Shown here one piece after another: positions 1-64,000 of a DNA stretch of 64,000 nt (positions within the stretch are counted from its first letter, which is position 1; the number at the start of each line of letters is the position of its first letter). Made by a program: the position numbers and the translations under genes. The stretch comes from Neglectibacter timonensis (lineage in GTDB: Bacteria; Bacillota; Clostridia; Oscillospirales; Acutalibacteraceae): contig NZ_LT160637.1 in the NCBI RefSeq assembly GCF_900048895.1, positions 1 to 64,000 on the forward strand. Reading direction: 5' to 3'. The notes below the pieces were generated by a model, which did no database searches, was not told where the DNA came from, and was given only the letters and a program-made list of their open reading frames with translations.

Positions 1-47
1 GGCTTCTTTTCCACGCGAGTTGAAGTTATCTATATTCTCCTGCGCGC
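1..47 (-). repeat. S-layer gene leader repeat (gene lies left of window)
   Basis: These bases are the reverse complement of the conserved 5' leader found upstream of the three S-layer genes that start at 25482, 32136 and 60260. The match runs to the GCGCGC at about 42-47 and then stops abruptly; the flank beyond it is unrelated to the other three. The coding region would lie to the left of base 1 on the minus strand, so only the distal leader is visible. Confidence 0.85.
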
Positions 48-155
48 CTCGGCAGGTGCGCAGTGCTTTTGGGGTTACGTTTGTTCTTAAAAAATCATCC
101 TTTTCTCCACTTTTTTCATCATTTTTTCCATTCGTTCAGCACGGGGAGAAAAAGC

Positions 156-183
156 TTGCAATGCAGTAATTTTGGACTATAAT
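156..183 (+). promoter_or_regulatory. Sigma-A-type promoter for the antiporter
   Basis: TTGCAA (156-161) and a consensus TATAAT (178-183) are separated by 16 bp and lie about 50 bp before the GTG start at 233. The region between base 48 and this promoter holds nothing else I can recognise. Confidence 0.65.
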
Positions 184-232
184 ATACTGTGGTAAAATTT
201 TGAGAGTTTACGCTTGAAAGGGGTAACGTAAA

Positions 233-1594
233 GTGGAATCGTATCGATTTTTGTACGACATTGCGCTGATTTTGCTCAGCACAAAAATTTTTGGGCTGCT
301 TACCCGGAAGCTGCAGATGCCCCAGGTTGTGGGCGCGCTGATTGCCGGTATCATCTTCGGCCCGGCGCTGTTCAACATCCTGCATCTGCCTGGTTTTTTG
401 GAGCCCTTCTTCCTTAAGCCCACAGATTTTTTGAGCCATCTTTCTGAGATTGGCGTCATCGTCATCATGTTCAGCGCGGGTATGACCACAGACATCCATG
501 AACTGAAGAACGCCGGAAAATCCGGCTTCCTGGTGGCACTGATCGGTGTGCTGGTTCCCCTGGGGCTGGGCGCTCTGCTGGGTTTCCTGTTCTCTCCCGA
601 CGAGGCCGGACCCAATCTGATTCTGCAGCACATCTTCATCGGCACCATTCTCACCGCCACTTCCGTTTCCATCACGGTGGAAACCCTCAAAGAAATCGGC
701 AAGCTCAACTCCAAGGTGGGCAACACCATCCTGGCCGCCGCGCTGATCGACGATGTGATGGGCCTGGTCGTACTGACGATCGTCACAAGCCTGGCCGGCG
801 CAGATGTGAACATCTGGATGGTCCTTCTGAAAATCGTACTGTTCTTCGTCTTTGTGGCGGTGATGGCTTTTCTCGGCATCAAGGGCTTCACTTGGTATGA
901 AAACCGCTACAACAAGAACCTGCACCGATTCCCCCTGCTGGCCTTTGTGCTCTGCCTGGGCATGGCCTTTGTGGCGGAGCGAATCTTTGGGGTGGCCGAC
1001 ATTATCGGCGCCTTTTCCGCCGGCGTCATCATTGCAAACACACCCAAAGGAGCGTACATAGACTCAAAATTCCAACCTCTGTCCTATCTGCTGCTCACCC
1101 CGATTTTCTTTGCCAACATCGGACTCAAGGTAGCTATTCCGGAAATGTCCTGGCAGATCGTGGTATTCGCCATTCTGCTGGTGGTGGTAGCCATTGGTTC
1201 CAAGCTGATCGGCTGCGGCTTGGGCGCAAAAGCATGCGGGTTTAACTGGAAGGAAAGCGTCCAGGTGGGTCTGGGTATGGCCTGCCGGGGCGAGGTTGCT
1301 CTGATTGTAGCCAACAAGGGCGCCGCAATGGGCCTGATGCCGGACGCCTATTTTGGCCCTGTCATCATCATGGTGGTGTGCTGCGCCGTCTTTACGCCCA
1401 TCGCCCTGAAAATTGCGTTTCGGGTCAAGCCCAGTCTCCATGCCATTCCGGAAACTGAGCCCTCCAGCCCGCTGGTAGACCGCTATGAGCTGACGGCCAA
1501 GCTGGATGATATGATAGACGAGGATGCCCGGAAGCTCTTTTTTAAGGAAGAGCAGGAAACTCCCAAGACGGAAAGTACAAAGAATAAGAAATAA
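233..1594 (+). CDS. CPA2-family (Kef/NhaS-type) cation:proton antiporter
   Basis: The 453-residue protein is almost entirely hydrophobic, with about twelve predicted membrane helices. It opens with a helix followed by a conserved LxxPxVVGxLxAGxxxGP-like stretch (LQMPQVVGALIAGIIFGP, residues about 26-43), as in monovalent cation:proton antiporter-2 transporters. The buried Asp pair expected in ion-binding helices is seen as LIDDVMG (about residue 171). Such proteins exchange Na+ or K+ for H+ across the cytoplasmic membrane. The C-terminus is a short charged tail, so there is no TrkA-N/RCK regulatory domain, unlike KefB/C. The GTG start has GAAAGGGG 9 bp upstream. It is monocistronic, with its own promoter and terminator. 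Ion specificity cannot be read from the sequence. Confidence 0.85.
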   Translation: MESYRFLYDIALILLSTKIFGLLTRKLQMPQVVGALIAGIIFGPALFNILHLPGFLEPFFLKPTDFLSHLSEIGVIVIMFSAGMTTDIHELKNAGKSGFLVALIGVLVPLGLGALLGFLFSPDEAGPNLILQHIFIGTILTATSVSITVETLKEIGKLNSKVGNTILAAALIDDVMGLVVLTIVTSLAGADVNIWMVLLKIVLFFVFVAVMAFLGIKGFTWYENRYNKNLHRFPLLAFVLCLGMAFVAERIFGVADIIGAFSAGVIIANTPKGAYIDSKFQPLSYLLLTPIFFANIGLKVAIPEMSWQIVVFAILLVVVAIGSKLIGCGLGAKACGFNWKESVQVGLGMACRGEVALIVANKGAAMGLMPDAYFGPVIIMVVCCAVFTPIALKIAFRVKPSLHAIPETEPSSPLVDRYELTAKLDDMIDEDARKLFFKEEQETPKTESTKNKK

Positions 1595-1608
1595 TTTAAT
1601 TATCTATG

Positions 1609-1641
1609 GAATCCCCTCTGCTTGGCAGGGGGGATTCTTTT
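1609..1641 (+). terminator. Intrinsic terminator of the antiporter gene
   Basis: A 13-bp stem (GAATCCCC..., with one G-T pair) closes a TTG loop and is followed by a short T-run. The next 200 bp before spoVT hold only a small GCCGC-aaaa-GCGGC hairpin (about 1747-1760). Confidence 0.8.
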
Positions 1642-1842
1642 CTAGCAAATGATTCCTTGGGAGAAAAACGGTAAAAGAACACAACAAATGATGGAAAGAA
1701 AGGATAAAACAAAAAAAGCTGGCAAATAATAACCTCGCGATAACAAGCCGCAAAAGCGGCATGATTTACGGGAAAAAATTGTATGGAAAGGCTTTCAAGG
1801 CCATTCCAGCAAGGCCCGGAGAAGAAAGGATGGCCATTAGCT

Positions 1843-2382
1843 ATGAAAGCCACAGGAATTGTGCGCAGGATCGACGACCTCGGAAGAGTGGTGATTCCCA
1901 AGGAGATCCGCCGCACGCTGAAAATTCGGGAAGGCATGCCTATGGAAATTTTTACGGATGTTGCCGGCGAAGTGATTCTCAAGAAGTATTCGCCCGTAGG
2001 AGAGATGTCGCAGTTGGCGGCAGCCTATGCAGAGACTCTGGTTACACTGACCGGCCACGCCGCCGCGGTATGCGATACGGAGCAGATCATCGCGGTAGCA
2101 GGCCCTGCCAAAAAAGAGCTTCTGCACCGCCCGGTTTCCCCCCAGCTGGACGAGCTTGTCCAGTCCAAAAAAAGTTTTCTGACCACATCCGACAATACCG
2201 TGCTCATCGCCCAGGGTGTGCCGGCAGCGGCGCTGGCCGTGTATCCGGTCATCTCTGTGGGCGATGTTATGGGCGCGGTGCTTCTGCTTAAGGGAGAAAA
2301 GAGCCCAGCCCGTCTGAGTTCGGAGGCGGCAGAGAGCGTGAAAGCTGCGGCGATGTTCCTGTCTCGTCAGCTGGAAGCTTGA
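1843..2382 (+). CDS. spoVT: Stage V sporulation transcription regulator SpoVT
   Basis: At 179 residues this matches the usual SpoVT length. The N-terminus (MKATGIVRRIDDLGRVVIPK) is the swapped-hairpin AbrB DNA-binding fold, residues 1-50. It is followed by a GAF-like domain (about 55-179) that is typical of SpoVT and absent from AbrB. In Bacillus, SpoVT tunes sigma-G-dependent genes in the forespore. The start is ATG 1843, because the AbrB domain begins exactly there; the reading frame is open upstream but carries no family residues. The gene is monocistronic. The family call is secure, and it is good evidence that the organism sporulates. Confidence 0.93.
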   Translation: MKATGIVRRIDDLGRVVIPKEIRRTLKIREGMPMEIFTDVAGEVILKKYSPVGEMSQLAAAYAETLVTLTGHAAAVCDTEQIIAVAGPAKKELLHRPVSPQLDELVQSKKSFLTTSDNTVLIAQGVPAAALAVYPVISVGDVMGAVLLLKGEKSPARLSSEAAESVKAAAMFLSRQLEA

Positions 2383-2464
2383 CAGCCTGTGTCTGAGAAG
2401 CCCTGAAAAAGCTTTTTTATGGCCCGGAAGCCATAGGAAATGCGCCTGTACGCCGCCTTGGGGC

Positions 2465-2493
2465 TTGATTTTCGAAAACCCAGGTGCTATAAT
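2465..2493 (+). promoter_or_regulatory. Promoter of the rimP-nusA-infB operon
   Basis: TTGATT (2465-2470) and consensus TATAAT (2488-2493) are separated by exactly 17 bp. They lie about 135 bp upstream of rimP and ahead of the structured leader at 2521-2604. Confidence 0.75.
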
Positions 2494-2520
2494 AAGTACG
2501 GTAATAGAGTGGATGATGAA

Positions 2521-2604
2521 AGAGTGGGGCGACCCGCTCTTTTGTTTGCTTTCGGGGAGGTTCCATGGGGATGCCCCGGGAACCGGCGCCGACACGCCGG
2601 TTTT
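2521..2604 (+). promoter_or_regulatory. Structured 5' leader of rimP-nusA with attenuator-like hairpins
   Basis: Three stems are visible. H1: AGAGTGGG (2521-2528), loop GCGA, CCCGCTCT (2533-2540), followed by TTTTG, which looks like an intrinsic terminator. H2: GGTTCC (2559-2564) with GGAACC (2579-2584), enclosing GGGG/CCCC. H3: AACCGGCG (2581-2588), loop CCGACA, CGCCGGTT (2595-2602), followed by TTGT. H2 and H3 share bases 2581-2584, so their full stems cannot form together. That is the geometry of an antiterminator/terminator pair. Control of the operon by its own products (NusA binds RNA) is inference. A conserved RNA class in front of rimP has been described in some Firmicutes, but I cannot align it here. 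Confidence 0.55.
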
Positions 2605-2628
2605 GTACAGAAAAAAGGAGGGGTTTGA

Positions 2629-3123
2629 GTGAGTCCCGAGACGAAAAAAAAGGGCGGCGTGGCGGAACGCGTCCGCGAGATGGCAGAGCCTTTGGCCAGG
2701 GAGCTGGGACTTTCCATCTGGGATGTTCAGTTTTTGAAGGAGGGCGCGGATTGGTTTCTGCGCATTTTCATCGACAAAGAAGATGGCGTGGGGATCGACG
2801 ACTGTGTGGATATGACCCACGCCATCGACCCGGTCTTGGACCGGGAGGACCCCATCCCTCAGGAATATACCCTGGAGGTATCTTCTCCCGGCATCAATCG
2901 GAAGCTTGTAAAGCCGGAGCATTTCGCCGCTTTCCTTGGCGCACCGGTGCAGGTGAAATTGATTCGGCCCCTGGAGGATGGCAGCCGGCTGCTGCAGGGG
3001 GTTCTGCTTCGGGCAGAGGAAAACGGGGAATTTGAAGTGCAGCTGGACGAGGAAACCAGCTGTACCCTGCAAAAGAAGGAATGTTCGTCCGTCAATTTGC
3101 TGGAGGACGACTTTTCAGAATAA
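2629..3123 (+). CDS. rimP: Ribosome maturation factor RimP
   Basis: The 164-residue protein has the two RimP domains: an N-terminal alpha/beta domain containing the diagnostic YTLEVSSPGINRKL (about residues 82-95) and a C-terminal SH3-like barrel. RimP acts in 30S subunit maturation. The GTG start at 2629 is preceded by AAAAAAGGAGGGG. It is the first gene of the rimP-nusA-rnpM-L7Ae-infB-rbfA-nrnA operon, and its position directly before nusA confirms the identity. It follows the structured leader described at 2521-2604. Confidence 0.93.
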   Translation: MSPETKKKGGVAERVREMAEPLARELGLSIWDVQFLKEGADWFLRIFIDKEDGVGIDDCVDMTHAIDPVLDREDPIPQEYTLEVSSPGINRKLVKPEHFAAFLGAPVQVKLIRPLEDGSRLLQGVLLRAEENGEFEVQLDEETSCTLQKKECSSVNLLEDDFSE

Positions 3124-3262
3124 ATCCGCCGGAACACAAAATTCTCCCGGCGTCCCGGAGCCGGCATGGCCGGCTGCTGGGTGAGGGCTGGGCGGCAGGC
3201 GCAGTTTTACGGGAGAGAATCAGCCTTTGCAAAGAGAGTAAAAGAAGGAGCGAATCGGAAAA

Positions 3263-4345
3263 ATGGCTAGGAAGAAAGAACCGGAAAAGCAAGGCAACGA
3301 AGAACTGTTTATCGCCCTGAATCTTCTGGAAAAGGAAAAGGGAATCCCGGTGGAGTTCATGCTGGATAAGATCAAGAAAGCTATCTCCACGGCCTGTAAA
3401 AACAATTACGGCAATGAGGATGTGGACATTGAAATCAACGCGGAAACGGGTAAATTCGATGTCTACCTGAAAAAAGAGGTCAAGACCGAGGTGGAAAATC
3501 CCGAGCGGGAAATTCTGCTGGAAAAGGCCAGAGAGATCGACCCCTTGGCCTTGGAAGGAAGCCTTGTGGGCATTAAGCTGGACACCAAGCAGTTCGGCAG
3601 GGTGGCGGCGCAAACCGCACGGAACATTATCCGTCAGGGCATCCGCGACAGCGAGCGCGGCCAGATGATGCAGGAATTCCAGTCAAAGCACCAGGAACTG
3701 GTCAGCGGATTGGTAGAGCGGATCGACCCCAAAACCGGGGCCATCTCCCTTCGGATCGGCAAGGCCGAGGCCGTGCTTCCCAAAAACGAACAGATCGGCG
3801 GCGAGAATGTACGCGAGGGCGACTACATAAAGGTTTATGTAGTGGATGTCCGCGAGACGGAGAAAGGGCCGAAGGCCATCATTTCCCGTACCCACCCCGA
3901 CCTGGTCAAGCGCATGTTTGAAACCGAAGTACCGGAAATCTATGACGGTACCGTGGAAATTAAAGCAGTATCTCGGGAAGCAGGTTCCCGTACGAAGCTG
4001 GCAGTTGTCAGTCACAACCCGGATGTGGACGCGGTGGGCGCCTGCATCGGCGCCAGAGGAGCCAGAGTATCCGAAATTGTGGATGAACTGGGGGGCGAGA
4101 AGATCGATATTGTGGAATACAACGAAGACCCCAAGCTGTTCGTGGCGGCCTCCCTTTCCCCGGCCAACGTGGTCTCTGTGGAGCTTTCCGAAGACGGCTC
4201 CCGGGCATGCAAGGTGACTGTGCCCGACAATCAGCTTTCCCTGGCGATTGGCAACAAGGGCCAGAACGCCCGCCTTGCCGCCAAGCTGACCGGCTGGAAA
4301 ATCGACATCAAGCCCCAGAGCGGTTTCTACGGAGAAGAGGAATAA
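3263..4345 (+). CDS. nusA: Transcription termination/antitermination protein NusA
   Basis: The 360 residues are arranged as the N-terminal RNA-polymerase-binding domain (about 1-125), an S1 domain (about 146-205) and two KH domains (about 215-350, with QLSLAIGNKGQNARLAAKLT in KH2). This is the usual Firmicute form, lacking the acidic C-terminal repeats of proteobacterial NusA. It binds RNA polymerase and nascent RNA and modulates pausing and termination. The start ATG 3263 has AAGGAG about 12 bp upstream. The 139-bp gap from rimP contains a GCCGGC-atg-GCCGGC-like hairpin (near 3161-3175) but no clear terminator, so co-transcription is likely. Confidence 0.95.
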   Translation: MARKKEPEKQGNEELFIALNLLEKEKGIPVEFMLDKIKKAISTACKNNYGNEDVDIEINAETGKFDVYLKKEVKTEVENPEREILLEKAREIDPLALEGSLVGIKLDTKQFGRVAAQTARNIIRQGIRDSERGQMMQEFQSKHQELVSGLVERIDPKTGAISLRIGKAEAVLPKNEQIGGENVREGDYIKVYVVDVRETEKGPKAIISRTHPDLVKRMFETEVPEIYDGTVEIKAVSREAGSRTKLAVVSHNPDVDAVGACIGARGARVSEIVDELGGEKIDIVEYNEDPKLFVAASLSPANVVSVELSEDGSRACKVTVPDNQLSLAIGNKGQNARLAAKLTGWKIDIKPQSGFYGEEE

Positions 4346-4391
4346 GCAAAAAGCAGCGACAAATCTTAGTTTCCGGAGGTGTACAGAGCGG

Positions 4392-4694
4392 ATGCATCAA
4401 AAGAAGATACCCATGCGGATGTGTACCGGATGCGGCGAGATGAAGCCGAAAAAGGAGCTGGTCCGGGTGGTAAAGGCCCCTCAGAAGGAGGATGAAAGCG
4501 GCAGCCCGCTGCCGCCTGAAATTTCACTGGACCTGACGGGAAAGAAGCCCGGCAGAGGCGCGTATCTGTGCAGGAATCCGGAATGCCTCAGACTGGCACG
4601 CAAGGCCAGAAGGCTGGAGAGAGCCTTTTCCTGCAAGATCCCCGATGAGGTCTACGAGCGTATGGAAGGAGAGATTTCACAGGGTGGTAACTAA
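4392..4694 (+). CDS. rnpM: RnpM/YlxR (DUF448) RNA-binding protein
   Basis: A 100-residue basic protein. It starts with the family signature MRMCTGCGEMKPKKELVRVV (residues 8-27), where CxxC is followed by a basic RNA-binding surface. A second part ends in GRGAYLCRNPECLRLARK, also conserved in the family. YlxR/RnpM has been linked to RNase P modulation in Bacillus. It lies 46 bp after nusA and overlaps the next gene by 11 bp, the classic nusA-ylxR-ylxQ-infB arrangement. Confidence 0.92.
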   Translation: MHQKKIPMRMCTGCGEMKPKKELVRVVKAPQKEDESGSPLPPEISLDLTGKKPGRGAYLCRNPECLRLARKARRLERAFSCKIPDEVYERMEGEISQGGN

Positions 4695-5016
4695 ACTGCT
4701 CTCGATGCTTGGGCTCGCCAGAAGAGCCGGAAAGCTCGAAAGCGGCTTCGATGCGGCGGTCATCGCCGCCCGGGAGGGAAAAGCCGCACTGCTTTTGGCA
4801 GCGCGGGATATTTCGGAGAAGACGTTTCAGAATCTCCGCTATGAAGCGGAAAAGGCGGGAATCCCCGTTGTGAGGATACCGGCGGACATAGAGGAAACAA
4901 GCCGCGCCTGCGGCAGAAAAGCGGGTGTGCATGCTCTGACAGACAGGGGGTTCGCCAAAGCGGTGCTCTCGATGGTGGAAGACGGTAAGCGTGAGAAGGA
5001 GGAATGCGTTTTATGA
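4684..5016 (+). CDS. L7Ae-family RNA-binding protein (YlxQ-like)
   Basis: A 110-residue protein of the L7Ae/L30e/S12e fold ([18 protein letters not shown] near the N-terminus, typical of YlxQ). Members bind kink-turn RNA. I chose GTG 4684 because AAGGAGAG lies 10 bp upstream; this start overlaps the rnpM stop by 11 bp and gives the normal family length. The stop TGA (5014-5016) overlaps the infB ATG at 5013, indicating translational coupling. Confidence 0.85.
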
Positions 5017-7421
5017 TGATAAAATACAGAGTTCGTGAAGTGGCGAAGGATTTGGATATTCCCAACAAGGATGTGCTTGATACCCTGTCCAAATATTTCC
5101 CGGAGCCCAAGAAATATATGACTGCTCTGGAGGAAAATGAGCTGGACGTGGTGTTCGAAACTTTTACCCAACAGCGGAGCGTGGACAATCTGGACGCCTA
5201 TTTTGCAGAACGCGGCGGTTCCGCCGTGCCGGCAGTACAGCCGGCCCCTGCCCCGGCCGCCGCGGCAAAGCCGGCGCAGCAGCAGAAAACCGCCCAGCCC
5301 CGCGGAGAGAAAAGGGGCAACGGCGCCGCTCAGAATCAGAACCGGCCGCAGCAGAGGCAGCAGGCTGCCCCCCAGCAGCAGAAGCCTGCACAGCCGCAGA
5401 ACGCGCCCCAGGGGAGCCAGCAGCCCGTGGTGGTCACCGAGGTGCGCGAGCCTGTCCGGCGCGTCATCGACACCCGGTCTTCCAACGTGAATATCGACCG
5501 GTACAATGAAAAATACGACCGTCTGGCCGACCAGAAGGTGAAGACGGACAATGTGGTGACTAAGCAGAAATTCACCAACCGCAATCAGCAGAGAAGAGGG
5601 AACCAGCGCCGCGGCAAGCGGGAAACCGAGGCTGAAAGGCTGAACCGTATCGCCCAGGAGCGCAAGGCCAAGCACATCACCATCGAGATTCCCGAAGAGA
5701 TCACTGTGGGAGATTTTGCCCTGCGCCTGAAGGTTTCCGCCCCCGAGGTCATCAAAAAGCTGATGGGTCTGGGCGTGTTCGCCTCCATCAACGACATGAT
5801 TGATTTTGACACCGCGGTGCTGATCGCCGACGAATTCCACGCAAAGGTGGAAAAGGAAGTGGTGGTCACCATCGAGGAACAGATTATCGACGACAGCGAG
5901 GACAACGAGGAAAACCTGGTGTCCCGTGCGCCTGTTGTGGTGGTTATGGGCCACGTCGATCATGGCAAGACCTCTGTTCTGGACGCCATCCGTCATTCCA
6001 ACGTCACGGAGGGAGAGGCCGGCGGCATCACCCAGCATATCGGCGCCTACCGCGTCAAGGTGGGAGACCGGGATGTGACCTTCCTGGATACTCCCGGACA
6101 CGCCGCGTTTACCACCATGCGCGCCAGAGGCGCCCAGGTGACGGATATCGCGGTGCTGGTGGTGGCTGCGGACGACGGCATCATGCCGCAGACCGTGGAG
6201 GCTATCAACCACGCAAAGGCCGCAGGCGTTTCCATCATTGTGGCCATCAACAAAATGGATAAGCCCAGCGCAGACCCTGACCGTGTGAAGCAGCAGCTTA
6301 CCGAATATTCCCTCGTTCCCGAGGAGTGGGGCGGCGACACGCCCTGTATTCCCGTTTCGGCAGTGACCAAGGCAGGTCTTGACGACCTACTGGAGATGAT
6401 TATCCTTACCGCAGACATGCTGGAGCTCAAGGCCAACCCCGACCGTGCGGCCAAGGGTACGGTGATCGAGGCCAGGCTGGACAGGGGCATGGGCCCCATC
6501 GCCACGGTGCTGGTGCAGAATGGAACCCTGCATTCCGGAGATACTATTGTAGCGGGCACAACCGTGGGCCGCGTGCGTTCCATGATGGACGACAAGGGAC
6601 GCCGTGTGCAGGAAGCAGGACCCTCCGTACCGGTGGAGATAACAGGCCTGGGCGACGTTCCCGTGGGCGGAGACATCTTCAACGTTGTCTCTGATGAACG
6701 CTTGGCCCGGGAGCTGGTGGAACAGCGCCTGAGCGAACAGAAAGAGCAGCAGTTTAACGCCCAGACAAAGGTGACTCTCGACAACCTCTTCGACCAGATG
6801 AAGGAAGGGGATATGAAGGAGCTGAAGATCATCGTCAAGGCTGACGTGCAGGGCTCCGTGGAGGCTGTGCGCCAATCTCTGGAAAAGCTTTCCAACGAAG
6901 AGGTCCGCGTCAACATTATTCACGGCGCCGTGGGCGCTGTCAGCGAAAGCGACGTCATGCTGGCAAACGCCTCCAACGCCATCATCGTGGGCTTCAATGT
7001 GCGTCCCGATCCTGTTGCGGAGGAGAATGCCAAGCGGGACGGCGTGGATATGCGCCTGTACCGGATCATCTACGACTGCATCGAGGAGATCGAATCCGCC
7101 ATGAAGGGAATGCTGGCGCCCAAGTACCGCGAGGTGGGCCTGGGCAAGGCGGAATGCCGCGAAACCTACAAGATCACCAACGTGGGTATGGTTATCGGCG
7201 GACACGTCACCAGCGGCAAAATTACAAGAAACGCGCAAATCCGTGTGGTGCGCGATGGTATTATCGTAGCCGACGACAAGATCGGGTCCCTGCGCCGCTT
7301 CAAGGATGATGTGAAGGAGGTTGCCGAAGGGTACGACTGCGGCATCACTCTGGAGAAGTTCTCCGATATCAAGCAGGGAGATATCCTGGAAGCCTACGAG
7401 ATGGAAGAGTACCGGGACTGA
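5013..7421 (+). CDS. infB: Translation initiation factor IF-2
   Basis: This 802-residue GTPase delivers initiator tRNA to the 30S subunit. An N-terminal IF2_N helix bundle (about 1-50) is followed by a long Gln/Pro/Ala-rich linker (about 70-150), a basic stretch and a second IF2_N domain (about 225-275). The G domain has GHVDHGKT (about residue 313), DTPGH (about 359) and NKMD (about 413), followed by the beta-barrel, C1 and C2 domains. The reading frame is open from ATG 5004, but that codon abuts the Shine-Dalgarno AAGGAGG. ATG 5013 has good spacing and overlaps the preceding stop, so I prefer it. Confidence 0.95.
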
Positions 7422-7449
7422 TAGGAGCTACAGAAAGGGGGATCTGCAA

Positions 7450-7854
7450 ATGGCTGGACATAAGCTGGGACGGATCACCGAGGACGTTAAGAGAGAGCTG
7501 ACCGCGATCCTGCGGGAGGTTAAGGACCCGCGGGTAAAGGACTGTTTCCTGAGCGTCGTGCGGGTGGAGGTGACCAACGACCTCTCCTACTGCACGGTCT
7601 ATGTGAGCACCATGGAGGGCATGGACCGCACAAAGGTAGCGGTGACGGGCCTGAAATCTGCAGCAGGCTATATCCGCCACGAATTGGGGAGAATGCTTTC
7701 GCTGCGCCATGTGCCGGAATTGATTTTTAAGGCGACGGATTCCATTGAATACGGCGCCAACATCTCCAGAATGCTTCAGGATCTGGAAAAGAAGGAGCCT
7801 GAAGCCGTTCCGGAGGAGGATTCTGAAGAAAACGGGGATGGAAGCCGATGCTGA
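7450..7854 (+). CDS. rbfA: 30S ribosome-binding factor RbfA
   Basis: The 134-residue single KH-like-domain protein starts MAGHKLGRITEDVKRELTAI. It contains the family's DPRVKD and the YVSTME...LKSAAGYIRHELG segments. It acts in late 16S rRNA 5'-end maturation. ATG 7450 has AAAGGGGG 8 bp upstream. It follows infB by 28 bp and overlaps nrnA by 7 bp. The C-terminal tail is acidic (EEDSEENGDG). Confidence 0.94.
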   Translation: MAGHKLGRITEDVKRELTAILREVKDPRVKDCFLSVVRVEVTNDLSYCTVYVSTMEGMDRTKVAVTGLKSAAGYIRHELGRMLSLRHVPELIFKATDSIEYGANISRMLQDLEKKEPEAVPEEDSEENGDGSRC

Positions 7855-8810
7855 ATTGTGCCGAAACCGCCGCAGTGCTCAGAAATTGGGATAACATTCT
7901 GGTGCTGAGCCACGCCTCTCCCGATGGAGATACCCTGGGCTCTGCCTGCGCCCTGATGCGCGGGCTGCTGGCCCTGGGCAAAAGGGCGCGGTTTGCCTGT
8001 GCAGATACGATTGCACCCAAGTATGGGTATCTCTTCGACGGCATGCCCCAAGAGGACTTTGCACCGGAGCATGTGATGACTGTGGACGTAGCGGATCTGT
8101 CGCTGCTGGGGGGCCTTCGGGAACAGTTTGAAGGCCGGATCGAGCTGGCGGTCGACCACCATGGCACTCATGTCCCCTTTGCGCCGCAGCGCTGGGTGGA
8201 ACCCCACAGCGCCGCCACCACGGAGCTGGTCTTCCTGCTGCTGCAGGAGCTGGGCGTCGGCCCGGACCGGGCGATTGCAGACTGTATCTATACGGGCCTT
8301 ACCACGGATACCGGCTGTTTCCGCTACCGCAGCGTCACGCCCCGCACGCACCGTATCGCCGCTGAAGTGATCGAATGGGGAGCCGATGCCGGGGAGATCA
8401 ACCGCGTCATGTTTGAGAGCAAATCCAAGGCGCAGGTGGAGGCGGAGCGGATCGTGCTGGACGGGATGGAATTTTTCTGCGGCGGGAAATGCGCCATGGT
8501 GCGCGTGCCCCGGTCCGTCTATGAGACAACCGGCGCCGCGGACAGCGATTTGGACGGCGTCGCAACCCTGCCCAGACAGATTGAAGGCGTTGTCATCGGT
8601 GTGACGCTGAAGGAAAAGGAAAACGGCGAGGTGAAAGCTTCCGTGCGCACCAATCTCCCGGCGGATTCCGCCCGGCTCTGCGCCAGGTTCGGCGGCGGCG
8701 GGCACAAAGGGGCAGCGGGCTGTTCCTTTCCGGGCATCACCATGGAGAAGGCCGCGGCACAGATGACCGCAGCCTGTGAAGACTACCTGCGGGAATTGAA
8801 CCTGTTGTAA
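7848..8810 (+). CDS. nrnA: DHH/DHHA1 phosphoesterase, NrnA-like (oligoribonuclease / pAp phosphatase)
   Basis: The 320-residue protein has the DHH metal-binding motifs SHASPDGDT (about 24-32), DVAD (about 76-79), VDHHGTH (about 100-106) and TTDTGCFRY, then the DHHA1 substrate domain ending in RFGGGGHKGAAG. NrnA removes nanoRNAs and dephosphorylates 3'-phosphoadenosine-5'-phosphate. ATG 7848 overlaps the rbfA stop, so the gene belongs to the infB operon, as in many Firmicutes. Confidence 0.9.
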   Translation: MLNCAETAAVLRNWDNILVLSHASPDGDTLGSACALMRGLLALGKRARFACADTIAPKYGYLFDGMPQEDFAPEHVMTVDVADLSLLGGLREQFEGRIELAVDHHGTHVPFAPQRWVEPHSAATTELVFLLLQELGVGPDRAIADCIYTGLTTDTGCFRYRSVTPRTHRIAAEVIEWGADAGEINRVMFESKSKAQVEAERIVLDGMEFFCGGKCAMVRVPRSVYETTGAADSDLDGVATLPRQIEGVVIGVTLKEKENGEVKASVRTNLPADSARLCARFGGGGHKGAAGCSFPGITMEKAAAQMTAACEDYLRELNLL

Positions 8811-8813
8811 TGG

Positions 8814-8843
8814 AACGCAGAGGGCGGAAACGCTCTCTGCGTT
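8814..8843 (+). terminator. Hairpin after nrnA, weak terminator or processing site
   Basis: A 13-bp stem (AACGCAGAGGGCG with one G-T pair) closes a GAAA tetraloop but is followed only by TCCGAA, not a T-run. It may attenuate or stabilise the upstream message rather than fully terminate it. Confidence 0.5.
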
Positions 8844-8906
8844 TCCGAATATCACTTCAAGCCAGATGGCCGGCTGTCTGAAAAAAAGAAAGGAATGGAT
8901 ACGGGT

Positions 8907-9746
8907 ATGGAGGAAAAGACAATTCAGGAATTGATCGAAAAGGGACGGGCTTTTTTGAAATCCAAGGCGGAAGAAGAGGAAAGCTCCGATTATTTGACCG
9001 ACCAGGAAAAAAAGCTTCCCCAGCCTCCGCTGGTCAAAGCGAAGATGCGGGAATATCCCCCGATAGACCTGCCCAGGGATTTTCATGAACTGGGGATGAA
9101 GGAGGATTTTCTCACCGTCCTCCTTCGGCGGAAAAGCTCCCGGGTGTACACTCAGGAAAGCATGAGCCTGCTGCAGCTCTCCTTCCTGCTTTGGGCCACC
9201 CAGGGGGTAAAGGAGATCCGCGGGAAATCCTACGCCACCCTGCGCACCGCGCCCTGCGGCGGAGCCCGCCATCCCTTTGAAACTTACCTTCTGGTAAAAA
9301 AGGTAGATGGGCTGACCCCCGGCGCTTATCACTACCTGCCCATGACCCATCAGCTGGAGCTGCTTAAGCCCATGGAAAACGAGGAGGCGCTCACCGGGCT
9401 GATGGACCGCAGCCTCTGCGGCCAGACCTGGGCGGCAAAATCAAACGTGGTGTTTTACTGGTCTCTCGTCCCCTACCGCAGCGAATGGCGCTACGGCATT
9501 TACGCCCACAGGATGATCATGGCGGATATGGGCCATGTGGGGGAAAACCTCTATCTGGCCTGCGCTGCCCTGGGCCTGGGGACCTGCGGCATCGGCGCTT
9601 ATGACCAGGCCCTGTGCGACAGCACTTTTGAGCTGGACGGAGAAGAGGAGTTCACCGTCTATACGGAAAGCGTGGGCACCATCCGGGTGGAAAACGAGAA
9701 GGCGGAGAAGGACTTTTACCGCTTCGTGGAGGAGGAAGGGCTCTAA
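8907..9746 (+). CDS. SagB/ThcOx-type nitroreductase-fold dehydrogenase
   Basis: The 279-residue protein has the FMN-dependent nitroreductase fold in its SagB variant: RRKSSRVYTQESMSLLQLSFLLWATQG (in two halves about residues 70-98), APCGGARHPFETYLLV (about 112-127), and a C-terminal NLYLACAALGLGTCGIGAYD. SagB-family enzymes oxidise azolines during peptide natural-product maturation, but many genomes carry stand-alone copies of unknown substrate, and no cyclodehydratase or precursor peptide is seen here. ATG 8907 is preferred because the first in-frame ATG (8895) directly abuts the Shine-Dalgarno. It is inserted between nrnA and truB in the translation block. Confidence 0.8.
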   Translation: MEEKTIQELIEKGRAFLKSKAEEEESSDYLTDQEKKLPQPPLVKAKMREYPPIDLPRDFHELGMKEDFLTVLLRRKSSRVYTQESMSLLQLSFLLWATQGVKEIRGKSYATLRTAPCGGARHPFETYLLVKKVDGLTPGAYHYLPMTHQLELLKPMENEEALTGLMDRSLCGQTWAAKSNVVFYWSLVPYRSEWRYGIYAHRMIMADMGHVGENLYLACAALGLGTCGIGAYDQALCDSTFELDGEEEFTVYTESVGTIRVENEKAEKDFYRFVEEEGL

Positions 9747-9799
9747 CCCCGCTGTTTCTCCAGCTTTTCCCAAACAGCTTCAGAGATGGAGAGGATACC

Positions 9800-10720
9800 A
9801 TGAACGGCGTCATCATATTGGATAAACCACAGGACTTTACTTCCTTCGACGCAGTCGCGGTGATGCGCGGGCTGGCAAAGGAACGGAAAATAGGACATAC
9901 CGGGACTTTGGATCCCATGGCCACCGGCGTGCTCCCTCTGCTGCTGGGGCGCGCCGCCAAAGCGGCGGATCTGCTTCCGGATACGGCAAAGGAATACCGG
10001 GCCGCTTTCCGCTTCGGAGAACGGACGGATACAGGGGATGTGACCGGAAAAACTGTGGAGACAGATTCCCGTGCCGTGTCCCGGAACTCCCTGGATCTGG
10101 CCCTGGACGGCTTTCGGGGACAGATCAGTCAGATTCCGCCCATGTATTCCGCCGTGTCGGTCCATGGGAAACGCCTGTATGAACTGGCCCGCAAAGGCAT
10201 TGAGGTGGAGCGGGAAGCCAGAAAAATTTATATTGAAAAGCTGGTGCTTGAGGCCTATTCCCCGGAAAACCGGGAAGGGGTCCTCCGGGTGGCCTGTTCC
10301 AAGGGAACCTACATCCGCACCCTCATTGAGGATATCGCCAAGTCCGTGGGGACCTGCGGCGTGATGACGGGCCTGCGGCGGGTACGGGCCTGCGGCTTTC
10401 AGGAAACGGAGGCACATACTCTGGAGGAGCTTCGGGAACTTGCCGCACAGGGTGCTCTCCGCCAGGTGCTTCTTCCCATCGACCGCGTGTTCGGGGAATA
10501 TCCTGCGGTGCGGACAAGCCCTGCCCAGGCGCTCCGGTTCTGCAATGGAGGTTCCCTCTCCATGGACCGCCTGTACATGCCAAAAATCACGGTCAGGCAG
10601 GGAATGCGGTTCCGGCTTTATGGCCCCGAAAGGGTCTTTCTGGGCCTGGCCCAGGCCGCGCCGGAAAGCGGCGAGCTGAAATTCCTGAAATTATTCCGGG
10701 AACAGGAGGATGCCCTTTGA
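9800..10720 (+). CDS. truB: tRNA pseudouridine-55 synthase TruB
   Basis: The 306-residue protein has the TruB catalytic motif GHTGTLDPMATGVLPLLLG (about 32-50, catalytic Asp in TLDP). It also has YSAVSVHGKRLYELAR (about 115-130), CSKGTYIRTLIEDI, and a C-terminal PUA-like region. It isomerises U55 in the T-loop of tRNAs. GAGAGG precedes ATG 9800. The stop overlaps the ribF start by 4 bp, so the two are translated together. Confidence 0.94.
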   Translation: MNGVIILDKPQDFTSFDAVAVMRGLAKERKIGHTGTLDPMATGVLPLLLGRAAKAADLLPDTAKEYRAAFRFGERTDTGDVTGKTVETDSRAVSRNSLDLALDGFRGQISQIPPMYSAVSVHGKRLYELARKGIEVEREARKIYIEKLVLEAYSPENREGVLRVACSKGTYIRTLIEDIAKSVGTCGVMTGLRRVRACGFQETEAHTLEELRELAAQGALRQVLLPIDRVFGEYPAVRTSPAQALRFCNGGSLSMDRLYMPKITVRQGMRFRLYGPERVFLGLAQAAPESGELKFLKLFREQEDAL

Positions 10721-11670
10721 AGCTAATCACAAAATTGGACCAAATTGCAGCGACCGCCCCCTGTTCTCTGGCTTTGGGAACCTTTGACGGACTGCACCGG
10801 GGGCATATGGCGGTCATCCATGCCGCGGCGGCTCCGGGGCCGGGGTTGGAATACTGGGAACCTGCAGTGTTTACCTTTGAGAGCAGCCCTTCGGGAGTCT
10901 GCTCCGTGGTGACGCCCCGCGACAAGGAGCGGCTGCTGGAAACGGCGGGGATCCGCAGGCTGTACAGCATGCGCTTTTCCGAGGTCAGGGAGATGGAGGC
11001 CCGCACGTTTGCGGAGGAGGTTCTCTTCCGCAAATGCCGGGCCAAAAGGCTCTGCTGCGGAGAGGATTTCCGGTTTGGCCGGGGGGCGGCTGGGGACGTT
11101 TCCCTGCTGCAGCGTTTCTGCCTGGAAAACGGAGTGGAGCTTTTCGTGGTTCCTCCCGTGCTGGAGGATGGAGAAAAGGTGAGCTCTACCCGCATCCGGG
11201 CCGCGGTGGAGGCTGCGGACATTCCTCTGGCAAACCGGCTTCTGGGAAGGCCTTTCGGCTTTTCCCTGGAGGTCATTCACGGCAACCACATCGGCACAGG
11301 CCTGGGAACCCCCACCATCAACCAGGCTATCCCGGACAATTTTGTCCTGCCGAAGTTCGGCGTATACGCTTCCTGGGTGCGGGTGGGAGGAAAATATTTT
11401 GCCGGCGTCACCAATATCGGCCTGAAGCCCACGGTGGGCTCTGACCGGGTGCTTTCGGAAACCTGGATGCCGGATTTCTCCGGCGACCTGTATGGCAAGC
11501 GGGTGCGGTTGTTCCTGCTTCGCTTCCTCCGGCCGGAAAAGAAATTCGGCTCCCTGCAGGAGCTGAAGGAAGAAATTTCGAAAAACGCACGGCAGGCAAA
11601 GGAGATTGCCCGGGCCTGCCCGCCCCCCGGTTTTGGGCTTGAAACCTGCAATTTTTCCCGCCAATCCTGA
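10717..11670 (+). CDS. ribF: Bifunctional riboflavin kinase / FAD synthetase
   Basis: The 317-residue protein has the N-terminal FMN adenylyltransferase domain with LGTFDGLHRGH (about 21-31) and SSTRIR (about 153-158). The C-terminal flavokinase domain has GTGLGTPTINQ and GVTNIGLKPTVG. It converts riboflavin to FMN and FAD. The start is TTG 10717, 7 bp after AGGAGG and overlapping the truB stop; no nearer ATG fits. The truB-ribF-rpsO order is widely conserved. Confidence 0.92.
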   Translation: MKLITKLDQIAATAPCSLALGTFDGLHRGHMAVIHAAAAPGPGLEYWEPAVFTFESSPSGVCSVVTPRDKERLLETAGIRRLYSMRFSEVREMEARTFAEEVLFRKCRAKRLCCGEDFRFGRGAAGDVSLLQRFCLENGVELFVVPPVLEDGEKVSSTRIRAAVEAADIPLANRLLGRPFGFSLEVIHGNHIGTGLGTPTINQAIPDNFVLPKFGVYASWVRVGGKYFAGVTNIGLKPTVGSDRVLSETWMPDFSGDLYGKRVRLFLLRFLRPEKKFGSLQELKEEISKNARQAKEIARACPPPGFGLETCNFSRQS

Positions 11671-11677
11671 AAAAAGC

Positions 11678-11706
11678 TTTACAAAACCGGGCCTCTGTGC
11701 TAAAAT
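11678..11706 (+). promoter_or_regulatory. Promoter of rpsO
   Basis: TTTACA (11678-11683), a 17-bp spacer and TAAAAT (11701-11706) lie about 95 bp upstream of rpsO, just after ribF. Confidence 0.7.
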
Positions 11707-11800
11707 AATCAAGCTGCCCTATCCTCGGATTTGGGAACCACCGACCCAAACCTGTGGACATGGGTGAATTTAGCGGATATCCGCGGAAAAGGTGATTGTT

Positions 11801-12064
11801 ATGACTAAAACAGAAAAGACTGAAATTATCCAGAAGTATGCGCGCCATGAGGGCGACACGGGCTCTCCCGAAGTGCAGATCGCCGTTCTCACCAAGAGAA
11901 TCAACGACCTCACCGATCACCTGCGCATCAACAAGAAGGACCATCACTCCCGCCGCGGCCTCCTGAAAATGGTCGGCCAGAGGAGAAACCTTCTCAACTA
12001 CCTGACAAAGATCGACATCGAGCGGTATCGTTCCATTATCGCCGAGCTCGGCATCCGTAAGTAA
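11801..12064 (+). CDS. rpsO: 30S ribosomal protein S15
   Basis: The 87-residue protein matches S15 along its length, including [20 protein letters not shown] and [18 protein letters not shown]15 binds 16S rRNA helices 20-22 early in 30S assembly. ATG 11801 is used: AAAAGGTGA lies about 6 bp upstream, and the in-frame GTG at 11792 falls inside that Shine-Dalgarno. Confidence 0.96.
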
Positions 12065-12100
12065 AAGTTTGAAGCGAATGCTTTTCAAACTTCGCGTTTT
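12065..12100 (+). terminator. rpsO terminator
   Basis: AAGTTTGAAGC pairs with GCTTTTCAAACTT around a GAAT loop with a 2-nt bulge, followed by CGCGTTTT. Confidence 0.6.
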
Positions 12101-12177
12101 GTGATTCTGACGGACGTCTGAAACACAATTCCGCAGCTCGGAGCGCGGGAAAAGCAAGGTAAAAGAAAGATGCAACG

Positions 12178-12234
12178 GGCTGTGGTTGCGGGCCTTCCGG
12201 CCGGCAGGCACAGCCTTTCGCTCTTTTTACGGCG
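12178..12234 (+). promoter_or_regulatory. pnp leader hairpin
   Basis: GGCTGTG (12178-12184) pairs with CACAGCC (12209-12215) around an inner GGCC-ttcc-GGCC stem, and the T-rich CTTTTT follows at about 12222-12227. It sits in the 288-bp rpsO-pnp gap. Leader hairpins control pnp in Escherichia coli through RNase III and PNPase; whether this one acts similarly is unknown. I saw no convincing pnp promoter in the gap. Confidence 0.45.
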
Positions 12235-12352
12235 GAACTGTTTTACAAGCAAACAAGCCGAAGCCCCTTCGTGCAGGATTGGACTTGTTTCCTTGTCAAA
12301 CAGGACCGCCTTTCAGCAAACGGTTCCCTCAGCTGGGAGAAAGGATTGTATT

Positions 12353-14548
12353 ATGTTCGAGAACTTTAAAGTGTATGAAACAGAATTTGCCGGGCGGCCC
12401 CTGGTTGTGGAAACCGGCAAGATGGCGCAGCTGGCCAACGGCGAATGCCTGGTCCGCTACGGCGAGACTGTGGTGCATGTGGCCGCCACAGCGTCCGCCA
12501 AACCGAGAGACGGCATCGACTTCTTCCCCCTCTCTGTAGATTTCGAGGAGAAGCTCTATTCCGTGGGAAAGATCCCCGGCTCCTTCCTGAAGCGGGAAGG
12601 ACGCCCCACCGACAAGGCCATTCTGGTCTGCCGGATGATTGACCGCCCGATCCGCCCGCTGTTCCCCAAGGACATGCGCAACGACGTTTCCATCGTCTGC
12701 ACCGTCATGTCCGTGGATCAGGACTGCTCTCCCGAAATTGCGGCCATGGTGGGCACTTCCATCGCCCTGTCCATCTCCGACATTCCGTGGAACGGCCCGA
12801 TTTCCGGTGTGTCCGTGGGTCTGGTCGACGGCGAGTTCGTTATCAACCCCAACGCCGAGCAGCGCAAGGTTTCCGAAATGGCTGTGACGGTGGCTTCCAC
12901 CTCAGAGCGGATCGCCATGATCGAAGCCGGCGCCTTTGAAATCTCCGATGAAGTTATGTACAACGGCATCATGGCCGGGCACGAGGCAAACCAGAAGATC
13001 ATTGCGTTCATCAAGGGCATTCAGGCCGAAATCGGTAAGGCCAAGTTTGAGTATCCCAGCAATGAGCCGGAGCCGGAGATGTTCGAGGCCATCAAGGCTT
13101 TTGCAGAAGACGACGTGCGCGCCGCCCTGGATACAGACGACAAGACCGTGCGCGACGAGCGCTTGAAGCCTGTTTACGAAAAGGTGCATGAGAAGTTCGA
13201 CGAGGTTTATCCCGAGCAGGGAGCGAAAATCGACGAGTGCATGTATAAAACTCAGAAATATGTGGTGCGGCGCTGGCTGCTGGATGAACAGAAGCGTGTG
13301 GACGGCCGCGGCATGAACGATATGCGCCCGCTGGCTGCTGAAGTTGCGCTGCTGCCCCGGGTACACGGCTCCGGTATGTTTACCCGCGGACAGACGCAAG
13401 TGCTGACCGTGGCCACTCTCGGTTCCATCCGTGACAACCAGCTGCTGGACGGCATTGACGAGGAAGAGTCGAAACGCTATATCCACCACTATAATTTCCC
13501 TTCCTATTCTGTGGGTGAGACCCGGCCCAGCCGCGGCCCCGGCCGTCGGGAAGTGGGCCACGGCGCTCTGGCGGAGCGTGCGCTGGTGCCAGTCATTCCG
13601 GATGTGGATGAATTCCCCTACACCATCCGTCTGGTTTCCGAGGTGCTCTCCTCCAACGGCTCCACCTCCCAGGCCTCTATCTGCGGTTCCACGCTGGCCC
13701 TGATGGATGCCGGCGTGCCCATCAAGGCCCCTGTGGCAGGCATTTCCTGCGGACTGATCACCGAGGGCGACCGCTGGATGACCATGGTGGATATCCAGGG
13801 GATTGAAGACTTCTTCGGGGATATGGACTTTAAGGTGGGCGGCACCAAAAAGGGGATCACCGCCATCCAGATGGACCTGAAGATTTCCGGCCTGCTGCCT
13901 GAAATGGTAAAGGAAGCCCTGGAGAAAACCCACAAGGCCCGCAACTATATCATCGACGAAATCATGCTGAAGGCGATTCCCGAGGTTCGTCCCGAGCTTT
14001 CCAAATATGCGCCCAAGATGCTTTCCATGCAGATTCCCGTGGACAAAATCCGCGAGGTCATCGGTTCCGGCGGCAAGGTCATCCAGAAGATCTGCGCTGA
14101 GTGCGACATCAAGATGGATATCGAAGAGGACGGCCATGTGTTCATTTCCGGTATCGACATCGAAAAGTGCCACCGCGCCATGGATATTGTGGATACAATT
14201 GTCAACGACCCGGAGCCGGGTTCCTATTACAACGGCAAGGTGACCCGCATCATGGACTTCGGCGCTTTTGTGGAGATTGCCCCCGGCAAGGAAGGCCTGG
14301 TGCACATTTCCCGTCTGGATATCAAGCGCACGGAGAAGGTCACCGACGTGGTGAATGTCGGCGACGTAGTCAAGGTGAAGGTGCTTGAAATTGACGATAA
14401 GGGCAGGCTGAACCTCAGCCGTCGCGACGCCCTGATCGACCTGGACGGCGCTGTGCCGGAAAACACGGTCTCCGAGGACAGAGGCCCCCGCCGCGACCAC
14501 GGCGACTGGGACCGCCGTCCCCGCAGGGATCACGACAGAAGGTCCTGA
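12353..14548 (+). CDS. pnp: Polynucleotide phosphorylase
   Basis: The 731-residue enzyme is a 3'-5' phosphorolytic exoribonuclease. It has two RNase PH domains (about 10-230 and 315-545), separated by an all-helical domain and carrying FFPLSVDFEEK and GETRPSRGPGRREVGHG. They are followed by a KH domain with IGSGGKVIQ (about 567-575) and an S1 domain (about 622-690). The tail is Arg/Asp-rich. The true start is ATG 12353, 7 bp after GAGAAAGGA; the frame is open 183 bp upstream but lacks family sequence. The rpsO-pnp order is conserved across bacteria. Confidence 0.95.
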   Translation: MFENFKVYETEFAGRPLVVETGKMAQLANGECLVRYGETVVHVAATASAKPRDGIDFFPLSVDFEEKLYSVGKIPGSFLKREGRPTDKAILVCRMIDRPIRPLFPKDMRNDVSIVCTVMSVDQDCSPEIAAMVGTSIALSISDIPWNGPISGVSVGLVDGEFVINPNAEQRKVSEMAVTVASTSERIAMIEAGAFEISDEVMYNGIMAGHEANQKIIAFIKGIQAEIGKAKFEYPSNEPEPEMFEAIKAFAEDDVRAALDTDDKTVRDERLKPVYEKVHEKFDEVYPEQGAKIDECMYKTQKYVVRRWLLDEQKRVDGRGMNDMRPLAAEVALLPRVHGSGMFTRGQTQVLTVATLGSIRDNQLLDGIDEEESKRYIHHYNFPSYSVGETRPSRGPGRREVGHGALAERALVPVIPDVDEFPYTIRLVSEVLSSNGSTSQASICGSTLALMDAGVPIKAPVAGISCGLITEGDRWMTMVDIQGIEDFFGDMDFKVGGTKKGITAIQMDLKISGLLPEMVKEALEKTHKARNYIIDEIMLKAIPEVRPELSKYAPKMLSMQIPVDKIREVIGSGGKVIQKICAECDIKMDIEEDGHVFISGIDIEKCHRAMDIVDTIVNDPEPGSYYNGKVTRIMDFGAFVEIAPGKEGLVHISRLDIKRTEKVTDVVNVGDVVKVKVLEIDDKGRLNLSRRDALIDLDGAVPENTVSEDRGPRRDHGDWDRRPRRDHDRRS

Positions 14549-14560
14549 GAAGTCAGAAGA

Positions 14561-14596
14561 AACCCCGGAGAGGGACGCTCTCCGGGGTTTTGTTTT
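14561..14596 (+). terminator. pnp terminator
   Basis: A 12-bp perfect stem (AACCCCGGAGAG / CTCTCCGGGGTT) with a 5-nt loop is followed by TTGTTTTT. Confidence 0.9.
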
Positions 14597-14665
14597 TCTC
14601 AGATTGAAATACAAACGCCTCTCTTCCTGGAAAGAAAGGCAAGATATTCCTGACAAAAAATCTTC

Positions 14666-14694
14666 TTGACTTTAGCGATGGGGCATGTTATATT
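14666..14694 (+). promoter_or_regulatory. Plus-strand promoter facing the XRE gene (antisense?)
   Basis: TTGACT (14666-14671), a 17-bp spacer and TATATT (14689-14694) form a near-consensus promoter reading rightward into the 3' end of the minus-strand XRE gene. No plus-strand gene starts before 15284, so its product would be an antisense or leader RNA, or the site is inactive. Confidence 0.5.
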
Positions 14695-14724
14695 TTTATA
14701 CAATGTATCAATAATTTCACATTA

Positions 14725-14934
14725 TTATGACTCGTCGTCTGGACGATACCGCAGGATGTCACCTGGTTGGCACTCCAAAATCTTACATAGCTTGCCAATG
14801 GTGCCTGTAGTAATATTTAGGTTGTGACGCAGCTGGTGCACTGTTCGATTGTCTATTCCCAACTTTTCTAAACGGTACCAACTGATTTTTTTCTTTCCCA
14901 TTATATCTAGCAGAGGCTGATAATCTATTGCCAT
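14725..14934 (-). CDS. Small XRE (Cro/CI)-family regulator
   Basis: A 69-residue single-domain helix-turn-helix protein of the compact Cro/CI type: WYRLEKLGIDNRTVHQLRHN (about 19-38) holds the HTH, and the C-terminus has ILECQPGDILRYRPDDES. AAAAGGTG precedes ATG 14934. The gene is visibly AT-richer than its neighbours, as often seen for acquired regulators. A palindrome lies just upstream (14983-15002), and a decayed paralogue lies beyond it. Such small XRE proteins usually regulate themselves; the wider target is unknown. Confidence 0.8.
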   Translation of the reverse strand: MAIDYQPLLDIMGKKKISWYRLEKLGIDNRTVHQLRHNLNITTGTIGKLCKILECQPGDILRYRPDDES

Positions 14935-14982
14935 ACACTCACACCTTTTAGTGCAAGTATAGGATATTTTTTTTGAAATATT

Positions 14983-15002
14983 ATAGTGAATAAATTCACT
15001 AT
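14983..15002. promoter_or_regulatory. Palindromic operator candidate for the XRE regulator
   Basis: ATAGTGAA-taaa-TTCACTAT is a perfect 8-bp inverted repeat with a 4-bp centre, about 50 bp upstream of the XRE start. A minus-strand TATAAT overlaps its left edge, so binding there could block transcription of the XRE gene. Confidence 0.55.
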
Positions 15003-15005
15003 GTG

Positions 15006-15125
15006 CTACAATTTCTCTTGTCTATCGGGGACATAACGTAAAATACTGCCTGGTTGGCAATTGAGCATTCTGCATCATTTTTCTAATGTAATACCTGAAA
15101 TGCTGAAAAATTTGCTCAAGCAGAA
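15006..15125 (-). pseudogene. Remnant of a second XRE regulator
   Basis: Reading the minus strand gives LSKFFSISGITLEK, stop, CRMLNCQPGSILRYVPD, then a stop at 15006-15008. This aligns without gaps to the C-terminal half of the intact XRE protein (LRHNLNITTGTIGKLCKILECQPGDILRY, here split by an in-frame TGA in place of a Leu codon). No start or N-terminal HTH half is seen upstream. The rest of 15126-15270 holds nothing I recognise. Confidence 0.7.
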
Positions 15126-15283
15126 ATCAGAGCACAAAAAAGCAGGTGATTCGGACACGATTGGTGAGCCCCTTCCCCCTTAAGAGAATAAAAAAAGAAG
15201 GACGGCATGACACGGATGCCTCTCGTGTGGTATGATTACTACAGCTCACAACATGGAAAGAATTTTATGCCGGAGGTTATGAA

Positions 15284-15721
15284 ATGACAGTCAGGGAAAT
15301 CGCAGTAGGGGATTTGGAGGGGCTGCTGAGACTGTACACAGAGCTGCACGAGAACCCCATGCCGGCACAGGGAGAAACGCTTTCCGCACTCTGGCACGGC
15401 ATTTTGGAGGATAAAAACCATCACATCGTTGTGGCGGAGAAAAAGGGGGAAATTGTATCCTCCTGCGTGGTCCTTGTCGTGCCCAACCTCACCCACGGCC
15501 AGCGGCCCTATGCCCTGATCGAAAATGTGGTTACGGCAAAGGCATTCCGGGGCCGGGGGCTGGCTTCCGCCTGCCTGGATTACGCGAAGCAGCTGGCGCT
15601 GCAGCACAATTGCTACAAGATGATGCTGCTGACCGGAAGCAGGCAGGAAAGCACGCTGGCTTTTTACCGGAAAGCCGGTTATAATTCCCGGGATAAGACA
15701 GCCTTTGTACAGTGGCTGTAG
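15284..15721 (+). CDS. GNAT-family N-acetyltransferase
   Basis: The 145-residue protein has a GNAT fold with the acetyl-CoA-binding loop KAFRGRGLASACLDYAKQLA (about 86-105) and the C-terminal FYRKAGY strand. It begins MTVREIAVGDLEGLLRLYTEL. Substrate unknown. GGAGG lies 8 bp before ATG 15284. It is monocistronic, followed by two strong hairpins before mnmA. Confidence 0.85.
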   Translation: MTVREIAVGDLEGLLRLYTELHENPMPAQGETLSALWHGILEDKNHHIVVAEKKGEIVSSCVVLVVPNLTHGQRPYALIENVVTAKAFRGRGLASACLDYAKQLALQHNCYKMMLLTGSRQESTLAFYRKAGYNSRDKTAFVQWL

Positions 15722-15788
15722 TCTGTCCCCCAGCAGGCAGGAATCAGACAGGAAAATAACGCCTGTCCGCCTCAGGCGGCGGAAGAAA

Positions 15789-15838
15789 CGGGCAGGAGAC
15801 GCCCACCGTTTTTTGACGTCTCCTGCCCGCCGCTTTTT
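15789..15838 (+). terminator. GNAT gene terminator
   Basis: A 13-bp perfect stem CGGGCAGGAGACG / CGTCTCCTGCCCG with a 15-nt loop is followed by CCGCTTTTT. The 15-nt loop is long for a plain terminator. Confidence 0.7.
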
Positions 15839-15884
15839 AGCAAAGAACAGGTAAAAGCTCTTTACGCAGGACTTCTTAATGCCA

Positions 15885-15915
15885 GAGGATGTTGCAAAGC
15901 AGCATCCTCCTTTTT
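15885..15915 (+). terminator. Second terminator or attenuator before mnmA
   Basis: GAGGATGTTGC / GCAGCATCCTC (11 bp, one G-T pair) with an AAA loop is followed by CTTTTT. It lies 47 bp after the first terminator and 114 bp before mnmA. Confidence 0.8.
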
Positions 15916-15971
15916 AGGTATCCCGGTCCGGAAAAAAGTTCTCTGAAAGCCCGTCCTGGAACGGAAAAGAA

Positions 15972-16000
15972 TTGTATTCGGCAGGGGGATATGATAACAT
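15972..16000 (+). promoter_or_regulatory. Possible mnmA promoter
   Basis: TTGTAT, a 17-bp spacer and TAACAT end 28 bp before the mnmA ATG. Both boxes are only partial matches. Confidence 0.4.
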
Positions 16001-16028
16001 AAAGCATATAAAAAAAGGAGGCGGCAGA

Positions 16029-17102
16029 ATGGAAAAAAAAGCCGTCATAGCCATGAGCGGCGGAGTGGATTCCAGTGTAGCCGCGCTTCTGGTGCAGCAG
16101 TGCGGTTACGAAGCGATCGGCGTCACCCTGAAGCTGCATACCAATGAGGACGCGGGGATTTCCAGAGAGAAAACCTGCTGCTCCCTGGACGATGTGAACG
16201 ACGCCCGCAGCGTAGCCGCCCGGCTGGGCATGCCCTTTTATGTGTTCAATTTTACGGACAGCTTCCGGCAGGAGGTCATGGACCGGTTTGTGCGGGCCTA
16301 TGAACGGGGTGAAACGCCCAATCCCTGTATCGATTGCAACCGGTACATCAAATTTCGGAAGCTGATGCAGCGTGCCAGGGAGATCGGCTATGATTACGTG
16401 GCCACCGGCCATTACGCCCGGGTGGAACAGGATGTGGAAACAGGCAGATGGCTGCTGAAAAAAGGTCTGGATCACACCAAAGACCAAAGCTATGTGCTCT
16501 ATTCCCTGACGCAGGGAGAGCTTTCCCGCCTGCTTCTTCCCCTGGGCGGCCTGACCAAGGAGCGGGTGCGGCAGATTGCGGAGGAAAACGGATTTGTCAA
16601 CGCGAAAAAGCACGACAGCCAAGATATCTGTTTTGTGCCAGACGGAGATTACGCCGCCTTTATCGAACGGTATGCCGGAACAAAATTTCAGCCCGGCCCG
16701 TTTGTGGGAACCCACGGCGAGGTTTACGGAAAACACAGGGGAATTATCCATTATACGGTGGGACAGCGAAAAGGGCTGGGCCTGTCGTTTCCCCAGCCCA
16801 TGTATGTCTGCGGCATCGATACAGCGCGCAACGAAGTGGTATTGGGAAAGCACGAGGAGCTGTTTTCCAGGGAACTGACGGCCCGGGACATCAACCTGAT
16901 TTCCAGGGAAATGATCTCCGGCCCCCTACGGGTCAAGGCAAAGGTGCGCTACCGTCATGCGGAACAGCCCGCCACAGTGCTGCAGACAGGACCCGACGAG
17001 CTGAGAGTGACCTTTGACGAGCCCCAGCGGGCCGTCACCAAGGGGCAGGCCCTGGTTCTTTACGAGGGCGACACCGTGGTGGGCGGGGGAACCATTCAGT
17101 GA
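16029..17102 (+). CDS. mnmA: tRNA-specific 2-thiouridylase MnmA
   Basis: The 357-residue protein has the ATP-pyrophosphatase P-loop MSGGVDSS (about 9-16). The catalytic Cys pair is in NPCIDCNRYIKF (first) and HDSQDICFVPDGDY (second). The C-terminal beta-barrel includes GQRKGLGL. It makes s2U34 in tRNA for Lys, Glu and Gln. AAAAAAAGGAGG precedes ATG 16029; the upstream open frame is not family sequence. Confidence 0.94.
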   Translation: MEKKAVIAMSGGVDSSVAALLVQQCGYEAIGVTLKLHTNEDAGISREKTCCSLDDVNDARSVAARLGMPFYVFNFTDSFRQEVMDRFVRAYERGETPNPCIDCNRYIKFRKLMQRAREIGYDYVATGHYARVEQDVETGRWLLKKGLDHTKDQSYVLYSLTQGELSRLLLPLGGLTKERVRQIAEENGFVNAKKHDSQDICFVPDGDYAAFIERYAGTKFQPGPFVGTHGEVYGKHRGIIHYTVGQRKGLGLSFPQPMYVCGIDTARNEVVLGKHEELFSRELTARDINLISREMISGPLRVKAKVRYRHAEQPATVLQTGPDELRVTFDEPQRAVTKGQALVLYEGDTVVGGGTIQ

Positions 17103-17192
17103 TACGGGCATGCTTTCAAGGTGTTTTCCACAGTGCGTGGGGAGCGGCGTTTCCAACGCAGCGGGGATTTGAATCAGGAGGGAATGAATTTG

Positions 17193-17999
17193 ATGGAGTT
17201 CAAAGACGCGGAAATTCTGGTGGTGAAGGTGGGCACTTCCACCCTCACTTATGACAACGGCAAGGTAAACCTGCACAGGCTGGAGGAGCTTTGCAGAACC
17301 CTGTCGGATCTGCAGAACTCGGGAAAGAAGTTGGTGCTGGTCTCCTCCGGGGCCATCGGCGTCGGCGTGGGAAAGCTGGGGCTTTTTAAGCGGCCCGAAG
17401 AGACGGAAAAGAAACAGGCGCTTGCCGCCGTGGGACAATGCGAGCTGATGTTCCTGTACGACAAATTTTTTGGAGAATACAACCACATGGTGGCTCAGGT
17501 TCTTCTGACTGCGGACGTGGTGCACCGGGAACGCAGCAGAATAAATGTACAGAACACCTTTGCAGAGCTGCTGAAGCTGGGCGTGATTCCGGTAGTCAAC
17601 GAAAACGACACTGTGGAAACCAGCGAGCTGGAGGGAAAGAATTTTGGAGACAATGACACGCTTTCCGCCGTTGTGGCACAGCTGGTAGGTGCCCAGGGGC
17701 TTGTCATCCTGACGGATATCGACGGCCTGTACGACGCAGATCCCAGGATGAAACCGGACGCTAAGCTGATTCACCATGTCACAGAGATCACACCGGAAAT
17801 CGAGGCTCTGGCGGGCGGAGCAGGTTCCAGCCGCGGTACAGGCGGTATGGCTACAAAGCTTAAGGCAGCGAAGCTGGCGGGCGAAAGCGGAATCCCCTGT
17901 GCGGTGATTTCCGGCGGCGAAATGCAGAACCTTTACCGCCTGATGAGCGGGGAGACGGTGGGAACCGTGTTCTCCGCGGCAGGCGGGAGAGGGGCGTAA
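17193..17999 (+). CDS. proB: Glutamate 5-kinase
   Basis: The 268-residue amino-acid-kinase-fold enzyme has VVKVGTSTLT (about 10-19), VSSGAIGVGVGKLG, NENDTVET and GTGGMATKLKAAKLA. It phosphorylates glutamate in the first step of proline synthesis. The C-terminal PUA domain of longer ProB proteins is missing, which is normal for a subset of Firmicutes. ATG 17193 has AGGAGGGA 9 bp upstream, whereas ATG 17184 touches the Shine-Dalgarno. It is followed 46 bp later by proA. Confidence 0.93.
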   Translation: MEFKDAEILVVKVGTSTLTYDNGKVNLHRLEELCRTLSDLQNSGKKLVLVSSGAIGVGVGKLGLFKRPEETEKKQALAAVGQCELMFLYDKFFGEYNHMVAQVLLTADVVHRERSRINVQNTFAELLKLGVIPVVNENDTVETSELEGKNFGDNDTLSAVVAQLVGAQGLVILTDIDGLYDADPRMKPDAKLIHHVTEITPEIEALAGGAGSSRGTGGMATKLKAAKLAGESGIPCAVISGGEMQNLYRLMSGETVGTVFSAAGGRGA

Positions 18000-18045
18000 C
18001 ACGGCCAGCCGCAGTTTAGGACAGAGTGAGAAAGGGGGCGGTCTT

Positions 18046-19287
18046 ATGACCGTATTGGAAGAAATGGGTGCGAGGGCAAAGGCGGCGGCAAGGGTACTCG
18101 CCTCGGCAGGGCGGCAAAAAGAGGTTGCTTTGAAAGCGGCCGCGCAGGCCTTGCTGGAGCACAGAGCGGAACTGCTTTCCGCCAACGAGGAGGACTGCAG
18201 GGCCGGAGCAGAAAACGGGATGGGCAAAAGCCTTCTGGACCGTCTGCGCCTGACGGAGACGCGGATTCAGGACATGGCAAAGGCAGTTATTGAGGTGGCG
18301 GAGGCGCCCGACCCGATTGGCAGGGTACTTTCCGGGGAGAGCCGCCCCAACGGCCTGCGGATCGAGAAGGTCACCGTACCGCTGGGCGTCATCGGCATCA
18401 TCTATGAGGCCCGTCCCAATGTGACCAGCGACGCGGCGGCGCTGTGTGTGAAAGCCGGCAACGCCGTGATCCTGCGGGGAGGAAAAGAGGCTTTCCGCTC
18501 AAACCGTGCGGTGGTCAAGGTGTTGCGGGAAGCAGTGGCGGCAAGCGGTCTTCCCGCCGACTGCGTACAGCTGGTGGAGGATACCAGCCGCGCCTCTTCG
18601 GCGGAGCTGATGGGCCTGACAGAATATCTGGACGTACTGATTCCCAGGGGCGGCGCGGGACTGATCCGCTCTGTCAAGGAAAATTCCAGGGTGCCGGTGA
18701 TCGAAACAGGAGTCGGGAACTGCCATGTATATGTGGACGCCGCAGCGGATTTGGATATGGCGGCTGACATCATCTTCAATGCCAAGACCTCCCGGCCCTC
18801 GGTCTGCAATGCCATTGAAACCGTGCTTGTCCACCGGGACGCTGCAGAAAAAGCCCTGCCCAAGATACAGGCAAGGCTTCAGGAAAAGCAGGTAGAACTG
18901 CGGGGCTGCGAACGCGCCCTGCAGATTCTGCCGGACGTAAAGGCTGCCTGCGAGGAGGACTGGGCCACGGAATATCTCGATTACATCCTGGCGGTCAAGG
19001 TGGTGGATTCTCTGGATCAGGCGCTGGAGCACATTGCCCGTTATTCCAGCGGGCACAGCGAATGTATTGTAACAGAGAGTTATTCCGCTGCGGAGCGCTT
19101 TTTACAGGAGGTGGACAGCGCCGCCGTCTATGTAAACGCATCCACCCGCTTTACGGACGGAGGGGAATTCGGCCTGGGTGCAGAGATCGGCATTTCCACA
19201 CAAAAGCTGCACGCCAGAGGGCCCATGGGCCTGCAGCAGCTTACCACCAACAAGTTTTTGATCCGCGGCAGCGGCCAGGTGCGTTAA
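18046..19287 (+). CDS. proA: Gamma-glutamyl phosphate reductase
   Basis: The 413-residue aldehyde-dehydrogenase-fold enzyme has VPLGVIGIIYEARPNVTSDA, RGGKEAFRSN, and the catalytic Cys within AKTSRPSVCNAIETVLVH (about 247-264). It ends with FTDGGEFGLGAEIGISTQKL, the ProA signature. It reduces gamma-glutamyl phosphate to the semialdehyde. GAAAGGGGGCGG precedes ATG 18046. It is co-transcribed with proB and followed by the 71-bp tandem repeat. Confidence 0.95.
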   Translation: MTVLEEMGARAKAAARVLASAGRQKEVALKAAAQALLEHRAELLSANEEDCRAGAENGMGKSLLDRLRLTETRIQDMAKAVIEVAEAPDPIGRVLSGESRPNGLRIEKVTVPLGVIGIIYEARPNVTSDAAALCVKAGNAVILRGGKEAFRSNRAVVKVLREAVAASGLPADCVQLVEDTSRASSAELMGLTEYLDVLIPRGGAGLIRSVKENSRVPVIETGVGNCHVYVDAAADLDMAADIIFNAKTSRPSVCNAIETVLVHRDAAEKALPKIQARLQEKQVELRGCERALQILPDVKAACEEDWATEYLDYILAVKVVDSLDQALEHIARYSSGHSECIVTESYSAAERFLQEVDSAAVYVNASTRFTDGGEFGLGAEIGISTQKLHARGPMGLQQLTTNKFLIRGSGQVR

Positions 19288-19306
19288 GCCGCCAAAATTC
19301 GGACTC

Positions 19307-19532
19307 ACCCCGATCCGGATTTCGCCGGGCTGCCGCAATGAAGTTGCCCTTATGGGCAACTTCCAAAGGAAAATCGGACCCCGATCCGGATTTCGCCGGG
19401 CTGCCGCAATGAAGTTGCCCTTATGGGCAACTTCCAAAGGAAAATCGGACCCCGATCCGGATTTCGTCGGGCTGCCGCAATGAAGTTGCCCTCACGGGCA
19501 ACTTCCAAAGGAAAATCGGACCCCGATTTTCC
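19307..19532 (+). repeat. 71-bp tandem repeat, three copies plus a partial
   Basis: Unit starts (ACCCCGAT...) lie at 19307, 19378, 19449 and 19520, so the period is exactly 71 bp. Each unit carries a perfect 10-bp hairpin GAAGTTGCCC / GGGCAACTTC with a 4-nt loop (TTAT in copies 1 and 2, TCAC in copy 3). The truncated fourth copy diverges to form the terminator at 19510-19538. Confidence 0.95.
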
Positions 19533-19538
19533 GTTTTA
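19510..19538. terminator. Terminator formed by the last repeat junction
   Basis: GGAAAATCGG (19510-19519), loop ACC, CCGATTTTCC (19523-19532), then GTTTTA. It separates proA from the convergent minus-strand gene that ends at 19536. Confidence 0.7.
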
Positions 19539-19931
19539 CATCAGCAGAAACAGGAGCGCGAACATGAGCTCGTGATTCTGGCCGCCCTCCTCGCTCCCCA
19601 GCAGGATGAGAAGCGCCAGGATGATGGTTTTTTCCTTATCCCGAAACAGGTTTTCCAAAAGGCCTCCGGAGGAAGGCTCCGCTTCCTTATCGAGGGAGCC
19701 AGAGTGCGCTTCCGGCGGCTTTTCAGGCTGTGGCGGCGGTTCTGGTGCTGAAACTGACGGAGGCTGTTCCGCGGGAATCTGGCTGCTTGCCGCCTGCTCT
19801 TCTTGATCCGGCGGCTGCGCAGGGTTCTGACGGCCTCTGCCCTGCTGGGGAAAGCGGGCCCTCGTCTGCATCTCCCTTGCCCGGCGGACAGCCTCTTCCT
19901 GCATCCGCCTCATATCAAACTCCCCGGCCAT
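19536..19931 (-). CDS. Unknown Pro/Gln-rich protein with hydrophobic C-terminus
   Basis: The 131 residues comprise an Arg/Gln/Met-rich amphipathic N-terminus (about 1-30), a low-complexity Pro/Gln/Glu linker (about 31-85), and a C-terminal part, RDKEKTIILALLILLG...ELMFALLFLLM, with two short hydrophobic stretches. No enzymatic motif is seen. It is the last of three minus-strand genes (20897 to 19536) whose products share a low-complexity linker plus a small helical module. Its function is unknown. A sporulation link is conceivable from the candidate promoter at 20972 but unproven. Confidence 0.65.
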   Translation of the reverse strand: MAGEFDMRRMQEEAVRRAREMQTRARFPQQGRGRQNPAQPPDQEEQAASSQIPAEQPPSVSAPEPPPQPEKPPEAHSGSLDKEAEPSSGGLLENLFRDKEKTIILALLILLGSEEGGQNHELMFALLFLLM

Positions 19932-20009
19932 CCTGTCACCTCCGTCTTCCTTTAACCATCAGATCAGAATCCCGGCCTGCCGGACTGCAGCGGTCTCTTT
20001 TGCTCCCTG

Positions 20010-20591
20010 TCAAATCAGGCCGGAAAGCAGGCCGGAGAAGATGCCGCTCTCCTTGAGCAAGGGCAGAAGACGCATCATCTGCAGTATTTTCATGGCTTCA
20101 TCCACTTTCTTCCTCCTGGTCTCGCTGAGCAGGGGGCGCAGTGCCTGGAGAAGCCGGGTGGAATCATCCTCCTGGTTCACCTTGCTCAGCAGCGGGGCGA
20201 TACGGGTGACCATATTCAGCATTTCCGGCGTGACCCCGCCCAACGGGTTTCCCCCGTTTCCGCCGCCAAGGCTCCCCAAACCGCTCAAAGCGCCCAAAGC
20301 GCCCAAGGGATTTCCTGCGCCGGCGCCCGCGCTGCTGTTTCCCGTCCCGTTTCCCCCCATGCCCAGGGCGCTCAGCGCCCCGGCCAGCATGGAGGGGTCC
20401 AGTCCTCCGCCGTTGTTTTGCGGCTGAGGGGAAGGAGATGTCTGGGCCGGGGGAACACTGTTGCTTCCAGCCTGGCCGCCTGGGTTTTCTCCGTTTCCTC
20501 CCAGCCCTAGGGAACTCATGATTCCCTGAATCTGCTGCATACTTTGAGGATCGGATAGAATTTGATTTAGCTGCTGGCTCAAATCATCCAC
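20010..20591 (-). CDS. Unknown Gly-rich linker protein with C-terminal helical module
   Basis: The 193 residues comprise an N-terminal helix (MDDLSQQLNQILSDPQSMQQ), a long Gly/Asn/Ala-rich linker (about 30-110), and a C-terminal helical region with LLSKVNQEDDSTRLLQALRP followed by SETRRKKVDEAMKILQMMRL. The N-terminal segment resembles a phrase in the upstream gene product (VLSDPDAAKKLLSTPQAQKL), suggesting the two are related or interact. AAAGGAGGGG precedes the ATG. I do not recognise a function. Confidence 0.65.
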   Translation of the reverse strand: MDDLSQQLNQILSDPQSMQQIQGIMSSLGLGGNGENPGGQAGSNSVPPAQTSPSPQPQNNGGGLDPSMLAGALSALGMGGNGTGNSSAGAGAGNPLGALGALSGLGSLGGGNGGNPLGGVTPEMLNMVTRIAPLLSKVNQEDDSTRLLQALRPLLSETRRKKVDEAMKILQMMRLLPLLKESGIFSGLLSGLI

Positions 20592-20627
20592 AAGCGTTTC
20601 CCCTCCTTTCCGGCGGCGGTCAATCGG

Positions 20628-20897
20628 TTATTTTTTATCGTTTGGATTCTGCTGGCCGAACAGCTGCATCAGTTTTTGCGCCTGAGGTGTAGAGAGCAGC
20701 TTCTTGGCCGCATCCGGATCGCTGAGCACCTTTTGCATGGCGGAAGATTCATTTTGCGTGGCGTTTCCCAATACGTTGGAGAGATCCCCGTTCTGCGCTG
20801 CGTTTTTCAGCGCCTCCGGCGTGGTCCCCAGCCGCTGAGCCGTCAGCTTCAGAAGGGCTTCCAGCTGGTTATTATTTAAATTGGAATTTTGATTCAT
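20628..20897 (-). CDS. Unknown small helical protein (89 residues)
   Basis: An Asn-rich start (MNQNSNLNNNQLEALLKL) leads into TAQRLGTTPEALKNAAQNGD and a C-terminal VLSDPDAAKKLLSTPQAQKL. It is all alpha-helical by appearance, with no Cys or Trp. ATG 20897 is chosen because GTGAAAGG lies 12 bp upstream, whereas ATG 20909 abuts it. It is the first of three unknown genes, transcribed divergently from the phosphoesterase at 21040. Confidence 0.65.
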   Translation of the reverse strand: MNQNSNLNNNQLEALLKLTAQRLGTTPEALKNAAQNGDLSNVLGNATQNESSAMQKVLSDPDAAKKLLSTPQAQKLMQLFGQQNPNDKK

Positions 20898-20971
20898 GAG
20901 CGGTTTCATCCTTTCACGCGGAAGCCGGTTGGTCCTGTTCTTGTCATCCGAACAGCCGGGCCGCCTTTCCA

Positions 20972-20999
20972 TAGTATGCTGCATCCTGTAGAAAGATGC
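20972..20999 (-). promoter_or_regulatory. Possible sigma-G-like promoter for the three unknown genes
   Basis: On the minus strand GCATC is followed after 16 bp by CATACTA, which equals the known sigma-G -10 consensus (CATAMTA). The -35 match and the spacing are imperfect. If real, the three genes would be expressed in the forespore. Confidence 0.3.
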
Positions 21000-21039
21000 T
21001 TGAGGACAGACCGCGGTTCGAGAAAGAGGAGGAGTTTTC

Positions 21040-21507
21040 ATGCGGATCTTGGTGGTTTCCGATACCCACGGGAACGAGATGAATTTAAGGAGGGCAATCC
21101 TGAGCCAGCCAAAGGCGGAAATTGTCATCCATTTGGGAGATGGTGAAACGGAAGCTGACCGGACGAAGCTGCAGTTTCCGGAAAAGATGTTCCTGCAGGT
21201 GCGCGGCAATTGCGATTGGGGATCCAGCACTCCTGTTACAGGGGAGTATACTGCCCTGGGGGTAAAAATCTTTTTTACCCACGGCCATCTTTATGGGGTA
21301 AAATCGGGAGAGTACAATATTGTCTGCGCCGCCAGGGAAAGAAAAGCGCAAGTGCTGCTGTACGGCCACACGCATAACGCCTTTACCGATTATGAGGACG
21401 GGCTGTATCTGATGAATCCGGGCTCTTTAAGCGGATGGCAGGCAACCTATGGCACCCTTGATTTGACAGAGCAGGGAATTGTGACAAATGTGGTGACGCT
21501 GCCCTGA
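21040..21507 (+). CDS. YfcE/MJ0936-family metallophosphoesterase
   Basis: The 155-residue calcineurin-like phosphoesterase has all metal motifs: SDTHGN (about 7-12), HLGDGE (about 31-36), RGNCDW (about 55-60), FTHGH (about 79-83), YGHTHN (about 107-112) and NPGS. Members hydrolyse phosphodiesters such as bis-p-nitrophenyl phosphate; the physiological substrate is usually unknown. GAGGAG precedes ATG 21040. In Firmicutes such genes often follow rdgB/rph, which are not present here. Confidence 0.9.
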   Translation: MRILVVSDTHGNEMNLRRAILSQPKAEIVIHLGDGETEADRTKLQFPEKMFLQVRGNCDWGSSTPVTGEYTALGVKIFFTHGHLYGVKSGEYNIVCAARERKAQVLLYGHTHNAFTDYEDGLYLMNPGSLSGWQATYGTLDLTEQGIVTNVVTLP

Positions 21508-21523
21508 AACGACGTCTTTCGAG

Positions 21524-21552
21524 TTGACAGAGCCGCCGAAAAATGGTAATCT
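21524..21552 (+). promoter_or_regulatory. Promoter of the phosphoglucomutase gene
   Basis: Consensus TTGACA (21524-21529), a 17-bp spacer and TAATCT (21547-21552) lie 70 bp upstream of ATG 21622. Confidence 0.75.
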
Positions 21553-21621
21553 AAGGGTAAGAAATTTAAGCAGATTGCCCGGGAAGGCCAACTATCTATT
21601 TATAGAAAGGGACGATTCAGT

Positions 21622-23316
21622 ATGACGGAATATGAAAGATGGCTCAAGGAGCCGCTGGACGACCAGGATCTCACAGAGGAGCTGCTTGCTGTCAAGGATC
21701 AGCCGGAAGAGATCAACGACAGGTTTTACCGTGATCTCGAATTTGGCACCGGAGGCCTTCGCGGCGTGATCGGCGCGGGCACCAATCGCATGAATGTTTA
21801 TACCGTGCGTAAGGCCACGCAGGGCCTTGCCAATTATCTGCTGAAGCACGCGGAAGGAAAACCCCAGTCCGTGGCGATCGCACACGACAGCCGCAATAAG
21901 GGCGTGGCGTTTGCCCGGCAGTCCGCCGCAGTTTTGGCCGCCAACGGCATCAAGGCTTACCTTTATCCCCAGCTGATGCCCACTCCCGCTCTCTCCTACG
22001 CGGTCCGGCATTTAAAATGCGATGCGGGTATCTGCGTGACCGCCAGCCATAATCCCGCCAAATATAACGGCTACAAGGCTTACGGCAGCGACGGCTGCCA
22101 GGTTACTGCGGAGATGGCGGACGGCGTGATGGCCGAAATCAATTCCCTGGATATTTTTGCAGATGTCAGGAAGCTGGACTTTCAGGAGGGAATCGACCGG
22201 GGACTGATCGAATACATTGGGGAAGAAACGGTTAGCGCATTCCTGGAGGATGTCTACAAGGAGAGCCTGACCGGCAACGCAGGAAACCTGAAACTGGTCT
22301 ATACCCCCTTAAACGGCAGCGGAAAGATGTGCGTCACAAGAATCCTGGACCGCATCGGGGTCAAGGACATCACAGTAGTTCCCGAACAGAGTGAGCCGGA
22401 CGGCAATTTCCCCACCTGCCCTTATCCCAATCCGGAAATCCGCGAGGCGCTGCAGAAGGGCCTGGAGCTGTGTGAGAAGGTACAGCCGGACCTGCTGCTG
22501 GCCACCGACCCGGACTGCGACCGTGTGGGGATCGCAGTCAACCAGAACGGGGAGTTCATTCTGATGACGGGCAACGAAGTGGGCATTCTGCTTCTGGACT
22601 TCATCGCCCGTGTGAAAAAGGAGCAGGGCAAGCTGCCCGCCAATCCTGTGGCTGTCACCACTATTGTCAGCACGGACATGGTTGACCCCATTGCCGCAGA
22701 ATACGGCGTGGAACTGCGGCGCTGCCTGACCGGGTTCAAATACATCGGCGATATCATCGCAGAATTGGAAGCGCAGGGCTGCGAGGAGCGTTACCTCCTG
22801 GGCTTTGAGGAGAGTTATGGCTACCTCTCCGGCGGTTATGTCCGCGATAAGGACGCTGTGGACGGCAGCATGCTCATCTGCGAAATGGCATCCTATTACA
22901 AGGAAAAGGGTATGACCCTGGTGGACGCCATGAACGCCCTCTATGAGAAATACGGCTATTATAAGAACGATCTGTGCAACTTCGGCTTTGAAGGGGAAGA
23001 CGGCATGAAAACCATGAATACCATCATGGACACCCTGCGGAAAAATCCGCCTGCCGAAATCGCAGGCGCCAAGGTCGTGGGACGCAGCGATTACCAGGAG
23101 TCTGTCTCTTATGGAGACAGGGAAGGGACCATCGACCTGCCGAAATCAAACGTCCTGGAATACCGGCTGGAAAATGGCTGTAAGCTCATTGTGCGGCCCT
23201 CCGGTACGGAGCCGAAAATTAAAATTTATCTCTCCGGCAAGGGTTCTACCCGTGCTGAGAGCGAAGCTGTCATTGAAAAAATGAAGGCGGCGGTGCCCGG
23301 CCTTCTGGGAATCTAA
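21622..23316 (+). CDS. pgcA: Phosphoglucomutase/phosphomannomutase family enzyme
   Basis: The 564-residue four-domain phosphohexomutase has GTGGLRG (about 44-50), the catalytic phosphoserine loop TASHNPAKYNGYKAYG (about 141-156), the Mg loop DPDCDRVG (about 296-303), the sugar loop GFEESYGYLSGGYVRDKDAV (about 394-413), and the C-terminal phosphate-binding RPSGTEPK. Length and motifs match the Firmicute PgcA type that interconverts glucose-6- and glucose-1-phosphate; a mannose role cannot be excluded. It has its own promoter and terminator. Confidence 0.9.
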   Translation: MTEYERWLKEPLDDQDLTEELLAVKDQPEEINDRFYRDLEFGTGGLRGVIGAGTNRMNVYTVRKATQGLANYLLKHAEGKPQSVAIAHDSRNKGVAFARQSAAVLAANGIKAYLYPQLMPTPALSYAVRHLKCDAGICVTASHNPAKYNGYKAYGSDGCQVTAEMADGVMAEINSLDIFADVRKLDFQEGIDRGLIEYIGEETVSAFLEDVYKESLTGNAGNLKLVYTPLNGSGKMCVTRILDRIGVKDITVVPEQSEPDGNFPTCPYPNPEIREALQKGLELCEKVQPDLLLATDPDCDRVGIAVNQNGEFILMTGNEVGILLLDFIARVKKEQGKLPANPVAVTTIVSTDMVDPIAAEYGVELRRCLTGFKYIGDIIAELEAQGCEERYLLGFEESYGYLSGGYVRDKDAVDGSMLICEMASYYKEKGMTLVDAMNALYEKYGYYKNDLCNFGFEGEDGMKTMNTIMDTLRKNPPAEIAGAKVVGRSDYQESVSYGDREGTIDLPKSNVLEYRLENGCKLIVRPSGTEPKIKIYLSGKGSTRAESEAVIEKMKAAVPGLLGI

Positions 23317-23322
23317 ATAAGT

Positions 23323-23354
23323 AAAAGGTGTGCCTTTTTCAGGCACACCTTTTT
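23323..23354 (+). terminator. Phosphoglucomutase terminator
   Basis: A 13-bp perfect stem AAAAGGTGTGCCT / AGGCACACCTTTT with loop TTTTC and a T-run; it can act in both directions. Confidence 0.92.
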
Positions 23355-23410
23355 CGTCTGATCAGATTTTTTAAATGGAACAGGTGTGGAAAGACAAGGG
23401 GGTTACCATC

Positions 23411-24073
23411 ATGAAACGAATGGCTGTGATGCTTTTATCGGCAGTGCTGCTGTGTTTTTCTGCCTGCAGCACTGGGAAGAGCCTTCCTGTGCTCGTGCAG
23501 TCGCCTCTCTCCCTTTGCGGAACCCAGGATGGGGTGGAAGCTTTTCTGGCAGAAAACAGCGGTTATAAGGGCAGCGGGCGGCCGCATAGCTGCCGGAACA
23601 TCACTCCGGATTTTGTGAGGGACCATTCGTCTTTTCAGGTCTTCAAATATGAGGACACCTGTGACTCCTTCCTGTTATGGCAGGATAAGCTCCTCCCCCT
23701 TGGAACAGGTTTCGGCGGCTTGGGCGTCACCAGTATGGCCTTGGCCGATTTGAATGAGGATGGAGAGTATGAACTCTATTTCACCTATTCCTTCGGTTCC
23801 GGTATTCACCGCTCTATGTTGGGTGGATTTGACCCGTCGGAGGAAAGGGTGCTTCAACCGGAGGAGGTCTGTTGGAACGATGACACCGTCCTCACTGTTG
23901 GGGAGCATGGCGAGCTGCTGATGAGCAAAGCGGAAATCACCGAATATACAGATTCCACTTCACTGACAGCGACCCCATTGGAGCCGTTGTACCGGGTGGA
24001 TTGGCAGGATGGAGACGCGGCGCTGAGCCCTCTTACAGGCAGCCAGTCGGAACTGGAGGAAAATCTCCGATAA
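23411..24073 (+). CDS. Lipoprotein with EF-hand-like/FG-GAP-like segment
   Basis: The 220-residue protein has a signal peptide and the lipobox CFSAC (Cys at about residue 19), so it should be anchored to the outer face of the membrane. The mature part contains MALADLNEDGEYELYFTYSF, a DxNxDGxxE motif as found in FG-GAP/VCBS-like calcium-binding repeats; only one copy is evident. There are no other motifs, and the function is unknown. ATG 23411 has CAAGGGGG upstream and gives a normal lipoprotein signal. Confidence 0.75.
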   Translation: MKRMAVMLLSAVLLCFSACSTGKSLPVLVQSPLSLCGTQDGVEAFLAENSGYKGSGRPHSCRNITPDFVRDHSSFQVFKYEDTCDSFLLWQDKLLPLGTGFGGLGVTSMALADLNEDGEYELYFTYSFGSGIHRSMLGGFDPSEERVLQPEEVCWNDDTVLTVGEHGELLMSKAEITEYTDSTSLTATPLEPLYRVDWQDGDAALSPLTGSQSELEENLR

Positions 24074-24215
24074 GTGGAGCATATCCGGCATGGAACTGGG
24101 CAGCTTTTTTCCAAAGAACATAAAAAAATGCAAGACAGCACATCGGGCATTTCGTATGATATTTTCAATATAAAAACGGCGTATTGGCTGTTGGGGAAGA
24201 AAGGAAAACGAATTG

Positions 24216-25277
24216 ATGATCACAGAGGAAGTTAAAAGACAGCATGAAGCCTTTTGGCATCAGGAAGCGTACGGCAGGTGCTGCCTGTATCTTACCGCGC
24301 CGAAAGCAGAAGCTCCGCCCCGGGAAAAGCCTCGGGATTTAAAACAGATGTGGGAGGATATTCCCTGGAGAGTCCGTTGGGAACAGCAGGGCCTGGAAGA
24401 CACCTTGCTGCTGGGTGACGCCATCCCCTCGGTATTTACCAATTTTGGTCCGGGCTGTCTTGCCGCCTGCGTCGGTGGTACCCACAAGTGGTCGGAATTT
24501 ACCGTGTGGTTTGAAAACGAACCGTTTTTTATTCAGGATTGGGAAAATCCGCCGGAGCCCGTACTGAATCAGCAGTCTGCTATGTACCGCTTAGTGGAGG
24601 AGTATTCCAACGCCCTTCTGCAGGCGGGAAAGGGAAAGTTTTATACCTCCATCACAGATATCGGCGGGACCTATGACGTGGTTGCCGCTCTGCGGGGGAC
24701 TCAGAATCTTTTGATCGACCTGTATGAATATCCGGAGGAGATCAAAGCGTTTGTAGAGAAACTGCTGCCCCTTTGGAAAACGTTTTTCCTGCATCAATCC
24801 CAAAGACTGTTTCAGGAACAGGGGGCAATGACCTCCTGGATGCCCATTTATTCGGAGAAGCCTTATTATCCGCTGCAGTGCGACTTTTCGGCCATGATCT
24901 CCCCTGACATGTTTGAGGAATTCGTGCTGCCGGAACTGCGTTATCATCTTTCCTATCTGGAACGCTCCATCTATCATTGGGACGGTCCGGGGGAACTGGT
25001 GCATCTGGATCATCTGCTTTCTCTGGAAACACTGGACGCCATTCAGTGGGTTCCCGGAGACGGAGCCCCCAATACTACGGATCCCTGCTGGTACGAGTAT
25101 TTTGAAAAGATTCAGCGGGCTGGGAAAAGCCTGATCCTGCTGGAATCCGATCCCAATGGCGTGGAAAATCTGCTGAAACATATCTCTACAAAAGGTCTGT
25201 TCCTCCGCTGTGATACCAAGGATGAAAAACAGGCCAAGGAAATTCTGCAGATCGCGGATTCCATCGGCGTTAAATGA
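24216..25277 (+). CDS. Uroporphyrinogen decarboxylase-like (URO-D/MtaA superfamily) protein
   Basis: The 353-residue protein has a probable TIM barrel. Segments such as FYTSITDIGGTYDVVAALRG (about 146-165), YHWDGPGELVHLDHLL (about 253-268) and IQWVPGDGAP (about 276-285) recall the uncharacterised URO-D-like proteins of Clostridia that are related to corrinoid methyltransferases. The N-terminal Arg/Asp residues of true HemE are not apparent, and no haem genes are nearby, so a haem role is unlikely. ATG 24216 follows AAAGGAAAACGAATT; a TTG directly precedes it. Substrate unknown. Confidence 0.7.
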   Translation: MITEEVKRQHEAFWHQEAYGRCCLYLTAPKAEAPPREKPRDLKQMWEDIPWRVRWEQQGLEDTLLLGDAIPSVFTNFGPGCLAACVGGTHKWSEFTVWFENEPFFIQDWENPPEPVLNQQSAMYRLVEEYSNALLQAGKGKFYTSITDIGGTYDVVAALRGTQNLLIDLYEYPEEIKAFVEKLLPLWKTFFLHQSQRLFQEQGAMTSWMPIYSEKPYYPLQCDFSAMISPDMFEEFVLPELRYHLSYLERSIYHWDGPGELVHLDHLLSLETLDAIQWVPGDGAPNTTDPCWYEYFEKIQRAGKSLILLESDPNGVENLLKHISTKGLFLRCDTKDEKQAKEILQIADSIGVK

Positions 25278-25309
25278 CAGATAAAATTTAGCAAAACATA
25301 TGGAACAGA

Positions 25310-25350
25310 GGAGAGAGCGCAGCCGAGTAGGCGCGTTCTCTCCTGTTTTT
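25310..25350 (+). terminator. Terminator after the URO-D-like gene
   Basis: GGAGAGA...GCGC pairs with GCGC...TCTCTCC with a small bulge, followed by TGTTTTT. It ends only 13 bp before the S-layer inverted repeat, so the S-layer gene needs its own promoter. Confidence 0.75.
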
Positions 25351-25363
25351 ATGGAAAAGCACC

Positions 25364-25555
25364 TTCTCTGGAACAAAGGAAGGAAGCGAAGAAGGAGATA
25401 GCGCGCAGGAGAATATAGATAACTTCAACTCGCGTGGAAAAGAAGCCAAGCGAGAATCTAAAATTTAAGAGGGTTGAAATTATGAAGAAAAGCAAGTTTC
25501 TGAAGAAATCACTTGCGACGCTCCTTGCACTCATGCTCGTCGTCGCAATGATTCC
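25364..25555 (+). repeat. 192-bp S-layer inverted repeat, left arm
   Basis: As far as I could compare by eye, this segment (leader plus the first 25 codons) is identical to the reverse complement of 32063-32254. It also shares its inner part, from GCGCGC at about 25411 onward, with 60179 onward and with 1-47. The two arms bracket the convergent genes at 25482 and 32136. Confidence 0.92.
25424..25481 (+). promoter_or_regulatory. S-layer mRNA leader with sequestered Shine-Dalgarno
   Basis: TTCAACTC (25424-25431) can pair with GGGTTGAA (25471-25478), which overlaps the Shine-Dalgarno AGAGGG. Inside, CTCGC...TGG pairs with CCA...GCGAG (25429-25454). The segment 25455-25481 is also complementary to the 3' UTR at about 28599-28626. 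The same sequences recur in the other S-layer leaders. A TATAGAT at about 25415-25421 is the only -10-like box, and I see no matching -35. Confidence 0.6.
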
Positions 25556-28500
25556 GATGAGCGCTTCTGCTGTTGCTGCTGGCGATGGGGTCATCAGTAT
25601 CGAGGCGGAAACCGGAACTTTGACAGGGTCCGGAACCACCTTTACAGATACGGTGCCGTGGGCTGCAGCTGACCAGAAGGAAGCCAAGCTCACAATAGTG
25701 CCGGATGCCTCAAAGGGCTTTGATCAGATTGTGTGGAACACAACGGCTGATCCTGACACTATCACGACGGAGGACGCTACAAACGATGTCGTAGAGCTTA
25801 AAAATTTGACGGAAGACATTGAGTTCTATGCTACAAAAAAAGCTGATGCTACCGTCAAAAGTCCTGTTTATGAAGTAAAGGTCGTCCTGACGCCCGCCAG
25901 CAACGACACCTCCATTAAAGAGGTGAAGATCGGTGAAGTGAAGGGTGTTGTGGACAATACAAAAAAAACCATTACCTTTGATTCACTTCCCTGGAACGTG
26001 ACTGGAACTCCAACTGTCACTGTTACAATGAACAACCCCGGCACTATTGATGCTGCTGTTTCTCTGACAATGACAGATGGAGAGGGATCCGGCACCGTAA
26101 AGGTTACCGCGCAGACAGGCTCCACCGATACTTACACCGTTAAGGCCAAGCATTCCGAGGGCCTGACCGCCCTGGCCATCGGCGGCGTGGCTGCTGTTAA
26201 GGGAGAAGACGGCAAGTATACGGTTTCTTTGCCAGTCGGTACGGATACTGCAGAGCCTCTGGCCGTTGAGTTTTCCTGCGGCACAAAGCTTACTAAAGCA
26301 GTTCTTAACAGCGTAGAAGTCGAAAGCGGAAAGTCTTATGACCTTTCAGCGATGATCGACCAAGAGAAAGATTTTGTCCTGACCGATGAATCAACAGGCA
26401 CAAAAACTTACAAAGTAAAAGTCGAAGTTACAAAGAGCGACGACACCACGATTTCCGCATTTACGGCAACTGCAAACGGCTTTACCGAGAGCGGTGTCAT
26501 TGACGGAAAAAACCTGACGGTAGAACTTCCCTATGGCAAAAATATTGCCGATTCTGTTGCGCTTGCTTTTACCGTGCCGACAGGCGCTGTGGCTTCTGTT
26601 ATCGGTGAATCAAACCTTAACACTGTAAATCTTACAAAACCCGTTACGGTGAAGGTTGTGGCTGCGGACGGTAAGACCATTGCTTACTACACGCTGACCG
26701 CGACCGTAGCGAAGGATCCCAACAAAGATCCCAAAATCAACTCCGCAAAAGTGACCGTCAATGAAGTGGAGTATACGGCCGTACCGAATGACAAGAACGA
26801 GATCATCTTTACTGTGCCCTATTCCACGAAGGACGCGGACGTTACCGGCATAGCAAAGTATGTCTTCTCCAAGACCGCCCGCACCAAGCTGGACGCTAGC
26901 GCTCTTGACAGTATCACAGTCCCCACTTCCAAGGAGATCACTGTCGAATCAGAAGCCGGCGATAAAGTTACCTATACGGTTTCCTTCGTAAAGGCGAAAG
27001 CTGAGACAGGAAAAGAGCTGAGTAAGTTCACCTTTACTTCCGCTGCAAAGGAAGAGGACGTCACTTCCAGCAATACCTATCCTGTTGCGCTGGATGCCAC
27101 AAAGAAGACCGCCACTGTTACGTTACCTTATTCCTATAAGACTGCCGATGGCTCAATTTCCCTCGTTCCCCAGTTTACCCTTTCCAAGGGTGCTAAGCTG
27201 TATCAGAACGATACAACAAATGTTGGCACAGCTCTTGTAAGCGGATTTGACAGTGCTACACCCATCACACTTGCTGTGCTGAAAGGTAGTGTAAAGCTGA
27301 TTGTCGCGGATGAGACCGCCGCATTTGCCATTGATAATGCAGCGTCCACTGCAATTACAGGCCTTGATGAAAACAATACCGTGGTTTACGACGTGAAGGT
27401 CGACTATGCTGCGCCCGCCGAAGGCCACACACTCAACAGCTTCTCTGTGAAAAATGGTATCACCAGCAAGATCAGCGGTAATGCCATTACCATAACCATT
27501 CCGTATACAGAATCAATTGCTCCTCAGATTGGTCATGCATTTTATGCAGACTACAGTGTTTCTGATCGTGCCGTTGTAACCGCTGAGGGTAAAAAGCTTC
27601 CCGCCACATACGATAATACGCCCAATGAAGGCCGTCTATGGTACTGGAATTCAACTACCAGCGGAGCAAGTGATTTAAGGCTTGAAGTTAGTGATAGTGC
27701 TGGTGCATGGACCGAAGTAGAGTCCATTGTCGTAACAAACGAAGCTGGAACAGCATCCACCAACTACAAAGTGACTGTTGAGGTCGCCCCGGCGGAAACC
27801 GGCGCTGCTATTACAGCTGCAAAGGTGGGGGTTGTTAACGGCACCATCAGCGGCAAGAACATCAGCGCGACGTTGCCCTTCGGCACAGACCTCACTGAGG
27901 TTGCACTGAACATCACGGCGTCCAAGATGGCCAAGGTAGAAATCGGTGCTGACGTATATGATCCCGCTGATACCGAAGCTGTTTATGACCTGACCGACCC
28001 TGTGACCATCACAGTCACCTCGGAGGATAAAAACACCGTCAACGTCTACACGCTGACCGCCAAGGTTGCTGCACAGTTCAGCGACGTGAAGGAAGGCGCC
28101 TGGTACTATGACTATGTGACCGAGGCCGCAGCAGCCGGAATCATCAACGGCAAGGGCAACGGGATCTTTGATCCGGAAGGCAACATCACCCGCGGTGACT
28201 TCGCACTGATGACCGTACGGATGCTGGGCGTCGATGTAAGCGGCTATACCACCGCTCCGTTCTCCGATGTGAAGGCCAGCGATTATTACATGAAGGCTAT
28301 TGCCTACTGTGCTGAGAAGGGAATCATCGGCGGCACGGGAGACGGCAAATTTGAGCCTGAAAAGAACATCCTCCGCGAGGAGGCCGCTAAGATCATCGCC
28401 ATTGCCCTGAACCTCGATGGCACCACAACCGAGAAGTTCAAGGACGACGCGAAGATCAGCAACTGGGCGAAGGGATATGTAGATGCCTGCAAGGCTGCCG

Positions 28501-28598
28501 GAATCTTTGGCGGCGACGAGAAGGGCAACTTCAACCCGAAGAGCCCCATCACCAGAGCCGAGACCGCTAAGATCATGGTCGTGGCAATGGGCAAATAA
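25482..28598 (+). CDS. S-layer (SLH-domain) surface protein A
   Basis: The 1038-residue secreted protein has a signal peptide of about 30 residues (cleavage after SASA). A long Thr/Val/Lys-rich region (about 31-860) is built of repeated beta-sandwich modules with the phrase TVxLPYGT...DLTxPVTxxVTSED...VYTLTxxV, resembling cadherin-like/DUF5018-type folds. Three C-terminal SLH domains follow (about 865-1038; FSDVKEGAWYYDYVTEAAAA, then ITRGDFALMTVRML). SLH domains bind pyruvylated secondary cell-wall polymer. The start is ATG 25482, 9 bp after AGAGGG. The 5' end is identical to genes B and C, the 3' 560 bp are nearly identical to gene C, and the middle is divergent. Confidence 0.88.
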   Translation: MKKSKFLKKSLATLLALMLVVAMIPMSASAVAAGDGVISIEAETGTLTGSGTTFTDTVPWAAADQKEAKLTIVPDASKGFDQIVWNTTADPDTITTEDATNDVVELKNLTEDIEFYATKKADATVKSPVYEVKVVLTPASNDTSIKEVKIGEVKGVVDNTKKTITFDSLPWNVTGTPTVTVTMNNPGTIDAAVSLTMTDGEGSGTVKVTAQTGSTDTYTVKAKHSEGLTALAIGGVAAVKGEDGKYTVSLPVGTDTAEPLAVEFSCGTKLTKAVLNSVEVESGKSYDLSAMIDQEKDFVLTDESTGTKTYKVKVEVTKSDDTTISAFTATANGFTESGVIDGKNLTVELPYGKNIADSVALAFTVPTGAVASVIGESNLNTVNLTKPVTVKVVAADGKTIAYYTLTATVAKDPNKDPKINSAKVTVNEVEYTAVPNDKNEIIFTVPYSTKDADVTGIAKYVFSKTARTKLDASALDSITVPTSKEITVESEAGDKVTYTVSFVKAKAETGKELSKFTFTSAAKEEDVTSSNTYPVALDATKKTATVTLPYSYKTADGSISLVPQFTLSKGAKLYQNDTTNVGTALVSGFDSATPITLAVLKGSVKLIVADETAAFAIDNAASTAITGLDENNTVVYDVKVDYAAPAEGHTLNSFSVKNGITSKISGNAITITIPYTESIAPQIGHAFYADYSVSDRAVVTAEGKKLPATYDNTPNEGRLWYWNSTTSGASDLRLEVSDSAGAWTEVESIVVTNEAGTASTNYKVTVEVAPAETGAAITAAKVGVVNGTISGKNISATLPFGTDLTEVALNITASKMAKVEIGADVYDPADTEAVYDLTDPVTITVTSEDKNTVNVYTLTAKVAAQFSDVKEGAWYYDYVTEAAAAGIINGKGNGIFDPEGNITRGDFALMTVRMLGVDVSGYTTAPFSDVKASDYYMKAIAYCAEKGIIGGTGDGKFEPEKNILREEAAKIIAIALNLDGTTTEKFKDDAKISNWAKGYVDACKAAGIFGGDEKGNFNPKSPITRAETAKIMVVAMGK

Positions 28599-28633
28599 GG
28601 TTTCAACTCACCTAAATTTTATGATTACCCCAT
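28593..28633 (+). repeat. 41-bp inverted repeat at the 3' end of S-layer gene A
   Basis: It is a perfect inverted match to 28901-28941 and includes the stop codon and TTTCAACTCACCTAAATTTT. It resembles the reverse complement of the gene's own leader (25455-25481). Confidence 0.92.
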
Positions 28634-28641
28634 GGGCGGGA

Positions 28642-28668
28642 GGGACGGAGCAATCCGTCCCTTTCGTC
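28642..28668 (+). terminator. Terminator of S-layer gene A
   Basis: GGGACGGA, loop GCAA, TCCGTCCC (28642-28661), followed by TTTCGTCTTT. Confidence 0.85.
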
Positions 28669-28865
28669 TTTGGGGTAATTTTATATTATTTAAGAGGAAT
28701 GAAATACCTTGTTCTATGCCCTTTTCCGTTTATTCGGGCAGCCCTTCCATAGAATAAGATGTAGTTTTCTAGCAGTCTCATTGCGCATTGTTTCCCATCC
28801 CGGTTCTCACAGCAACCGTGAAACCTGCACTCAACCGAAGTTTTTCCATAACGGAAAGCAAAATA

Positions 28866-28893
28866 GAACAAGGGGGCGGATTTCTCCGCCCCC
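28866..28893 (-). terminator. Terminator of S-layer gene B
   Basis: On the minus strand GGGGGCGGA, loop GAAA, TCCGCCCCC (28893-28872), followed by TTGTTCT. The 200 bp between the two terminators contain a TTCTATG/CATAGAA inverted repeat but no gene. Confidence 0.85.
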
Positions 28894-28900
28894 TCGCTCT

Positions 28901-28941
28901 ATGGGGTAATCATAAAATTTAGGTGAGTTGAAACCTTATTT
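28901..28941 (-). repeat. 41-bp inverted repeat at the 3' end of S-layer gene B
   Basis: Reverse complement of 28593-28633; see that entry. It spans the stop codon of gene B. Confidence 0.92.
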
Positions 28942-31900
28942 ATTCATGGAGATAACCATGACTTTCGCTGTCTCAGCTCTCGTAATCGGATTGCCGGGCA
29001 GGAAGTTCCCGTTGTCTCCACCGAAGATACCAGCTTCTTTGCAGGCGTAGACATATCCCTTCGCCCAGTTCTGGATCTTCGCATCGTCCTTGAAGGTCTC
29101 GGTCGGATTCTTTACTTCGCTCAGACCAAGCGCAACACAGACGATCTTAGCAGCTTCTTCTCTGCTGATGTTGGCGTCAGGACGGAAGGTTCCATCCTCA
29201 TAGCCGCCGATGATCTTCTTGTCATAGCAGTAGGCGATCGCACCCAGCGCATAATCGTTATCGTTCACATCCTTAAACGGGGATGTGGTATAGCTGGAGG
29301 TATCGGCATTCAGCATACGGGCTGTCATCAGAGCAAAGTCACGACGGGTTACATTTCCTTCTGGATCAAAGATCCCGTTGCCCTTGCCGTTGACAATTCC
29401 TGCTGCTGCTGCCTGCATCACGTAGTCGTAATACCAGGCGCCTTCCTTCACGTCTGTGAACTGGGCGGAAACAGTAGCCTTCAATGTATATACATTGGTG
29501 GTCTTGGTATCTTCGGAAGTAACCTTGATGGTCAGGTTGTTATTCAGGTCGTAGTTCGCATCGGCATCATACTCATCGGTGCCAACGATAACAGTCGCCA
29601 TCTTGGATGCGGTGATGTCCAGCTTTAAGGGGTTGAGCTTAGTCCCATAAGGCAGGGTCACATTGATGGTCTTGCCGCTGATTGTGGCATTATATTTGCC
29701 CACTTTCAGCGCAGTGATGGAAGCGCCAGCTTCGGGATCGGCGACAACCAGTTTCACCGTGTAAGGGGTGGAAGCCTTGCCGTCTTCCGCGTATACTGTG
29801 ATCTTGCCTTCCTTATCAGCGCCGCTAGTAATTGCAACATCACCGGTTGCAACAGCCAGCTGACCATCCTTGGCAGTAAACTTGGTAGCGTCTGTGGTCT
29901 CTTCGCTGCCCATATCGGACTTCAGCTCAGTTGTCTTCGCAGTCCCAACATAAACCTCCGCCATTTTGGACTTGGAGAAGTTGAGGGTAAAGGTCTGTAT
30001 AGCGTCCGCTTTTGCATAGCTGTTAGGAACAGTCACGGTAATGGTCTTGCCGGAAATAGAAGCTGTGACGTTCTTATCCACATCAGACTTAATGCCTGTG
30101 ATGGCAGCGCCAGATTCAGGCTTTGCATTCACGCCGTACAGATAATACTGAGTGGCAACAGCCTGAAGAGCTGATTCATCTGCAAAGGTTGCACCCACTG
30201 CGTTCTTTTCGCTGACCACATAGATGCTCAGTGCGTTGGTTGTCGTCAGCTTATTCGTGGTGGAATTGAAGGCGTCTGTGGGAACCGCGATCGGTGTCGC
30301 TGCCTGGTCACCAGCCGCATCCATATCCAGCTTTACGATCTTTGTCGGAGTTGCGAGATATGCAACCGCTCCGTCGCTCAAGGTCAGGTTGGAGAAATAG
30401 GTTGCGGTGTCGTTCGCAAAGGTATAGGGCACATCGACCTTCAGGGTCTTAACGGTTTTGTCAGCAGTATCTTTGGCGGTGCCAACGGTTACCTTATAGG
30501 TGTTGTCGGCGGTAATGGAGCTGACCTTTTTGGTGCCTACCAGAGTGGCAGAAGAAACGGTCTTTCCGGTCTTTGCTGTTTCAGCTTTCAGGACTACGGT
30601 ATAGGTAACCACCGTGCCATCCTGAGCTGTTACCTTGTATTCTGCGGCTGTACCGAACGCCGGCTTCGAAGACAAATCGGAATATTTTGTGGAACCATTT
30701 GTGATCGTTTCACTCAAGGAAGCGCCTGTGCTCACAGTGGCATAAACCAGGAAATTGTCGAGAACAGCTGTATCTGTCAGCGCATAGGGAAGGGTGATGA
30801 CGCCCTTGGTCCCGGTCCAATCAGCGCTGTAGGATACGTTTTCGCCGTTGAGCTTGCCCTTCAGGGCGAAGTCCTTCAGCTGTGCCTCGTCGGCAGCTGC
30901 GGCGGTCAGGTTAATGGTATAATCTGTGGTAGTCTTTTCGTCCTCAGACACAACGCGAATCACGAAGGTCTTGCCGACGACAGATACATTTTTCAGTACT
31001 CCGTCCGCAACGTTAATGCCCTGTGCAGGAATAGTTACAGTCGCATTCTTAGAAGCCTCGAACGTAACAGTTTCCTTGCCATCGAACTTGTATCCCTTGG
31101 GCATTTCGACGGTAACAGTCGTTCCAGTAACTTCTACGGTGTTGCTTTTACCGACCTGGATGCTCTTCAGGGCGGCTTCCGTATTAGCGCTCTCTTCCGT
31201 CAGAGTAACTTTCACTGTAACTCCTGTTGTCTTATTTGTCTTGGTAAAGACCTTGAAATCGACAGCTTCGTCCTTTTTAAAGGAAAGCGCAGTCACGCCG
31301 CTCTTCACTTCGATCTCTTCCGTGTTTACTACGGTAGTAACCTTGGTAACAGTTTCACCCACAGTAAAGGTGGGGATGATCTTCTGAGGCCAATCTGTTC
31401 CAAAGGGCATCTTAATTGCAACAGTGTTTGTTGCCTCGGCTTCGGAAATTGTGGTATCCCCTACCTGATTCGGGACAGTAAAGGAAGCAAAACCGGTTTC
31501 GTTCTTCAGTTCTACGTCGTACTTCTTGACAGAGCCGTCCTGCGCTGTGACTGTCAGAACATTGGCAGCGAAGTCAACAGACGCATCGTCAGAGGTGGGA
31601 ATGAACTTTTCCTTTGTGGTAGTTCCCAGATCGGTGGGAAACGTTTCGCCGAAAGGCATGTAAACGGTAATCTTCGTATCGGAGATATCGTAGGAAGCCA
31701 TGCCGTCGATGCTGACGCTCTTGATGGTGGCGTCACTGCTCTGAGCTGCGGTTTCCACCGTAATGTTCAAGGTGTAATCCTTGTCTGTGGTAGCGTCGTC
31801 GCCATCCTGTGTCACTTTAGCACGCAGGCCCAGCGTATAGACGTCGCCGTTTTTCTTGGCTTTTTCGGTCAGCTTAATGCTGTCTGCCAATGCGACCTCA

Positions 31901-32136
31901 TTCTGATCCTTGTCCACGGCAACCAGCGTTACGCCATCCTGGGGTACTGTTGTCACGGTAACTTCAGTGCTCTTGGCAGTTACCGTATACACGGTGCCGC
32001 TGAGTGTCGCCAGCTGATTGTCTACATATACTGTAGGATCATCCGCCGCCGCAGCACCGACAGGAATCATTGCGACGACGAGCATGAGTGCAAGGAGCGT
32101 CGCAAGTGATTTCTTCAGAAACTTGCTTTTCTTCAT
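28936..32136 (-). CDS. S-layer (SLH-domain) surface protein B
   Basis: The 1066-residue protein has the same architecture as gene A. The signal peptide is identical through IP (residue 25), then VGAAAADDP. Divergent beta-sandwich repeats follow (about 32-885; for example YNATISGKTINVTLPYGTKL near the end), then three SLH domains (about 892-1066) that differ from A and C: QFTDVKEGAWYYDYVMQ at the start and GNPITRAETAKVMVISMNK at the end. It converges on gene A across 337 bp. The start is ATG 32136, with the same leader and Shine-Dalgarno as gene A. Confidence 0.88.
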   Translation of the reverse strand: MKKSKFLKKSLATLLALMLVVAMIPVGAAAADDPTVYVDNQLATLSGTVYTVTAKSTEVTVTTVPQDGVTLVAVDKDQNEVALADSIKLTEKAKKNGDVYTLGLRAKVTQDGDDATTDKDYTLNITVETAAQSSDATIKSVSIDGMASYDISDTKITVYMPFGETFPTDLGTTTKEKFIPTSDDASVDFAANVLTVTAQDGSVKKYDVELKNETGFASFTVPNQVGDTTISEAEATNTVAIKMPFGTDWPQKIIPTFTVGETVTKVTTVVNTEEIEVKSGVTALSFKKDEAVDFKVFTKTNKTTGVTVKVTLTEESANTEAALKSIQVGKSNTVEVTGTTVTVEMPKGYKFDGKETVTFEASKNATVTIPAQGINVADGVLKNVSVVGKTFVIRVVSEDEKTTTDYTINLTAAAADEAQLKDFALKGKLNGENVSYSADWTGTKGVITLPYALTDTAVLDNFLVYATVSTGASLSETITNGSTKYSDLSSKPAFGTAAEYKVTAQDGTVVTYTVVLKAETAKTGKTVSSATLVGTKKVSSITADNTYKVTVGTAKDTADKTVKTLKVDVPYTFANDTATYFSNLTLSDGAVAYLATPTKIVKLDMDAAGDQAATPIAVPTDAFNSTTNKLTTTNALSIYVVSEKNAVGATFADESALQAVATQYYLYGVNAKPESGAAITGIKSDVDKNVTASISGKTITVTVPNSYAKADAIQTFTLNFSKSKMAEVYVGTAKTTELKSDMGSEETTDATKFTAKDGQLAVATGDVAITSGADKEGKITVYAEDGKASTPYTVKLVVADPEAGASITALKVGKYNATISGKTINVTLPYGTKLNPLKLDITASKMATVIVGTDEYDADANYDLNNNLTIKVTSEDTKTTNVYTLKATVSAQFTDVKEGAWYYDYVMQAAAAGIVNGKGNGIFDPEGNVTRRDFALMTARMLNADTSSYTTSPFKDVNDNDYALGAIAYCYDKKIIGGYEDGTFRPDANISREEAAKIVCVALGLSEVKNPTETFKDDAKIQNWAKGYVYACKEAGIFGGDNGNFLPGNPITRAETAKVMVISMNK

Positions 32137-32254
32137 AATTTCAACCCTCTTAAATTTTAGATTCTCGCTTGGCTTCTTTTCCACGCGAGTTGAAGTTATC
32201 TATATTCTCCTGCGCGCTATCTCCTTCTTCGCTTCCTTCCTTTGTTCCAGAGAA
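32063..32254 (-). repeat. 192-bp S-layer inverted repeat, right arm
   Basis: Reverse-complement partner of 25364-25555, including the leader, start codon and first 25 codons of gene B. Outside base 32254 the sequence is unrelated to the left flank. Confidence 0.92.
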
Positions 32255-32350
32255 ACAATGCCGAATTTACCTTTCTTTTTCCTATTCACGTGTTGTGCTC
32301 TGTCCGCATAACATAGTACGTAAGCAAAACCAGGAGAAAGGGGACAAGGC

Positions 32351-32842
32351 ATGCCACACGAAGAATTGGAGCCGATGAGTGATAACCTGTGGGAACAACT
32401 GTCCCTGTTGGAAAACTCCCAGGGACTGATCCGAACCATTTTTCTGGGGATTGCCCTGCAGTACAAGGCTCTGGACCAGCAGAAATGCCTGCTCTTAGAG
32501 AATTTCAGAAATCCGGAAAACAAGAGGCAGGATACGTGTCCGGATCCAAAATCCATGCAGATTGCCGCTTCCCTCATCGTGCTCTCAGCGCTGTTTGGCT
32601 TTCAAAAGCAGGCGGAAACCATCGCCTGTCAAACGGCGCAGGAAGGAGTTTGTCCGGATTGGATGGAACCAAAGCTCAATGCCACGGTTATTTTGGTGGC
32701 GATTCTGCGGCTTTGCCGTCTGGCCGCCCCGGCGCTGGACGCTTCGGCCGGCAGATCGCTCCCCGAAACTGCAGAGACCCAGGAAGTAAGGCAGGCGGAA
32801 GAGCTGGAGGAACTGGATCTATTAGCAGAACCGGCAATCTGA
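32351..32842 (+). CDS. Unknown helical protein, divergent to S-layer gene B
   Basis: The 163-residue protein is mostly alpha-helical with two moderately hydrophobic stretches (IRTIFLGIALQYKAL, about 27-41; MQIAASLIVLSALFGF, about 69-84) and an acidic C-terminus (EVRQAEELEELDLLAEPAI). It has no signal peptide, and I recognise no motif. GAGAAAGGGG precedes ATG 32351. The 96-bp gap to the S-layer repeat carries CATAACATA (about 32308-32316), which fits a sigma-E/sigma-K -10 (CATANNNTA), but no -35 is clear. Confidence 0.6.
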   Translation: MPHEELEPMSDNLWEQLSLLENSQGLIRTIFLGIALQYKALDQQKCLLLENFRNPENKRQDTCPDPKSMQIAASLIVLSALFGFQKQAETIACQTAQEGVCPDWMEPKLNATVILVAILRLCRLAAPALDASAGRSLPETAETQEVRQAEELEELDLLAEPAI

Positions 32843-32940
32843 TGCTGTACCTTCGATCCGGCGATGGTCTGGAACCTCATCTTGTTTCCATTTCCCAGCG
32901 GTTGCTCACAACGTTGGGCTTACCGCACAGACGGTATAGA

Positions 32941-32989
32941 AAAACGGGTCCTTCCTGCGAGCTTGCAGGAAAGACCCGTTTTTTTTTGG
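32941..32989 (+). terminator. Strong terminator after the unknown gene
   Basis: AAACGGGTC and TTCCTGC pair with GCAGGAA and GACCCGTTT around a short loop, with a long run of T. It can also serve the convergent gerQ gene. Confidence 0.92.
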
Positions 32990-33004
32990 GGGATGTGGAG
33001 CCTT

Positions 33005-33436
33005 TTATCTCGTTCGTCTCCCCATATTTTCCCCATTAAATCCCGGCAGCAGATTATAATTGGCCCGTGGCCGGTCTCCAGGCATATAAAAGTAGACAAA
33101 TTTAACGGAAAAGACATCGCAGACAATAAAGTTGTTCGCCGCTTCATCGTATAGGGTGACATAGCTTCTTCCTACATGGTAAAGCATACCCTGCTTTCTT
33201 ACGATCTGCTCTGTTCCGATCAAAAACTCTATGACTACAAATTGACCGATGTTTTCTGCCAGAATGTACTGCATAGAGCCAATCATTTCCTCGGTGTCGA
33301 AGCTCCTTTGCGGAGGTGAATTAAAATTATCCAACACACAGCTTCCATCAGGGGCCTCCTGAAAATCACTGCGGCCGCGCAGACGCTTCATACAGGGAGT
33401 AAAATCCTCGGGCCTGCTTTTTCTATACTCTTCCAT
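33005..33436 (-). CDS. gerQ: Spore coat/germination protein GerQ-like
   Basis: The 143-residue protein has a disordered N-terminus and a compact C-terminal domain SMQYILAENIGQFVVIEFLI...GMLYHVGRSYVTLYDEAANNFIVCDVFSVKFVYF (about 54-118), which resembles the GerQ core. In Bacillus, GerQ is a coat protein needed to retain the cortex hydrolase CwlJ in the spore. Here it lies 23 bp downstream of a CwlJ-like gene on the same strand, which strongly supports the call. GGAGG precedes the ATG. The GerQ similarity is by eye and moderate. Confidence 0.75.
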   Translation of the reverse strand: MEEYRKSRPEDFTPCMKRLRGRSDFQEAPDGSCVLDNFNSPPQRSFDTEEMIGSMQYILAENIGQFVVIEFLIGTEQIVRKQGMLYHVGRSYVTLYDEAANNFIVCDVFSVKFVYFYMPGDRPRANYNLLPGFNGENMGRRTR

Positions 33437-33459
33437 AGATGATGACCTCCATTGTCAAT

Positions 33460-33894
33460 TTAGGTTCCCGCATAGGCGGCGGTGGGATTATAAAAGCAAT
33501 GGTCCCCAATACGAATGACAAATTCTCCCACATTAGAGGGAAAGTTATTCCGGCACGTAGGCCTGAACGGATTGAAATACCACAGGGAATACCCCAAATT
33601 GGTAAGTCGGTTGCCCGCGATGGCCCAATTGGCAATATCGTACTGTACCTGTGTAGGACGCATGTTATAGATATTCTGGGGATTATAAACGCCCCCCACC
33701 GTCTCCATGACGCAGGTAAACTGACGCGGCTGATATACCACCTCCCGGATGGTCTGAAGCCTGCCGTATTCGCCGTAATCCACTTGTACACGGTTCATAA
33801 CAACACAGGCAACCGCCTTCATACCTGTATCCCCTTCTCCGCCCGCCTCGCATTCCAATATTCTGGCCAGGATTTCCAGGTCGGAAAACGCCAT
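33460..33894 (-). CDS. cwlJ: Spore cortex-lytic enzyme CwlJ-like (SleB/CwlJ hydrolase fold)
   Basis: The 144-residue single-domain protein has MARxxxxEAxGE-like ILARILECEAGGEGDTG (about 8-24, with the catalytic Glu), AVACVVMNRV, IREVVYQPRQF and SLWYFNPF...CFYNPTAAYAGT at the C-terminus, all typical of Hydrolase_2 enzymes of the CwlJ type, which lack a signal peptide and peptidoglycan-binding domain. CwlJ degrades spore cortex during germination. ATG 33894 (after GGAGGGG) gives the usual CwlJ length; the upstream extension is not family sequence. The gene pairs with gerQ. Confidence 0.87.
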   Translation of the reverse strand: MAFSDLEILARILECEAGGEGDTGMKAVACVVMNRVQVDYGEYGRLQTIREVVYQPRQFTCVMETVGGVYNPQNIYNMRPTQVQYDIANWAIAGNRLTNLGYSLWYFNPFRPTCRNNFPSNVGEFVIRIGDHCFYNPTAAYAGT

Positions 33895-33928
33895 TGATTC
33901 CCCTCCCCTCCATTCTTTCCTCTTCATC

Positions 33929-33957
33929 ATGCCTATGCTCACCGCCCCCCTTTTATG
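33929..33957 (-). promoter_or_regulatory. Possible sigma-E promoter for cwlJ-gerQ
   Basis: On the minus strand GCATAAA, 14 bp, then CATAGGCA lie 35 bp before the cwlJ start. Both boxes fit the known sigma-E pattern partially, and cwlJ is sigma-E-dependent in Bacillus. Confidence 0.4.
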
Positions 33958-33961
33958 CAAA

Positions 33962-33994
33962 GAAGAAGACCCTGGAAAATCCGGGGTCTTCTTC
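33962..33994 (-). terminator. Terminator after the Nudix gene
   Basis: GAAGAAGACCC and GGGTCTTCTTC form a hairpin directly after the Nudix stop codon; on the minus strand it is followed by TTTGCATAAAA. Confidence 0.75.
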
Positions 33995-33999
33995 AGAAC

Positions 34000-34410
34000 T
34001 TATGCAAAACGGGTCTTAACCCGTTCGAAAAGATGAGGTGTGATGTCGGGGTAGGTCAGATTCTCCGGCAGTCCGTCGAAGGTGCTGGTTCTTGCCATCT
34101 CACTTTCCGGTATTGGGCCTAGGGAGCCGATCTCCGCATAGAATACCGCACCGTTGGCGCCGCTCTCTGAATCGCCGGCCCAATAACCGCAGACCGGCTC
34201 CAGAGAAAACAGTTCTGCACCGGATTCCTCCCAAAGCTCCCTGCGCGCCGCCTCCTCCGGAGTCTCGCCGGGTTCGATGTGGCCGCCCTGCGTTTCCCAG
34301 GTGTTTCTGTCCCTGTGCTGGCTCAGCAGCAGCTTCCCCTGGTAACGGGAGAGCACCACTACATATTTGTAATCGCTTGTCTCCTCCATCTCAAATACTC
34401 TGCAATCCAT
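34000..34410 (-). CDS. Nudix hydrolase
   Basis: The 136-residue protein has a complete Nudix box, GHIEPGETPEEAARRELWEESG (about residues 43-64, Mg-binding REL..EE), after an N-terminal strand region VVVLSRYQGKLLLSQHRDRN. Nudix enzymes hydrolyse nucleoside diphosphates linked to other groups; the substrate is not predictable. ATG 34410 is preferred, about 8 bp after GAAGGGG. It is close behind the GH3 gene (51 bp) on the same strand. Confidence 0.88.
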   Translation of the reverse strand: MDCRVFEMEETSDYKYVVVLSRYQGKLLLSQHRDRNTWETQGGHIEPGETPEEAARRELWEESGAELFSLEPVCGYWAGDSESGANGAVFYAEIGSLGPIPESEMARTSTFDGLPENLTYPDITPHLFERVKTRFA

Positions 34411-34461
34411 TCCTATGTCCCCTTCCCATGGCAAGCCGCCGGATATTACAAAGCCCTGTTC

Positions 34462-36594
34462 TCACTTCACCCGGAAACCGGCGGAGAGAGGACGTTTCCC
34501 GAGAAGCAGAACACTTCTCTCGTCTGGCTGCGATCCGCCCACAAACAGGGTAAATGCGCCGGGCTCCACATAACGTTCTCCCTGCTCATCCACGATGCGC
34601 ATGCTTTCCGCCTTGATTTCCAGTTGGATTCTGCGGGATTCCCCTGCTTTCAGATGGAAACGTTGAAATCCACAAAGGCTCCACTTCGGCGTGGAAACGC
34701 TTGCCTCCTCATCCCGGAGATAGCATTCCAGGACCTCGTCGCCGTCCCGGGCGCCCGTATTGGTGACGGTAACCTCCGCAAAGAGGGATTCCCCAGCGGA
34801 AAGCTCTTCTTTATTCAGCTTCAGATCGGAATATGCAAAGCTGGTATAGGAAAGGCCGTAGCCGAAGGGATACAGAGCTTCGCCCTGGAAATAGCGGTAG
34901 GTGCGGTTTTCCATGGAATAATCCAGAAAATCAGGCAGGTCTGCGGTATCCCGGTAGAAGGTGACGGGCAGTCTGCCCGCCGGGCTGTACGCGCCAAACA
35001 GCAGCTCCGCCAGGGCCAGCCCACCCTGCGAACCCGGATACCATGCGTCAATGATGGCGTCCACATGGTCCTGTGCCCAGCAGAGTTCTACCGCGCTGCC
35101 TGCGCAGAGCACGGCCACAGTGGGGGTACCGGTGGCCTGCACCGCCTGCAGAAGCTGAAGCTGACGCCCGGGAAGGCCGATATTTTCCCGGTCTCCCGAC
35201 CCGTAGGCATTGCCCTGGTCGAATTCCTCGCCTTCCATGGTTTCATCCAGTCCCAGCACAACCACAGCCACATCGCTCTCTTTTGCGGCAGTCACCGCTT
35301 CGGAAATGCGGTCGTCCGGGAAGGCAAGGCCCTCCGTGCGGTCCTTAAATTTATGGCAGCCCTCGGAATAGTAGATGCGGACAGAATCCCCCACAACCCT
35401 GCGGATTCCGTCCAGAGGGGTGATGTATTCAGACGCCGTGCCGTGATAGTTGCCCGGAAGCATAGACCGGTCGTCTGCATTGGGGCCGATAACCGCGATA
35501 CTCCTAAGTTTTTCCGCGGAAAGGGGCAGAATCCCGTCGTTTTTCAGCAGTGTCATGGATTTTCTGGCTGTTTCCCGGTTGATTTGCCGGTGTTCCTCAC
35601 AATCGTTGGCACTGTAAGGGATGGAGTCAAAGGATTCCACCTGGTCAAACATGCCCAGCCTCATGCGCGTGGTCATCAGGCGGATGACGGCGCGGTCGAT
35701 CAGTTCCTCGGAAACCTTGCCCTGTTCCACTGCTGCCAGCGCCTGCATATATACCACGCCGCAGTTGACGTCGCAGCCCCGTTCCAATGCCAGAGCAGCA
35801 GATTCCTCCGCCGTCTTAGTCACCTTATGATGCTCGTGAAAATCCAGCAGAGCCCAGCAGTCGGAGACATAGTGGCCCTGAAATCCCCATTTCCCACGAA
35901 GGATATCCTCCATCAGCAGCTTACTGGCACAGCAGGGTTCGCCGTTGGTGCGGTTGTAAGCACCCATCACTGCCTCTACTTTAGCTTCGGTGACGCAGGC
36001 TTCAAAGGCTGGCAGATAGGTTTCCCACAGGTCCTTTGGACTCACCTCGGCGTTGAATTCATGGCGCAGCCGCTCCGGACCGCTGTGCACCGCGAAATGC
36101 TTGGCACAGGCAGCTGCTTTCAGGTACTTGGGATCATCTCCCTGAATGCCCTCGATAAATTCCACGCCCAGCCTGCCGGTGAGATAGGGATCCTCTCCAT
36201 AGGTTTCCTGGCCGCGCCCCCAACGGGGATCCCGGAAGATATTGACGTTGGGACTCCAAAAAGTGAGCCCCTTATAGATATCCCGATCTTCCTCCGAAGT
36301 ATAGGCGTTGTATTTTGCGCGTCCCTCTGTAGAGATCACTTCTCCTACTTTATGCATCTGCTCCCGGTCAAACATGGCGGCCAAACCGATGGCCTGGGGG
36401 AAGACCGTAGCGGTGCCGGCGCGGGCCACCCCGTGAAGCGCCTCGTTCCACCAGTTGTAGGCGGGAATCCCCAAGCGCTCTACAGCTGCGCTGTGGTAGG
36501 TCAGCTGGCTGGCCTTTTCATCCAGTGTCATCCGGGAAACCAGATCCTTTGCCCTCTCCTCAAAAGAGAGAGTTTTGTCTAAATATTGTTCCAT
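34462..36594 (-). CDS. Glycoside hydrolase family 3 enzyme (beta-xylosidase/beta-glucosidase)
   Basis: The 710-residue cytoplasmic protein lacks a signal peptide. GH3 N-terminal domain: WWNEALHGVAR (about 42-52), FWSPNVNIFRDPRWGRGQET, AACAKHFAVHSGPE, and the nucleophile region GHYVSDCWAL (Asp at about 275). The C-terminal alpha/beta domain has VIGPNADDRSMLPGNYHG, and a fibronectin-III-like tail has FGYGLSYTSFAYSDL. The WNEALHGVA and SDC motifs are typical of xylosidase/arabinofuranosidase-type GH3 enzymes. Proximity to araB and araR fits arabinoxylo-oligosaccharide use. The start is ATG 36594, after AAGGAG; a more distal ATG at 36627 is unlikely. Confidence 0.9.
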   Translation of the reverse strand: MEQYLDKTLSFEERAKDLVSRMTLDEKASQLTYHSAAVERLGIPAYNWWNEALHGVARAGTATVFPQAIGLAAMFDREQMHKVGEVISTEGRAKYNAYTSEEDRDIYKGLTFWSPNVNIFRDPRWGRGQETYGEDPYLTGRLGVEFIEGIQGDDPKYLKAAACAKHFAVHSGPERLRHEFNAEVSPKDLWETYLPAFEACVTEAKVEAVMGAYNRTNGEPCCASKLLMEDILRGKWGFQGHYVSDCWALLDFHEHHKVTKTAEESAALALERGCDVNCGVVYMQALAAVEQGKVSEELIDRAVIRLMTTRMRLGMFDQVESFDSIPYSANDCEEHRQINRETARKSMTLLKNDGILPLSAEKLRSIAVIGPNADDRSMLPGNYHGTASEYITPLDGIRRVVGDSVRIYYSEGCHKFKDRTEGLAFPDDRISEAVTAAKESDVAVVVLGLDETMEGEEFDQGNAYGSGDRENIGLPGRQLQLLQAVQATGTPTVAVLCAGSAVELCWAQDHVDAIIDAWYPGSQGGLALAELLFGAYSPAGRLPVTFYRDTADLPDFLDYSMENRTYRYFQGEALYPFGYGLSYTSFAYSDLKLNKEELSAGESLFAEVTVTNTGARDGDEVLECYLRDEEASVSTPKWSLCGFQRFHLKAGESRRIQLEIKAESMRIVDEQGERYVEPGAFTLFVGGSQPDERSVLLLGKRPLSAGFRVK

Positions 36595-36641
36595 TTTTAT
36601 TCGCTCCTTCCCCAGGAATGCAGCCATTCCGGTTTATCCTT

Positions 36642-36670
36642 ATTTTACCATCGGAAGGATGGAAAGTAAA
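36642..36670 (-). promoter_or_regulatory. Promoter of the GH3 gene
   Basis: On the minus strand TTTACT, a 17-bp spacer and TAAAAT lie about 48 bp before the GH3 start. Confidence 0.65.
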
Positions 36671-36702
36671 TCAGATTCCCCAGGATACCGGAAACAGAAA
36701 GC

Positions 36703-36732
36703 GCGCTGCAGGAAGGAAGCCCTCTGCAGCGC
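36703..36732 (-). terminator. Terminator after the GNAT gene
   Basis: GCGCTGCAG and CTGCAGCGC form a 9-bp stem with a 12-nt loop, just beyond the GNAT stop; the minus-strand tail is GCTTTCTGTTT. Confidence 0.65.
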
Positions 36733-36741
36733 ACGATTTTT

Positions 36742-37221
36742 CTAAGAAAGCCGGAGTTCAAACTCAAATTCATGCCGGATGGGGATGCCGTCCTCCCCTG
36801 TCATGGGAATTCCCGGTTTCAGCAGGTTTCTGGCTTTGTCCACCGCGCCGATATGCACCGCCCTCAGTTCCATACCGTATTTTTGGTAAAATCGGATGGC
36901 ATGGGCATTGTCGTTTGTGGTGATCAGCCACAGACGGTTGCAGCCTGCCTCTTTAGCCCGGATACCGGCCAGATCCAGAAGAGCTGTGCCCACACCCCGG
37001 TTCTGCTCCAAGGCCTCCAGCACCACAACTTCACAGTCCTTCCCGCTGACCCGGTACAGGAGATAGCCCAAAAGCCGGCCGTCCTCTTCCGCTGCAAGTC
37101 CGGGAAGGCCCCTGGTGTCGGTGAGTTTTCCGCGGGAAACAATCATCGGCCCGCCCCAGTTCTCCCGGATCAGGGCGTCCGTTTCTTTCCTGCATTTCCC
37201 TTCCAACGCTCCCAGTCTCAT
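36742..37221 (-). CDS. GNAT-family N-acetyltransferase
   Basis: The 159-residue protein has the acetyl-CoA loop VVVLEALEQNRGVGTALLDL (about 65-84; consensus R/QxxGxG/A as QNRGVGTA) and NDNAHAIRFYQKYGMELRAV, the typical C-terminal GNAT half. It is 31 bp downstream of araB on the same strand and probably co-transcribed. A role in sugar metabolism is not implied by sequence. Confidence 0.85.
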   Translation of the reverse strand: MRLGALEGKCRKETDALIRENWGGPMIVSRGKLTDTRGLPGLAAEEDGRLLGYLLYRVSGKDCEVVVLEALEQNRGVGTALLDLAGIRAKEAGCNRLWLITTNDNAHAIRFYQKYGMELRAVHIGAVDKARNLLKPGIPMTGEDGIPIRHEFEFELRLS

Positions 37222-37252
37222 CCTGGCTGCTCCCTTCTGTCCAACCCATTGG

Positions 37253-38938
37253 TCACGGCTGAAAATTTTGTTCCTTCTGTTTCTGTTCCCTGCTCAGCGC
37301 CTTCAAACGCTTCATCACATTGCTGCCGCCCCTGCCGAAATAATCGTGGAGCTGCTTGTATTCCCCGTAGAGCCTGTCATAAACGGCAGTGTGTTCCGGA
37401 ATCGGATCGTACACTGTGTTTCCGCGCTTTCCCAACCTTTCGGCAGCCTCCAGAATGTGGGAAAAACCGCCGTTTTCCCTGCCCGCGGCCACCGCGCCGA
37501 ACAGGGCGCTGCCGAAAGCCGAGCCTTGATGCGTACCCACAATCAGCACCGGCATGTTCAGCACGTCGGCATAGATCTGCATGGTCATGGGATCCTTCCG
37601 GGAAATCCCGCCCGCGGCGACAAATTCTTCCACGGGCACGCCGTGCTCCCGGTAGTTTTCCACCAATATCCGGGTGCCATAGGCGGTAGCTTCGATCAGA
37701 GCCCTGTAAAGTTCCTCCGGACGGGTCTGCAGGGTCATTCCCAGAAGCAGTCCGGTGAGATCCCCGTCCGTCAGGATAGAGCGGTTGCCGTTCCACCAGT
37801 CCAGCGCCAGCAGCCCGCTCTCGCCGGGCTTCAGCTTTTGCGCTTTTTCCCGCAGATATTCATGTAAGCTCTTTCCCCTTGCGAAAGCCTCCTCCCTGCA
37901 GGATGCGGGGAGGCAGGCGTTTAAAAACCAGGAAAAAAGATCGCCCACACAGCTTTGCCCGGCTTCAAATCCAAAATATCCGGGCAAAATGCCATCTTTC
38001 ACCATGCCGCAGACGCCGGGCACCCGCTTTCCTTCCGTCCCCAAAACCATATGGCAGGTCGAGGTACCGAGAATTGCCAGCAGTTTCCCCGGCCCGGAGA
38101 TCCCCGCAGCCGGCACGCACACATGGGCGTCCACATTGCCTACGGATACCGCTGTCCCTTCCCGCAGGCCGGTACGGTGAGCCATTTCTGCGGTGACGCC
38201 CCCCGCCCTTTCTCCAAGAGGGGAGATCACCTTTCCCAGCTTCTCCGCCGCATGCTCCATTTTTGGGCCGAGGGCCTTGAAAAAATCCGGAGCCGGATAG
38301 CCGGAACACTGGTTCCAGAACGCTTTGTAGCCCGCGCTGCAGGCGCTGCAGGTCTCGTTTCCCGTGAGCTGCCATACAATCCAGTCGGCGGCTTCCACAA
38401 AGCGGTACATAGCGCCGTAGAGCTCAGGCGCCTCTTCGGCCAGCTGCCACAGCTTGGGGAACATCCATTCCGAGGAAACCCTGCCGCCGTAGTCCTGCAG
38501 CCAAGCTTCCCCCCGCAGCCTGGCAAGCGCCGTGATACGGTCGGCTTTGTCCTGTGCCGCGTGATGCTTCCAAAGTTTCACATAAGCGTGGGGATTCTGT
38601 GCAAATTCCGGCAGAAAACACAGGGGAACGCCGTCTTTCCGGACGGGAAGCGCCGTACAGGCCGTGAAATCTGTTCCCACTCCCACAATGTCCTCCGGCG
38701 GCACGCCGGATTCCTTCAAAACAGCGGGAATCGTCCTGTAAAGCACCTCCAGATAATCCTCCGGATGCTGCAGCGCCCAGTCCGGCGGCAGCTTCTCCCC
38801 CCAGGGCATCTCCCGGTCCATCACGCCGTGAGGATAGTCGCAGACCGCGCTGGCCAACTCCTCCCCGGTTTCCAGATTGAGGAGCAGGGCCCGTCCCGAC
38901 AGAGTGCCGAAATCCAAACCGATACTGTATTTTGCCAT
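37253..38938 (-). CDS. araB: L-ribulokinase
   Basis: The 561-residue FGGY-family kinase has GLDFGTLSGRALLLNLETGE (about 7-26), GVGTDFTACTALPV (about 85-98), YLEV/WNQ segments and VPGVCGMVKDGILPGYFGFE (about 305-324), which is characteristic of AraB, followed by AGQSCVGDLFSWFL and AAGGISRKDP. Length fits AraB (about 560) rather than xylulokinase (about 500). It phosphorylates L-ribulose in arabinose catabolism; araA and araD are not in the window. GAAAGGCGGG precedes ATG 38938. It lies downstream of araR on the same strand. Confidence 0.9.
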   Translation of the reverse strand: MAKYSIGLDFGTLSGRALLLNLETGEELASAVCDYPHGVMDREMPWGEKLPPDWALQHPEDYLEVLYRTIPAVLKESGVPPEDIVGVGTDFTACTALPVRKDGVPLCFLPEFAQNPHAYVKLWKHHAAQDKADRITALARLRGEAWLQDYGGRVSSEWMFPKLWQLAEEAPELYGAMYRFVEAADWIVWQLTGNETCSACSAGYKAFWNQCSGYPAPDFFKALGPKMEHAAEKLGKVISPLGERAGGVTAEMAHRTGLREGTAVSVGNVDAHVCVPAAGISGPGKLLAILGTSTCHMVLGTEGKRVPGVCGMVKDGILPGYFGFEAGQSCVGDLFSWFLNACLPASCREEAFARGKSLHEYLREKAQKLKPGESGLLALDWWNGNRSILTDGDLTGLLLGMTLQTRPEELYRALIEATAYGTRILVENYREHGVPVEEFVAAGGISRKDPMTMQIYADVLNMPVLIVGTHQGSAFGSALFGAVAAGRENGGFSHILEAAERLGKRGNTVYDPIPEHTAVYDRLYGEYKQLHDYFGRGGSNVMKRLKALSREQKQKEQNFQP

Positions 38939-39187
38939 GGGATATCCCGCCTTTCTGAGAATCGCCGGAAGGATAGGAAAACTGCCGCGCTTCCGGAAAA
39001 CCGCCCCAAATGAAAACAGGCAGCCGTCAGGCCGCGGCGCAGGTTCAAACCCGCCGAAGCCTAACCGCTGCCCAAAAGCGATGCGGCTGCCGCCTTAAGC
39101 AATCACCGATTCACGCCCACCTGGCAGCGCGGTTTTGTGGGGCAAATTCCTGCGCCAATCCATCTGCCGGAATGAATCGGAATTTTT
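38939..39187. other. araR-araB intergenic region, no gene seen
   Basis: These 249 bp are GC-rich with short imperfect inverted repeats. I find no sigma-A promoter, no TGTANNTACA operator and no open frame with a Shine-Dalgarno. araB may be read through from araR or use a promoter I cannot see. Confidence 0.5.
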
Positions 39188-40258
39188 TCAAACAGAGTCC
39201 TTTTCCGAAAAGCCCCAGGTGAGCACCGTGCTTTTTTCCTCGTGCCCGTTCATCATGCGGATGAGCTTCCTTGCGGCACAGGCCCCTAAATTTTCCTTTG
39301 GGTGATCCAGTGAGGTGATCTTCACAGGTCCAATTTCGCTGAGAAGACTGTTATCAAAACTGATGACTGCCTTATCCCCAGGGATTTCCACCCCAAATTT
39401 CCGCAGGGCCCCTACAAATTTCACGGCGATCTCATCGTTATAACAGACGATGGCGGAACAGTCTTCAAACAGGTTGACGCAGCGCGCAGCCTCGCGTTCG
39501 TCGGAGAAAAGCACGCCGCGGCTTTCCGAATTAAACCAGAGCACCCATTCATCCTGCAGCGGCAGGCCGTTTTCCAGCAGGCCCTTCATATAGCCCGCAT
39601 AGCGTTCCAGCCCCTGCATGTCGTCGCCTTTAAAAATACCGCCGATTTTCCTGTGACCCTTCTGAACCAAATAGGAAACCGCGTCAAACCCACCCTGCCG
39701 GTCATCCGTGGTGACGGAAACCGTGTTGGTCAGCGCGGGATAATAGCCGTTGAAAAACACCACGGGAATCCCCATATCCTGAAGCTTTTCATACAGCGGC
39801 AGGTTGGGGTTCGGCAGGGCGCTCTTGGTGCCTTCCACAATCAGACCGTCAATCTGCTTCTCGATGTAGTCCTCCAGGATTTTCCTCTCGCTGTCCACCC
39901 GGTTTTTGGTGGCGCTCAGGAGAGGAAAAAAGCCCTCTTCAGAAAGTTCGCTTTCAATCCCTCTCAAAATAGAGGGGAAGATGTATTCGCTGATATAAGT
40001 GGCCATAACGCCCACGTTCCAGGAACGTTTCCGTCTCGGCGCGTTCTCCCGCACATAGGTGCCGCTGCCCTGACGCCGCTCGATCAGACTCTCCTGTTCC
40101 AGCAGGGAGAGGGCCTGGCGCACAGTCTGCCGGCTCATTCCGTATTTCTCGGCCAACTCATTTTCTCCGGGAATCTTCTGGCCGCTCTGGTAGATCCCCC
40201 GGTTGATCTCATTTTTCAACAGCCCGAAAAGCTGGAAATATTTTGCTCCATCCTTCAA
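39188..40258 (-). CDS. araR: Arabinose repressor AraR (GntR-LacI chimera)
   Basis: The 356-residue protein has a GntR winged helix (about 1-72: GQKIPGENELAEKYGMSRQT) and a LacI/GalR-type sugar-binding domain (about 80-356: VGVMATYISEYIFPSILRGI, DGLIVEGTKSA, VFFNGYYPAL, AIVCYNDEIA). This fusion defines AraR, which releases DNA on binding L-arabinose. araB downstream supports the call. The start appears to be TTG 40258, with GGAGGCGGAG just upstream; no ATG fits the winged helix. It has a strong promoter and a matching operator at 40307-40347. Confidence 0.9.
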   Translation of the reverse strand: MKDGAKYFQLFGLLKNEINRGIYQSGQKIPGENELAEKYGMSRQTVRQALSLLEQESLIERRQGSGTYVRENAPRRKRSWNVGVMATYISEYIFPSILRGIESELSEEGFFPLLSATKNRVDSERKILEDYIEKQIDGLIVEGTKSALPNPNLPLYEKLQDMGIPVVFFNGYYPALTNTVSVTTDDRQGGFDAVSYLVQKGHRKIGGIFKGDDMQGLERYAGYMKGLLENGLPLQDEWVLWFNSESRGVLFSDEREAARCVNLFEDCSAIVCYNDEIAVKFVGALRKFGVEIPGDKAVISFDNSLLSEIGPVKITSLDHPKENLGACAARKLIRMMNGHEEKSTVLTWGFSEKDSV

Positions 40259-40306
40259 ATGCTCCGCCTCCGCACACGCAGGACACTGGTCTTCCCCAGT
40301 ATCGCT

Positions 40307-40322
40307 AATTGTATTTACATTT
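40307..40322. promoter_or_regulatory. AraR operator candidate
   Basis: AATTGTATTTACATTT contains the palindromic core TGTA-N2-TACA and matches the Bacillus AraR consensus (ATTTGTACGTACAAAT) at 11 of 16 positions. It overlaps the araR -10 box, so autorepression is likely. Confidence 0.55.
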
Positions 40323-40347
40323 TAGCATTTATGGGAGAGGGTGTCAA
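40319..40347 (-). promoter_or_regulatory. araR promoter
   Basis: On the minus strand TTGACA, a 17-bp spacer and TAAAAT lie 60 bp before the araR start. Confidence 0.8.
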
Positions 40348-40458
40348 TGAAACCCTCCAGAAAAAAGGAGCAAATTCCCAATGTTTTCGTAGATTCCCCA
40401 TCCTGACGGCAGATAGCTGTTCTATATTATTCCAAAATGTCTTGCTTTTCTGATACAT

Positions 40459-40878
40459 TTATTCCGCGAGTACGGCGCGGATTCTTTCCTCGTATTCCGG
40501 ACAGGCTTTCCGAAGAGCTACAGGCCGGCCCGCGCTGTTGAGAAAGCAGTGCTCCGTTCTGCCTGTACAGCGGAGAGCGCCGTCAGCCTTATTCCTCACA
40601 GTGTAGAGAAAGGAGATTCTCACTCCCGTGTAGCTTTCCACCACAGTTTCAATTTCCACAGTTTCCCCAAACCTAGTCATGCTTCGGTAATCCGCCTCCG
40701 CACGCAGCACAGGGCTGATGATCCCCATACTCTCCAGCCGGTCATAACCGAAATCCTTGACCTCCATCAGCCAGATACGCGCCTCCTCAAACCAGCGGAT
40801 ATAGTTGGAATGGTGGACGCAGTCCATCCGGTCCGTTTCATAATAACAAACCTTGTGTTCACAAACGACAGGCTTCAT
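40459..40878 (-). CDS. Acyl-CoA thioesterase, 4HBT/YbgC family
   Basis: The 139-residue hotdog-fold protein has YYETDRMDCVHHSNYIRWFE (about 10-29), in which Asp17 and HHSNY form the 4-hydroxybenzoyl-CoA-thioesterase-type active site, and AEADYRSMTRFGETVEIETV. It hydrolyses acyl-CoA thioesters; the chain type is unknown. I start at ATG 40878, 8-10 bp after AAAGGA; the longer frame upstream runs into the 88-bp repeats. Confidence 0.87.
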   Translation of the reverse strand: MKPVVCEHKVCYYETDRMDCVHHSNYIRWFEEARIWLMEVKDFGYDRLESMGIISPVLRAEADYRSMTRFGETVEIETVVESYTGVRISFLYTVRNKADGALRCTGRTEHCFLNSAGRPVALRKACPEYEERIRAVLAE

Positions 40879-40963
40879 ATTCTTTTTTCCTTTCTCTGTC
40901 CCATTTATCCTTCCCCGCTGCAGCAGCCGAGAGGAAAGCGACTGTCCGCTTAGTACGCTGCGC

Positions 40964-41290
40964 AGGCTTCGGCGTTTCATGATACCACACCTGCGGTGGG
41001 CAAGCCGCGCCTCCTGACCTCTGCGGTTTTTGGGCCGACCCCACGCGCTGCAGGCTTCGGCGTTTCATGATACCAGGCCTGCGGTGGGCAAGCCGCGCCT
41101 CCTGACCTCTGCGGTTTTTGGGCCGACCCCACGCGCTGCAGGCTTCGGCGTTTCATGATACCAGGCCTGCGGTGGGCAAGCCGTGCCTCCTGACCTCTGC
41201 AGTTTTTAGGCCGACCCCACGCGCTGCGGGCTTTTACGTTTTATTATATCACATCTGCGGCGGGCAAGTCACGCCTCCCAGGCCTCTGCG
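40964..41290. repeat. 88-bp tandem repeat, nearly four copies
   Basis: The marker AGGCTTCGG recurs at 40964, 41052 and 41140, with a degenerate copy at 41228, an exact 88-bp period. Copies 1-3 are almost identical; the last has many changes. Each unit holds a GCGG...CCGC hairpin and, in copies 2 and 3, a CAGGCCTG palindrome. It lies between the thioesterase and the dehydratase activase and carries no supported gene. Confidence 0.95.
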
Positions 41291-41509
41291 GGTATCATAA
41301 CCCGGTTTTAGGCTTTCAGAAAGCGGCGTCCTCTTCCTGTCTTCGTTGCGGGTTCGTCAGAGGCCGGAGGCCTTTTTTTGGAAGGGCTTCTGCGCGAGGC
41401 CGTCCCACACATCTTATTGACATAAGCGGCAGCGGGACGCATAAATTTGAAACGGAGGGCTTTTTCTTTGGTTTTCCTTTGGCGGCAATTATTGTTACGC
41501 GGCGAAATG

Positions 41510-41538
41510 TTGATTTTCGCGTCGAAAAATGATATTAT
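41510..41538 (+). promoter_or_regulatory. Promoter of the dehydratase activase gene
   Basis: TTGATT, a 17-bp spacer and TATTAT lie 82 bp before ATG 41620. GCGAAA (about 41503) and TTTCGC (about 41515) form an inverted repeat over the -35 box, a possible operator. The preceding 41291-41500 has a weaker TTGACA at about 41418 and nothing else clear. Confidence 0.6.
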
Positions 41539-41619
41539 ACTGTTTTAGATAGCGATATTTGCAAGTGGTTCCTAACTATTTTAGTTTTTCTCAAAATTTC
41601 TTATATTTCAGGTGTATTT

Positions 41620-44541
41620 ATGAAAATTGGATTGGATGTTGGCTCCACCACTTTAAAGTGCGTGGTGTTTGATGAAACTGGCAGGCCGGCATTTCAGGCC
41701 TACGAACGGCACTACTCCCAGATAGCGGAGAAAGCTGCGGACATGCTTCGAACCGCCATGGAACAGCTGCCGGGCATGAACCGGGCAGAGCTGTGCATTT
41801 CCGGTTCGGCGGGCATGGGGCTTGCCGAGGACCTGGGGATCCCCTTCGTACAGGAGGTCTATGCAACCAGGACCGCAACGAAAAAGTATCTTCCAGATGC
41901 TGACGTGGTGATCGAGCTGGGCGGGGAGGACGCAAAAATCCTGTTCCTGTCCGGCGCTATGGAGGTTCGCATGAACGGCTCCTGTGCCGGAGGCACCGGA
42001 GCTTTTGTCGACCAGATGGCCACTCTGCTGAATATCACGCCGGACGAGCTTAACCGTATCGCCGGGGAAAGCGAGCGCACTTACAGCATCGCCTCGCGCT
42101 GCGGCGTGTTCGCCAAATCAGACATCCAGGCGCTTCTGAACCAAGGGGCCCAGAAAAACGACATCGCGTCCTCCATTTTGACAGCTGTGGTCAACCAGAC
42201 GGTGGCGGGATTGGCGCAGGGGCGGGAAATCAAAGGCAATGTGGTGTATCTGGGCGGCCCTCTGACGTTTCTCTCCGAGCTGCGCAAGGCGTTTGACCGC
42301 ATTTTGGGGGTGTCGGGCGTCTGTCCGGAAAATTCGCTTTACTTTGTGGCAGCGGGCGCGGCGCTTTCGGAAACGGCGGAAGAATTTTCCCTGCCGGAAA
42401 TTACTGAGCTGATTCGCCATTACAGCTCAAAAAACCACTATCAGAGCAGCGAGGCCCTTTTTGCCGACGATGGGGAATACCGAGAGTTTGTGCAAAGGCA
42501 TGAGAGGGACAGCGTCTCCACCGACGCGGCGCTTCTTCCCGGCGGGAAAGCCTATGTGGGCATCGACGCGGGGTCCACGACGGTGAAGGCTGTGGCGATC
42601 AATGAAAAGGAAGAAATCATCTTCTCCCGCTATATGCCCAACAGCGGCAATCCTGTGCCTCTGGTGCGGGACTTTCTCACGGACCTTTACGAGAAGTTTC
42701 CTCAGATTCAAATCCTTTCCTCCGCCTCAACAGGCTACGGCGAGGAGATCATCAAGAACGCCTTCTCCCTGGATCTGGGCGTAGTGGAGACCATCGCCCA
42801 CTTTACTGCGGCGAAAAAATTTGAGCCCCAGGTGGATTTCATCATCGATATCGGCGGCCAGGATATCAAATGCTTTAAAATCAAGAACGGCGCCATTGAC
42901 AACATTTTCCTCAACGAAGCCTGCTCCTCAGGCTGCGGTTCTTTCCTGCAGACCTTTGCAGGCGCTTTGGGCTATGAAATGAGCGAATTTGCCAAATGCG
43001 GCCTGTTTGCAGACAATCCTGTGGATCTGGGTTCCCGCTGCACGGTGTTCATGAATTCTTCTGTCAAGCAGGCGCAGAAGGACGGCGCCTCCATTGAAAA
43101 CATCTCTGCGGGCCTTTCCATGAGCGTGGTCAAGAACGCCCTGTACAAGGTGATCCGTGTGACGGACGCGAAAAGCCTGGGGAAGCACATCGTGGTGCAG
43201 GGCGGCACCTTCCTCAACGACGCGGTGCTGCGGGCCTTTGAAAAGGAAATCGGCCACACAGTGACGCGCCCCTCCGTGGCAGGCCTGATGGGCGCATACG
43301 GAGCGGCCCTGTACGCAAAGGAGAAGGCCAGGGGAGAAAAAAGCGGGATTCTGGACGCCAGGGGCCTTGCCTTTTTCACCCATACTGTCAAGGCCGTCAC
43401 CTGCAACGGCTGCGAAAACCACTGCAGGCTCACAGTGAATACCTTTGGGAACGGAGCCCGGTATATTGCCGGAAACCGCTGCGACAAACCGCTGGCCGTA
43501 AAGGGCGCCGCCTCTGCATACAATCTGTACGACTACAAGAGGGAGCTGCTGGCCTCCTACGCGCCCTGCAAGGGGCGCAGGGGAACAATTGGGATTCCCA
43601 TGGGTCTCAATATGTTTGAACTGTATCCCTTCTGGTATACCTTTTTCAAGACGCTGGGGTTCGGCGTGGTGCATTCGCCGGAGTCGGACCGGAAGCTCTA
43701 TTTTGAGGGCCAGCACACAATCCCCTCCGATACGGTATGCTATCCCGCAAAATTGATGCACGGGCATATCGAAGCCCTGCTGAGGGAGAAGCCGGACGCT
43801 ATTTTCTATCCCTGCATGAGCTATAACCTGGATGAGCATTTGGGAGACAATCACTATAACTGTCCGGTGGTGGCCTATTACCCCGAGGTTCTGGACGCCA
43901 ATATTGCAGCGCTGGCGGAGACAAAATTTATCTACGACTATGTGGGCTTGCACCGCAGAAAGGATTTCCCCCGGAAAATCCGGGAAATTCTGGCCCGGTT
44001 CTTTGATGAGATTCCGGAAAAGGAGATCAAGGCTGCCTCAGACGCAGCCTACGGGGAATATTTCGCGTACATGAAGCGGATCCGGGAAAAGGGAAAGGAA
44101 TACCTGGCCCTTGCACAGCGGGAAAATCTGCCGGTGATCATTCTGTCCGGCAGGCCTTACCATCTGGATTCCGAGATCAACCACGGCATTGACAAGCTGA
44201 TCTGTGAATGCGGGGCTGTGGTGGTCAGCGAGGACGCAGTCAGCGATCAGATTACAAAATTCCCCACCACCGTGCTGAACCAGTGGACCTATCACGCCAG
44301 GCTGTACGCCGCGGCCAAATTTGTGGTGGACAGCGGCGATAAACGGATCAACCTGGTGCAGCTGGTCTCCTTCGGCTGCGGCGTGGACGCCATCACCGGA
44401 GACGAGGTGCGCAGCATTCTGGAAGACGGAAACCGTATCTATACACAGATCAAAATTGACGAAATTACTAACCTGGGGGCTGTGCGCATCCGTCTGAGAA
44501 GCCTGTTCGCCGCCCTGGGCCTGGGTACTGAAGCCCCCTAA
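41620..44541 (+). CDS. Double-domain acyl-CoA dehydratase activase (BcrAD/BadFG type) with DUF2229-like region
   Basis: The 973-residue protein begins with an ASKHA ATPase domain (MKIGLDVGSTTLKCVVFD, 1-270; ELGGEDAK; CAGGTGAF). A second copy follows (about 308-560; YVGIDAGSTTVKAVAINEKE; DIGGQDIK; NEACSSGCGSF, Fe-S ligands). The third region (about 590-960) has CNGCENHCRL and YPCMSYNLDE. Activases hydrolyse ATP to drive an electron into 2-hydroxyacyl-CoA dehydratases. In many Clostridia this protein continues into a fused C-terminal dehydratase-like domain. Here it stops, and that domain is a separate gene at 44893. Substrate unknown. Confidence 0.85.
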   Translation: MKIGLDVGSTTLKCVVFDETGRPAFQAYERHYSQIAEKAADMLRTAMEQLPGMNRAELCISGSAGMGLAEDLGIPFVQEVYATRTATKKYLPDADVVIELGGEDAKILFLSGAMEVRMNGSCAGGTGAFVDQMATLLNITPDELNRIAGESERTYSIASRCGVFAKSDIQALLNQGAQKNDIASSILTAVVNQTVAGLAQGREIKGNVVYLGGPLTFLSELRKAFDRILGVSGVCPENSLYFVAAGAALSETAEEFSLPEITELIRHYSSKNHYQSSEALFADDGEYREFVQRHERDSVSTDAALLPGGKAYVGIDAGSTTVKAVAINEKEEIIFSRYMPNSGNPVPLVRDFLTDLYEKFPQIQILSSASTGYGEEIIKNAFSLDLGVVETIAHFTAAKKFEPQVDFIIDIGGQDIKCFKIKNGAIDNIFLNEACSSGCGSFLQTFAGALGYEMSEFAKCGLFADNPVDLGSRCTVFMNSSVKQAQKDGASIENISAGLSMSVVKNALYKVIRVTDAKSLGKHIVVQGGTFLNDAVLRAFEKEIGHTVTRPSVAGLMGAYGAALYAKEKARGEKSGILDARGLAFFTHTVKAVTCNGCENHCRLTVNTFGNGARYIAGNRCDKPLAVKGAASAYNLYDYKRELLASYAPCKGRRGTIGIPMGLNMFELYPFWYTFFKTLGFGVVHSPESDRKLYFEGQHTIPSDTVCYPAKLMHGHIEALLREKPDAIFYPCMSYNLDEHLGDNHYNCPVVAYYPEVLDANIAALAETKFIYDYVGLHRRKDFPRKIREILARFFDEIPEKEIKAASDAAYGEYFAYMKRIREKGKEYLALAQRENLPVIILSGRPYHLDSEINHGIDKLICECGAVVVSEDAVSDQITKFPTTVLNQWTYHARLYAAAKFVVDSGDKRINLVQLVSFGCGVDAITGDEVRSILEDGNRIYTQIKIDEITNLGAVRIRLRSLFAALGLGTEAP

Positions 44542-44563
44542 AGCCCGCGTCCGTTTCCATGCG

Positions 44564-44878
44564 GCGGGAGCAAGCGGAGCGAGCGACGACGCGACGGAAA
44601 AGTCTTTAGCGGGCTTTCTTTCAGAAAGCCGGGCCCTTTCCCCGGCAGCCGTGGGCAGCCGCGGGAGCAAAGTCAAAAACCAGCAGCACGAGCAAACAGA
44701 GCGGGCGATGACGCAGCGGAAAAGTCTTTAGCCGGCTTTCTTTCAGAAAGCCGGGCCCCTTCCCCGGCAGCCGTGGGCAGCCGCGGGAGCAAAGTCAAAA
44801 ACCAGCAGCACGAGCAAGCGGAGCGAGCGACGACGCGGCTGAAAAGTCTTTAGCCGGCTTTCTTCAGAAAACCGGAGG
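44564..44878 (+). repeat. 122-bp tandem repeat between the split activase and dehydratase parts
   Basis: AAAAGTCTTTAGC recurs at 44598, 44720 and 44842, an exact 122-bp period. Each unit has a GGCTTTCT-ttc-AGAAAGCC hairpin (8 bp; shortened in the last copy) and the phrase GCGAGCGACGACGCG or a variant. There is no coding sequence in it. Confidence 0.93.
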
Positions 44879-44892
44879 AGAAAGGAATTACT

Positions 44893-46167
44893 ATGGCAGA
44901 CGAAAAGAACAGAATTGAATTCACCAAGGAGATGAAGAAGGAATATACCATCCTCACTCCCAATATGGCCCCCATTCACTTTGAGCTGATCAAGAACGTG
45001 CTGAGAAGCTTTGGTTACAAAGTGGAGCTTCTGCGCACCTCCGGACGGGAAATTGTGGATGAAGGCCTGAAATATGTACATAACGACACCTGCTATCCGG
45101 CGCTGCTGTCCATCGGGCAGCTGATGCATGCGCTGCACAGCGGGAAGTATGATTTGCATAAGGTGGCGCTGGTGATGACGCAGACCGGCGGCGGCTGCCG
45201 TGCCTCCAACTATATCCACCTGCTGCGCAAGGCGCTGAAAAAGGACGGGCTGGACTTCATCCCGGTCATCTCCATCAACCTCTCCGGCCTGGAGAGCAAC
45301 AGCGGTTTCAAAATCACCCTGCCCCTGATCCGCCGGGCCCTTGCCGCCCTGAGCTATGGGGACCTGCTGATGCTCCTGAAAAACCAGACCAAGCCCTATG
45401 AGGTGGAGAAAGGGCAGAGCGACAAGCTGGTGGAACAATGGGTGCTCACCCTGACAGGGCTCTTCGAGCAGGGAAAGGCTTTCACTCAAAGGGAAGTCAA
45501 GGTGTATTTTGATCAGATCGCCCAATCCTTTGCGGAGATCCCGGTGAAAAAGACCGAAAAAATCAAGGTCGGCGTGGTAGGGGAAATCTACGTCAAATAT
45601 TCCCCCCTGGCCAATAACGACCTGGAAAACTTCTTGTTCGAACAGGGCTGTGAAGTCATGGTACCCGGTATTTTGGGCTTCATGATTTTCAAGGTGGACA
45701 ACCGCCTGGAGGATATCCGGCTTTACGGCGGAAACGCCGCTAAAAAGCAGCTGTGTACCGTGCTGAAATGGTATTTCACCAAATATGAGTCCGATCTGAT
45801 CGAATCGGTGAAGAAGTATCCACAGTTCACGGCGCCGGCCCCCTATACCCACCTCAAAAAGCTGGCCGGCGAGGTGATCGGCTACGGCTGCAAGATGGGG
45901 GAGGGTTGGCTGCTGACCGCCGAAATGATGGAACTCATCGAAAGCGGCTACCAGAACGTGGTGTGCACCCAGCCCTTCGGCTGCCTGCCCAACCATATTG
46001 TGGGAAAGGGTATGATCCGCAAGGTGCGCGAAGTACAGCCCCAGGCCAATATCGTACCGATCGACTACGACCCCAGCGCCACCAAGGTCAACCAGGAAAA
46101 CCGCATCAAGCTTATGCTGGCCGTGGCGCAGGACCAGCGGCAGACAGAGGAAAAGCGGGCCGTTTAG
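44893..46167 (+). CDS. 2-hydroxyacyl-CoA dehydratase-like component
   Basis: The 424-residue protein matches the C-terminal part of large fused activase/dehydratase proteins: EYTILTPNMAPIHFELIKNV (about 17-36), HNDTCYPALLSIGQL (about 63-77), MTQTGGGCRASNY (about 95-107), and VCTQPFGCLPNHIVGKGM (about 356-373). The Cys residues could bind a [4Fe-4S] cluster. AGGAG precedes ATG 44893. It presumably works with the activase encoded upstream, separated from it only by the 122-bp repeat. The reaction is unassigned. Confidence 0.82.
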   Translation: MADEKNRIEFTKEMKKEYTILTPNMAPIHFELIKNVLRSFGYKVELLRTSGREIVDEGLKYVHNDTCYPALLSIGQLMHALHSGKYDLHKVALVMTQTGGGCRASNYIHLLRKALKKDGLDFIPVISINLSGLESNSGFKITLPLIRRALAALSYGDLLMLLKNQTKPYEVEKGQSDKLVEQWVLTLTGLFEQGKAFTQREVKVYFDQIAQSFAEIPVKKTEKIKVGVVGEIYVKYSPLANNDLENFLFEQGCEVMVPGILGFMIFKVDNRLEDIRLYGGNAAKKQLCTVLKWYFTKYESDLIESVKKYPQFTAPAPYTHLKKLAGEVIGYGCKMGEGWLLTAEMMELIESGYQNVVCTQPFGCLPNHIVGKGMIRKVREVQPQANIVPIDYDPSATKVNQENRIKLMLAVAQDQRQTEEKRAV

Positions 46168-46306
46168 GAAGGCCCGGAGGAGTTGTTTGACGGCTTGCCC
46201 TTATCGGCGTTTTGCCTTTCCGAGGCACAGAAGCCCGTGCTTTGGATGAAAAGGCCGGATGGGGGATAACCGTTTCCCGGATTTCCAGAAAGGGATGAGT
46301 GTGAAA

Positions 46307-47179
46307 ATGCAGGAACGTAAAGTGATTCTCAGCGCAGACAGTACCTGTGACCTGGGAGATGAGCTCAAGGCCCGGTATGATGTGAACTTCTATCCCTTCC
46401 ACATCCTCCTGGAGGAGCAGGATTACCAGGACAATGTGGATATCACCACTAAGGAGATTTTTGCCGCCTATTATGACAGGAAGGTGCTGCCCAGAACCTC
46501 CGCCATCAATATGGGGGAGTATGTGGAATACTTCAGCCCCTGGGTGGAGGCGGGCTTTGATGTGATTCACCTGAATTTGGGCGGGGCGATTTCCAGCGCC
46601 CACAAGAACTGCCTGCTGGCCGCAAAGGAGCTGGGCGGCCATGTATACCCCATAGACAGCCGTTCCCTCTCCACCGGCATCGCCCTGCAGGTCATCGAGG
46701 CGGGAGAGCTGATCCGTGCCGGGAAAAGCGCGCCGGAAATCGCGGAATGCCTTCGGGAGATCATCCCCTGCTGCCACGCCAGCTTTATTTTGGATACGCT
46801 GGATTTCATGCGGGCCGGGGGCCGCTGCTCGTCGGTGGTAGCCTTTGGGGCAAACCTGCTGAACCTGAAACCCTGTATCGAGGTAGACAATTCCGACGGC
46901 AGCATGCATGTGGGGAAGAAATACCGGGGAAGCCTGGAAAAGGTGCTCCCCCTCTATGTGAGGGATAAGCTGGCCCAGTATCCCGATATCAAGCGGGATC
47001 ATCTCTTCATTACCTATTCCACCATCGACCCGGGCCTGGAAAAGCTGGTTCGGAAGACGATCCGGGAGACTATGGAGTTCAAGGAAATCCACGCCACCCA
47101 TGCCAGCTGTACCATTGCCTCTCACTGCGGGCCCAATACGCTGGGAATCCTGTTCGAAACGGAAACGCCCGCAAAATAA
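46307..47179 (+). CDS. DegV-family fatty acid-binding protein
   Basis: The 290-residue protein has VILSADSTCDLGDEL (about 6-20), RTSAIN (about 63-68), DVIHLNLGGAISSAHKNC (about 85-102), YPIDSRSLSTG and GRCSSVVAF, the DegV signatures for a lipid-binding protein that presents fatty acids to FakA-type kinases. No fakA is nearby. AGAAAGGG lies 12 bp before ATG 46307; GTG 46301 in the same frame is an equal alternative. Confidence 0.88.
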   Translation: MQERKVILSADSTCDLGDELKARYDVNFYPFHILLEEQDYQDNVDITTKEIFAAYYDRKVLPRTSAINMGEYVEYFSPWVEAGFDVIHLNLGGAISSAHKNCLLAAKELGGHVYPIDSRSLSTGIALQVIEAGELIRAGKSAPEIAECLREIIPCCHASFILDTLDFMRAGGRCSSVVAFGANLLNLKPCIEVDNSDGSMHVGKKYRGSLEKVLPLYVRDKLAQYPDIKRDHLFITYSTIDPGLEKLVRKTIRETMEFKEIHATHASCTIASHCGPNTLGILFETETPAK

Positions 47180-47210
47180 AACAGGCCGGAATAAGAACAG
47201 AATACAATAA

Positions 47211-47253
47211 AAAGGGGAACCGCGCAGGCCATTCTGCGCGGTTCCCTTTTTTT
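47211..47253. terminator. Terminator after degV
   Basis: GGGGAACCGCGCAG pairs with CTGCGCGGTTCCC around a 6-nt loop, followed by seven or more T. It also faces the convergent gene ending at 47278. Confidence 0.93.
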
Positions 47254-47277
47254 CTATGTCATCTTTCTCCGGCGCTT

Positions 47278-48504
47278 TTACGCCTTTTCCACAATAAAGT
47301 TCAGCACGGTCAAATCCTGTTCGGAAACACCAAGCCGGTATTTCCGCCCGTCAGCCAGGGCGATGTCCACTGACCGGGAGGCGCCAAAGCCTTCGCTGTA
47401 AAAAGCGTTTTCCTGAATCTTGACTTCAGAAATATTCCAGTCCCCGGGAACCGCCTGTTCCAAATAACCCTTTGCGGCGGCCTCCAGTTCTTCCTCTGTC
47501 CGCGGGGAAGCCTCCGGGGACTCTGCGCTCTCAGGCACAACCTCATCAGTGAAGGTTCCGGCGGGCCATCGGATCCAGCTTTTCAGCGCCCCTGTTTGGG
47601 CGTCCAGGGTCACCACATATTGATCTTCCTCCGGAAAGCACAGGGTAACCGCCCAGGATTCCTGATCCGGCGTTCTGCTTCCGTCCGGCGAAGTGGACAG
47701 CACCGCGTTGTATTCCGGCAGAGTTCCATCCCCCAACCCATAGGCGGCGATCTCCCGCTGGAGATGTTGGGGAAGCTCCCCGTAGGCGATTTCTCCGCTC
47801 AGCGGCAGATAGGTTTGAGGGTCAACTCCGTACAGCTGGGCGTCAATGTATTGCAGCAGCTGTTCGTCGTCCATCTGCTCCGTGGGCAAAATACTGAACA
47901 CCGGAGCGCCGCTGTTTTCCGGAAGTTTCACGAAACAGGGGGCGTTACCATTCCGGGCGTTCTCCCAGAGGTCCGCGGAGGGCCTTCGTTCCGCATACAG
48001 ATACTCCGGCTGCAGCGTGTCAAACCGCAGCTTTTCCCCGCGGAACAGGGCCCGGTTCTGCCGCAGGCAGGCCGCGTCCTCCTCCAGGCCTGTCCGGGAA
48101 TACTTCGGCGTCAGCAATTCCTTCGGGGAAATCCCGTCCATGCCCTCCGCCAGCTGAAGGAATTCCTCCTCTGTGAGGGCCCGTTCTGAAAGCGGCAGGA
48201 TGGCGTAGCACGCTGTGCCATACAGGTTTTCCTGCAGGGGGATGAGGGCAAAGCCGCTTTCTTCCGGCTCCTCCGGAGCGGCAGCCGCGGGCCTTTCCCC
48301 CTGCTCCACACGCTTTTGGGCTTCCCGGTATTGCCTGAGGAACGTATCCCCGTCATAGGAATAGGCGGTTTGTTCCGGTTCCCCGCCGCCGGAGGAAGGG
48401 GACACTGCCCGGGAACTGCTCTCGCTCTCCTCCGGCGCTGTACGGCAGGCTGCAAAAAGAAGAAGTACCGGCAGCAGGGTCAAAATTACTTTCTTGAATT
48501 TCAT
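47278..48504 (-). CDS. Unknown lipoprotein
   Basis: The 408-residue protein has a signal peptide and lipobox LFAAC (Cys at about 20), then a Ser/Glu/Pro-rich linker and a mature region without recognised motifs. Its end (QAVPGDWNISEVKIQENAFY) and VTLDAQTGALKSW resemble PepSY-like or anti-sigma-associated extracytoplasmic modules only loosely. AGAAAGGGGG precedes ATG 48504. It lies after the secreted-protein gene at 48647 on the same strand, possibly one unit. Confidence 0.7.
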   Translation of the reverse strand: MKFKKVILTLLPVLLLFAACRTAPEESESSSRAVSPSSGGGEPEQTAYSYDGDTFLRQYREAQKRVEQGERPAAAAPEEPEESGFALIPLQENLYGTACYAILPLSERALTEEEFLQLAEGMDGISPKELLTPKYSRTGLEEDAACLRQNRALFRGEKLRFDTLQPEYLYAERRPSADLWENARNGNAPCFVKLPENSGAPVFSILPTEQMDDEQLLQYIDAQLYGVDPQTYLPLSGEIAYGELPQHLQREIAAYGLGDGTLPEYNAVLSTSPDGSRTPDQESWAVTLCFPEEDQYVVTLDAQTGALKSWIRWPAGTFTDEVVPESAESPEASPRTEEELEAAAKGYLEQAVPGDWNISEVKIQENAFYSEGFGASRSVDIALADGRKYRLGVSEQDLTVLNFIVEKA

Positions 48505-48531
48505 ATCGTGTCCCCCTTTCTGAAGTCCAGA

Positions 48532-48559
48532 ATCCGCCGGCCTGCATTGACCGGCGGAT
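48532..48559 (-). terminator. Hairpin between the two secreted-protein genes
   Basis: ATCCGCCGG and CCGGCGGAT form a 9-bp stem with a 10-nt loop and no T-run. It may be a partial terminator or mRNA stabiliser. Confidence 0.4.
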
Positions 48560-48646
48560 CCATTCCGAAGCGTTTTTCAGCTGATTTACTTAGCTCTTTC
48601 GAGTTACGGTTCCGTACGGATTTTCCTCACTCTAGGACGATTTTCT

Positions 48647-49363
48647 TTACGAAAACGGGTTCTCTGCTTCCACGTCCAGGTTCTGCACACAGGTCAGAGC
48701 CTGTTCATAGCTGTCGAAAACTCCCATGACGGGATCATAGCTGTCCGGGATGAATTCCAGGAAATCATCGTGGTAGCCCACTGTTTTCCAGACACCGTCC
48801 TCCAGCTCTGTCACAGTCGTGAGAGTATCCCGGCTAAAGATCAGTGTGACCATGTACTTCCCGTCATTACAGTCGTAGATCCTGGCGTCCCACTTCACGA
48901 ATTTCGCTTTCACATTTTTCTGTGTGTCCGACACGTTTTCCGTGCTGATCAGATGGGACTCTACCATGCCGGAACCCACTGTAGCATCAGTCATATTCAG
49001 CGACTGAAATTTCGCATTCCTGACGCTCTGATATTTTGCCGCCAGGTTTTCGCTGAAATAATCGGAGAGGTCTACCGTAACGCTTTCCGCCGCATTTTTG
49101 GCCGCCTGGGTCAGCTCAGTCTTGGAGAGCTTGGCGTCCGGTCCGGCGTTCCTGCCGCGTTTCTGCAGCTGAATTTGCTGCTGCAGCGCCTCCGCGGGTA
49201 TTTCAACCGCCTTAAATCTTAGCTCATTCGCCTGAATCACATCCGCAAAGGCCTCGTTGTCTTCCTGTTTTTGCGCCGCAAAGCCGGAAACCCCTATCAT
49301 GGTGAGAAGCAGCAGGCAAGCCAGCACCGAAATCGACAGAACGCGCAGCTTTTTGTTCTTCAT
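48647..49363 (-). CDS. Unknown secreted protein
   Basis: The 238-residue protein has an N-terminal signal (MKNKKLRVLSISVLACLLLL) with a likely cleavage after GFAA, then a helical region and a C-terminal mixed part (KAKFVKWDARIYDCNDGKYM...). I recognise no family. TAGGGGG precedes ATG 49363. Expression is probably driven from the promoter and palindrome at 49582-49610 through a leader of about 210 nt. Confidence 0.7.
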   Translation of the reverse strand: MKNKKLRVLSISVLACLLLLTMIGVSGFAAQKQEDNEAFADVIQANELRFKAVEIPAEALQQQIQLQKRGRNAGPDAKLSKTELTQAAKNAAESVTVDLSDYFSENLAAKYQSVRNAKFQSLNMTDATVGSGMVESHLISTENVSDTQKNVKAKFVKWDARIYDCNDGKYMVTLIFSRDTLTTVTELEDGVWKTVGYHDDFLEFIPDSYDPVMGVFDSYEQALTCVQNLDVEAENPFS

Positions 49364-49581
49364 AAAAATCCCCCTAAACTTCAAACGCATAGGGTTTTGA
49401 AAAAATTCTAAATACGATTGCCAGCGTACTGCAAAAAATACTCCTTTTTAGTTCCGTTTTCCTCTCAATTCCAATCGCTCTTTGTTTGTAAAACCGTCAA
49501 AGAGAGGATATGTTTTTGTGGCTTTTTTTGTGGTCGAACTGCTGCTAAATACATTGGAGTCACATCCTTTTATCTAAATTT

Positions 49582-49610
49582 ATAATACCATTGTGGTATA
49601 TATTTGTCAA
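49582..49610 (-). promoter_or_regulatory. Strong promoter with overlapping palindrome
   Basis: On the minus strand consensus TTGACA, a 17-bp spacer and TATTAT. The palindrome ATACCA-ttg-TGGTAT (49585-49599) covers the -10 and spacer, an operator position. The leader down to 49364 contains a CTCTTTG/CAAAGAG hairpin and no gene. Confidence 0.75.
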
Positions 49611-49692
49611 CTATAATTATAATTTGTATTATTTATATAAAAATTTATTAAAATAGAAAGTATAAATCCATCCTCCCTTTCGAGCTTTCCCC

Positions 49693-49800
49693 CAAAAAGC
49701 GCGCCCTGCAGAAGCCCGATATGCTCCCTTGCGACCGACAGTCTTTCAGCTGTCTCTCTCTTGGGGGACATATCCTTCTGCAGGGCGCGCTTTCTTTTTT
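49693..49800. repeat. Long imperfect hairpin (about 100 nt) with T-runs on both sides
   Basis: AAAGCGCGCCCTGCAGAAG pairs with CTTCTGCAGGGCGCGCTTT at the base, continuing through GATATG/CATATC and CTCCC/GGGGG to a GACAG/CTGTC tip at 49737-49754. It lies just beyond the minus-strand gene ending at 49813 and can act as its terminator. A 69-codon frame across it (49607-49816, minus) is not credible as a gene. Confidence 0.85.
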
Positions 49801-49812
49801 TGACGTTGTGAT

Positions 49813-50229
49813 TCACCAGTTCTCTCCGCCGTTGACCAGCTCCTTCATAAAGGAAAAGCAGTAGGTTCCCCAGTAGCTGTAAAACCGGGATTCCCTCACG
49901 GCGTGCCGCTCTGAATTGATTGTAAAATGGCAGGTCTCATCGCGGCCCTTCACGGCGATATCCACCAACAGGTTGAACCCGTTCCTGGAACCGAAATCAA
50001 AGGTCCTCCGCAGGTAGACGCTCTTGAAGTTCTCCACCAGTTTTTCAATGGTCTCCCGGTCTGTAACGGTAACAAGGTTCCCTGTGTTCCCGTCAAAGAT
50101 CTTGATAGACTCCACCTCGCCTGCGTCCCCGCTGAAAATTCGTACCGGCCAAAACCAAAGCAGGACAAGAATCAGCAGGATGGCAAGGGGAAGAAAACGC
50201 AGGGACCGGCGGATTTTCTTTTGTTTCAC
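49813..50229 (-). CDS. Unknown membrane-anchored protein
   Basis: The 138-residue protein has one N-terminal membrane helix (FLPLAILLILVLLWFWPVRI, about 12-31) after a basic head, then an extracytoplasmic domain VESIKIFDGNTGNLVTVTDR...FYSYWGTYCFSFMKELVNGG. It resembles small Clostridial membrane proteins of unknown role. The start is GTG 50229 after CAGGGGG. Confidence 0.65.
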   Translation of the reverse strand: MKQKKIRRSLRFLPLAILLILVLLWFWPVRIFSGDAGEVESIKIFDGNTGNLVTVTDRETIEKLVENFKSVYLRRTFDFGSRNGFNLLVDIAVKGRDETCHFTINSERHAVRESRFYSYWGTYCFSFMKELVNGGENW

Positions 50230-50447
50230 AGCGGATTCCCCCTGTTGTTTCTTTTATAAAAGGATATCCCTTCTTTTCCCGCAAGTCAAGTATCTGCCGT
50301 GGCCGTCAATTGCCGCTTACACGCCGGGTTCCTCCAAACTGCTTCCGGGAAACACAGTTTCCTTTTCTATTTTCTCGGGAATCGCCCCAATGACCAAAGG
50401 AAAACAGCCGGACGCCTCTTTTGGGGCGGGAATTCCTGAAAAAACCA

Positions 50448-50475
50448 TTGACTTTTCTGCCGGCGCGGATATAAT
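50448..50475 (+). promoter_or_regulatory. Promoter of the LacI-PfkB operon
   Basis: TTGACT (50448-50453), a 16-bp spacer and consensus TATAAT (50470-50475) lie 53 bp before the GTG start. Confidence 0.75.
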
Positions 50476-50492
50476 ACAACGGGAAAACGAAT

Positions 50493-50512
50493 TTAGGAAA
50501 ATTTTTTCCTAA
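50493..50512. promoter_or_regulatory. Operator palindrome of the LacI-PfkB operon
   Basis: TTAGGAAA-attt-TTTCCTAA is a perfect 8-bp inverted repeat. It lies between the -10 box and the Shine-Dalgarno, where a LacI-type repressor would block transcription. Confidence 0.65.
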
Positions 50513-50527
50513 AAAGGAGGGCTGTCT

Positions 50528-52483
50528 GTGACAATTCGGGAAATCGCCGCTTTGGCGGGCGTTTCGGTTTCCACCGTATCAAAAATCCTCAATAAGAAGG
50601 ACGAGCACCTCAGCGCGGAAACCCGGGAACGAGTCTTGAAGCTGGTCAGGGAATACCACTACAGCCCCTATTCCGGCGTTCGCGCCGCAGTGCAGGCCCA
50701 GACAATGCTCCTGGGGGTGGCAGTCAACGGGAACCGGCCCCACGGCAGGCTGCTGGATTCCATCACGAAATATGCCGCAGAACGGGGATACTCCTGTGTG
50801 GTGACGGTTTCCGGCACGCCGGAGGAGGAGCTGCGGAATCTGAACGTCCTCAGGTCTCATCACGTGGACGGGATCCTTTGGGACAAGCTGGCCCAGTCCC
50901 TTCCTGCCTGCAGCGCGGCGCTGGAGGGGATCCCCGTGCGGAAAATGGCCTGCTGCGAGCCCCCTTCCCCGGAAAACAGCTGTATCGATTATGCAGGGCT
51001 TGCCTATCAGGCGGCGGCATATCTGATTGCGCAAAAGCACAGGAATATCCTCTGCGTGATCCCACAGGTATCGGGATATTCGGAACAGGCCTTTGTGCAG
51101 GGATACCGGCAGTGCCTGTTTGAGCATCAGGTTCCCTTTTCCCCGGACAGGGTCTGTGTCTGCGGAAAGGCGGGCCTTCCGGAGGGAAGGCTGTTGGAAA
51201 ATACCGCCGCACTCTGTTTTGATACAGAGCTGGCCGGCAGGGTTTATGAAGCCTGTTCCCGGAAAAATCGGAGGATTCCAAAATACCTGTCGGTACTCAG
51301 CCTGAGCGATGGGGAAAAGAGCCCCTTTTTTCCAGAGCTGTCCGTAATTCCCCTGCCCTATGACGCTCTGGCGCGCCATGTCTGTGACAGGCTCACCGCG
51401 GATGTGGAGGGGCGGCGGGTTCCGGAAACCGTTTTTGCCGCAGAGGCGCATTTGAGTGGGAATACCAGTGTGGATATCCCGCTCACCATGCGGAACAAAA
51501 AAATTGTGGTGGTGGGCCCCGTCAATATGGACACCGTCATCCCCCTGAAAAAGTTCCCGCAGATGGGGGAGACCACCCTGACGGAATCCAGGCTGATCGT
51601 GCCGGGAGGAAAGGGGCTCAACCAGGCGGTGGGGGTTGCAAAGCTGGATGCCGAGGCCTATCTCATCGGCAAAGTGGGCAAGGACTATGAGGGCGGCAAC
51701 CTATACGACTATCTCCAGACAAACGGTGTGAACACAGGCGGGGTTTCCCACACCTCCCAAGCGGCCACGGGTCACGCCTATGTCTACGTGCAGAAGGACG
51801 GGGAGAGCGGCATCGTGGTGTACAAGGGCGCCAACGGCCTGCTCACCGCCCAGGATATCCTGCAGAACGCGGCAGCCTTTGACAACGCCTCCTTCTGCCT
51901 GCTGCAGACAGAGGTGGGGCTGGACGCCGTGGAGGCAGCCGCAGGGCTGGCCTGTGAGCGGGGCGTGAAGCTTCTGCTCAAGCCTTCGGCCGTCTATGAG
52001 CTGAGGGATGAGCTGCTTCAAAAAACTTTTATCTTCCTGCCCAACGAAAAGGAAATCTCCTATTTTTGCCCTCCGGAGATGAGCTGCAAGGAAAAGGCCC
52101 GCTATTTTCTGGACCGGGGCGTCAAAAACGTCATTCTGACCATGGGCCGCAGCGGCTGCTATTGGGACGACGGCATCCATCAAGTCCATTTCCCGGCCGC
52201 TCCCTTTGAGGCGGTGGACACCACCGGAGCGGCGGACGCCTTTGCGGCAGCCCTTGCCGTCATGCTCTCCCAGAAAATGGATATGGAGACGGCGATCCGC
52301 AGCGCTACCTTTGCCGCCGGATTTTCCACCGCCAAGCAGGGGGTTCCCAATTCCCTTATCGACCGTTCCACCCTGGAATTTTATATGGGGAGGGAGTGCG
52401 GAGAAGGAGAAACTTCCCCGGCGCATCCCGGACAATTCAAGAAATCAGCACACAGTGCGAATCAAGGAGTAAGGAGTTTATAA
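50528..52483 (+). CDS. LacI-type regulator fused to a PfkB sugar kinase
   Basis: The 651-residue protein has a LacI HTH (TIREIAALAGVSVSTVSKIL, about 2-21), a LacI/GalR periplasmic-binding-like sensor (about 60-318), then a complete PfkB kinase (about 323-628). The kinase carries VVVGPVNMDTVIPL, the sugar loop PGGKGLNQAVG and the ATP/catalytic loop DTTGAADAFAAAL. The usual GAGD anion-hole motif reads GAAD here; the catalytic Asp is kept. Such a fusion is unusual: a regulator that may also phosphorylate its ligand. The start is GTG 50528 after AAAAAGGAGGG. It leads an operon with the ARH-like and ribokinase genes. Confidence 0.88.
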   Translation: MTIREIAALAGVSVSTVSKILNKKDEHLSAETRERVLKLVREYHYSPYSGVRAAVQAQTMLLGVAVNGNRPHGRLLDSITKYAAERGYSCVVTVSGTPEEELRNLNVLRSHHVDGILWDKLAQSLPACSAALEGIPVRKMACCEPPSPENSCIDYAGLAYQAAAYLIAQKHRNILCVIPQVSGYSEQAFVQGYRQCLFEHQVPFSPDRVCVCGKAGLPEGRLLENTAALCFDTELAGRVYEACSRKNRRIPKYLSVLSLSDGEKSPFFPELSVIPLPYDALARHVCDRLTADVEGRRVPETVFAAEAHLSGNTSVDIPLTMRNKKIVVVGPVNMDTVIPLKKFPQMGETTLTESRLIVPGGKGLNQAVGVAKLDAEAYLIGKVGKDYEGGNLYDYLQTNGVNTGGVSHTSQAATGHAYVYVQKDGESGIVVYKGANGLLTAQDILQNAAAFDNASFCLLQTEVGLDAVEAAAGLACERGVKLLLKPSAVYELRDELLQKTFIFLPNEKEISYFCPPEMSCKEKARYFLDRGVKNVILTMGRSGCYWDDGIHQVHFPAAPFEAVDTTGAADAFAAALAVMLSQKMDMETAIRSATFAAGFSTAKQGVPNSLIDRSTLEFYMGRECGEGETSPAHPGQFKKSAHSANQGVRSL

Positions 52484-52484
52484 C

Positions 52485-54617
52485 ATGAGTATTCCGAAGG
52501 ATTATTTCGAACGGGTCTATTCCGGCTGGCTGGGGAAGATCATCGGCATCCGGCTGGGCGCGCCCATTGAAGGCTGGAGCTACGAGCGCATCCGGAACAT
52601 CTACGGGGAGGTAACCGGTTATCCCGTAAGCTACAAGAATTTTGCGGCGGACGACGACAGCAACGGCCCCCTGTTTTTTATCCGGGCGCTGGAAGACTGC
52701 AAAGACCTTTCTGCGTTTTCCGCTTCCGACGTGGCAGACGCCCTGCTGAATTATGCGCCTTATGAGCATGGCTTTTTCTGGTGGGGAGGCTACGGCACCT
52801 CCACGGAGCACACCGCCTACCTGAATCTGAGAAACGGTATTCCCGCTCCCAGAAGCGGCAGCGTGGAACAGAACGGGGCCACCATGGCCGAGCAGATCGG
52901 CGGCCAGATTTTCATCGATCCCTGGGGCCTGGTAGCCCCGGGAAATCCGGAGCTGGCGGCAAAGCTGGCGGAGAAGGCAGCAAGCGTCACTCATGGCGGA
53001 AACGGGGTGTACGGCGGCGTCTTTATCGCCTGCTGCATCAGCCTGGCCTTTGTGGAGCAGGATATTCCCACCATCCTTCAGAAGGCGCTCACTTATATCC
53101 CGGAGGACTGCGAATACGCACGGGTAGTAAAAGCGGTGCAGGCCTTCCATAAGGAACATCCGGAGGATTGGCGCGCCTGCTTCCAGTATCTGCACGATAC
53201 TTTCGGTTACGACAAATATCCGGGCAACTGCCACATTATCCCCAACGCGGGTGTCATCATCCTGGCGCTGCTTTACGGAAACCACGATTTTTCCCGTACG
53301 CTCAACATCTGCAACATGTGCGGCTGGGATACGGATTGCAACGTAGGAAACACCGGCTGCATCATGGGCGTGCTCTGCGGCCTGGAAGGAATCGACTTCG
53401 ATAAGTGGCGTGCGCCCATCAATGATTTTCTGGCCTGTTCCAGCGTCATTCCCTCCCTCAACGCGGTGGATGTTCCCTTCGGCGCCAGCTATTTTGCCAA
53501 AATGGCTTACCGGCTCGCCGGGGAGGAGCTTCCGGTGGAATGGAAGGAAATCCTCACGGAAAAAATAGATTCCTGCCATTTCGAATATCCCGGCAGCACC
53601 CATGCCATCCGCTGCCGCGGGGAAAGCGGCATGTACCGCATTCAGAACACGGAAGAGGAAGCGCGCAGCGGCAGGCGTTCCCTGAAGGTCACCGCCTGCA
53701 ACAGCGAGGCGGGACAGGAAAATTTCTTTTACAAACAGACCTATTACCGTCCTGAGGATTTCGACGATTCCCGGTATGATCCTTTCTTCTCACCCCTTGT
53801 CTATCCCGGCCAGACCGTGCATCTCAGCGTCATGCCCTGCCCTGCGGGAAACGGCATGACCTGCGACGTGCAGATCTATGCGAAGAATGGGGCGACCGGC
53901 GAGCTGATCCGCGGGGAAAAGATTGTCTCCGGAGAGAAAAAATGGTATGACCTCTCCCTGCAGCTGCCGGACAATCTGGACGGTTATATCAGCGAGACCG
54001 GCGTTATCGTCAGCGGAGTGGCGGGCGGCTTCGCCTCTTCCGACCTGACAGTCTACCTGGATGAGCTTTACTACGACGGCGCGCCCTGCTACCGCATCGA
54101 TTTCTCCAAAACCGCAGTGGAGGATTGGGGACACCTGCATCTGGAAATCGCCCAGTTTGGAAAGCTCAAGGGGCACAGCTACCTGGACGGCAGCTATCTC
54201 AGCCTCTCCTGCGGTGATTTTGCCGAGATGTACACGGGCGGTTATCACTGGAAGGATTACAGCCTCTCCTGCGTGCTGAAGCCGTTGACCGGAGAGGAGC
54301 ACTTCCTCAACGTGCGGGTACAGGGCGCCATGCGTTCCTATGCGGGAGGCTTTACCGCCGAAGGCAGGCTCTGCCTGAAGAAGAACTGCAGCGGGTACCA
54401 GACGCTGTGTGAGACGGCGTTTCCATGGGAAGCCGGCAAGGAATATGCCCTTACCCTTACGGCGGAAGGAAACCGCATCGCCCTGGCGGTGGACGGGAAA
54501 GAACTGCTCGCCTGCACCGATGAAGAGTCACCGTATCTCACCGGCAGCGTGGGCATGTCCGTGACAGACGGCAGCCACTGCCTGTACCGGGATCTCGCAG
54601 TCTGCGGGAAGGAGTGA
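52485..54617 (+). CDS. ADP-ribosylglycohydrolase-superfamily protein with C-terminal lectin-like domain
   Basis: The 710-residue protein has an ARH fold in its first 350 residues: GRLG-like KIIGIRLGAPIEGW (about 15-28), the metal ligands FAADDDSNGP (about 47-56), ASVTHGGNGVYGG (about 166-178), and the second metal motif MCGWDTDCNVGNTGCIMG (about 278-295). The remaining 350 residues look beta-rich, ending in a LamG/DUF1080-like sandwich (YLTLTAEGNRIALAVDGKEL-like). ARH enzymes cleave O- or N-linked ADP-ribose; related proteins act on other ribosides. No signal peptide. It starts 1 bp after the LacI-PfkB stop. Confidence 0.8.
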   Translation: MSIPKDYFERVYSGWLGKIIGIRLGAPIEGWSYERIRNIYGEVTGYPVSYKNFAADDDSNGPLFFIRALEDCKDLSAFSASDVADALLNYAPYEHGFFWWGGYGTSTEHTAYLNLRNGIPAPRSGSVEQNGATMAEQIGGQIFIDPWGLVAPGNPELAAKLAEKAASVTHGGNGVYGGVFIACCISLAFVEQDIPTILQKALTYIPEDCEYARVVKAVQAFHKEHPEDWRACFQYLHDTFGYDKYPGNCHIIPNAGVIILALLYGNHDFSRTLNICNMCGWDTDCNVGNTGCIMGVLCGLEGIDFDKWRAPINDFLACSSVIPSLNAVDVPFGASYFAKMAYRLAGEELPVEWKEILTEKIDSCHFEYPGSTHAIRCRGESGMYRIQNTEEEARSGRRSLKVTACNSEAGQENFFYKQTYYRPEDFDDSRYDPFFSPLVYPGQTVHLSVMPCPAGNGMTCDVQIYAKNGATGELIRGEKIVSGEKKWYDLSLQLPDNLDGYISETGVIVSGVAGGFASSDLTVYLDELYYDGAPCYRIDFSKTAVEDWGHLHLEIAQFGKLKGHSYLDGSYLSLSCGDFAEMYTGGYHWKDYSLSCVLKPLTGEEHFLNVRVQGAMRSYAGGFTAEGRLCLKKNCSGYQTLCETAFPWEAGKEYALTLTAEGNRIALAVDGKELLACTDEESPYLTGSVGMSVTDGSHCLYRDLAVCGKE

Positions 54618-54622
54618 GAAGG

Positions 54623-55525
54623 ATGAAGAGAATTCTGATTATCGGCAGCATGAATATGGATTTTGTCTTTCAGGTGCACCACATGCCCGCCGTGGGAGAA
54701 ACCGTGCTCACCGGCGACCTTACCTTTATTCCCGGGGGCAAGGGAGCAAACCAGGCCTATGCAGCCGGAAAGCTGGGCGGAAATGTGGCGATGCTTGGAG
54801 CCGTGGGAGATGACGAACACGGACGCAGCCTGTGTGATAACCTTGCCTCTGTAGGGGTGGATGTCTCCCAAATCCGCAGGGTACAGGGCGTCAGCACAGG
54901 GGTGGCCTTTATCGGCGTCAACGCGGAAGGAAACAACAGCATCATTGTAGTCCAGGGAGCGAACCGCTGCGTGGACCAGGCATATCTGGAGGAAAACCAC
55001 AGTTTGCTGGAGGCCTGCGACATTGTGGTCATGCAGCTGGAAATCCCTCTGGATTCCGTGATGTATGCGGCCAAGGAGGCAAAGCGTCTCGGGAAGACCG
55101 TAATCCTGGACCCGGCCCCCGCTGTGCGCCTTCCCGAAGAGCTGTATCAAAATGTGGACATCGTAAAACCCAATGAGGTGGAGCTGGGCGAGCTGCTAGG
55201 CGACCCGGAGGCCCACCGGCGCCTGGAGGAATCCTGCAAAAGGCTGCTGGATTTGGGCGCCAAAAACGTCATCGTCACCCTGGGCGGGGAGGGCTGCTGC
55301 CTTTGCAGAGAAGACGGGCAGTGCAAAAGATTCTATGCGGACAAAACCGTAAAGGTGGTGGACACTACCGCCGCGGGCGACAGCTTCACAGCGGCCATAG
55401 CCTTGGCGCTGGCCGAGGACCGGTCCCTGGAGGAGGCTGTGGAATTCGCCACCAAGGTTTCCAATATTGTAGTGACCCGGAAAGGGGCGCAGACCTCCAT
55501 CCCTTCCCGGGATGAGGTGAAGTGA
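54623..55525 (+). CDS. rbsK: Ribokinase-like PfkB carbohydrate kinase
   Basis: The 300-residue protein has ILIIGSMNMDFVFQVHHMP (about 4-22), PGGKGANQAYAAGKLGG (about 40-56), and the catalytic loop VVDTTAAGDSFTAAIALALA (about 253-272), all matching ribokinase. It phosphorylates D-ribose or a similar sugar with ATP. I start at ATG 54623, about 8 bp after AAGGAG; the frame also opens with GTG 54614 overlapping the upstream stop. Third gene of the operon; ribose released by the ARH-like enzyme is the obvious substrate candidate. Confidence 0.85.
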   Translation: MKRILIIGSMNMDFVFQVHHMPAVGETVLTGDLTFIPGGKGANQAYAAGKLGGNVAMLGAVGDDEHGRSLCDNLASVGVDVSQIRRVQGVSTGVAFIGVNAEGNNSIIVVQGANRCVDQAYLEENHSLLEACDIVVMQLEIPLDSVMYAAKEAKRLGKTVILDPAPAVRLPEELYQNVDIVKPNEVELGELLGDPEAHRRLEESCKRLLDLGAKNVIVTLGGEGCCLCREDGQCKRFYADKTVKVVDTTAAGDSFTAAIALALAEDRSLEEAVEFATKVSNIVVTRKGAQTSIPSRDEVK

Positions 55526-55600
55526 AATACTTGTCTGCACTGGTTCTTACAGAATAAATCAAACTATCAATAAAAATTTAAAATATTTTCCAAAAAAGTA

Positions 55601-55629
55601 TTGCCTCATTCCGCTGTTTGGGTTATGAT
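55601..55629 (+). promoter_or_regulatory. Promoter of the nitroreductase gene
   Basis: TTGCCT, a 17-bp spacer and TATGAT lie 57 bp before the GTG start. Confidence 0.6.
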
Positions 55630-55640
55630 AGGAAAAGAAT

Positions 55641-55659
55641 GTATACTGATTAAGTATAC
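55641..55659. promoter_or_regulatory. Palindromic operator candidate before the nitroreductase gene
   Basis: GTATACT-gatta-AGTATAC is a perfect 7-bp inverted repeat with a 5-bp centre, 12 bp beyond the -10 box. Confidence 0.55.
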
Positions 55660-55686
55660 TTTAATTTAAAAATGAGGTGATCCTTC

Positions 55687-56190
55687 GTGAATGTCATGGA
55701 AGCCCTTGCGGGCAGAACAAGTGTAAGGCACTATAAGTCTCAGCCGGTTGAAGCGGAAAAGAGAGAACAGGTGGCCAATGCTTTCCGTCTGGCCCCATCG
55801 GCCAGAAACCTGCAGAACTGGAAGCTGCTCTGGGTGGAGAGCCCCGAACGCAAGGCAAAGCTGCGGCAGGCTTCCGCCGGAAAATCCGCCATGCTGGAGG
55901 AGGCGCCTGCAGTCCTGGTGGCAGTGGGGTACAGCCAGGATGTAATGACCAACAGCCACCGGGTGGATACTACCGACATATCCATCGCCATGAGCTACGC
56001 CATCCTGGAAGCCTACGAGCTGGGCCTGGGGACCTGCTGGATGGCAAGCTACAGTGAAGAGGAAGTAAAAAAAGCGCTTGGCCTGCCGGAGGGGATCAGC
56101 GTTGTGGCGATCTCCCCTATCGGCTATCCGGCGGAAGAAAAGACCGTGAGGCCCAGAAAGCCGCTGAAGGAAGTATTCCAGGTACTTTAA
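55687..56190 (+). CDS. Nitroreductase-family protein
   Basis: The 167-residue protein has the small FMN-nitroreductase fold: RTSVRHYKSQPVEAEKREQV (about 9-28), APSARNLQNWKLLWV (about 36-50), SYAILEAYELGLGTCWMASY (about 103-122) and GYPAEEKTVRPRKPLKEVF at the end. It probably reduces quinones, flavins or nitro compounds with NAD(P)H. GTG 55687 follows GAGGTGATCC. It is monocistronic, ending before a strong terminator. Confidence 0.88.
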   Translation: MNVMEALAGRTSVRHYKSQPVEAEKREQVANAFRLAPSARNLQNWKLLWVESPERKAKLRQASAGKSAMLEEAPAVLVAVGYSQDVMTNSHRVDTTDISIAMSYAILEAYELGLGTCWMASYSEEEVKKALGLPEGISVVAISPIGYPAEEKTVRPRKPLKEVFQVL

Positions 56191-56224
56191 GCGGAAGAAT
56201 CAAGGTTCGCGGATGAGTGCGGAA

Positions 56225-56266
56225 GGACAGGCCGCCCCTTTCTACAGGGGCGGCCTGTCCCATGTT
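56225..56266 (+). terminator. Nitroreductase terminator
   Basis: A 15-bp perfect stem GGACAGGCCGCCCCT / AGGGGCGGCCTGTCC with a 6-nt loop; the tail is CATGTTTTG. Confidence 0.85.
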
Positions 56267-56374
56267 TTGCCTGGAAATCCACAGATACCGGCGCAACAGC
56301 AGCCCAGAAAGGCAATCCGAATTTTTACACAAAAAACAGCGCGTTATCAGGAAAAATTCCCCTTATCTGAAGCC

Positions 56375-56403
56375 TTGCGCTTTCCTTTGCTTTTGTGTAA
56401 TAT
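56375..56403 (+). promoter_or_regulatory. Promoter of the MATE gene
   Basis: TTGCGC, a 17-bp spacer and TAATAT lie 45 bp before ATG 56448. Confidence 0.55.
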
Positions 56404-56447
56404 GGTGGTGTTTCTCGATTCGCAATCTCGCCTGGAAAGGGGCTTTT

Positions 56448-57785
56448 ATGACAAAGGATATGACCTCCGGCTCTCCCATGAAGCATGTGCTGAGCTTTAC
56501 CATCCCGCTGATCTTTGGAAACCTGTTTCAGCAGTTTTACTCTATGGTGGATACGATCATCGTAGGCCGCCTGCTGGGTACAGGCCCACTGGCTGCGGTG
56601 GGTTCCACCGGATCCATTAATTTTTTTATCATCGGTTTCTGCCTGGGCATCTGTTCCGGCTTTTCCATTCCGGTGGCACAGCGCTTCGGCTCGAAGGATT
56701 TTTCCGACCTGAAGCGTTTTGTGGGGAATATTATCTGGCTTTCCGCCGCCTTTTCCGTGCTCATGACCCTGCTCACGGTTGCGCTGTGCCGCCCCATTCT
56801 GGAATGGATGTCCACCCCGGCGGATATCATCAACGATGCCTACAGCTACATTGTGGTCATCTTCTGGGGGATTCCTTTTATTGTTTTCTATAATGTCCTG
56901 GCCGGGCTGCTGCGGGCAGTGGGGGACAGCCGTACGCCGGTGTTTTTTCTGGTGGCCGCTTCGCTGCTCAACATCGGCTTGGATTTTCTGCTGGTGCTGG
57001 TAATCCCAATGGGCGTGGCGGGTACCGCTTGGGCCACGGTGATCTCCCAGGCGGTTTCAGGGCTGGGCTGTTTCCTCTTCATCCTGAAAAAAATGCCCCT
57101 GCTGCACGTGGGACGGGAGGACTTGAAGCCCAGGCCCCGGTACATGAAGCGGCTGTGCGGTATGGGGCTTCCCATGGGGCTGCAGACCTCCATTACTGCG
57201 GTGGGAAACGTGATTCTGCAGACCTCTGTCAACGGCCTGGGCTCTGTGGCGGTGGCTTCAGTGACGGCTGCCAGTAAACTTTCCTCCTTCTTTTCCACCG
57301 CAACGGATTCCTTGGGGGTCACTATGTCCACCTACGCCGGGCAGAATATCGGCGCCGGCAAGCCGGAACGTATTGGGAAGGGCCTAAAAGCCGGTATGTT
57401 CATCGGCAGCATCTATTCCGTTCTGGCGCTGGGCATTACCTTCTTTTTCGGAAAATCACTGGTGCATCTGTTTGTGGAAGGGAGCCAAGAAGTCATTATC
57501 AATCAGGCCTACCAGTACATGCTGGTAAACGCCTTGTTTTTTATCCCCCTGACCGGCGTCAATGCAATCCGGCTTTTGATTCAGGGTATGGGCTACAGCA
57601 AACTGGCCATGTTCGCCGGTGTGTTTGAAATGGTGGCCAGAGGTGTTACCGGTTTGGTTCTGGTACCGGCATTTGGTTTTATCGCTGCCTGCTTTGCCAG
57701 CCCGATTGCCTGGATCATGGCGGATTCATTCCTGATCCTCGCCTACCGCAGGGTGATGAAACAAGTGCGCCGTTGGGGAAAGTGA
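56448..57785 (+). CDS. MATE-family efflux transporter
   Basis: The 445-residue protein has twelve membrane helices in two MatE repeats. The first begins MKHVLSFTIPLIFGNLFQQFY and contains VDTIIVGRLLG. The second, around residue 235, has PMGLQTSITAVGNVILQTSV. It exports cationic drugs or metabolites by Na+ or H+ antiport. The start is ATG 56448 after GGAAAGGGG, where the family N-terminus begins; the upstream frame is spurious. Confidence 0.92.
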   Translation: MTKDMTSGSPMKHVLSFTIPLIFGNLFQQFYSMVDTIIVGRLLGTGPLAAVGSTGSINFFIIGFCLGICSGFSIPVAQRFGSKDFSDLKRFVGNIIWLSAAFSVLMTLLTVALCRPILEWMSTPADIINDAYSYIVVIFWGIPFIVFYNVLAGLLRAVGDSRTPVFFLVAASLLNIGLDFLLVLVIPMGVAGTAWATVISQAVSGLGCFLFILKKMPLLHVGREDLKPRPRYMKRLCGMGLPMGLQTSITAVGNVILQTSVNGLGSVAVASVTAASKLSSFFSTATDSLGVTMSTYAGQNIGAGKPERIGKGLKAGMFIGSIYSVLALGITFFFGKSLVHLFVEGSQEVIINQAYQYMLVNALFFIPLTGVNAIRLLIQGMGYSKLAMFAGVFEMVARGVTGLVLVPAFGFIAACFASPIAWIMADSFLILAYRRVMKQVRRWGK

Positions 57786-57876
57786 CGGCACTGCAGGCAG
57801 TCACGGAACAATTCAAGCCGGATGGCTTGGCTTTTACCTGGAAATAAATAATTGGTTGGGAAAGGATGGGCGCGAT

Positions 57877-58983
57877 ATGCTGCGAGAGTATGCTTTCAAT
57901 GAAGTGGGGAGCCTGAAGGTACACGGCCGTACAAACGGCTGTCTGAACCCTCTGACGCTGTTCTGGACTGCATCAGGCTTTGAAGTCAATGTCACAGGCT
58001 CTGAGCTGTGGATGGAAGTGGAGGGAGACTACAGCGTTCAGGAGCCTTGGATCAGCACAAGGATCAACGGCGCCTGGGTCAGCCGTCAGATGGTGAACCG
58101 GGGAAGGCAATGGATTTGCCTGTTCCGGGGAAGAAATCCCAAAACAGTGAAAAATGTCCGGATTCTCAAGGATATGCAGGCCATGTCCGAGGACCCGGAC
58201 CATCTGCTCCAGGTACTTGCGCTTCGCACGAACGGTGCGTTCCTGCCGGTACCGGAAAAGGCGCTGCGGCTGGAATTTATCGGGGACAGCATCACCTCCG
58301 GCGAAGGGGCTATCGGAGCCCGGGAAGAAGAGGATTGGGTTGCCATGCTGTTCTCTGCGGAGAACGACTACGCCGTGATGACGGGCGACAGGATGGATGC
58401 AGATGTCCGCCTTCTCTCTCAAAGCGGCTGGGGCGTCTTGACCGCCTGGGACAATAACCCCCACGGAGCGTTCCCTTCCTGCTATGAGGAGGTGTGCGGT
58501 CTGTTGTCCGGCCAGCGGAATGCAGACCTGGGAGCACACCAAGTCAATGACTTTGGAGCCTGGCAGCCCCATGCGGTCATCATAAATCTGGGTACAAACG
58601 ACTGCGGCGCCTTTTCCTCCCCCGAGTGGAGGGACGAGGCTTCAGGAGAGACCTTCCAGCAGCGCCGCCTGGAAGACGGCAGCTTTTGCCCAGAGGACCT
58701 GCGGCGTTTTCAGCTGGCGGTCATCGCCTTTTTGCGGAAGCTGCGCCTAAAAAATCCGGACTCTTACTTGCTGTGGGTCTGCGGGATGCTTGGCAACGAG
58801 CTCTGTCCGGCTATTTCCGAAGCAGTGGAGGAATACTGCCAAGAGTCGGGAGACCGCAGGGCCTCCTTCTTTGAGCTGACAGATGCTGTGGATCTCCGCG
58901 GAGCACGCAATCATCCCGGACGGGGCGCCCACGAGCTGGCTGCCCGGGAACTGGCAGAAAAGCTGACCCAGCTTTTGTCCTGA
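57877..58983 (+). CDS. SGNH-hydrolase/CE2-like esterase
   Basis: The 368-residue protein has an N-terminal beta-rich domain (about 1-130) and a C-terminal SGNH domain with the catalytic Ser in EFIGDSITSGEG (about 132-143), the oxyanion Asn in INLGTNDCGAF, and NHPGRGAHELAARELAE near the end with the catalytic His. A jelly-roll plus SGNH layout is that of carbohydrate esterase family 2 deacetylases. There is no signal peptide, so it would act on imported oligosaccharides. ATG 57877 follows AAAGGAT. Confidence 0.82.
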   Translation: MLREYAFNEVGSLKVHGRTNGCLNPLTLFWTASGFEVNVTGSELWMEVEGDYSVQEPWISTRINGAWVSRQMVNRGRQWICLFRGRNPKTVKNVRILKDMQAMSEDPDHLLQVLALRTNGAFLPVPEKALRLEFIGDSITSGEGAIGAREEEDWVAMLFSAENDYAVMTGDRMDADVRLLSQSGWGVLTAWDNNPHGAFPSCYEEVCGLLSGQRNADLGAHQVNDFGAWQPHAVIINLGTNDCGAFSSPEWRDEASGETFQQRRLEDGSFCPEDLRRFQLAVIAFLRKLRLKNPDSYLLWVCGMLGNELCPAISEAVEEYCQESGDRRASFFELTDAVDLRGARNHPGRGAHELAARELAEKLTQLLS

Positions 58984-59117
58984 GGCGTCTTTCCTCCGGG
59001 AATTCCGGAAAGAAAGCCTTAAACTCTCTCGGATAACTGACAAAACACATCCAGTTTATGACAGAAATACCGCCTGATTTTCGTTATAATGAAGAAAAAC
59101 GAAAGCTGGGAAGGACT

Positions 59118-59951
59118 ATGACCGTACGGGAAAAGACCGAGAAATTAATTTCTTTTGAAGATTGCTACACGGCGCACCGCATCACCCCCGACACCTGGAT
59201 GGTAAAGACCAAAACCGACGATATGCCGTTCAGCTGCGACTGCTATTTGCTGGAAGGAAGTCATTGGGCCCTGGCCATCGACTCCGGCATGCAGCTGCCG
59301 GATATTGCAGAATATATGTCTCTTCTGACAGACAAGCCCATTCTCGGAGTGCTCAATACCCACAGCCACTTCGATCACACCGGAGGAAACGGCTATTTTG
59401 ATAAGGTATTCCTGCATCCGTTGGCGGAACAGGGGGCAAAAACACCTTTTGGAAACGCCCAGGGCTATAAAACGGATTATGAGGTGACGCCGGTGGAGGA
59501 AGGCTCCTTGCTGGAGCTTGGAGACCGCACTCTGGAAATTTATGAGATCGGCGCTCATGACCTGTCCAGCATCGCAATTTTGGACAGAAGCAGGGGGATT
59601 CTTTTCACCGGGGATGAGGTGGAAAGCGGCTGGTGTAATGTGGGCTCTATGGCCGGCCGGAAGCCGGGACAAACCATTGAGCGCCACTATCAGAACCTTT
59701 TGAAGCTGAAAAAGCTGTATGACGAGGACGCCTTCCAGATGATCTGTCCGGCACACCACGGCGCTCCTCTGAGCAAGGAATCGCTGCTGGATTTCCTGAA
59801 ATGCGACGAGCTCATCCTGGCAGGCGAAGAGGGCTGCCCCAATGTGCCTAAGAAATGCGCTCCCCCTCCCATGCCGCCGGAGGCAAGAGTGATGATCTAC
59901 CGTACTGCCCACATCTGCTACCGAGTGGATGGGATTCGGGACGACGGCTAA
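59118..59951 (+). CDS. Metallo-beta-lactamase-fold hydrolase
   Basis: The 277-residue protein has the MBL metal motif NTHSHFDHTGGN (about 78-89), then HDLSSIAIL, LFTGDEVESG (Asp ligand) and CPAHHGAPLS (His ligand). No further domain allows a subfamily call. AAGGACT directly precedes ATG 59118, where the family N-terminus begins. A plain TATAAT is at about 59086 without a clear -35. Confidence 0.87.
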   Translation: MTVREKTEKLISFEDCYTAHRITPDTWMVKTKTDDMPFSCDCYLLEGSHWALAIDSGMQLPDIAEYMSLLTDKPILGVLNTHSHFDHTGGNGYFDKVFLHPLAEQGAKTPFGNAQGYKTDYEVTPVEEGSLLELGDRTLEIYEIGAHDLSSIAILDRSRGILFTGDEVESGWCNVGSMAGRKPGQTIERHYQNLLKLKKLYDEDAFQMICPAHHGAPLSKESLLDFLKCDELILAGEEGCPNVPKKCAPPPMPPEARVMIYRTAHICYRVDGIRDDG

Positions 59952-59970
59952 GAGAGACAATTGAATACCT

Positions 59971-60020
59971 AAACAGAGAAGTGCACGCTGCAAAAAACAG
60001 CGTGCACTTCTCTGTTTCAG
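59971..60020 (+). terminator. Terminator after the MBL gene
   Basis: A perfect 20-bp stem (59971-59990 with 59998-60017), loop CAAAAAA, ending in CTCTGTTT. From here to the S-layer leader at 60179 I see no gene. Confidence 0.9.
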
Positions 60021-60178
60021 CGCTGTAGTTTTTATGCGGCCAATAACGCGGCATCAGCCGCTTGACTTGCCTGCAGGCTGAACCTGACCTGAGGATCCCG
60101 GCAGAAGTTTTTGGGCTGTGAGAAAACGGGATTTTTTCTCGAACTCCGGTTCACGTGAGGAAAGGGAGAGGCAGTCTG

Positions 60179-60332
60179 GCGCGCAGGAGAATATAGATAA
60201 CTTCAACTCGCGTGGAAAAGAAGCCAAGCGAGAATCTAAAATTTAAGAGGGTTGAAATTATGAAGAAAAGCAAGTTTCTGAAGAAATCACTTGCGACGCT
60301 CCTTGCACTCATGCTCGTCGTCGCAATGATTC
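60179..60332 (+). repeat. S-layer leader repeat of gene C
   Basis: From GCGCGC onward it matches, as far as I could compare by eye, the leader and signal-peptide start of genes A and B, including the sequestered Shine-Dalgarno. The A/B repeat extends 47 bp further upstream; here the homology stops at GCGCGC. With gene B the match continues a little past the signal peptide Pro codon. Confidence 0.9.
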
Positions 60333-63300
60333 CTGTCGGTGCTGCGGCTGTCACGGTTGGGGATGGTACCATCGTCAGCCTGGAGGCAGATGCCGGGGAA
60401 GTGACAGGATCCGGTAAAGCGTATACCGACACGCTGCCTTATACAGCGGAGCCAGACGGGGATGGGTATTCGGACGTTATCGTAGTCGCTTTGGATGCCC
60501 GCAGTGGTTATGACGCCGTTGTCTCCACCGTGGACGGCGAGGAGTTTGTCCTCGCGGAAGATGGCCCGTCAGGCAGTGATCTCTATGGGATTTACGTTGC
60601 CGCAGACACCACGGTCACCTTCTACGCCGTGAAGGCTGATACCTTCAATGGGGCGGATCTGGAAGGCGCGACAAAGAGCGCGGCCTATACCGTAAAGGTC
60701 GTTTCCACCCCCGCCAGCAACGACACTTCCGTGAAGGAAGCGAAAATCGGTGAAATCGAAGGTGTTGTGGACAACACAGCAAAGACCATCACTTTTGTGC
60801 TGCCCTGGAGTGCTACTAGTGAGCAGACTGCTAACGTGGTCATGAACGCGGTTGTCCTGAACCCGGAGACTGGCGAAGAAATTCCTGTTACAGTTAACAA
60901 TATCACCGTTGGCGAAGACAAAACCTTCTCGGCTGTCGCCCAGAGCGGCGCGAGCCAGGTGTACACCATCATCACCTCCTATACCGAGGGCCTGAAGACG
61001 CTGTCCATCGGCGGCGTGGCCGCGGTGCTGGGTACAGATGAGGATGATCCAGATACCTACGAAAAATATGTAGTTACCCTGCCCGCAGGCACCGACCTGG
61101 ACGAAGAGCTTCCCCTGGTGTTCACCACCGGAACAGCGATTTCCAAAGCAGTGTTGGGTGACCTCGGCGAAGTGAAGAGCAGCGACTCCTATACCTTTAC
61201 TAAGGACAAAGAGTATAAGATGGCCCTGACCAACAAGGCTGGAGTAGATCAGCCCGACAGTGAGCAGGCTGAGATCGTGGTAAAGGTTGCCGACAGCAGC
61301 GACACCAAGATCACCGCAGCTGAAGGCGCTGCCGATGGCTACACCGAGACCGGCGTGATCGACGGCAAAAACATTTCCATTGTCATGCCCAAGGGCACCG
61401 ATCTGAAGGATGTAGATGTCACCCTGACTGCCGCTGCCGACTCCACCATCACTGTGGTAGGCATCGATGGTGGAAGCTTTGAGCCTCAGGCAGACCCGAC
61501 CAAGTACATCGGCGACGAAAACTGCGATTTCAGCAAGCCCCTGCAGCTGAAGGTAACCGCTGCCGACGAAACGACGGTGGATTATTACACTCTGAACGTA
61601 ACGGTTGCGGGCGTGGTCAATCAAGACCCTGCCATCACCTCCGCAAAGGTCACCTTTGATGACGACCAGGAAAGTACTGCTTCCATCAAGGATAAGACCA
61701 TTACCTTTACGGTTCCCTATTCCACTCCTGCTGACATTAGTGCAGCAAACCCCGAGTTTACCTGTGCAAAGACTCCTGCAACCAAGGTGGAATCGACTAT
61801 CGCTTGGGACAGCTTGTTCGAAGGAACCCACAGCGTCACGGCAACCTCCGATGCCGGAGACAAGGTGACCTATACGGTCGTCTTTAAGAAGGCCAAGGCC
61901 GAAACAGGCAAGACCCTGAGCAGCCTGTCTGTCACCACAGCGGAGACCGTCAAGGATGTTACAGCTGAGAACACCTATAAGGCTACCATCAGCGGGACTA
62001 AAATTACAGGCACGCTTCCCTACGCGGTATACAGCAATGACGATCAGGAGCTAGTTGCACAGTTCGAGCTTCCCAAGGGTGCAAAGTTCTACAACACCGA
62101 TGAAGCTGGCGATGCAGGCAATATCTTCAACGAGCTAGAAAGCGGTTTTAATGAAGAAACAGAAACCCCCAAAGATAACGCAATCATCGTAGTAGGAGCT
62201 CTGAAGGATGACGCGGATGAAAAAAATCCCTACTATTATGTGGTAGCTGACGAGACTGCCGCAGTTCTAATCGACGAAGCATTAAAAAAAGGCGATGTTG
62301 GGGTTGATGACCTGAAGGCAGCACCCTACAAAGGCCATGTGACCCTGTACACTCTCACCGTGAAGTCTGAAGAAGCCAGCAAAGAGGCTCTTCTGAAGAC
62401 CTTTACCGATGAGAAAAAGAACATCACCTCTTCTGTTTCCGCCACAGCTCTCAAGCTGACTGTACCGGCTTCCTATGATGATGGAAATGCTTTCAAGGTA
62501 ATCTACACCGCTTCTACTGGAGCAACGGTCAAGGCTCTGTATACCGACGGCGAAGTAGAACTTACCGAAGACACCGAGTTTAAGATTATCGACGGTGCAC
62601 TTAATGTTGTTTCGGAAGGTAACAAGCCGGTTACCAAAATTAAGGTAGAGAGCGAAGCTCGGGTTGATAGCGCTCCTTATGCTACTACCCAATACACCGT
62701 TTCCGTAACCGTAAGCGATCCGGAGACAGGCGCACTGATCACCGCCCTGAAGGCAAACAAGACCGCTGCCACAATCAGCGGCAAGAATATCAATGTGACC
62801 ATGCCCTTCGGCACTGATCTCAGCAAGGTTACCATGGATTACACTGCTTCCAAGATGGCAACTGTGGAAATCGATCCGGAAGCCACCGAGGAAGACGAAG
62901 TTGAGTACTACGACCTGACAGATGGCGCAAAGATCACAGTTACTTCTGAAGATGAAGACACCGTCAACGTCTACACGCTGACCGCCAAGGTTGCTGACCA
63001 GTTCAGCGACGTGAAGGAAGGCGCCTGGTACTATGACTATGTGACCGAGGCCGCAGCAGCCGGAATCATCAACGGCAAGGGCAACGGGATCTTTGATCCG
63101 GAAGGCAACATCACCCGCGGTGACTTCGCACTGATGACTGTACGGATGCTGGGCGTCGATGTAAGCGGCTATACCACCGCTCCGTTCTCCGATGTGAAGG
63201 CCAGCGATTATTACATGAAGGCTATTGCCTACTGTGCTGAGAAGGGAATCATCGGCGGCACGGGAGACGGCAAATTTGAGCCTGAAAAGAACATCCTCCG

Positions 63301-63523
63301 CGAGGAGGCCGCTAAGATCATCGCCGTTGCCCTGAACCTCGATGGCACCACAACCGAGAAGTTCAAGGACGACGCGAAGATCAGCAACTGGGCGAAGGGA
63401 TATGTAGATGCCTGCAAGGCTGCCGGAATCTTTGGCGGCGACGAGAAGGGCAACTTCAACCCGAAGAGTCCCATCACCAGAGCCGAGACCGCTAAGATCA
63501 TGGTCGTGGCAATGGGCAAATAA
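60260..63523 (+). CDS. S-layer (SLH-domain) surface protein C
   Basis: The 1087-residue protein has the same signal peptide (to IPVGAAA) and a divergent middle of acidic beta-sandwich modules (about 32-905), for example YTETGVIDGKNISIVMPKGT. Three SLH domains follow (about 914-1087), differing from protein A at only a few residues. In parts, the first 300 residues parallel gene A (ASNDTSVKEAKIGEIEGVVD against ASNDTSIKEVKIGEVKGVVD), so A and C are closer to each other than to B. The start is ATG 60260 with AGAGGG upstream. Confidence 0.88.
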   Translation: MKKSKFLKKSLATLLALMLVVAMIPVGAAAVTVGDGTIVSLEADAGEVTGSGKAYTDTLPYTAEPDGDGYSDVIVVALDARSGYDAVVSTVDGEEFVLAEDGPSGSDLYGIYVAADTTVTFYAVKADTFNGADLEGATKSAAYTVKVVSTPASNDTSVKEAKIGEIEGVVDNTAKTITFVLPWSATSEQTANVVMNAVVLNPETGEEIPVTVNNITVGEDKTFSAVAQSGASQVYTIITSYTEGLKTLSIGGVAAVLGTDEDDPDTYEKYVVTLPAGTDLDEELPLVFTTGTAISKAVLGDLGEVKSSDSYTFTKDKEYKMALTNKAGVDQPDSEQAEIVVKVADSSDTKITAAEGAADGYTETGVIDGKNISIVMPKGTDLKDVDVTLTAAADSTITVVGIDGGSFEPQADPTKYIGDENCDFSKPLQLKVTAADETTVDYYTLNVTVAGVVNQDPAITSAKVTFDDDQESTASIKDKTITFTVPYSTPADISAANPEFTCAKTPATKVESTIAWDSLFEGTHSVTATSDAGDKVTYTVVFKKAKAETGKTLSSLSVTTAETVKDVTAENTYKATISGTKITGTLPYAVYSNDDQELVAQFELPKGAKFYNTDEAGDAGNIFNELESGFNEETETPKDNAIIVVGALKDDADEKNPYYYVVADETAAVLIDEALKKGDVGVDDLKAAPYKGHVTLYTLTVKSEEASKEALLKTFTDEKKNITSSVSATALKLTVPASYDDGNAFKVIYTASTGATVKALYTDGEVELTEDTEFKIIDGALNVVSEGNKPVTKIKVESEARVDSAPYATTQYTVSVTVSDPETGALITALKANKTAATISGKNINVTMPFGTDLSKVTMDYTASKMATVEIDPEATEEDEVEYYDLTDGAKITVTSEDEDTVNVYTLTAKVADQFSDVKEGAWYYDYVTEAAAAGIINGKGNGIFDPEGNITRGDFALMTVRMLGVDVSGYTTAPFSDVKASDYYMKAIAYCAEKGIIGGTGDGKFEPEKNILREEAAKIIAVALNLDGTTTEKFKDDAKISNWAKGYVDACKAAGIFGGDEKGNFNPKSPITRAETAKIMVVAMGK

Positions 63524-63558
63524 GGTTTCAACTCACCTAAATTTTATGATTACCCCAT
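63518..63558 (+). repeat. 41-bp inverted repeat, 3' end of gene C
   Basis: Same sequence as 28593-28633 and inverted at 63826-63866. Confidence 0.9.
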
Positions 63559-63566
63559 GGGCGGGA

Positions 63567-63593
63567 GGGACGGAGCAATCCGTCCCTTTCGTC
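63567..63593 (+). terminator. Terminator of S-layer gene C
   Basis: The GGGACGGA-GCAA-TCCGTCCC hairpin (63567-63586), followed by TTTCGTCTTT. Confidence 0.85.
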
Positions 63594-63790
63594 TTTGGGG
63601 TAATTTTATATTATTTAAGAGGAATGGAATACCTGTTCTATGCCCTTTTCCGTTTATTCGGGCAGCCCTTCCATAGAATAAGATGTAGTTTTCTAGCAGT
63701 CTCACTGCGCATTGTTTCCCATCCCGGTTCTCACAGCAAACCGTGAAACCTGCACTCAACCGAAGTTTTTCCATAACGGAAAGCAAAATA

Positions 63791-63818
63791 GAACAAGGGG
63801 GCGGATTTCTCCGCCCCC
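63791..63818 (-). terminator. Terminator of S-layer gene E
   Basis: On the minus strand the GGGGGCGGA-GAAA-TCCGCCCCC hairpin, followed by TTGTTCT. Confidence 0.85.
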
Positions 63819-63825
63819 TCGCTCT

Positions 63826-63866
63826 ATGGGGTAATCATAAAATTTAGGTGAGTTGAAACCTTATTT
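63826..63866 (-). repeat. 41-bp inverted repeat, 3' end of gene E
   Basis: Inverted partner of 63518-63558, spanning the gene E stop codon. Confidence 0.9.
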
Positions 63867-64000
63867 ATTCATGGAGATAACCATGACTTTCGCTGTCTCA
63901 GCTCTCGTAATCGGATTGCCGGGCAGGAAGTTCCCGTTGTCTCCACCGAAGATACCAGCTTCTTTGCAGGCGTAGACATATCCCTTCGCCCAGTTGCTGA
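63861..64000 (-). CDS. S-layer (SLH-domain) protein E, C-terminal end only
   Basis: The reverse strand encodes the last 45 or so residues of an SLH protein (...NWAKGYVYACKEAGIFGGDN..., ending in VMVISMNK), matching gene B. At the window edge it reads ISNWAKGY, as in A and C, instead of IQNWAKGY as in B, so it is a mosaic. It is convergent to gene C exactly as B is to A. The rest lies beyond base 64000. Confidence 0.85.
   Translation of the reverse strand, partial: SNWAKGYVYACKEAGIFGGDNGNFLPGNPITRAETAKVMVISMNK

Follow-up and report, generated by a model that had tools for sequence, protein, structure and literature searches.

Neglectibacter timonensis probably exchanges whole S-layer genes behind one main promoter by means of a dedicated tyrosine recombinase, a multi-cassette switching system to which we assign a probability of roughly 0.78. 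The evidence comes from a shared leader, a promoter motif at one leader end, the exact ends of contigs, and a recombinase gene that adjoins the leader in most genomes of the genus that carry it. The window, that is, the whole 64,000-nt stretch that was analyzed, is the beginning of contig C11.

Six S-layer genes in three convergent pairs

In the genome under study (G000; other G numbers denote compared genomes), a genome-wide search with the leader sequence returned nine matching places. Six S-layer (SLH) genes, A to F, form three convergent pairs with a common leader and signal peptide and extend over more than 67 kb. Besides pair A/B, the window contains one more complete S-layer gene, C, and the 3′ part of another, D (Table 1). 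In the domain search, PF00395 (SLH) matched three stretches in A and three in B, and the signal peptides of both were read by eye; with a signal peptide and three SLH domains each, A and B fit an SLH-type S-layer protein.

The sequence-only reading had described a 192-bp outer inverted repeat and a perfect 41-bp inverted repeat at the 3′ ends of this pair. Direct comparison confirmed both: the leader repeats are identical as reverse complements at 192 of 192 bases, and the inverted 3′ repeats at 41 of 41. Chance would not be expected to give repeats of anything like this length in 64 kb. Just outside the 192-bp repeats there is little identity, and in a repeat search the outer repeat grew to 207 nt at 97% identity. 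The same search found weaker inverted similarity at the 3′ ends (71–81% over 441, 90, and 159 nt), which overlaps the SLH region common to both genes. Each leader repeat comprises an upstream end without the promoter motif, a 5′UTR hairpin, a Shine–Dalgarno (SD) region, the start codon, and signal peptide codons.

Two leader types are found side by side in the genome. Within one type, 109–192 bases are identical (the lower values being cut by contig ends); between types, 35 bases are identical, followed by a short variable stretch and then further identity. The 3′ blocks of the pairs are 81–86% alike over about 1–1.7 kb, the values for pairs 1 and 2 being 86% and 1.7 kb. An apparent double leader at C11:67141 and 67385 was discarded as a 227-nt assembly duplication flanking one N. 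The viral contigs searched gave 0 matches.

Two leader ends are unattached, one at the left edge of the window (C11) and one at the end of contig C9. Most simply, the left-edge end leads to pair 3 (contigs C2 and C3) and the C9 leader end lies just beyond that pair, which would give the order C9–pair 3–C11.

Table 1. Leaders, S-layer genes, and repeat elements in the window
Feature	Position	Strand	Remarks
Leader end at the left edge of the contig, directed outward	1..47	-	
Leader repeat of gene A	25364..25555	+	192/192 identity; nine genome matches
34-bp segment present in all six upstream ends read (TATAGATAACTTCAACTCGCGTGGAAAAGAAGCC)	25414..25447	+	Left identities of 34–35; contig-end analysis
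S-layer gene A, 1038 aa, three C-terminal SLH stretches	25482..28598	+	
41-bp 3′ element of gene A, covering its last codons and 3′UTR	28593..28633	+	
41-bp 3′ element of gene B	28901..28941	-	Identical in inverted orientation
S-layer gene B, 1066 aa, three SLH stretches	28936..32136	-	
Leader repeat of gene B, same content as that of gene A	32063..32254	-	192/192 identity
Same 34-bp segment (TATAGATAACTTCAACTCGCGTGGAAAAGAAGCC) at gene B	32171..32204	-	
Leader of gene C, left end of pair 2	60179..60333	+	155 nt identical
S-layer gene C, 1087 aa	60260..63523	+	
3′ end of S-layer gene D (1117 aa)	63861..64000	-	D runs to about C11:67214, outside the window

A promoter motif at one leader end

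A strong promoter motif (TTGCTT-17-TATTAT, picked by eye) was found at one of the six upstream ends read, at about 67.3 kb on C11 outside the window, and gene D lies behind it. Both ends of pair A/B are without this motif, on which basis gene A and gene B are each presumably silent in the assembled state. It had been proposed that inversion of 25.3–32.3 kb exchanges the protein facing each flank; because neither end carries the promoter motif, inverting that pair alone should not change expression, and such a change would need recombination with the promoter end.

In 17 genomes the motif occurs at a single end, and in none at two real ends; a promoter-motif end was absent from nine genomes of the genus that have leader matches. 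Generic promoter scoring was tried as a classifier of ends and dropped because the classes overlap: the sigma-70 score was 8 at the promoter end of G000 and 6–7 at its other ends, which does not separate them, and reached 10 at motif-free ends of G009 and G022. Ends lacking the motif may therefore be active. The outer flank of the promoter is syntenic in 6/6 relatives (those whose promoter-end locus was searched); the S-layer gene behind it is not syntenic across species, and the promoter-linked proteins fall in different subfamilies. Eleven of these proteins need 11 changes on the tree, with a shuffle mean of 10.1.

Contig ends and the proposed crossover interval

The unattached ends of C9 and C11 break off at the first base distinguishing the leader types. 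The assembly footprint corresponds to k = 127, and the last 127-mer of the C11 and C9 ends shares at most 48 and 34 nt with the stretches compared, 79 and 93 bases being unique, respectively. A true fork would explain why these ends stop at the variant base despite a mostly unique 127-mer. Gene E opens with a run of exactly 127 nt in common with D, and gene F with one of 127 nt in common with B; the promoter-side piece runs 127 nt (35 + 92) into the shared leader before it ends, and the C3/C2 overlap of 117 equals 2 × 127 − 137, the E/D identity run being 137 nt. Read from the C9 and C11 ends, both arrangements appear to be present in the culture, and the crossover would be confined to the 34-bp segment. 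Pair 1 was assembled in one orientation and yields no contig-end evidence, because its 192-base repeat is longer than k.

A tyrosine recombinase linked to the leader

On contig C9, the gene for a tyrosine recombinase of 472 aa lies 102 bp away from the leader end. Profile search identified PF00589 (E = 9.3e-26) and PF14659, and the tyrosine recombinase catalytic motif R-K-HxxR-H-Y was recognized by eye. Against XerC/XerD and related models, the matches scored far under the cut-offs. A genome search for such an enzyme had been suggested by the sequence-only reading, which supposed that RecA or a distant enzyme would be needed; that supposition can now be narrowed, the likely enzyme being this linked recombinase.

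Orthologs with at least 56% identity (a threshold of our own choice) were present in 18 of 29 genomes of the same genus and in 0 of 31 other genomes; weaker matches (33–53%, some partial) occurred in G011, G018, G026, and four genomes outside the genus. A leader follows the recombinase stop codon by 78–349 bp on the same strand in 15 of the 18 ortholog genomes. As for the other three, the recombinase of G012 has no leader within 700 bp downstream and is itself located beyond the antiporter gene; G005 has none downstream, the nearest being about 590 bp away on the other side; and in G024 the contig ends 81 bp after the recombinase. The recombinase was found in 16/18 genomes with at least two leader matches versus 2/11 with fewer (Fisher p = 0.00025, from raw match counts without phylogenetic correction). 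Six of the eight single-leader genomes have no recombinase, and G006 and G024 combine one leader with an ortholog. G025, a genome 85% complete, has three leaders and no ortholog, and G004 has two weak leader matches and no ortholog.

Leader hairpin and 3′ element

The hairpin arms differ between species yet pair around a loop of 4–8 nt, as judged by eye. The hairpin resembles a tyrosine-recombinase core and was considered as the core site of the enzyme; this idea was rejected, and selection on an mRNA 5′ stem is the better reading, because the long inserts of G001 and G027 fold as extended stems. The minimum-energy fold is a different one, with the 5′ end pairing with the SD region, in the AAGCGAG leader of G000 and also in G007 and G021, and the promoter-end leader of G019 is without the right arm of the hairpin. 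An attC-like folded site formed from CTTCAAC/GTTGAAA boxes was likewise dropped, as the left box is TTCCAC in 12 of 18 aligned leaders.

The 3′ element follows the stop codon in 20 of the 21 relatives' genes read to their stop; G027:C3 is without it, and two further genes are cut short. Its predicted pairing with the leader has energies of −19.0 to −23.5 kcal/mol, and in each of eight rows 0 of 500 mononucleotide shuffles were as low. The 41-bp repeat was therefore dropped as a second invertible segment, given its position after the stop codon in relatives and its pairing with the leader, and we read it as a putative 3′UTR element.

Proposed switching and alternative explanations

In the proposed system, genes A–F share a leader made up of the 34-bp common segment, the 5′UTR hairpin, the SD, and the signal peptide; the promoter end on C11 would serve one gene at a time, with the others probably silent. 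The putative role of the 472-aa recombinase would be to invert DNA between oppositely oriented leaders, with crossover within the 34-bp segment, ahead of the start codon. Inverting a pair would swap its two members, whereas an inversion that starts at the promoter end and reaches a leader of opposite orientation (that of C at 7 kb, that of A at about 42 kb, or one in pair 3) would place a new intact gene behind the promoter, and serial inversions could bring any of the six genes there. The earlier idea of sap- or slp-like S-layer switching by leader inversion is thus well supported as to the kind of mechanism, but the unit is not one pair: six genes in three pairs take its place. Such switching may have a role in evading phage or immunity.

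RecA could produce the same inversions by homologous recombination between the long identical leaders, the recombinase being incidental. The identities within and between leader types and the similar 3′ blocks would suit it, and homologous crossovers in the 34 bp would also give a fork at the variant base; however, the recombinase adjoins a leader in 15/18 genomes and co-occurs with multiple leaders, and we regard this route as unlikely. The adjacency also bears on the notion that the leader is an integration site at which the integrase of a mobile element sits by chance. PF00589 and PF14659 are integrase domains, but the gene lies beside the leader in the same orientation throughout those 15 genomes of one genus, and one of the next frames outward in G000 looks by eye like rimO, so that this notion is scarcely credible.

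A static gene family, with leaders alike through gene conversion or recent duplication and no switching in living cells, is also improbable, more so than the RecA route. The 3′ likeness of pairs 1 and 2 shows duplication or conversion, and pair 1 was assembled in one orientation; against this, the variant base is where two contig ends stop, the promoter locus keeps its place while the proteins linked to it belong to different subfamilies across species, and two leader types persist together. Recombinase-driven switching remains the preferred explanation. Its extension to a genus-wide S-layer cassette archive, with one recombinase, nested inversions across tens of kilobases, the 34-bp site, the hairpin, and the 3′UTR element, is tentative and falls slightly short of probable. 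In such an archive, the 34-bp site would overlap the left half of a 5′ mRNA hairpin whose arms vary but still pair, and the conserved 3′UTR element could pair with the ribosome-binding region of the leader.

Comparison with known systems

The best-known examples of recombinase-driven whole-gene exchange of surface proteins at a single promoter are those of mycoplasmas; for S-layer switching they are Campylobacter and Lactobacillus. Dworkin and Blaser are said to have described in 1996 that the Campylobacter fetus sap locus combines several S-layer genes, a single promoter, and inversion, features that the present system would share. In sap, the promoter lies inside an invertible segment between divergent genes and RecA takes part in the inversion, although one study reportedly observed inversion without RecA. 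Here, by contrast, the promoter end occupies a syntenic locus and the linked enzyme is a tyrosine recombinase; no sap-type promoter between divergent genes was found, the pairs being convergent with the motif at an outer end. The cwpV system is an on/off switch for one gene, and cwpV-type loci seemingly also occur in the G000 genome.

By analogy, the best reading is S-layer switching driven by a recombinase, as in Mycoplasma vpma. The Mycoplasma agalactiae vpma locus has a single promoter and several genes for surface proteins; putative recombination sites lie between position −72 and the start codon, and the gene of a tyrosine recombinase, Xer1, adjoins the locus (PMC2268961); M. bovis vsp and M. 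pulmonis vsa/HvsR are related systems named beside it. The likeness lies in the several surface genes with a common 5′ end (six in G000), the linked tyrosine recombinase (a leader within 350 bp for 15/18 orthologs), and, as proposed for this genus, a single main promoter and crossover in the 5′UTR with reading frames kept. It differs in that vpma is a 9.6-kb lipoprotein locus of a mycoplasma, whereas here SLH S-layer proteins of a clostridial gut genus are spread over more than 67 kb and, with pair 3 placed between C9 and C11, some 75 kb would separate the recombinase from the promoter. In the Lactobacillus acidophilus excerpt, a dominant and a silent S-layer gene, slpA and slpB, are exchanged by chromosomal inversion (PMC7858073), two genes compared with six here. 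Clostridioides difficile cwpV, as excerpted, is likewise a clostridial surface protein under phase-variable DNA inversion (PMC2784873), unlike the whole-gene exchange proposed here.

In open-access PMC, titles and the starts of abstracts gave no paper that seemed to describe such a system; Acutalibacter, S-layer, and inversion were not found together there, nor were Neglecta timonensis and S-layer. The papers with Acutalibacter and S-layer mention the genus once each.

These results suggest that the exact ends of short-read contigs may reveal inversion. If the proposed system is true, it would be a dedicated, genus-conserved version of surface exchange in SLH-type gut Clostridia, and common commensals could change a main protein of their coat; phage infection, immune recognition, and the tracking of strains would then probably be affected.

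Three convergent S-layer gene pairs with a common leader

The outer and inner inverted repeats, described in the sequence-only reading as apparently identical and perfect, respectively, were identical at every position (192/192 and 41/41 bases), and the converging S-layer pair between them was confirmed, with SLH domains in both A and B. The outer repeat is part of a leader that consists of an upstream end, a 5′UTR hairpin, the SD sequence, the start codon, and signal peptide codons. Nine leader matches were found in the 3.67-Mb, 14-contig genome (G000; other G numbers denote further genomes), where the window spans C11:1–64000. Two of them, C11:67141 and C11:67385, are a single leader duplicated around one N (227-nt exact duplication); this region (C11:67.2–67.6 kb, L009:9157–9611) is a faulty assembly join that gives one leader the appearance of two. 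Reading of the leader places yielded six genes in three convergent pairs. Genes E and F have no upstream ends in the assembly, and of the nine matches only two are gene-less leader ends, at the left edges of C11 (window base 1) and C9; pair 3 is therefore most simply placed between C9 and C11. The arrangement in G012 agrees with this placement, as the antiporter gene adjoining the C11 left end in G000 and the C9-flank genes lie there on one contig and flank a leader pair. The SLH repertoire of G000 is large (110 SLH domain matches).

Positions of the S-layer genes and of the recombinase beside the C9 leader
Feature	Contig	Position	Strand	Description
S-layer gene A	C11	25482-28598		1038 aa, SLH
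S-layer gene B	C11	28936-32136		1066 aa, SLH
Pairs A/B and C/D	C11			
Pair 3	C3, C2			gene E spans C3 into C2; gene F on C2
Tyrosine recombinase	C9	140-1555	-	472 aa; PF00589, PF14659

The 5′UTR opens with the hairpin, whose arms vary among species yet pair and whose stems are very long in G001 and G027. The segment GAGAATCTAAAATTTAAGAGGGTTGAAA was invariant in 18 aligned leaders, one per genome; among the matches listed, two further G022 leaders lack one T of it and the G027 leaders carry one T extra. The invariant 28-mer was present in 51 stretches from Acutalibacter and Neglectibacter, which identifies the genus compared here as theirs. An element past the stop codon is predicted to pair with GAGAATCTAAAATTTAAGAGGGTTGAAA. 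This conserved 3′UTR element (28599–28633, 63524–63558, and relatives) is complementary to the ribosome-binding region of the leader. Atypical leaders were also observed: one in a metagenome bin lacks the right hairpin arm (G019:C6:187750, L079), one lacks the shared upstream box (G018:C53:4578, L033), and at G022:C1:36426–36495 (L045:16426–16495) the upstream half precedes a frame whose start is unlike that of the S-layer genes.

A promoter motif at one leader end

At the gene D end, TTGCTT-17-TATTAT immediately precedes the shared segment, and this motif is missing from the upstream ends of A, B, C, C11-left, and C9-left. Genes A and B are thus probably silent in the assembled state, since pair 1 has no motif end. 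The motif, picked by eye among the matches listed, of 84 leader places, marked an end in 17 genomes (16 by script, G027 by eye); it occurred twice in G000, owing to the duplication artefact, and in no other genome. No motif end was found in nine genus genomes with leader matches (G002, G004, G006, G010, G014, G015, G018, G023, and G024), in several of which the upstream sequence of some ends is unreadable. A generic sigma-70 score gave 8 at the D end and 6–7 at the other G000 ends, and reached 10 at motif-less ends in G009 and G022. Because this score does not separate the promoter end from the others, the promoter class rests on the shared motif.

In each of the six relatives whose promoter-end locus was in the search (G005, G007, G019, G022, G025, and G028), matches to the genes outside the promoter end lay no more than ~2 kb from it, two of these genes matching in 6/6 and the third in 5/6 and partly in G005; the remaining loci among the 24 searched, from nine genomes, gave no such match. 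In cross-species comparison, 8 of the 11 promoter-linked proteins had a non-promoter gene as best match; the best match was itself promoter-linked for two (G026, G027) and of unknown promoter state for one (G008). On a 51-row tree with many partial rows and some long branches, the promoter-linked label required 11 changes (shuffle mean 10.1; 500/500 shuffles as low). The identity of the promoter-linked S-layer gene does not track the syntenic promoter flank. The tree took 51 of 52 rows, leaving out G005:C3_257118 (171 aa; L060), which shares its leader and start with another S-layer gene of G005 (first 81 residues past the signal region, 100%) before a different short frame follows; this row is either a gene copy cut short or the result of a join in the assembly.

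Contig ends and a putative crossover interval

The first 127 nt of gene E are shared exactly with D and those of gene F with B, the promoter-side piece stops 127 nt (35 + 92) inside the shared leader, and the C3/C2 overlap of 117 equals 2 × 127 − 137, the E/D identity run being 137 nt. The assembler and k are inferred here, as all four contig-end measurements agree with a de Bruijn assembly at k = 127. With this k, a contig passing from unique DNA into a leader would continue 127 nt beyond the boundary, so that C11 would reach +79 and C9 +93 relative to the variant base. Both contigs in fact end at +0, where the AAGCGAG leaders (A, B, C, and F) first diverge from the GCGTGAG leaders (D and E). 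Since the outermost 50 nt of C11 and the outermost 35 nt of C9 each occur once in the window and L009–L013, a stop at +0 calls for reads joining each flank to both leader types. Such continuation would be expected from two orientations of pair 3 or from other exchanges at the C11 and C9 ends; contig trimming could mimic one such end, and less easily both at the variant base. That the promoter-side piece ends at 35 and not 34 shared bases further points to GCGTGAG being joined to an end like those of A, B, C, and C11, and not to C9 alone. Judged from the contig ends, crossover would then fall in the 34 bp from the flank boundary up to the variant base (TATAGATAACTTCAACTCGCGTGGAAAAGAAGCC).

A tyrosine recombinase gene adjoining the leader

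A recombinase search of G000, proposed in the sequence-only reading, returned 17 PF00589 and 8 PF00239 matches. The stop of the C9 recombinase lies 102 bp from the leader box. At our chosen ortholog threshold of at least 56% identity, matches were present in 18 of 29 genus genomes (G000 counted) and in 0 of the 31 genomes searched from outside it. Weaker matches (33–53%, some half-length) came from three genus genomes (G011, G018, and G026) and four others (G029, G044, G047, and G049), and additional copies of this strength occurred in G006 and G022. A leader box follows the recombinase stop by 78–349 bp on the same strand in 15 of those 18 genomes with an ortholog. The G024 contig stops 81 bp past the recombinase, and G012 and G005 have no leader within 700 bp downstream; the nearest G005 leader (C3:306208) starts ~590 bp beyond the 5′ end of the recombinase gene, and the G012 recombinase lies on the antiporter side, unlike that of G000 on the C9-flank side.

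Leader matches occurred in 26/29 genus genomes (G004 weakly) and, weakly, in 1/31 others. The ortholog was present in 16/18 genomes with at least two leader matches versus 2/11 with fewer (p = 0.00025, from raw match counts, with G000 set to six by us and kinship ignored); at completeness of at least 90%, the figures were 14/15 and 1/5 (p = 0.005).

Short inverted repeats near a recombinase gene and an SLH frame were seen at three of six recombinase loci examined. At C9:94826–95589 (L066:826–1589), a perfect 24-nt repeat with arms 145 nt apart has a tyrosine recombinase gene on one side and an SLH frame on the other (its SLH stretches run from C9:95815) and resembles a classic invertible promoter. 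Repeats of 18 and 21 nt (94–95%) at C9:36.1–36.9 kb (L064:6131–6883) and C14:1355.2–1356.0 kb (L068:10179–10986) adjoin tyrosine recombinase genes a few kb from SLH frames.

Likeness to known systems

The S-layer cargo resembles that of C. fetus sap and Lactobacillus slp. The closest analogue in logic is vpma/Xer1 of Mycoplasma agalactiae, which has a unique promoter, putative recombination sites from −72 to the start codon, and an adjoining tyrosine recombinase, and in which xer1 disruption abolishes vpma switching (PMC2268961). By analogy, the present system would work like vpma, with no claim that it belongs to that class.
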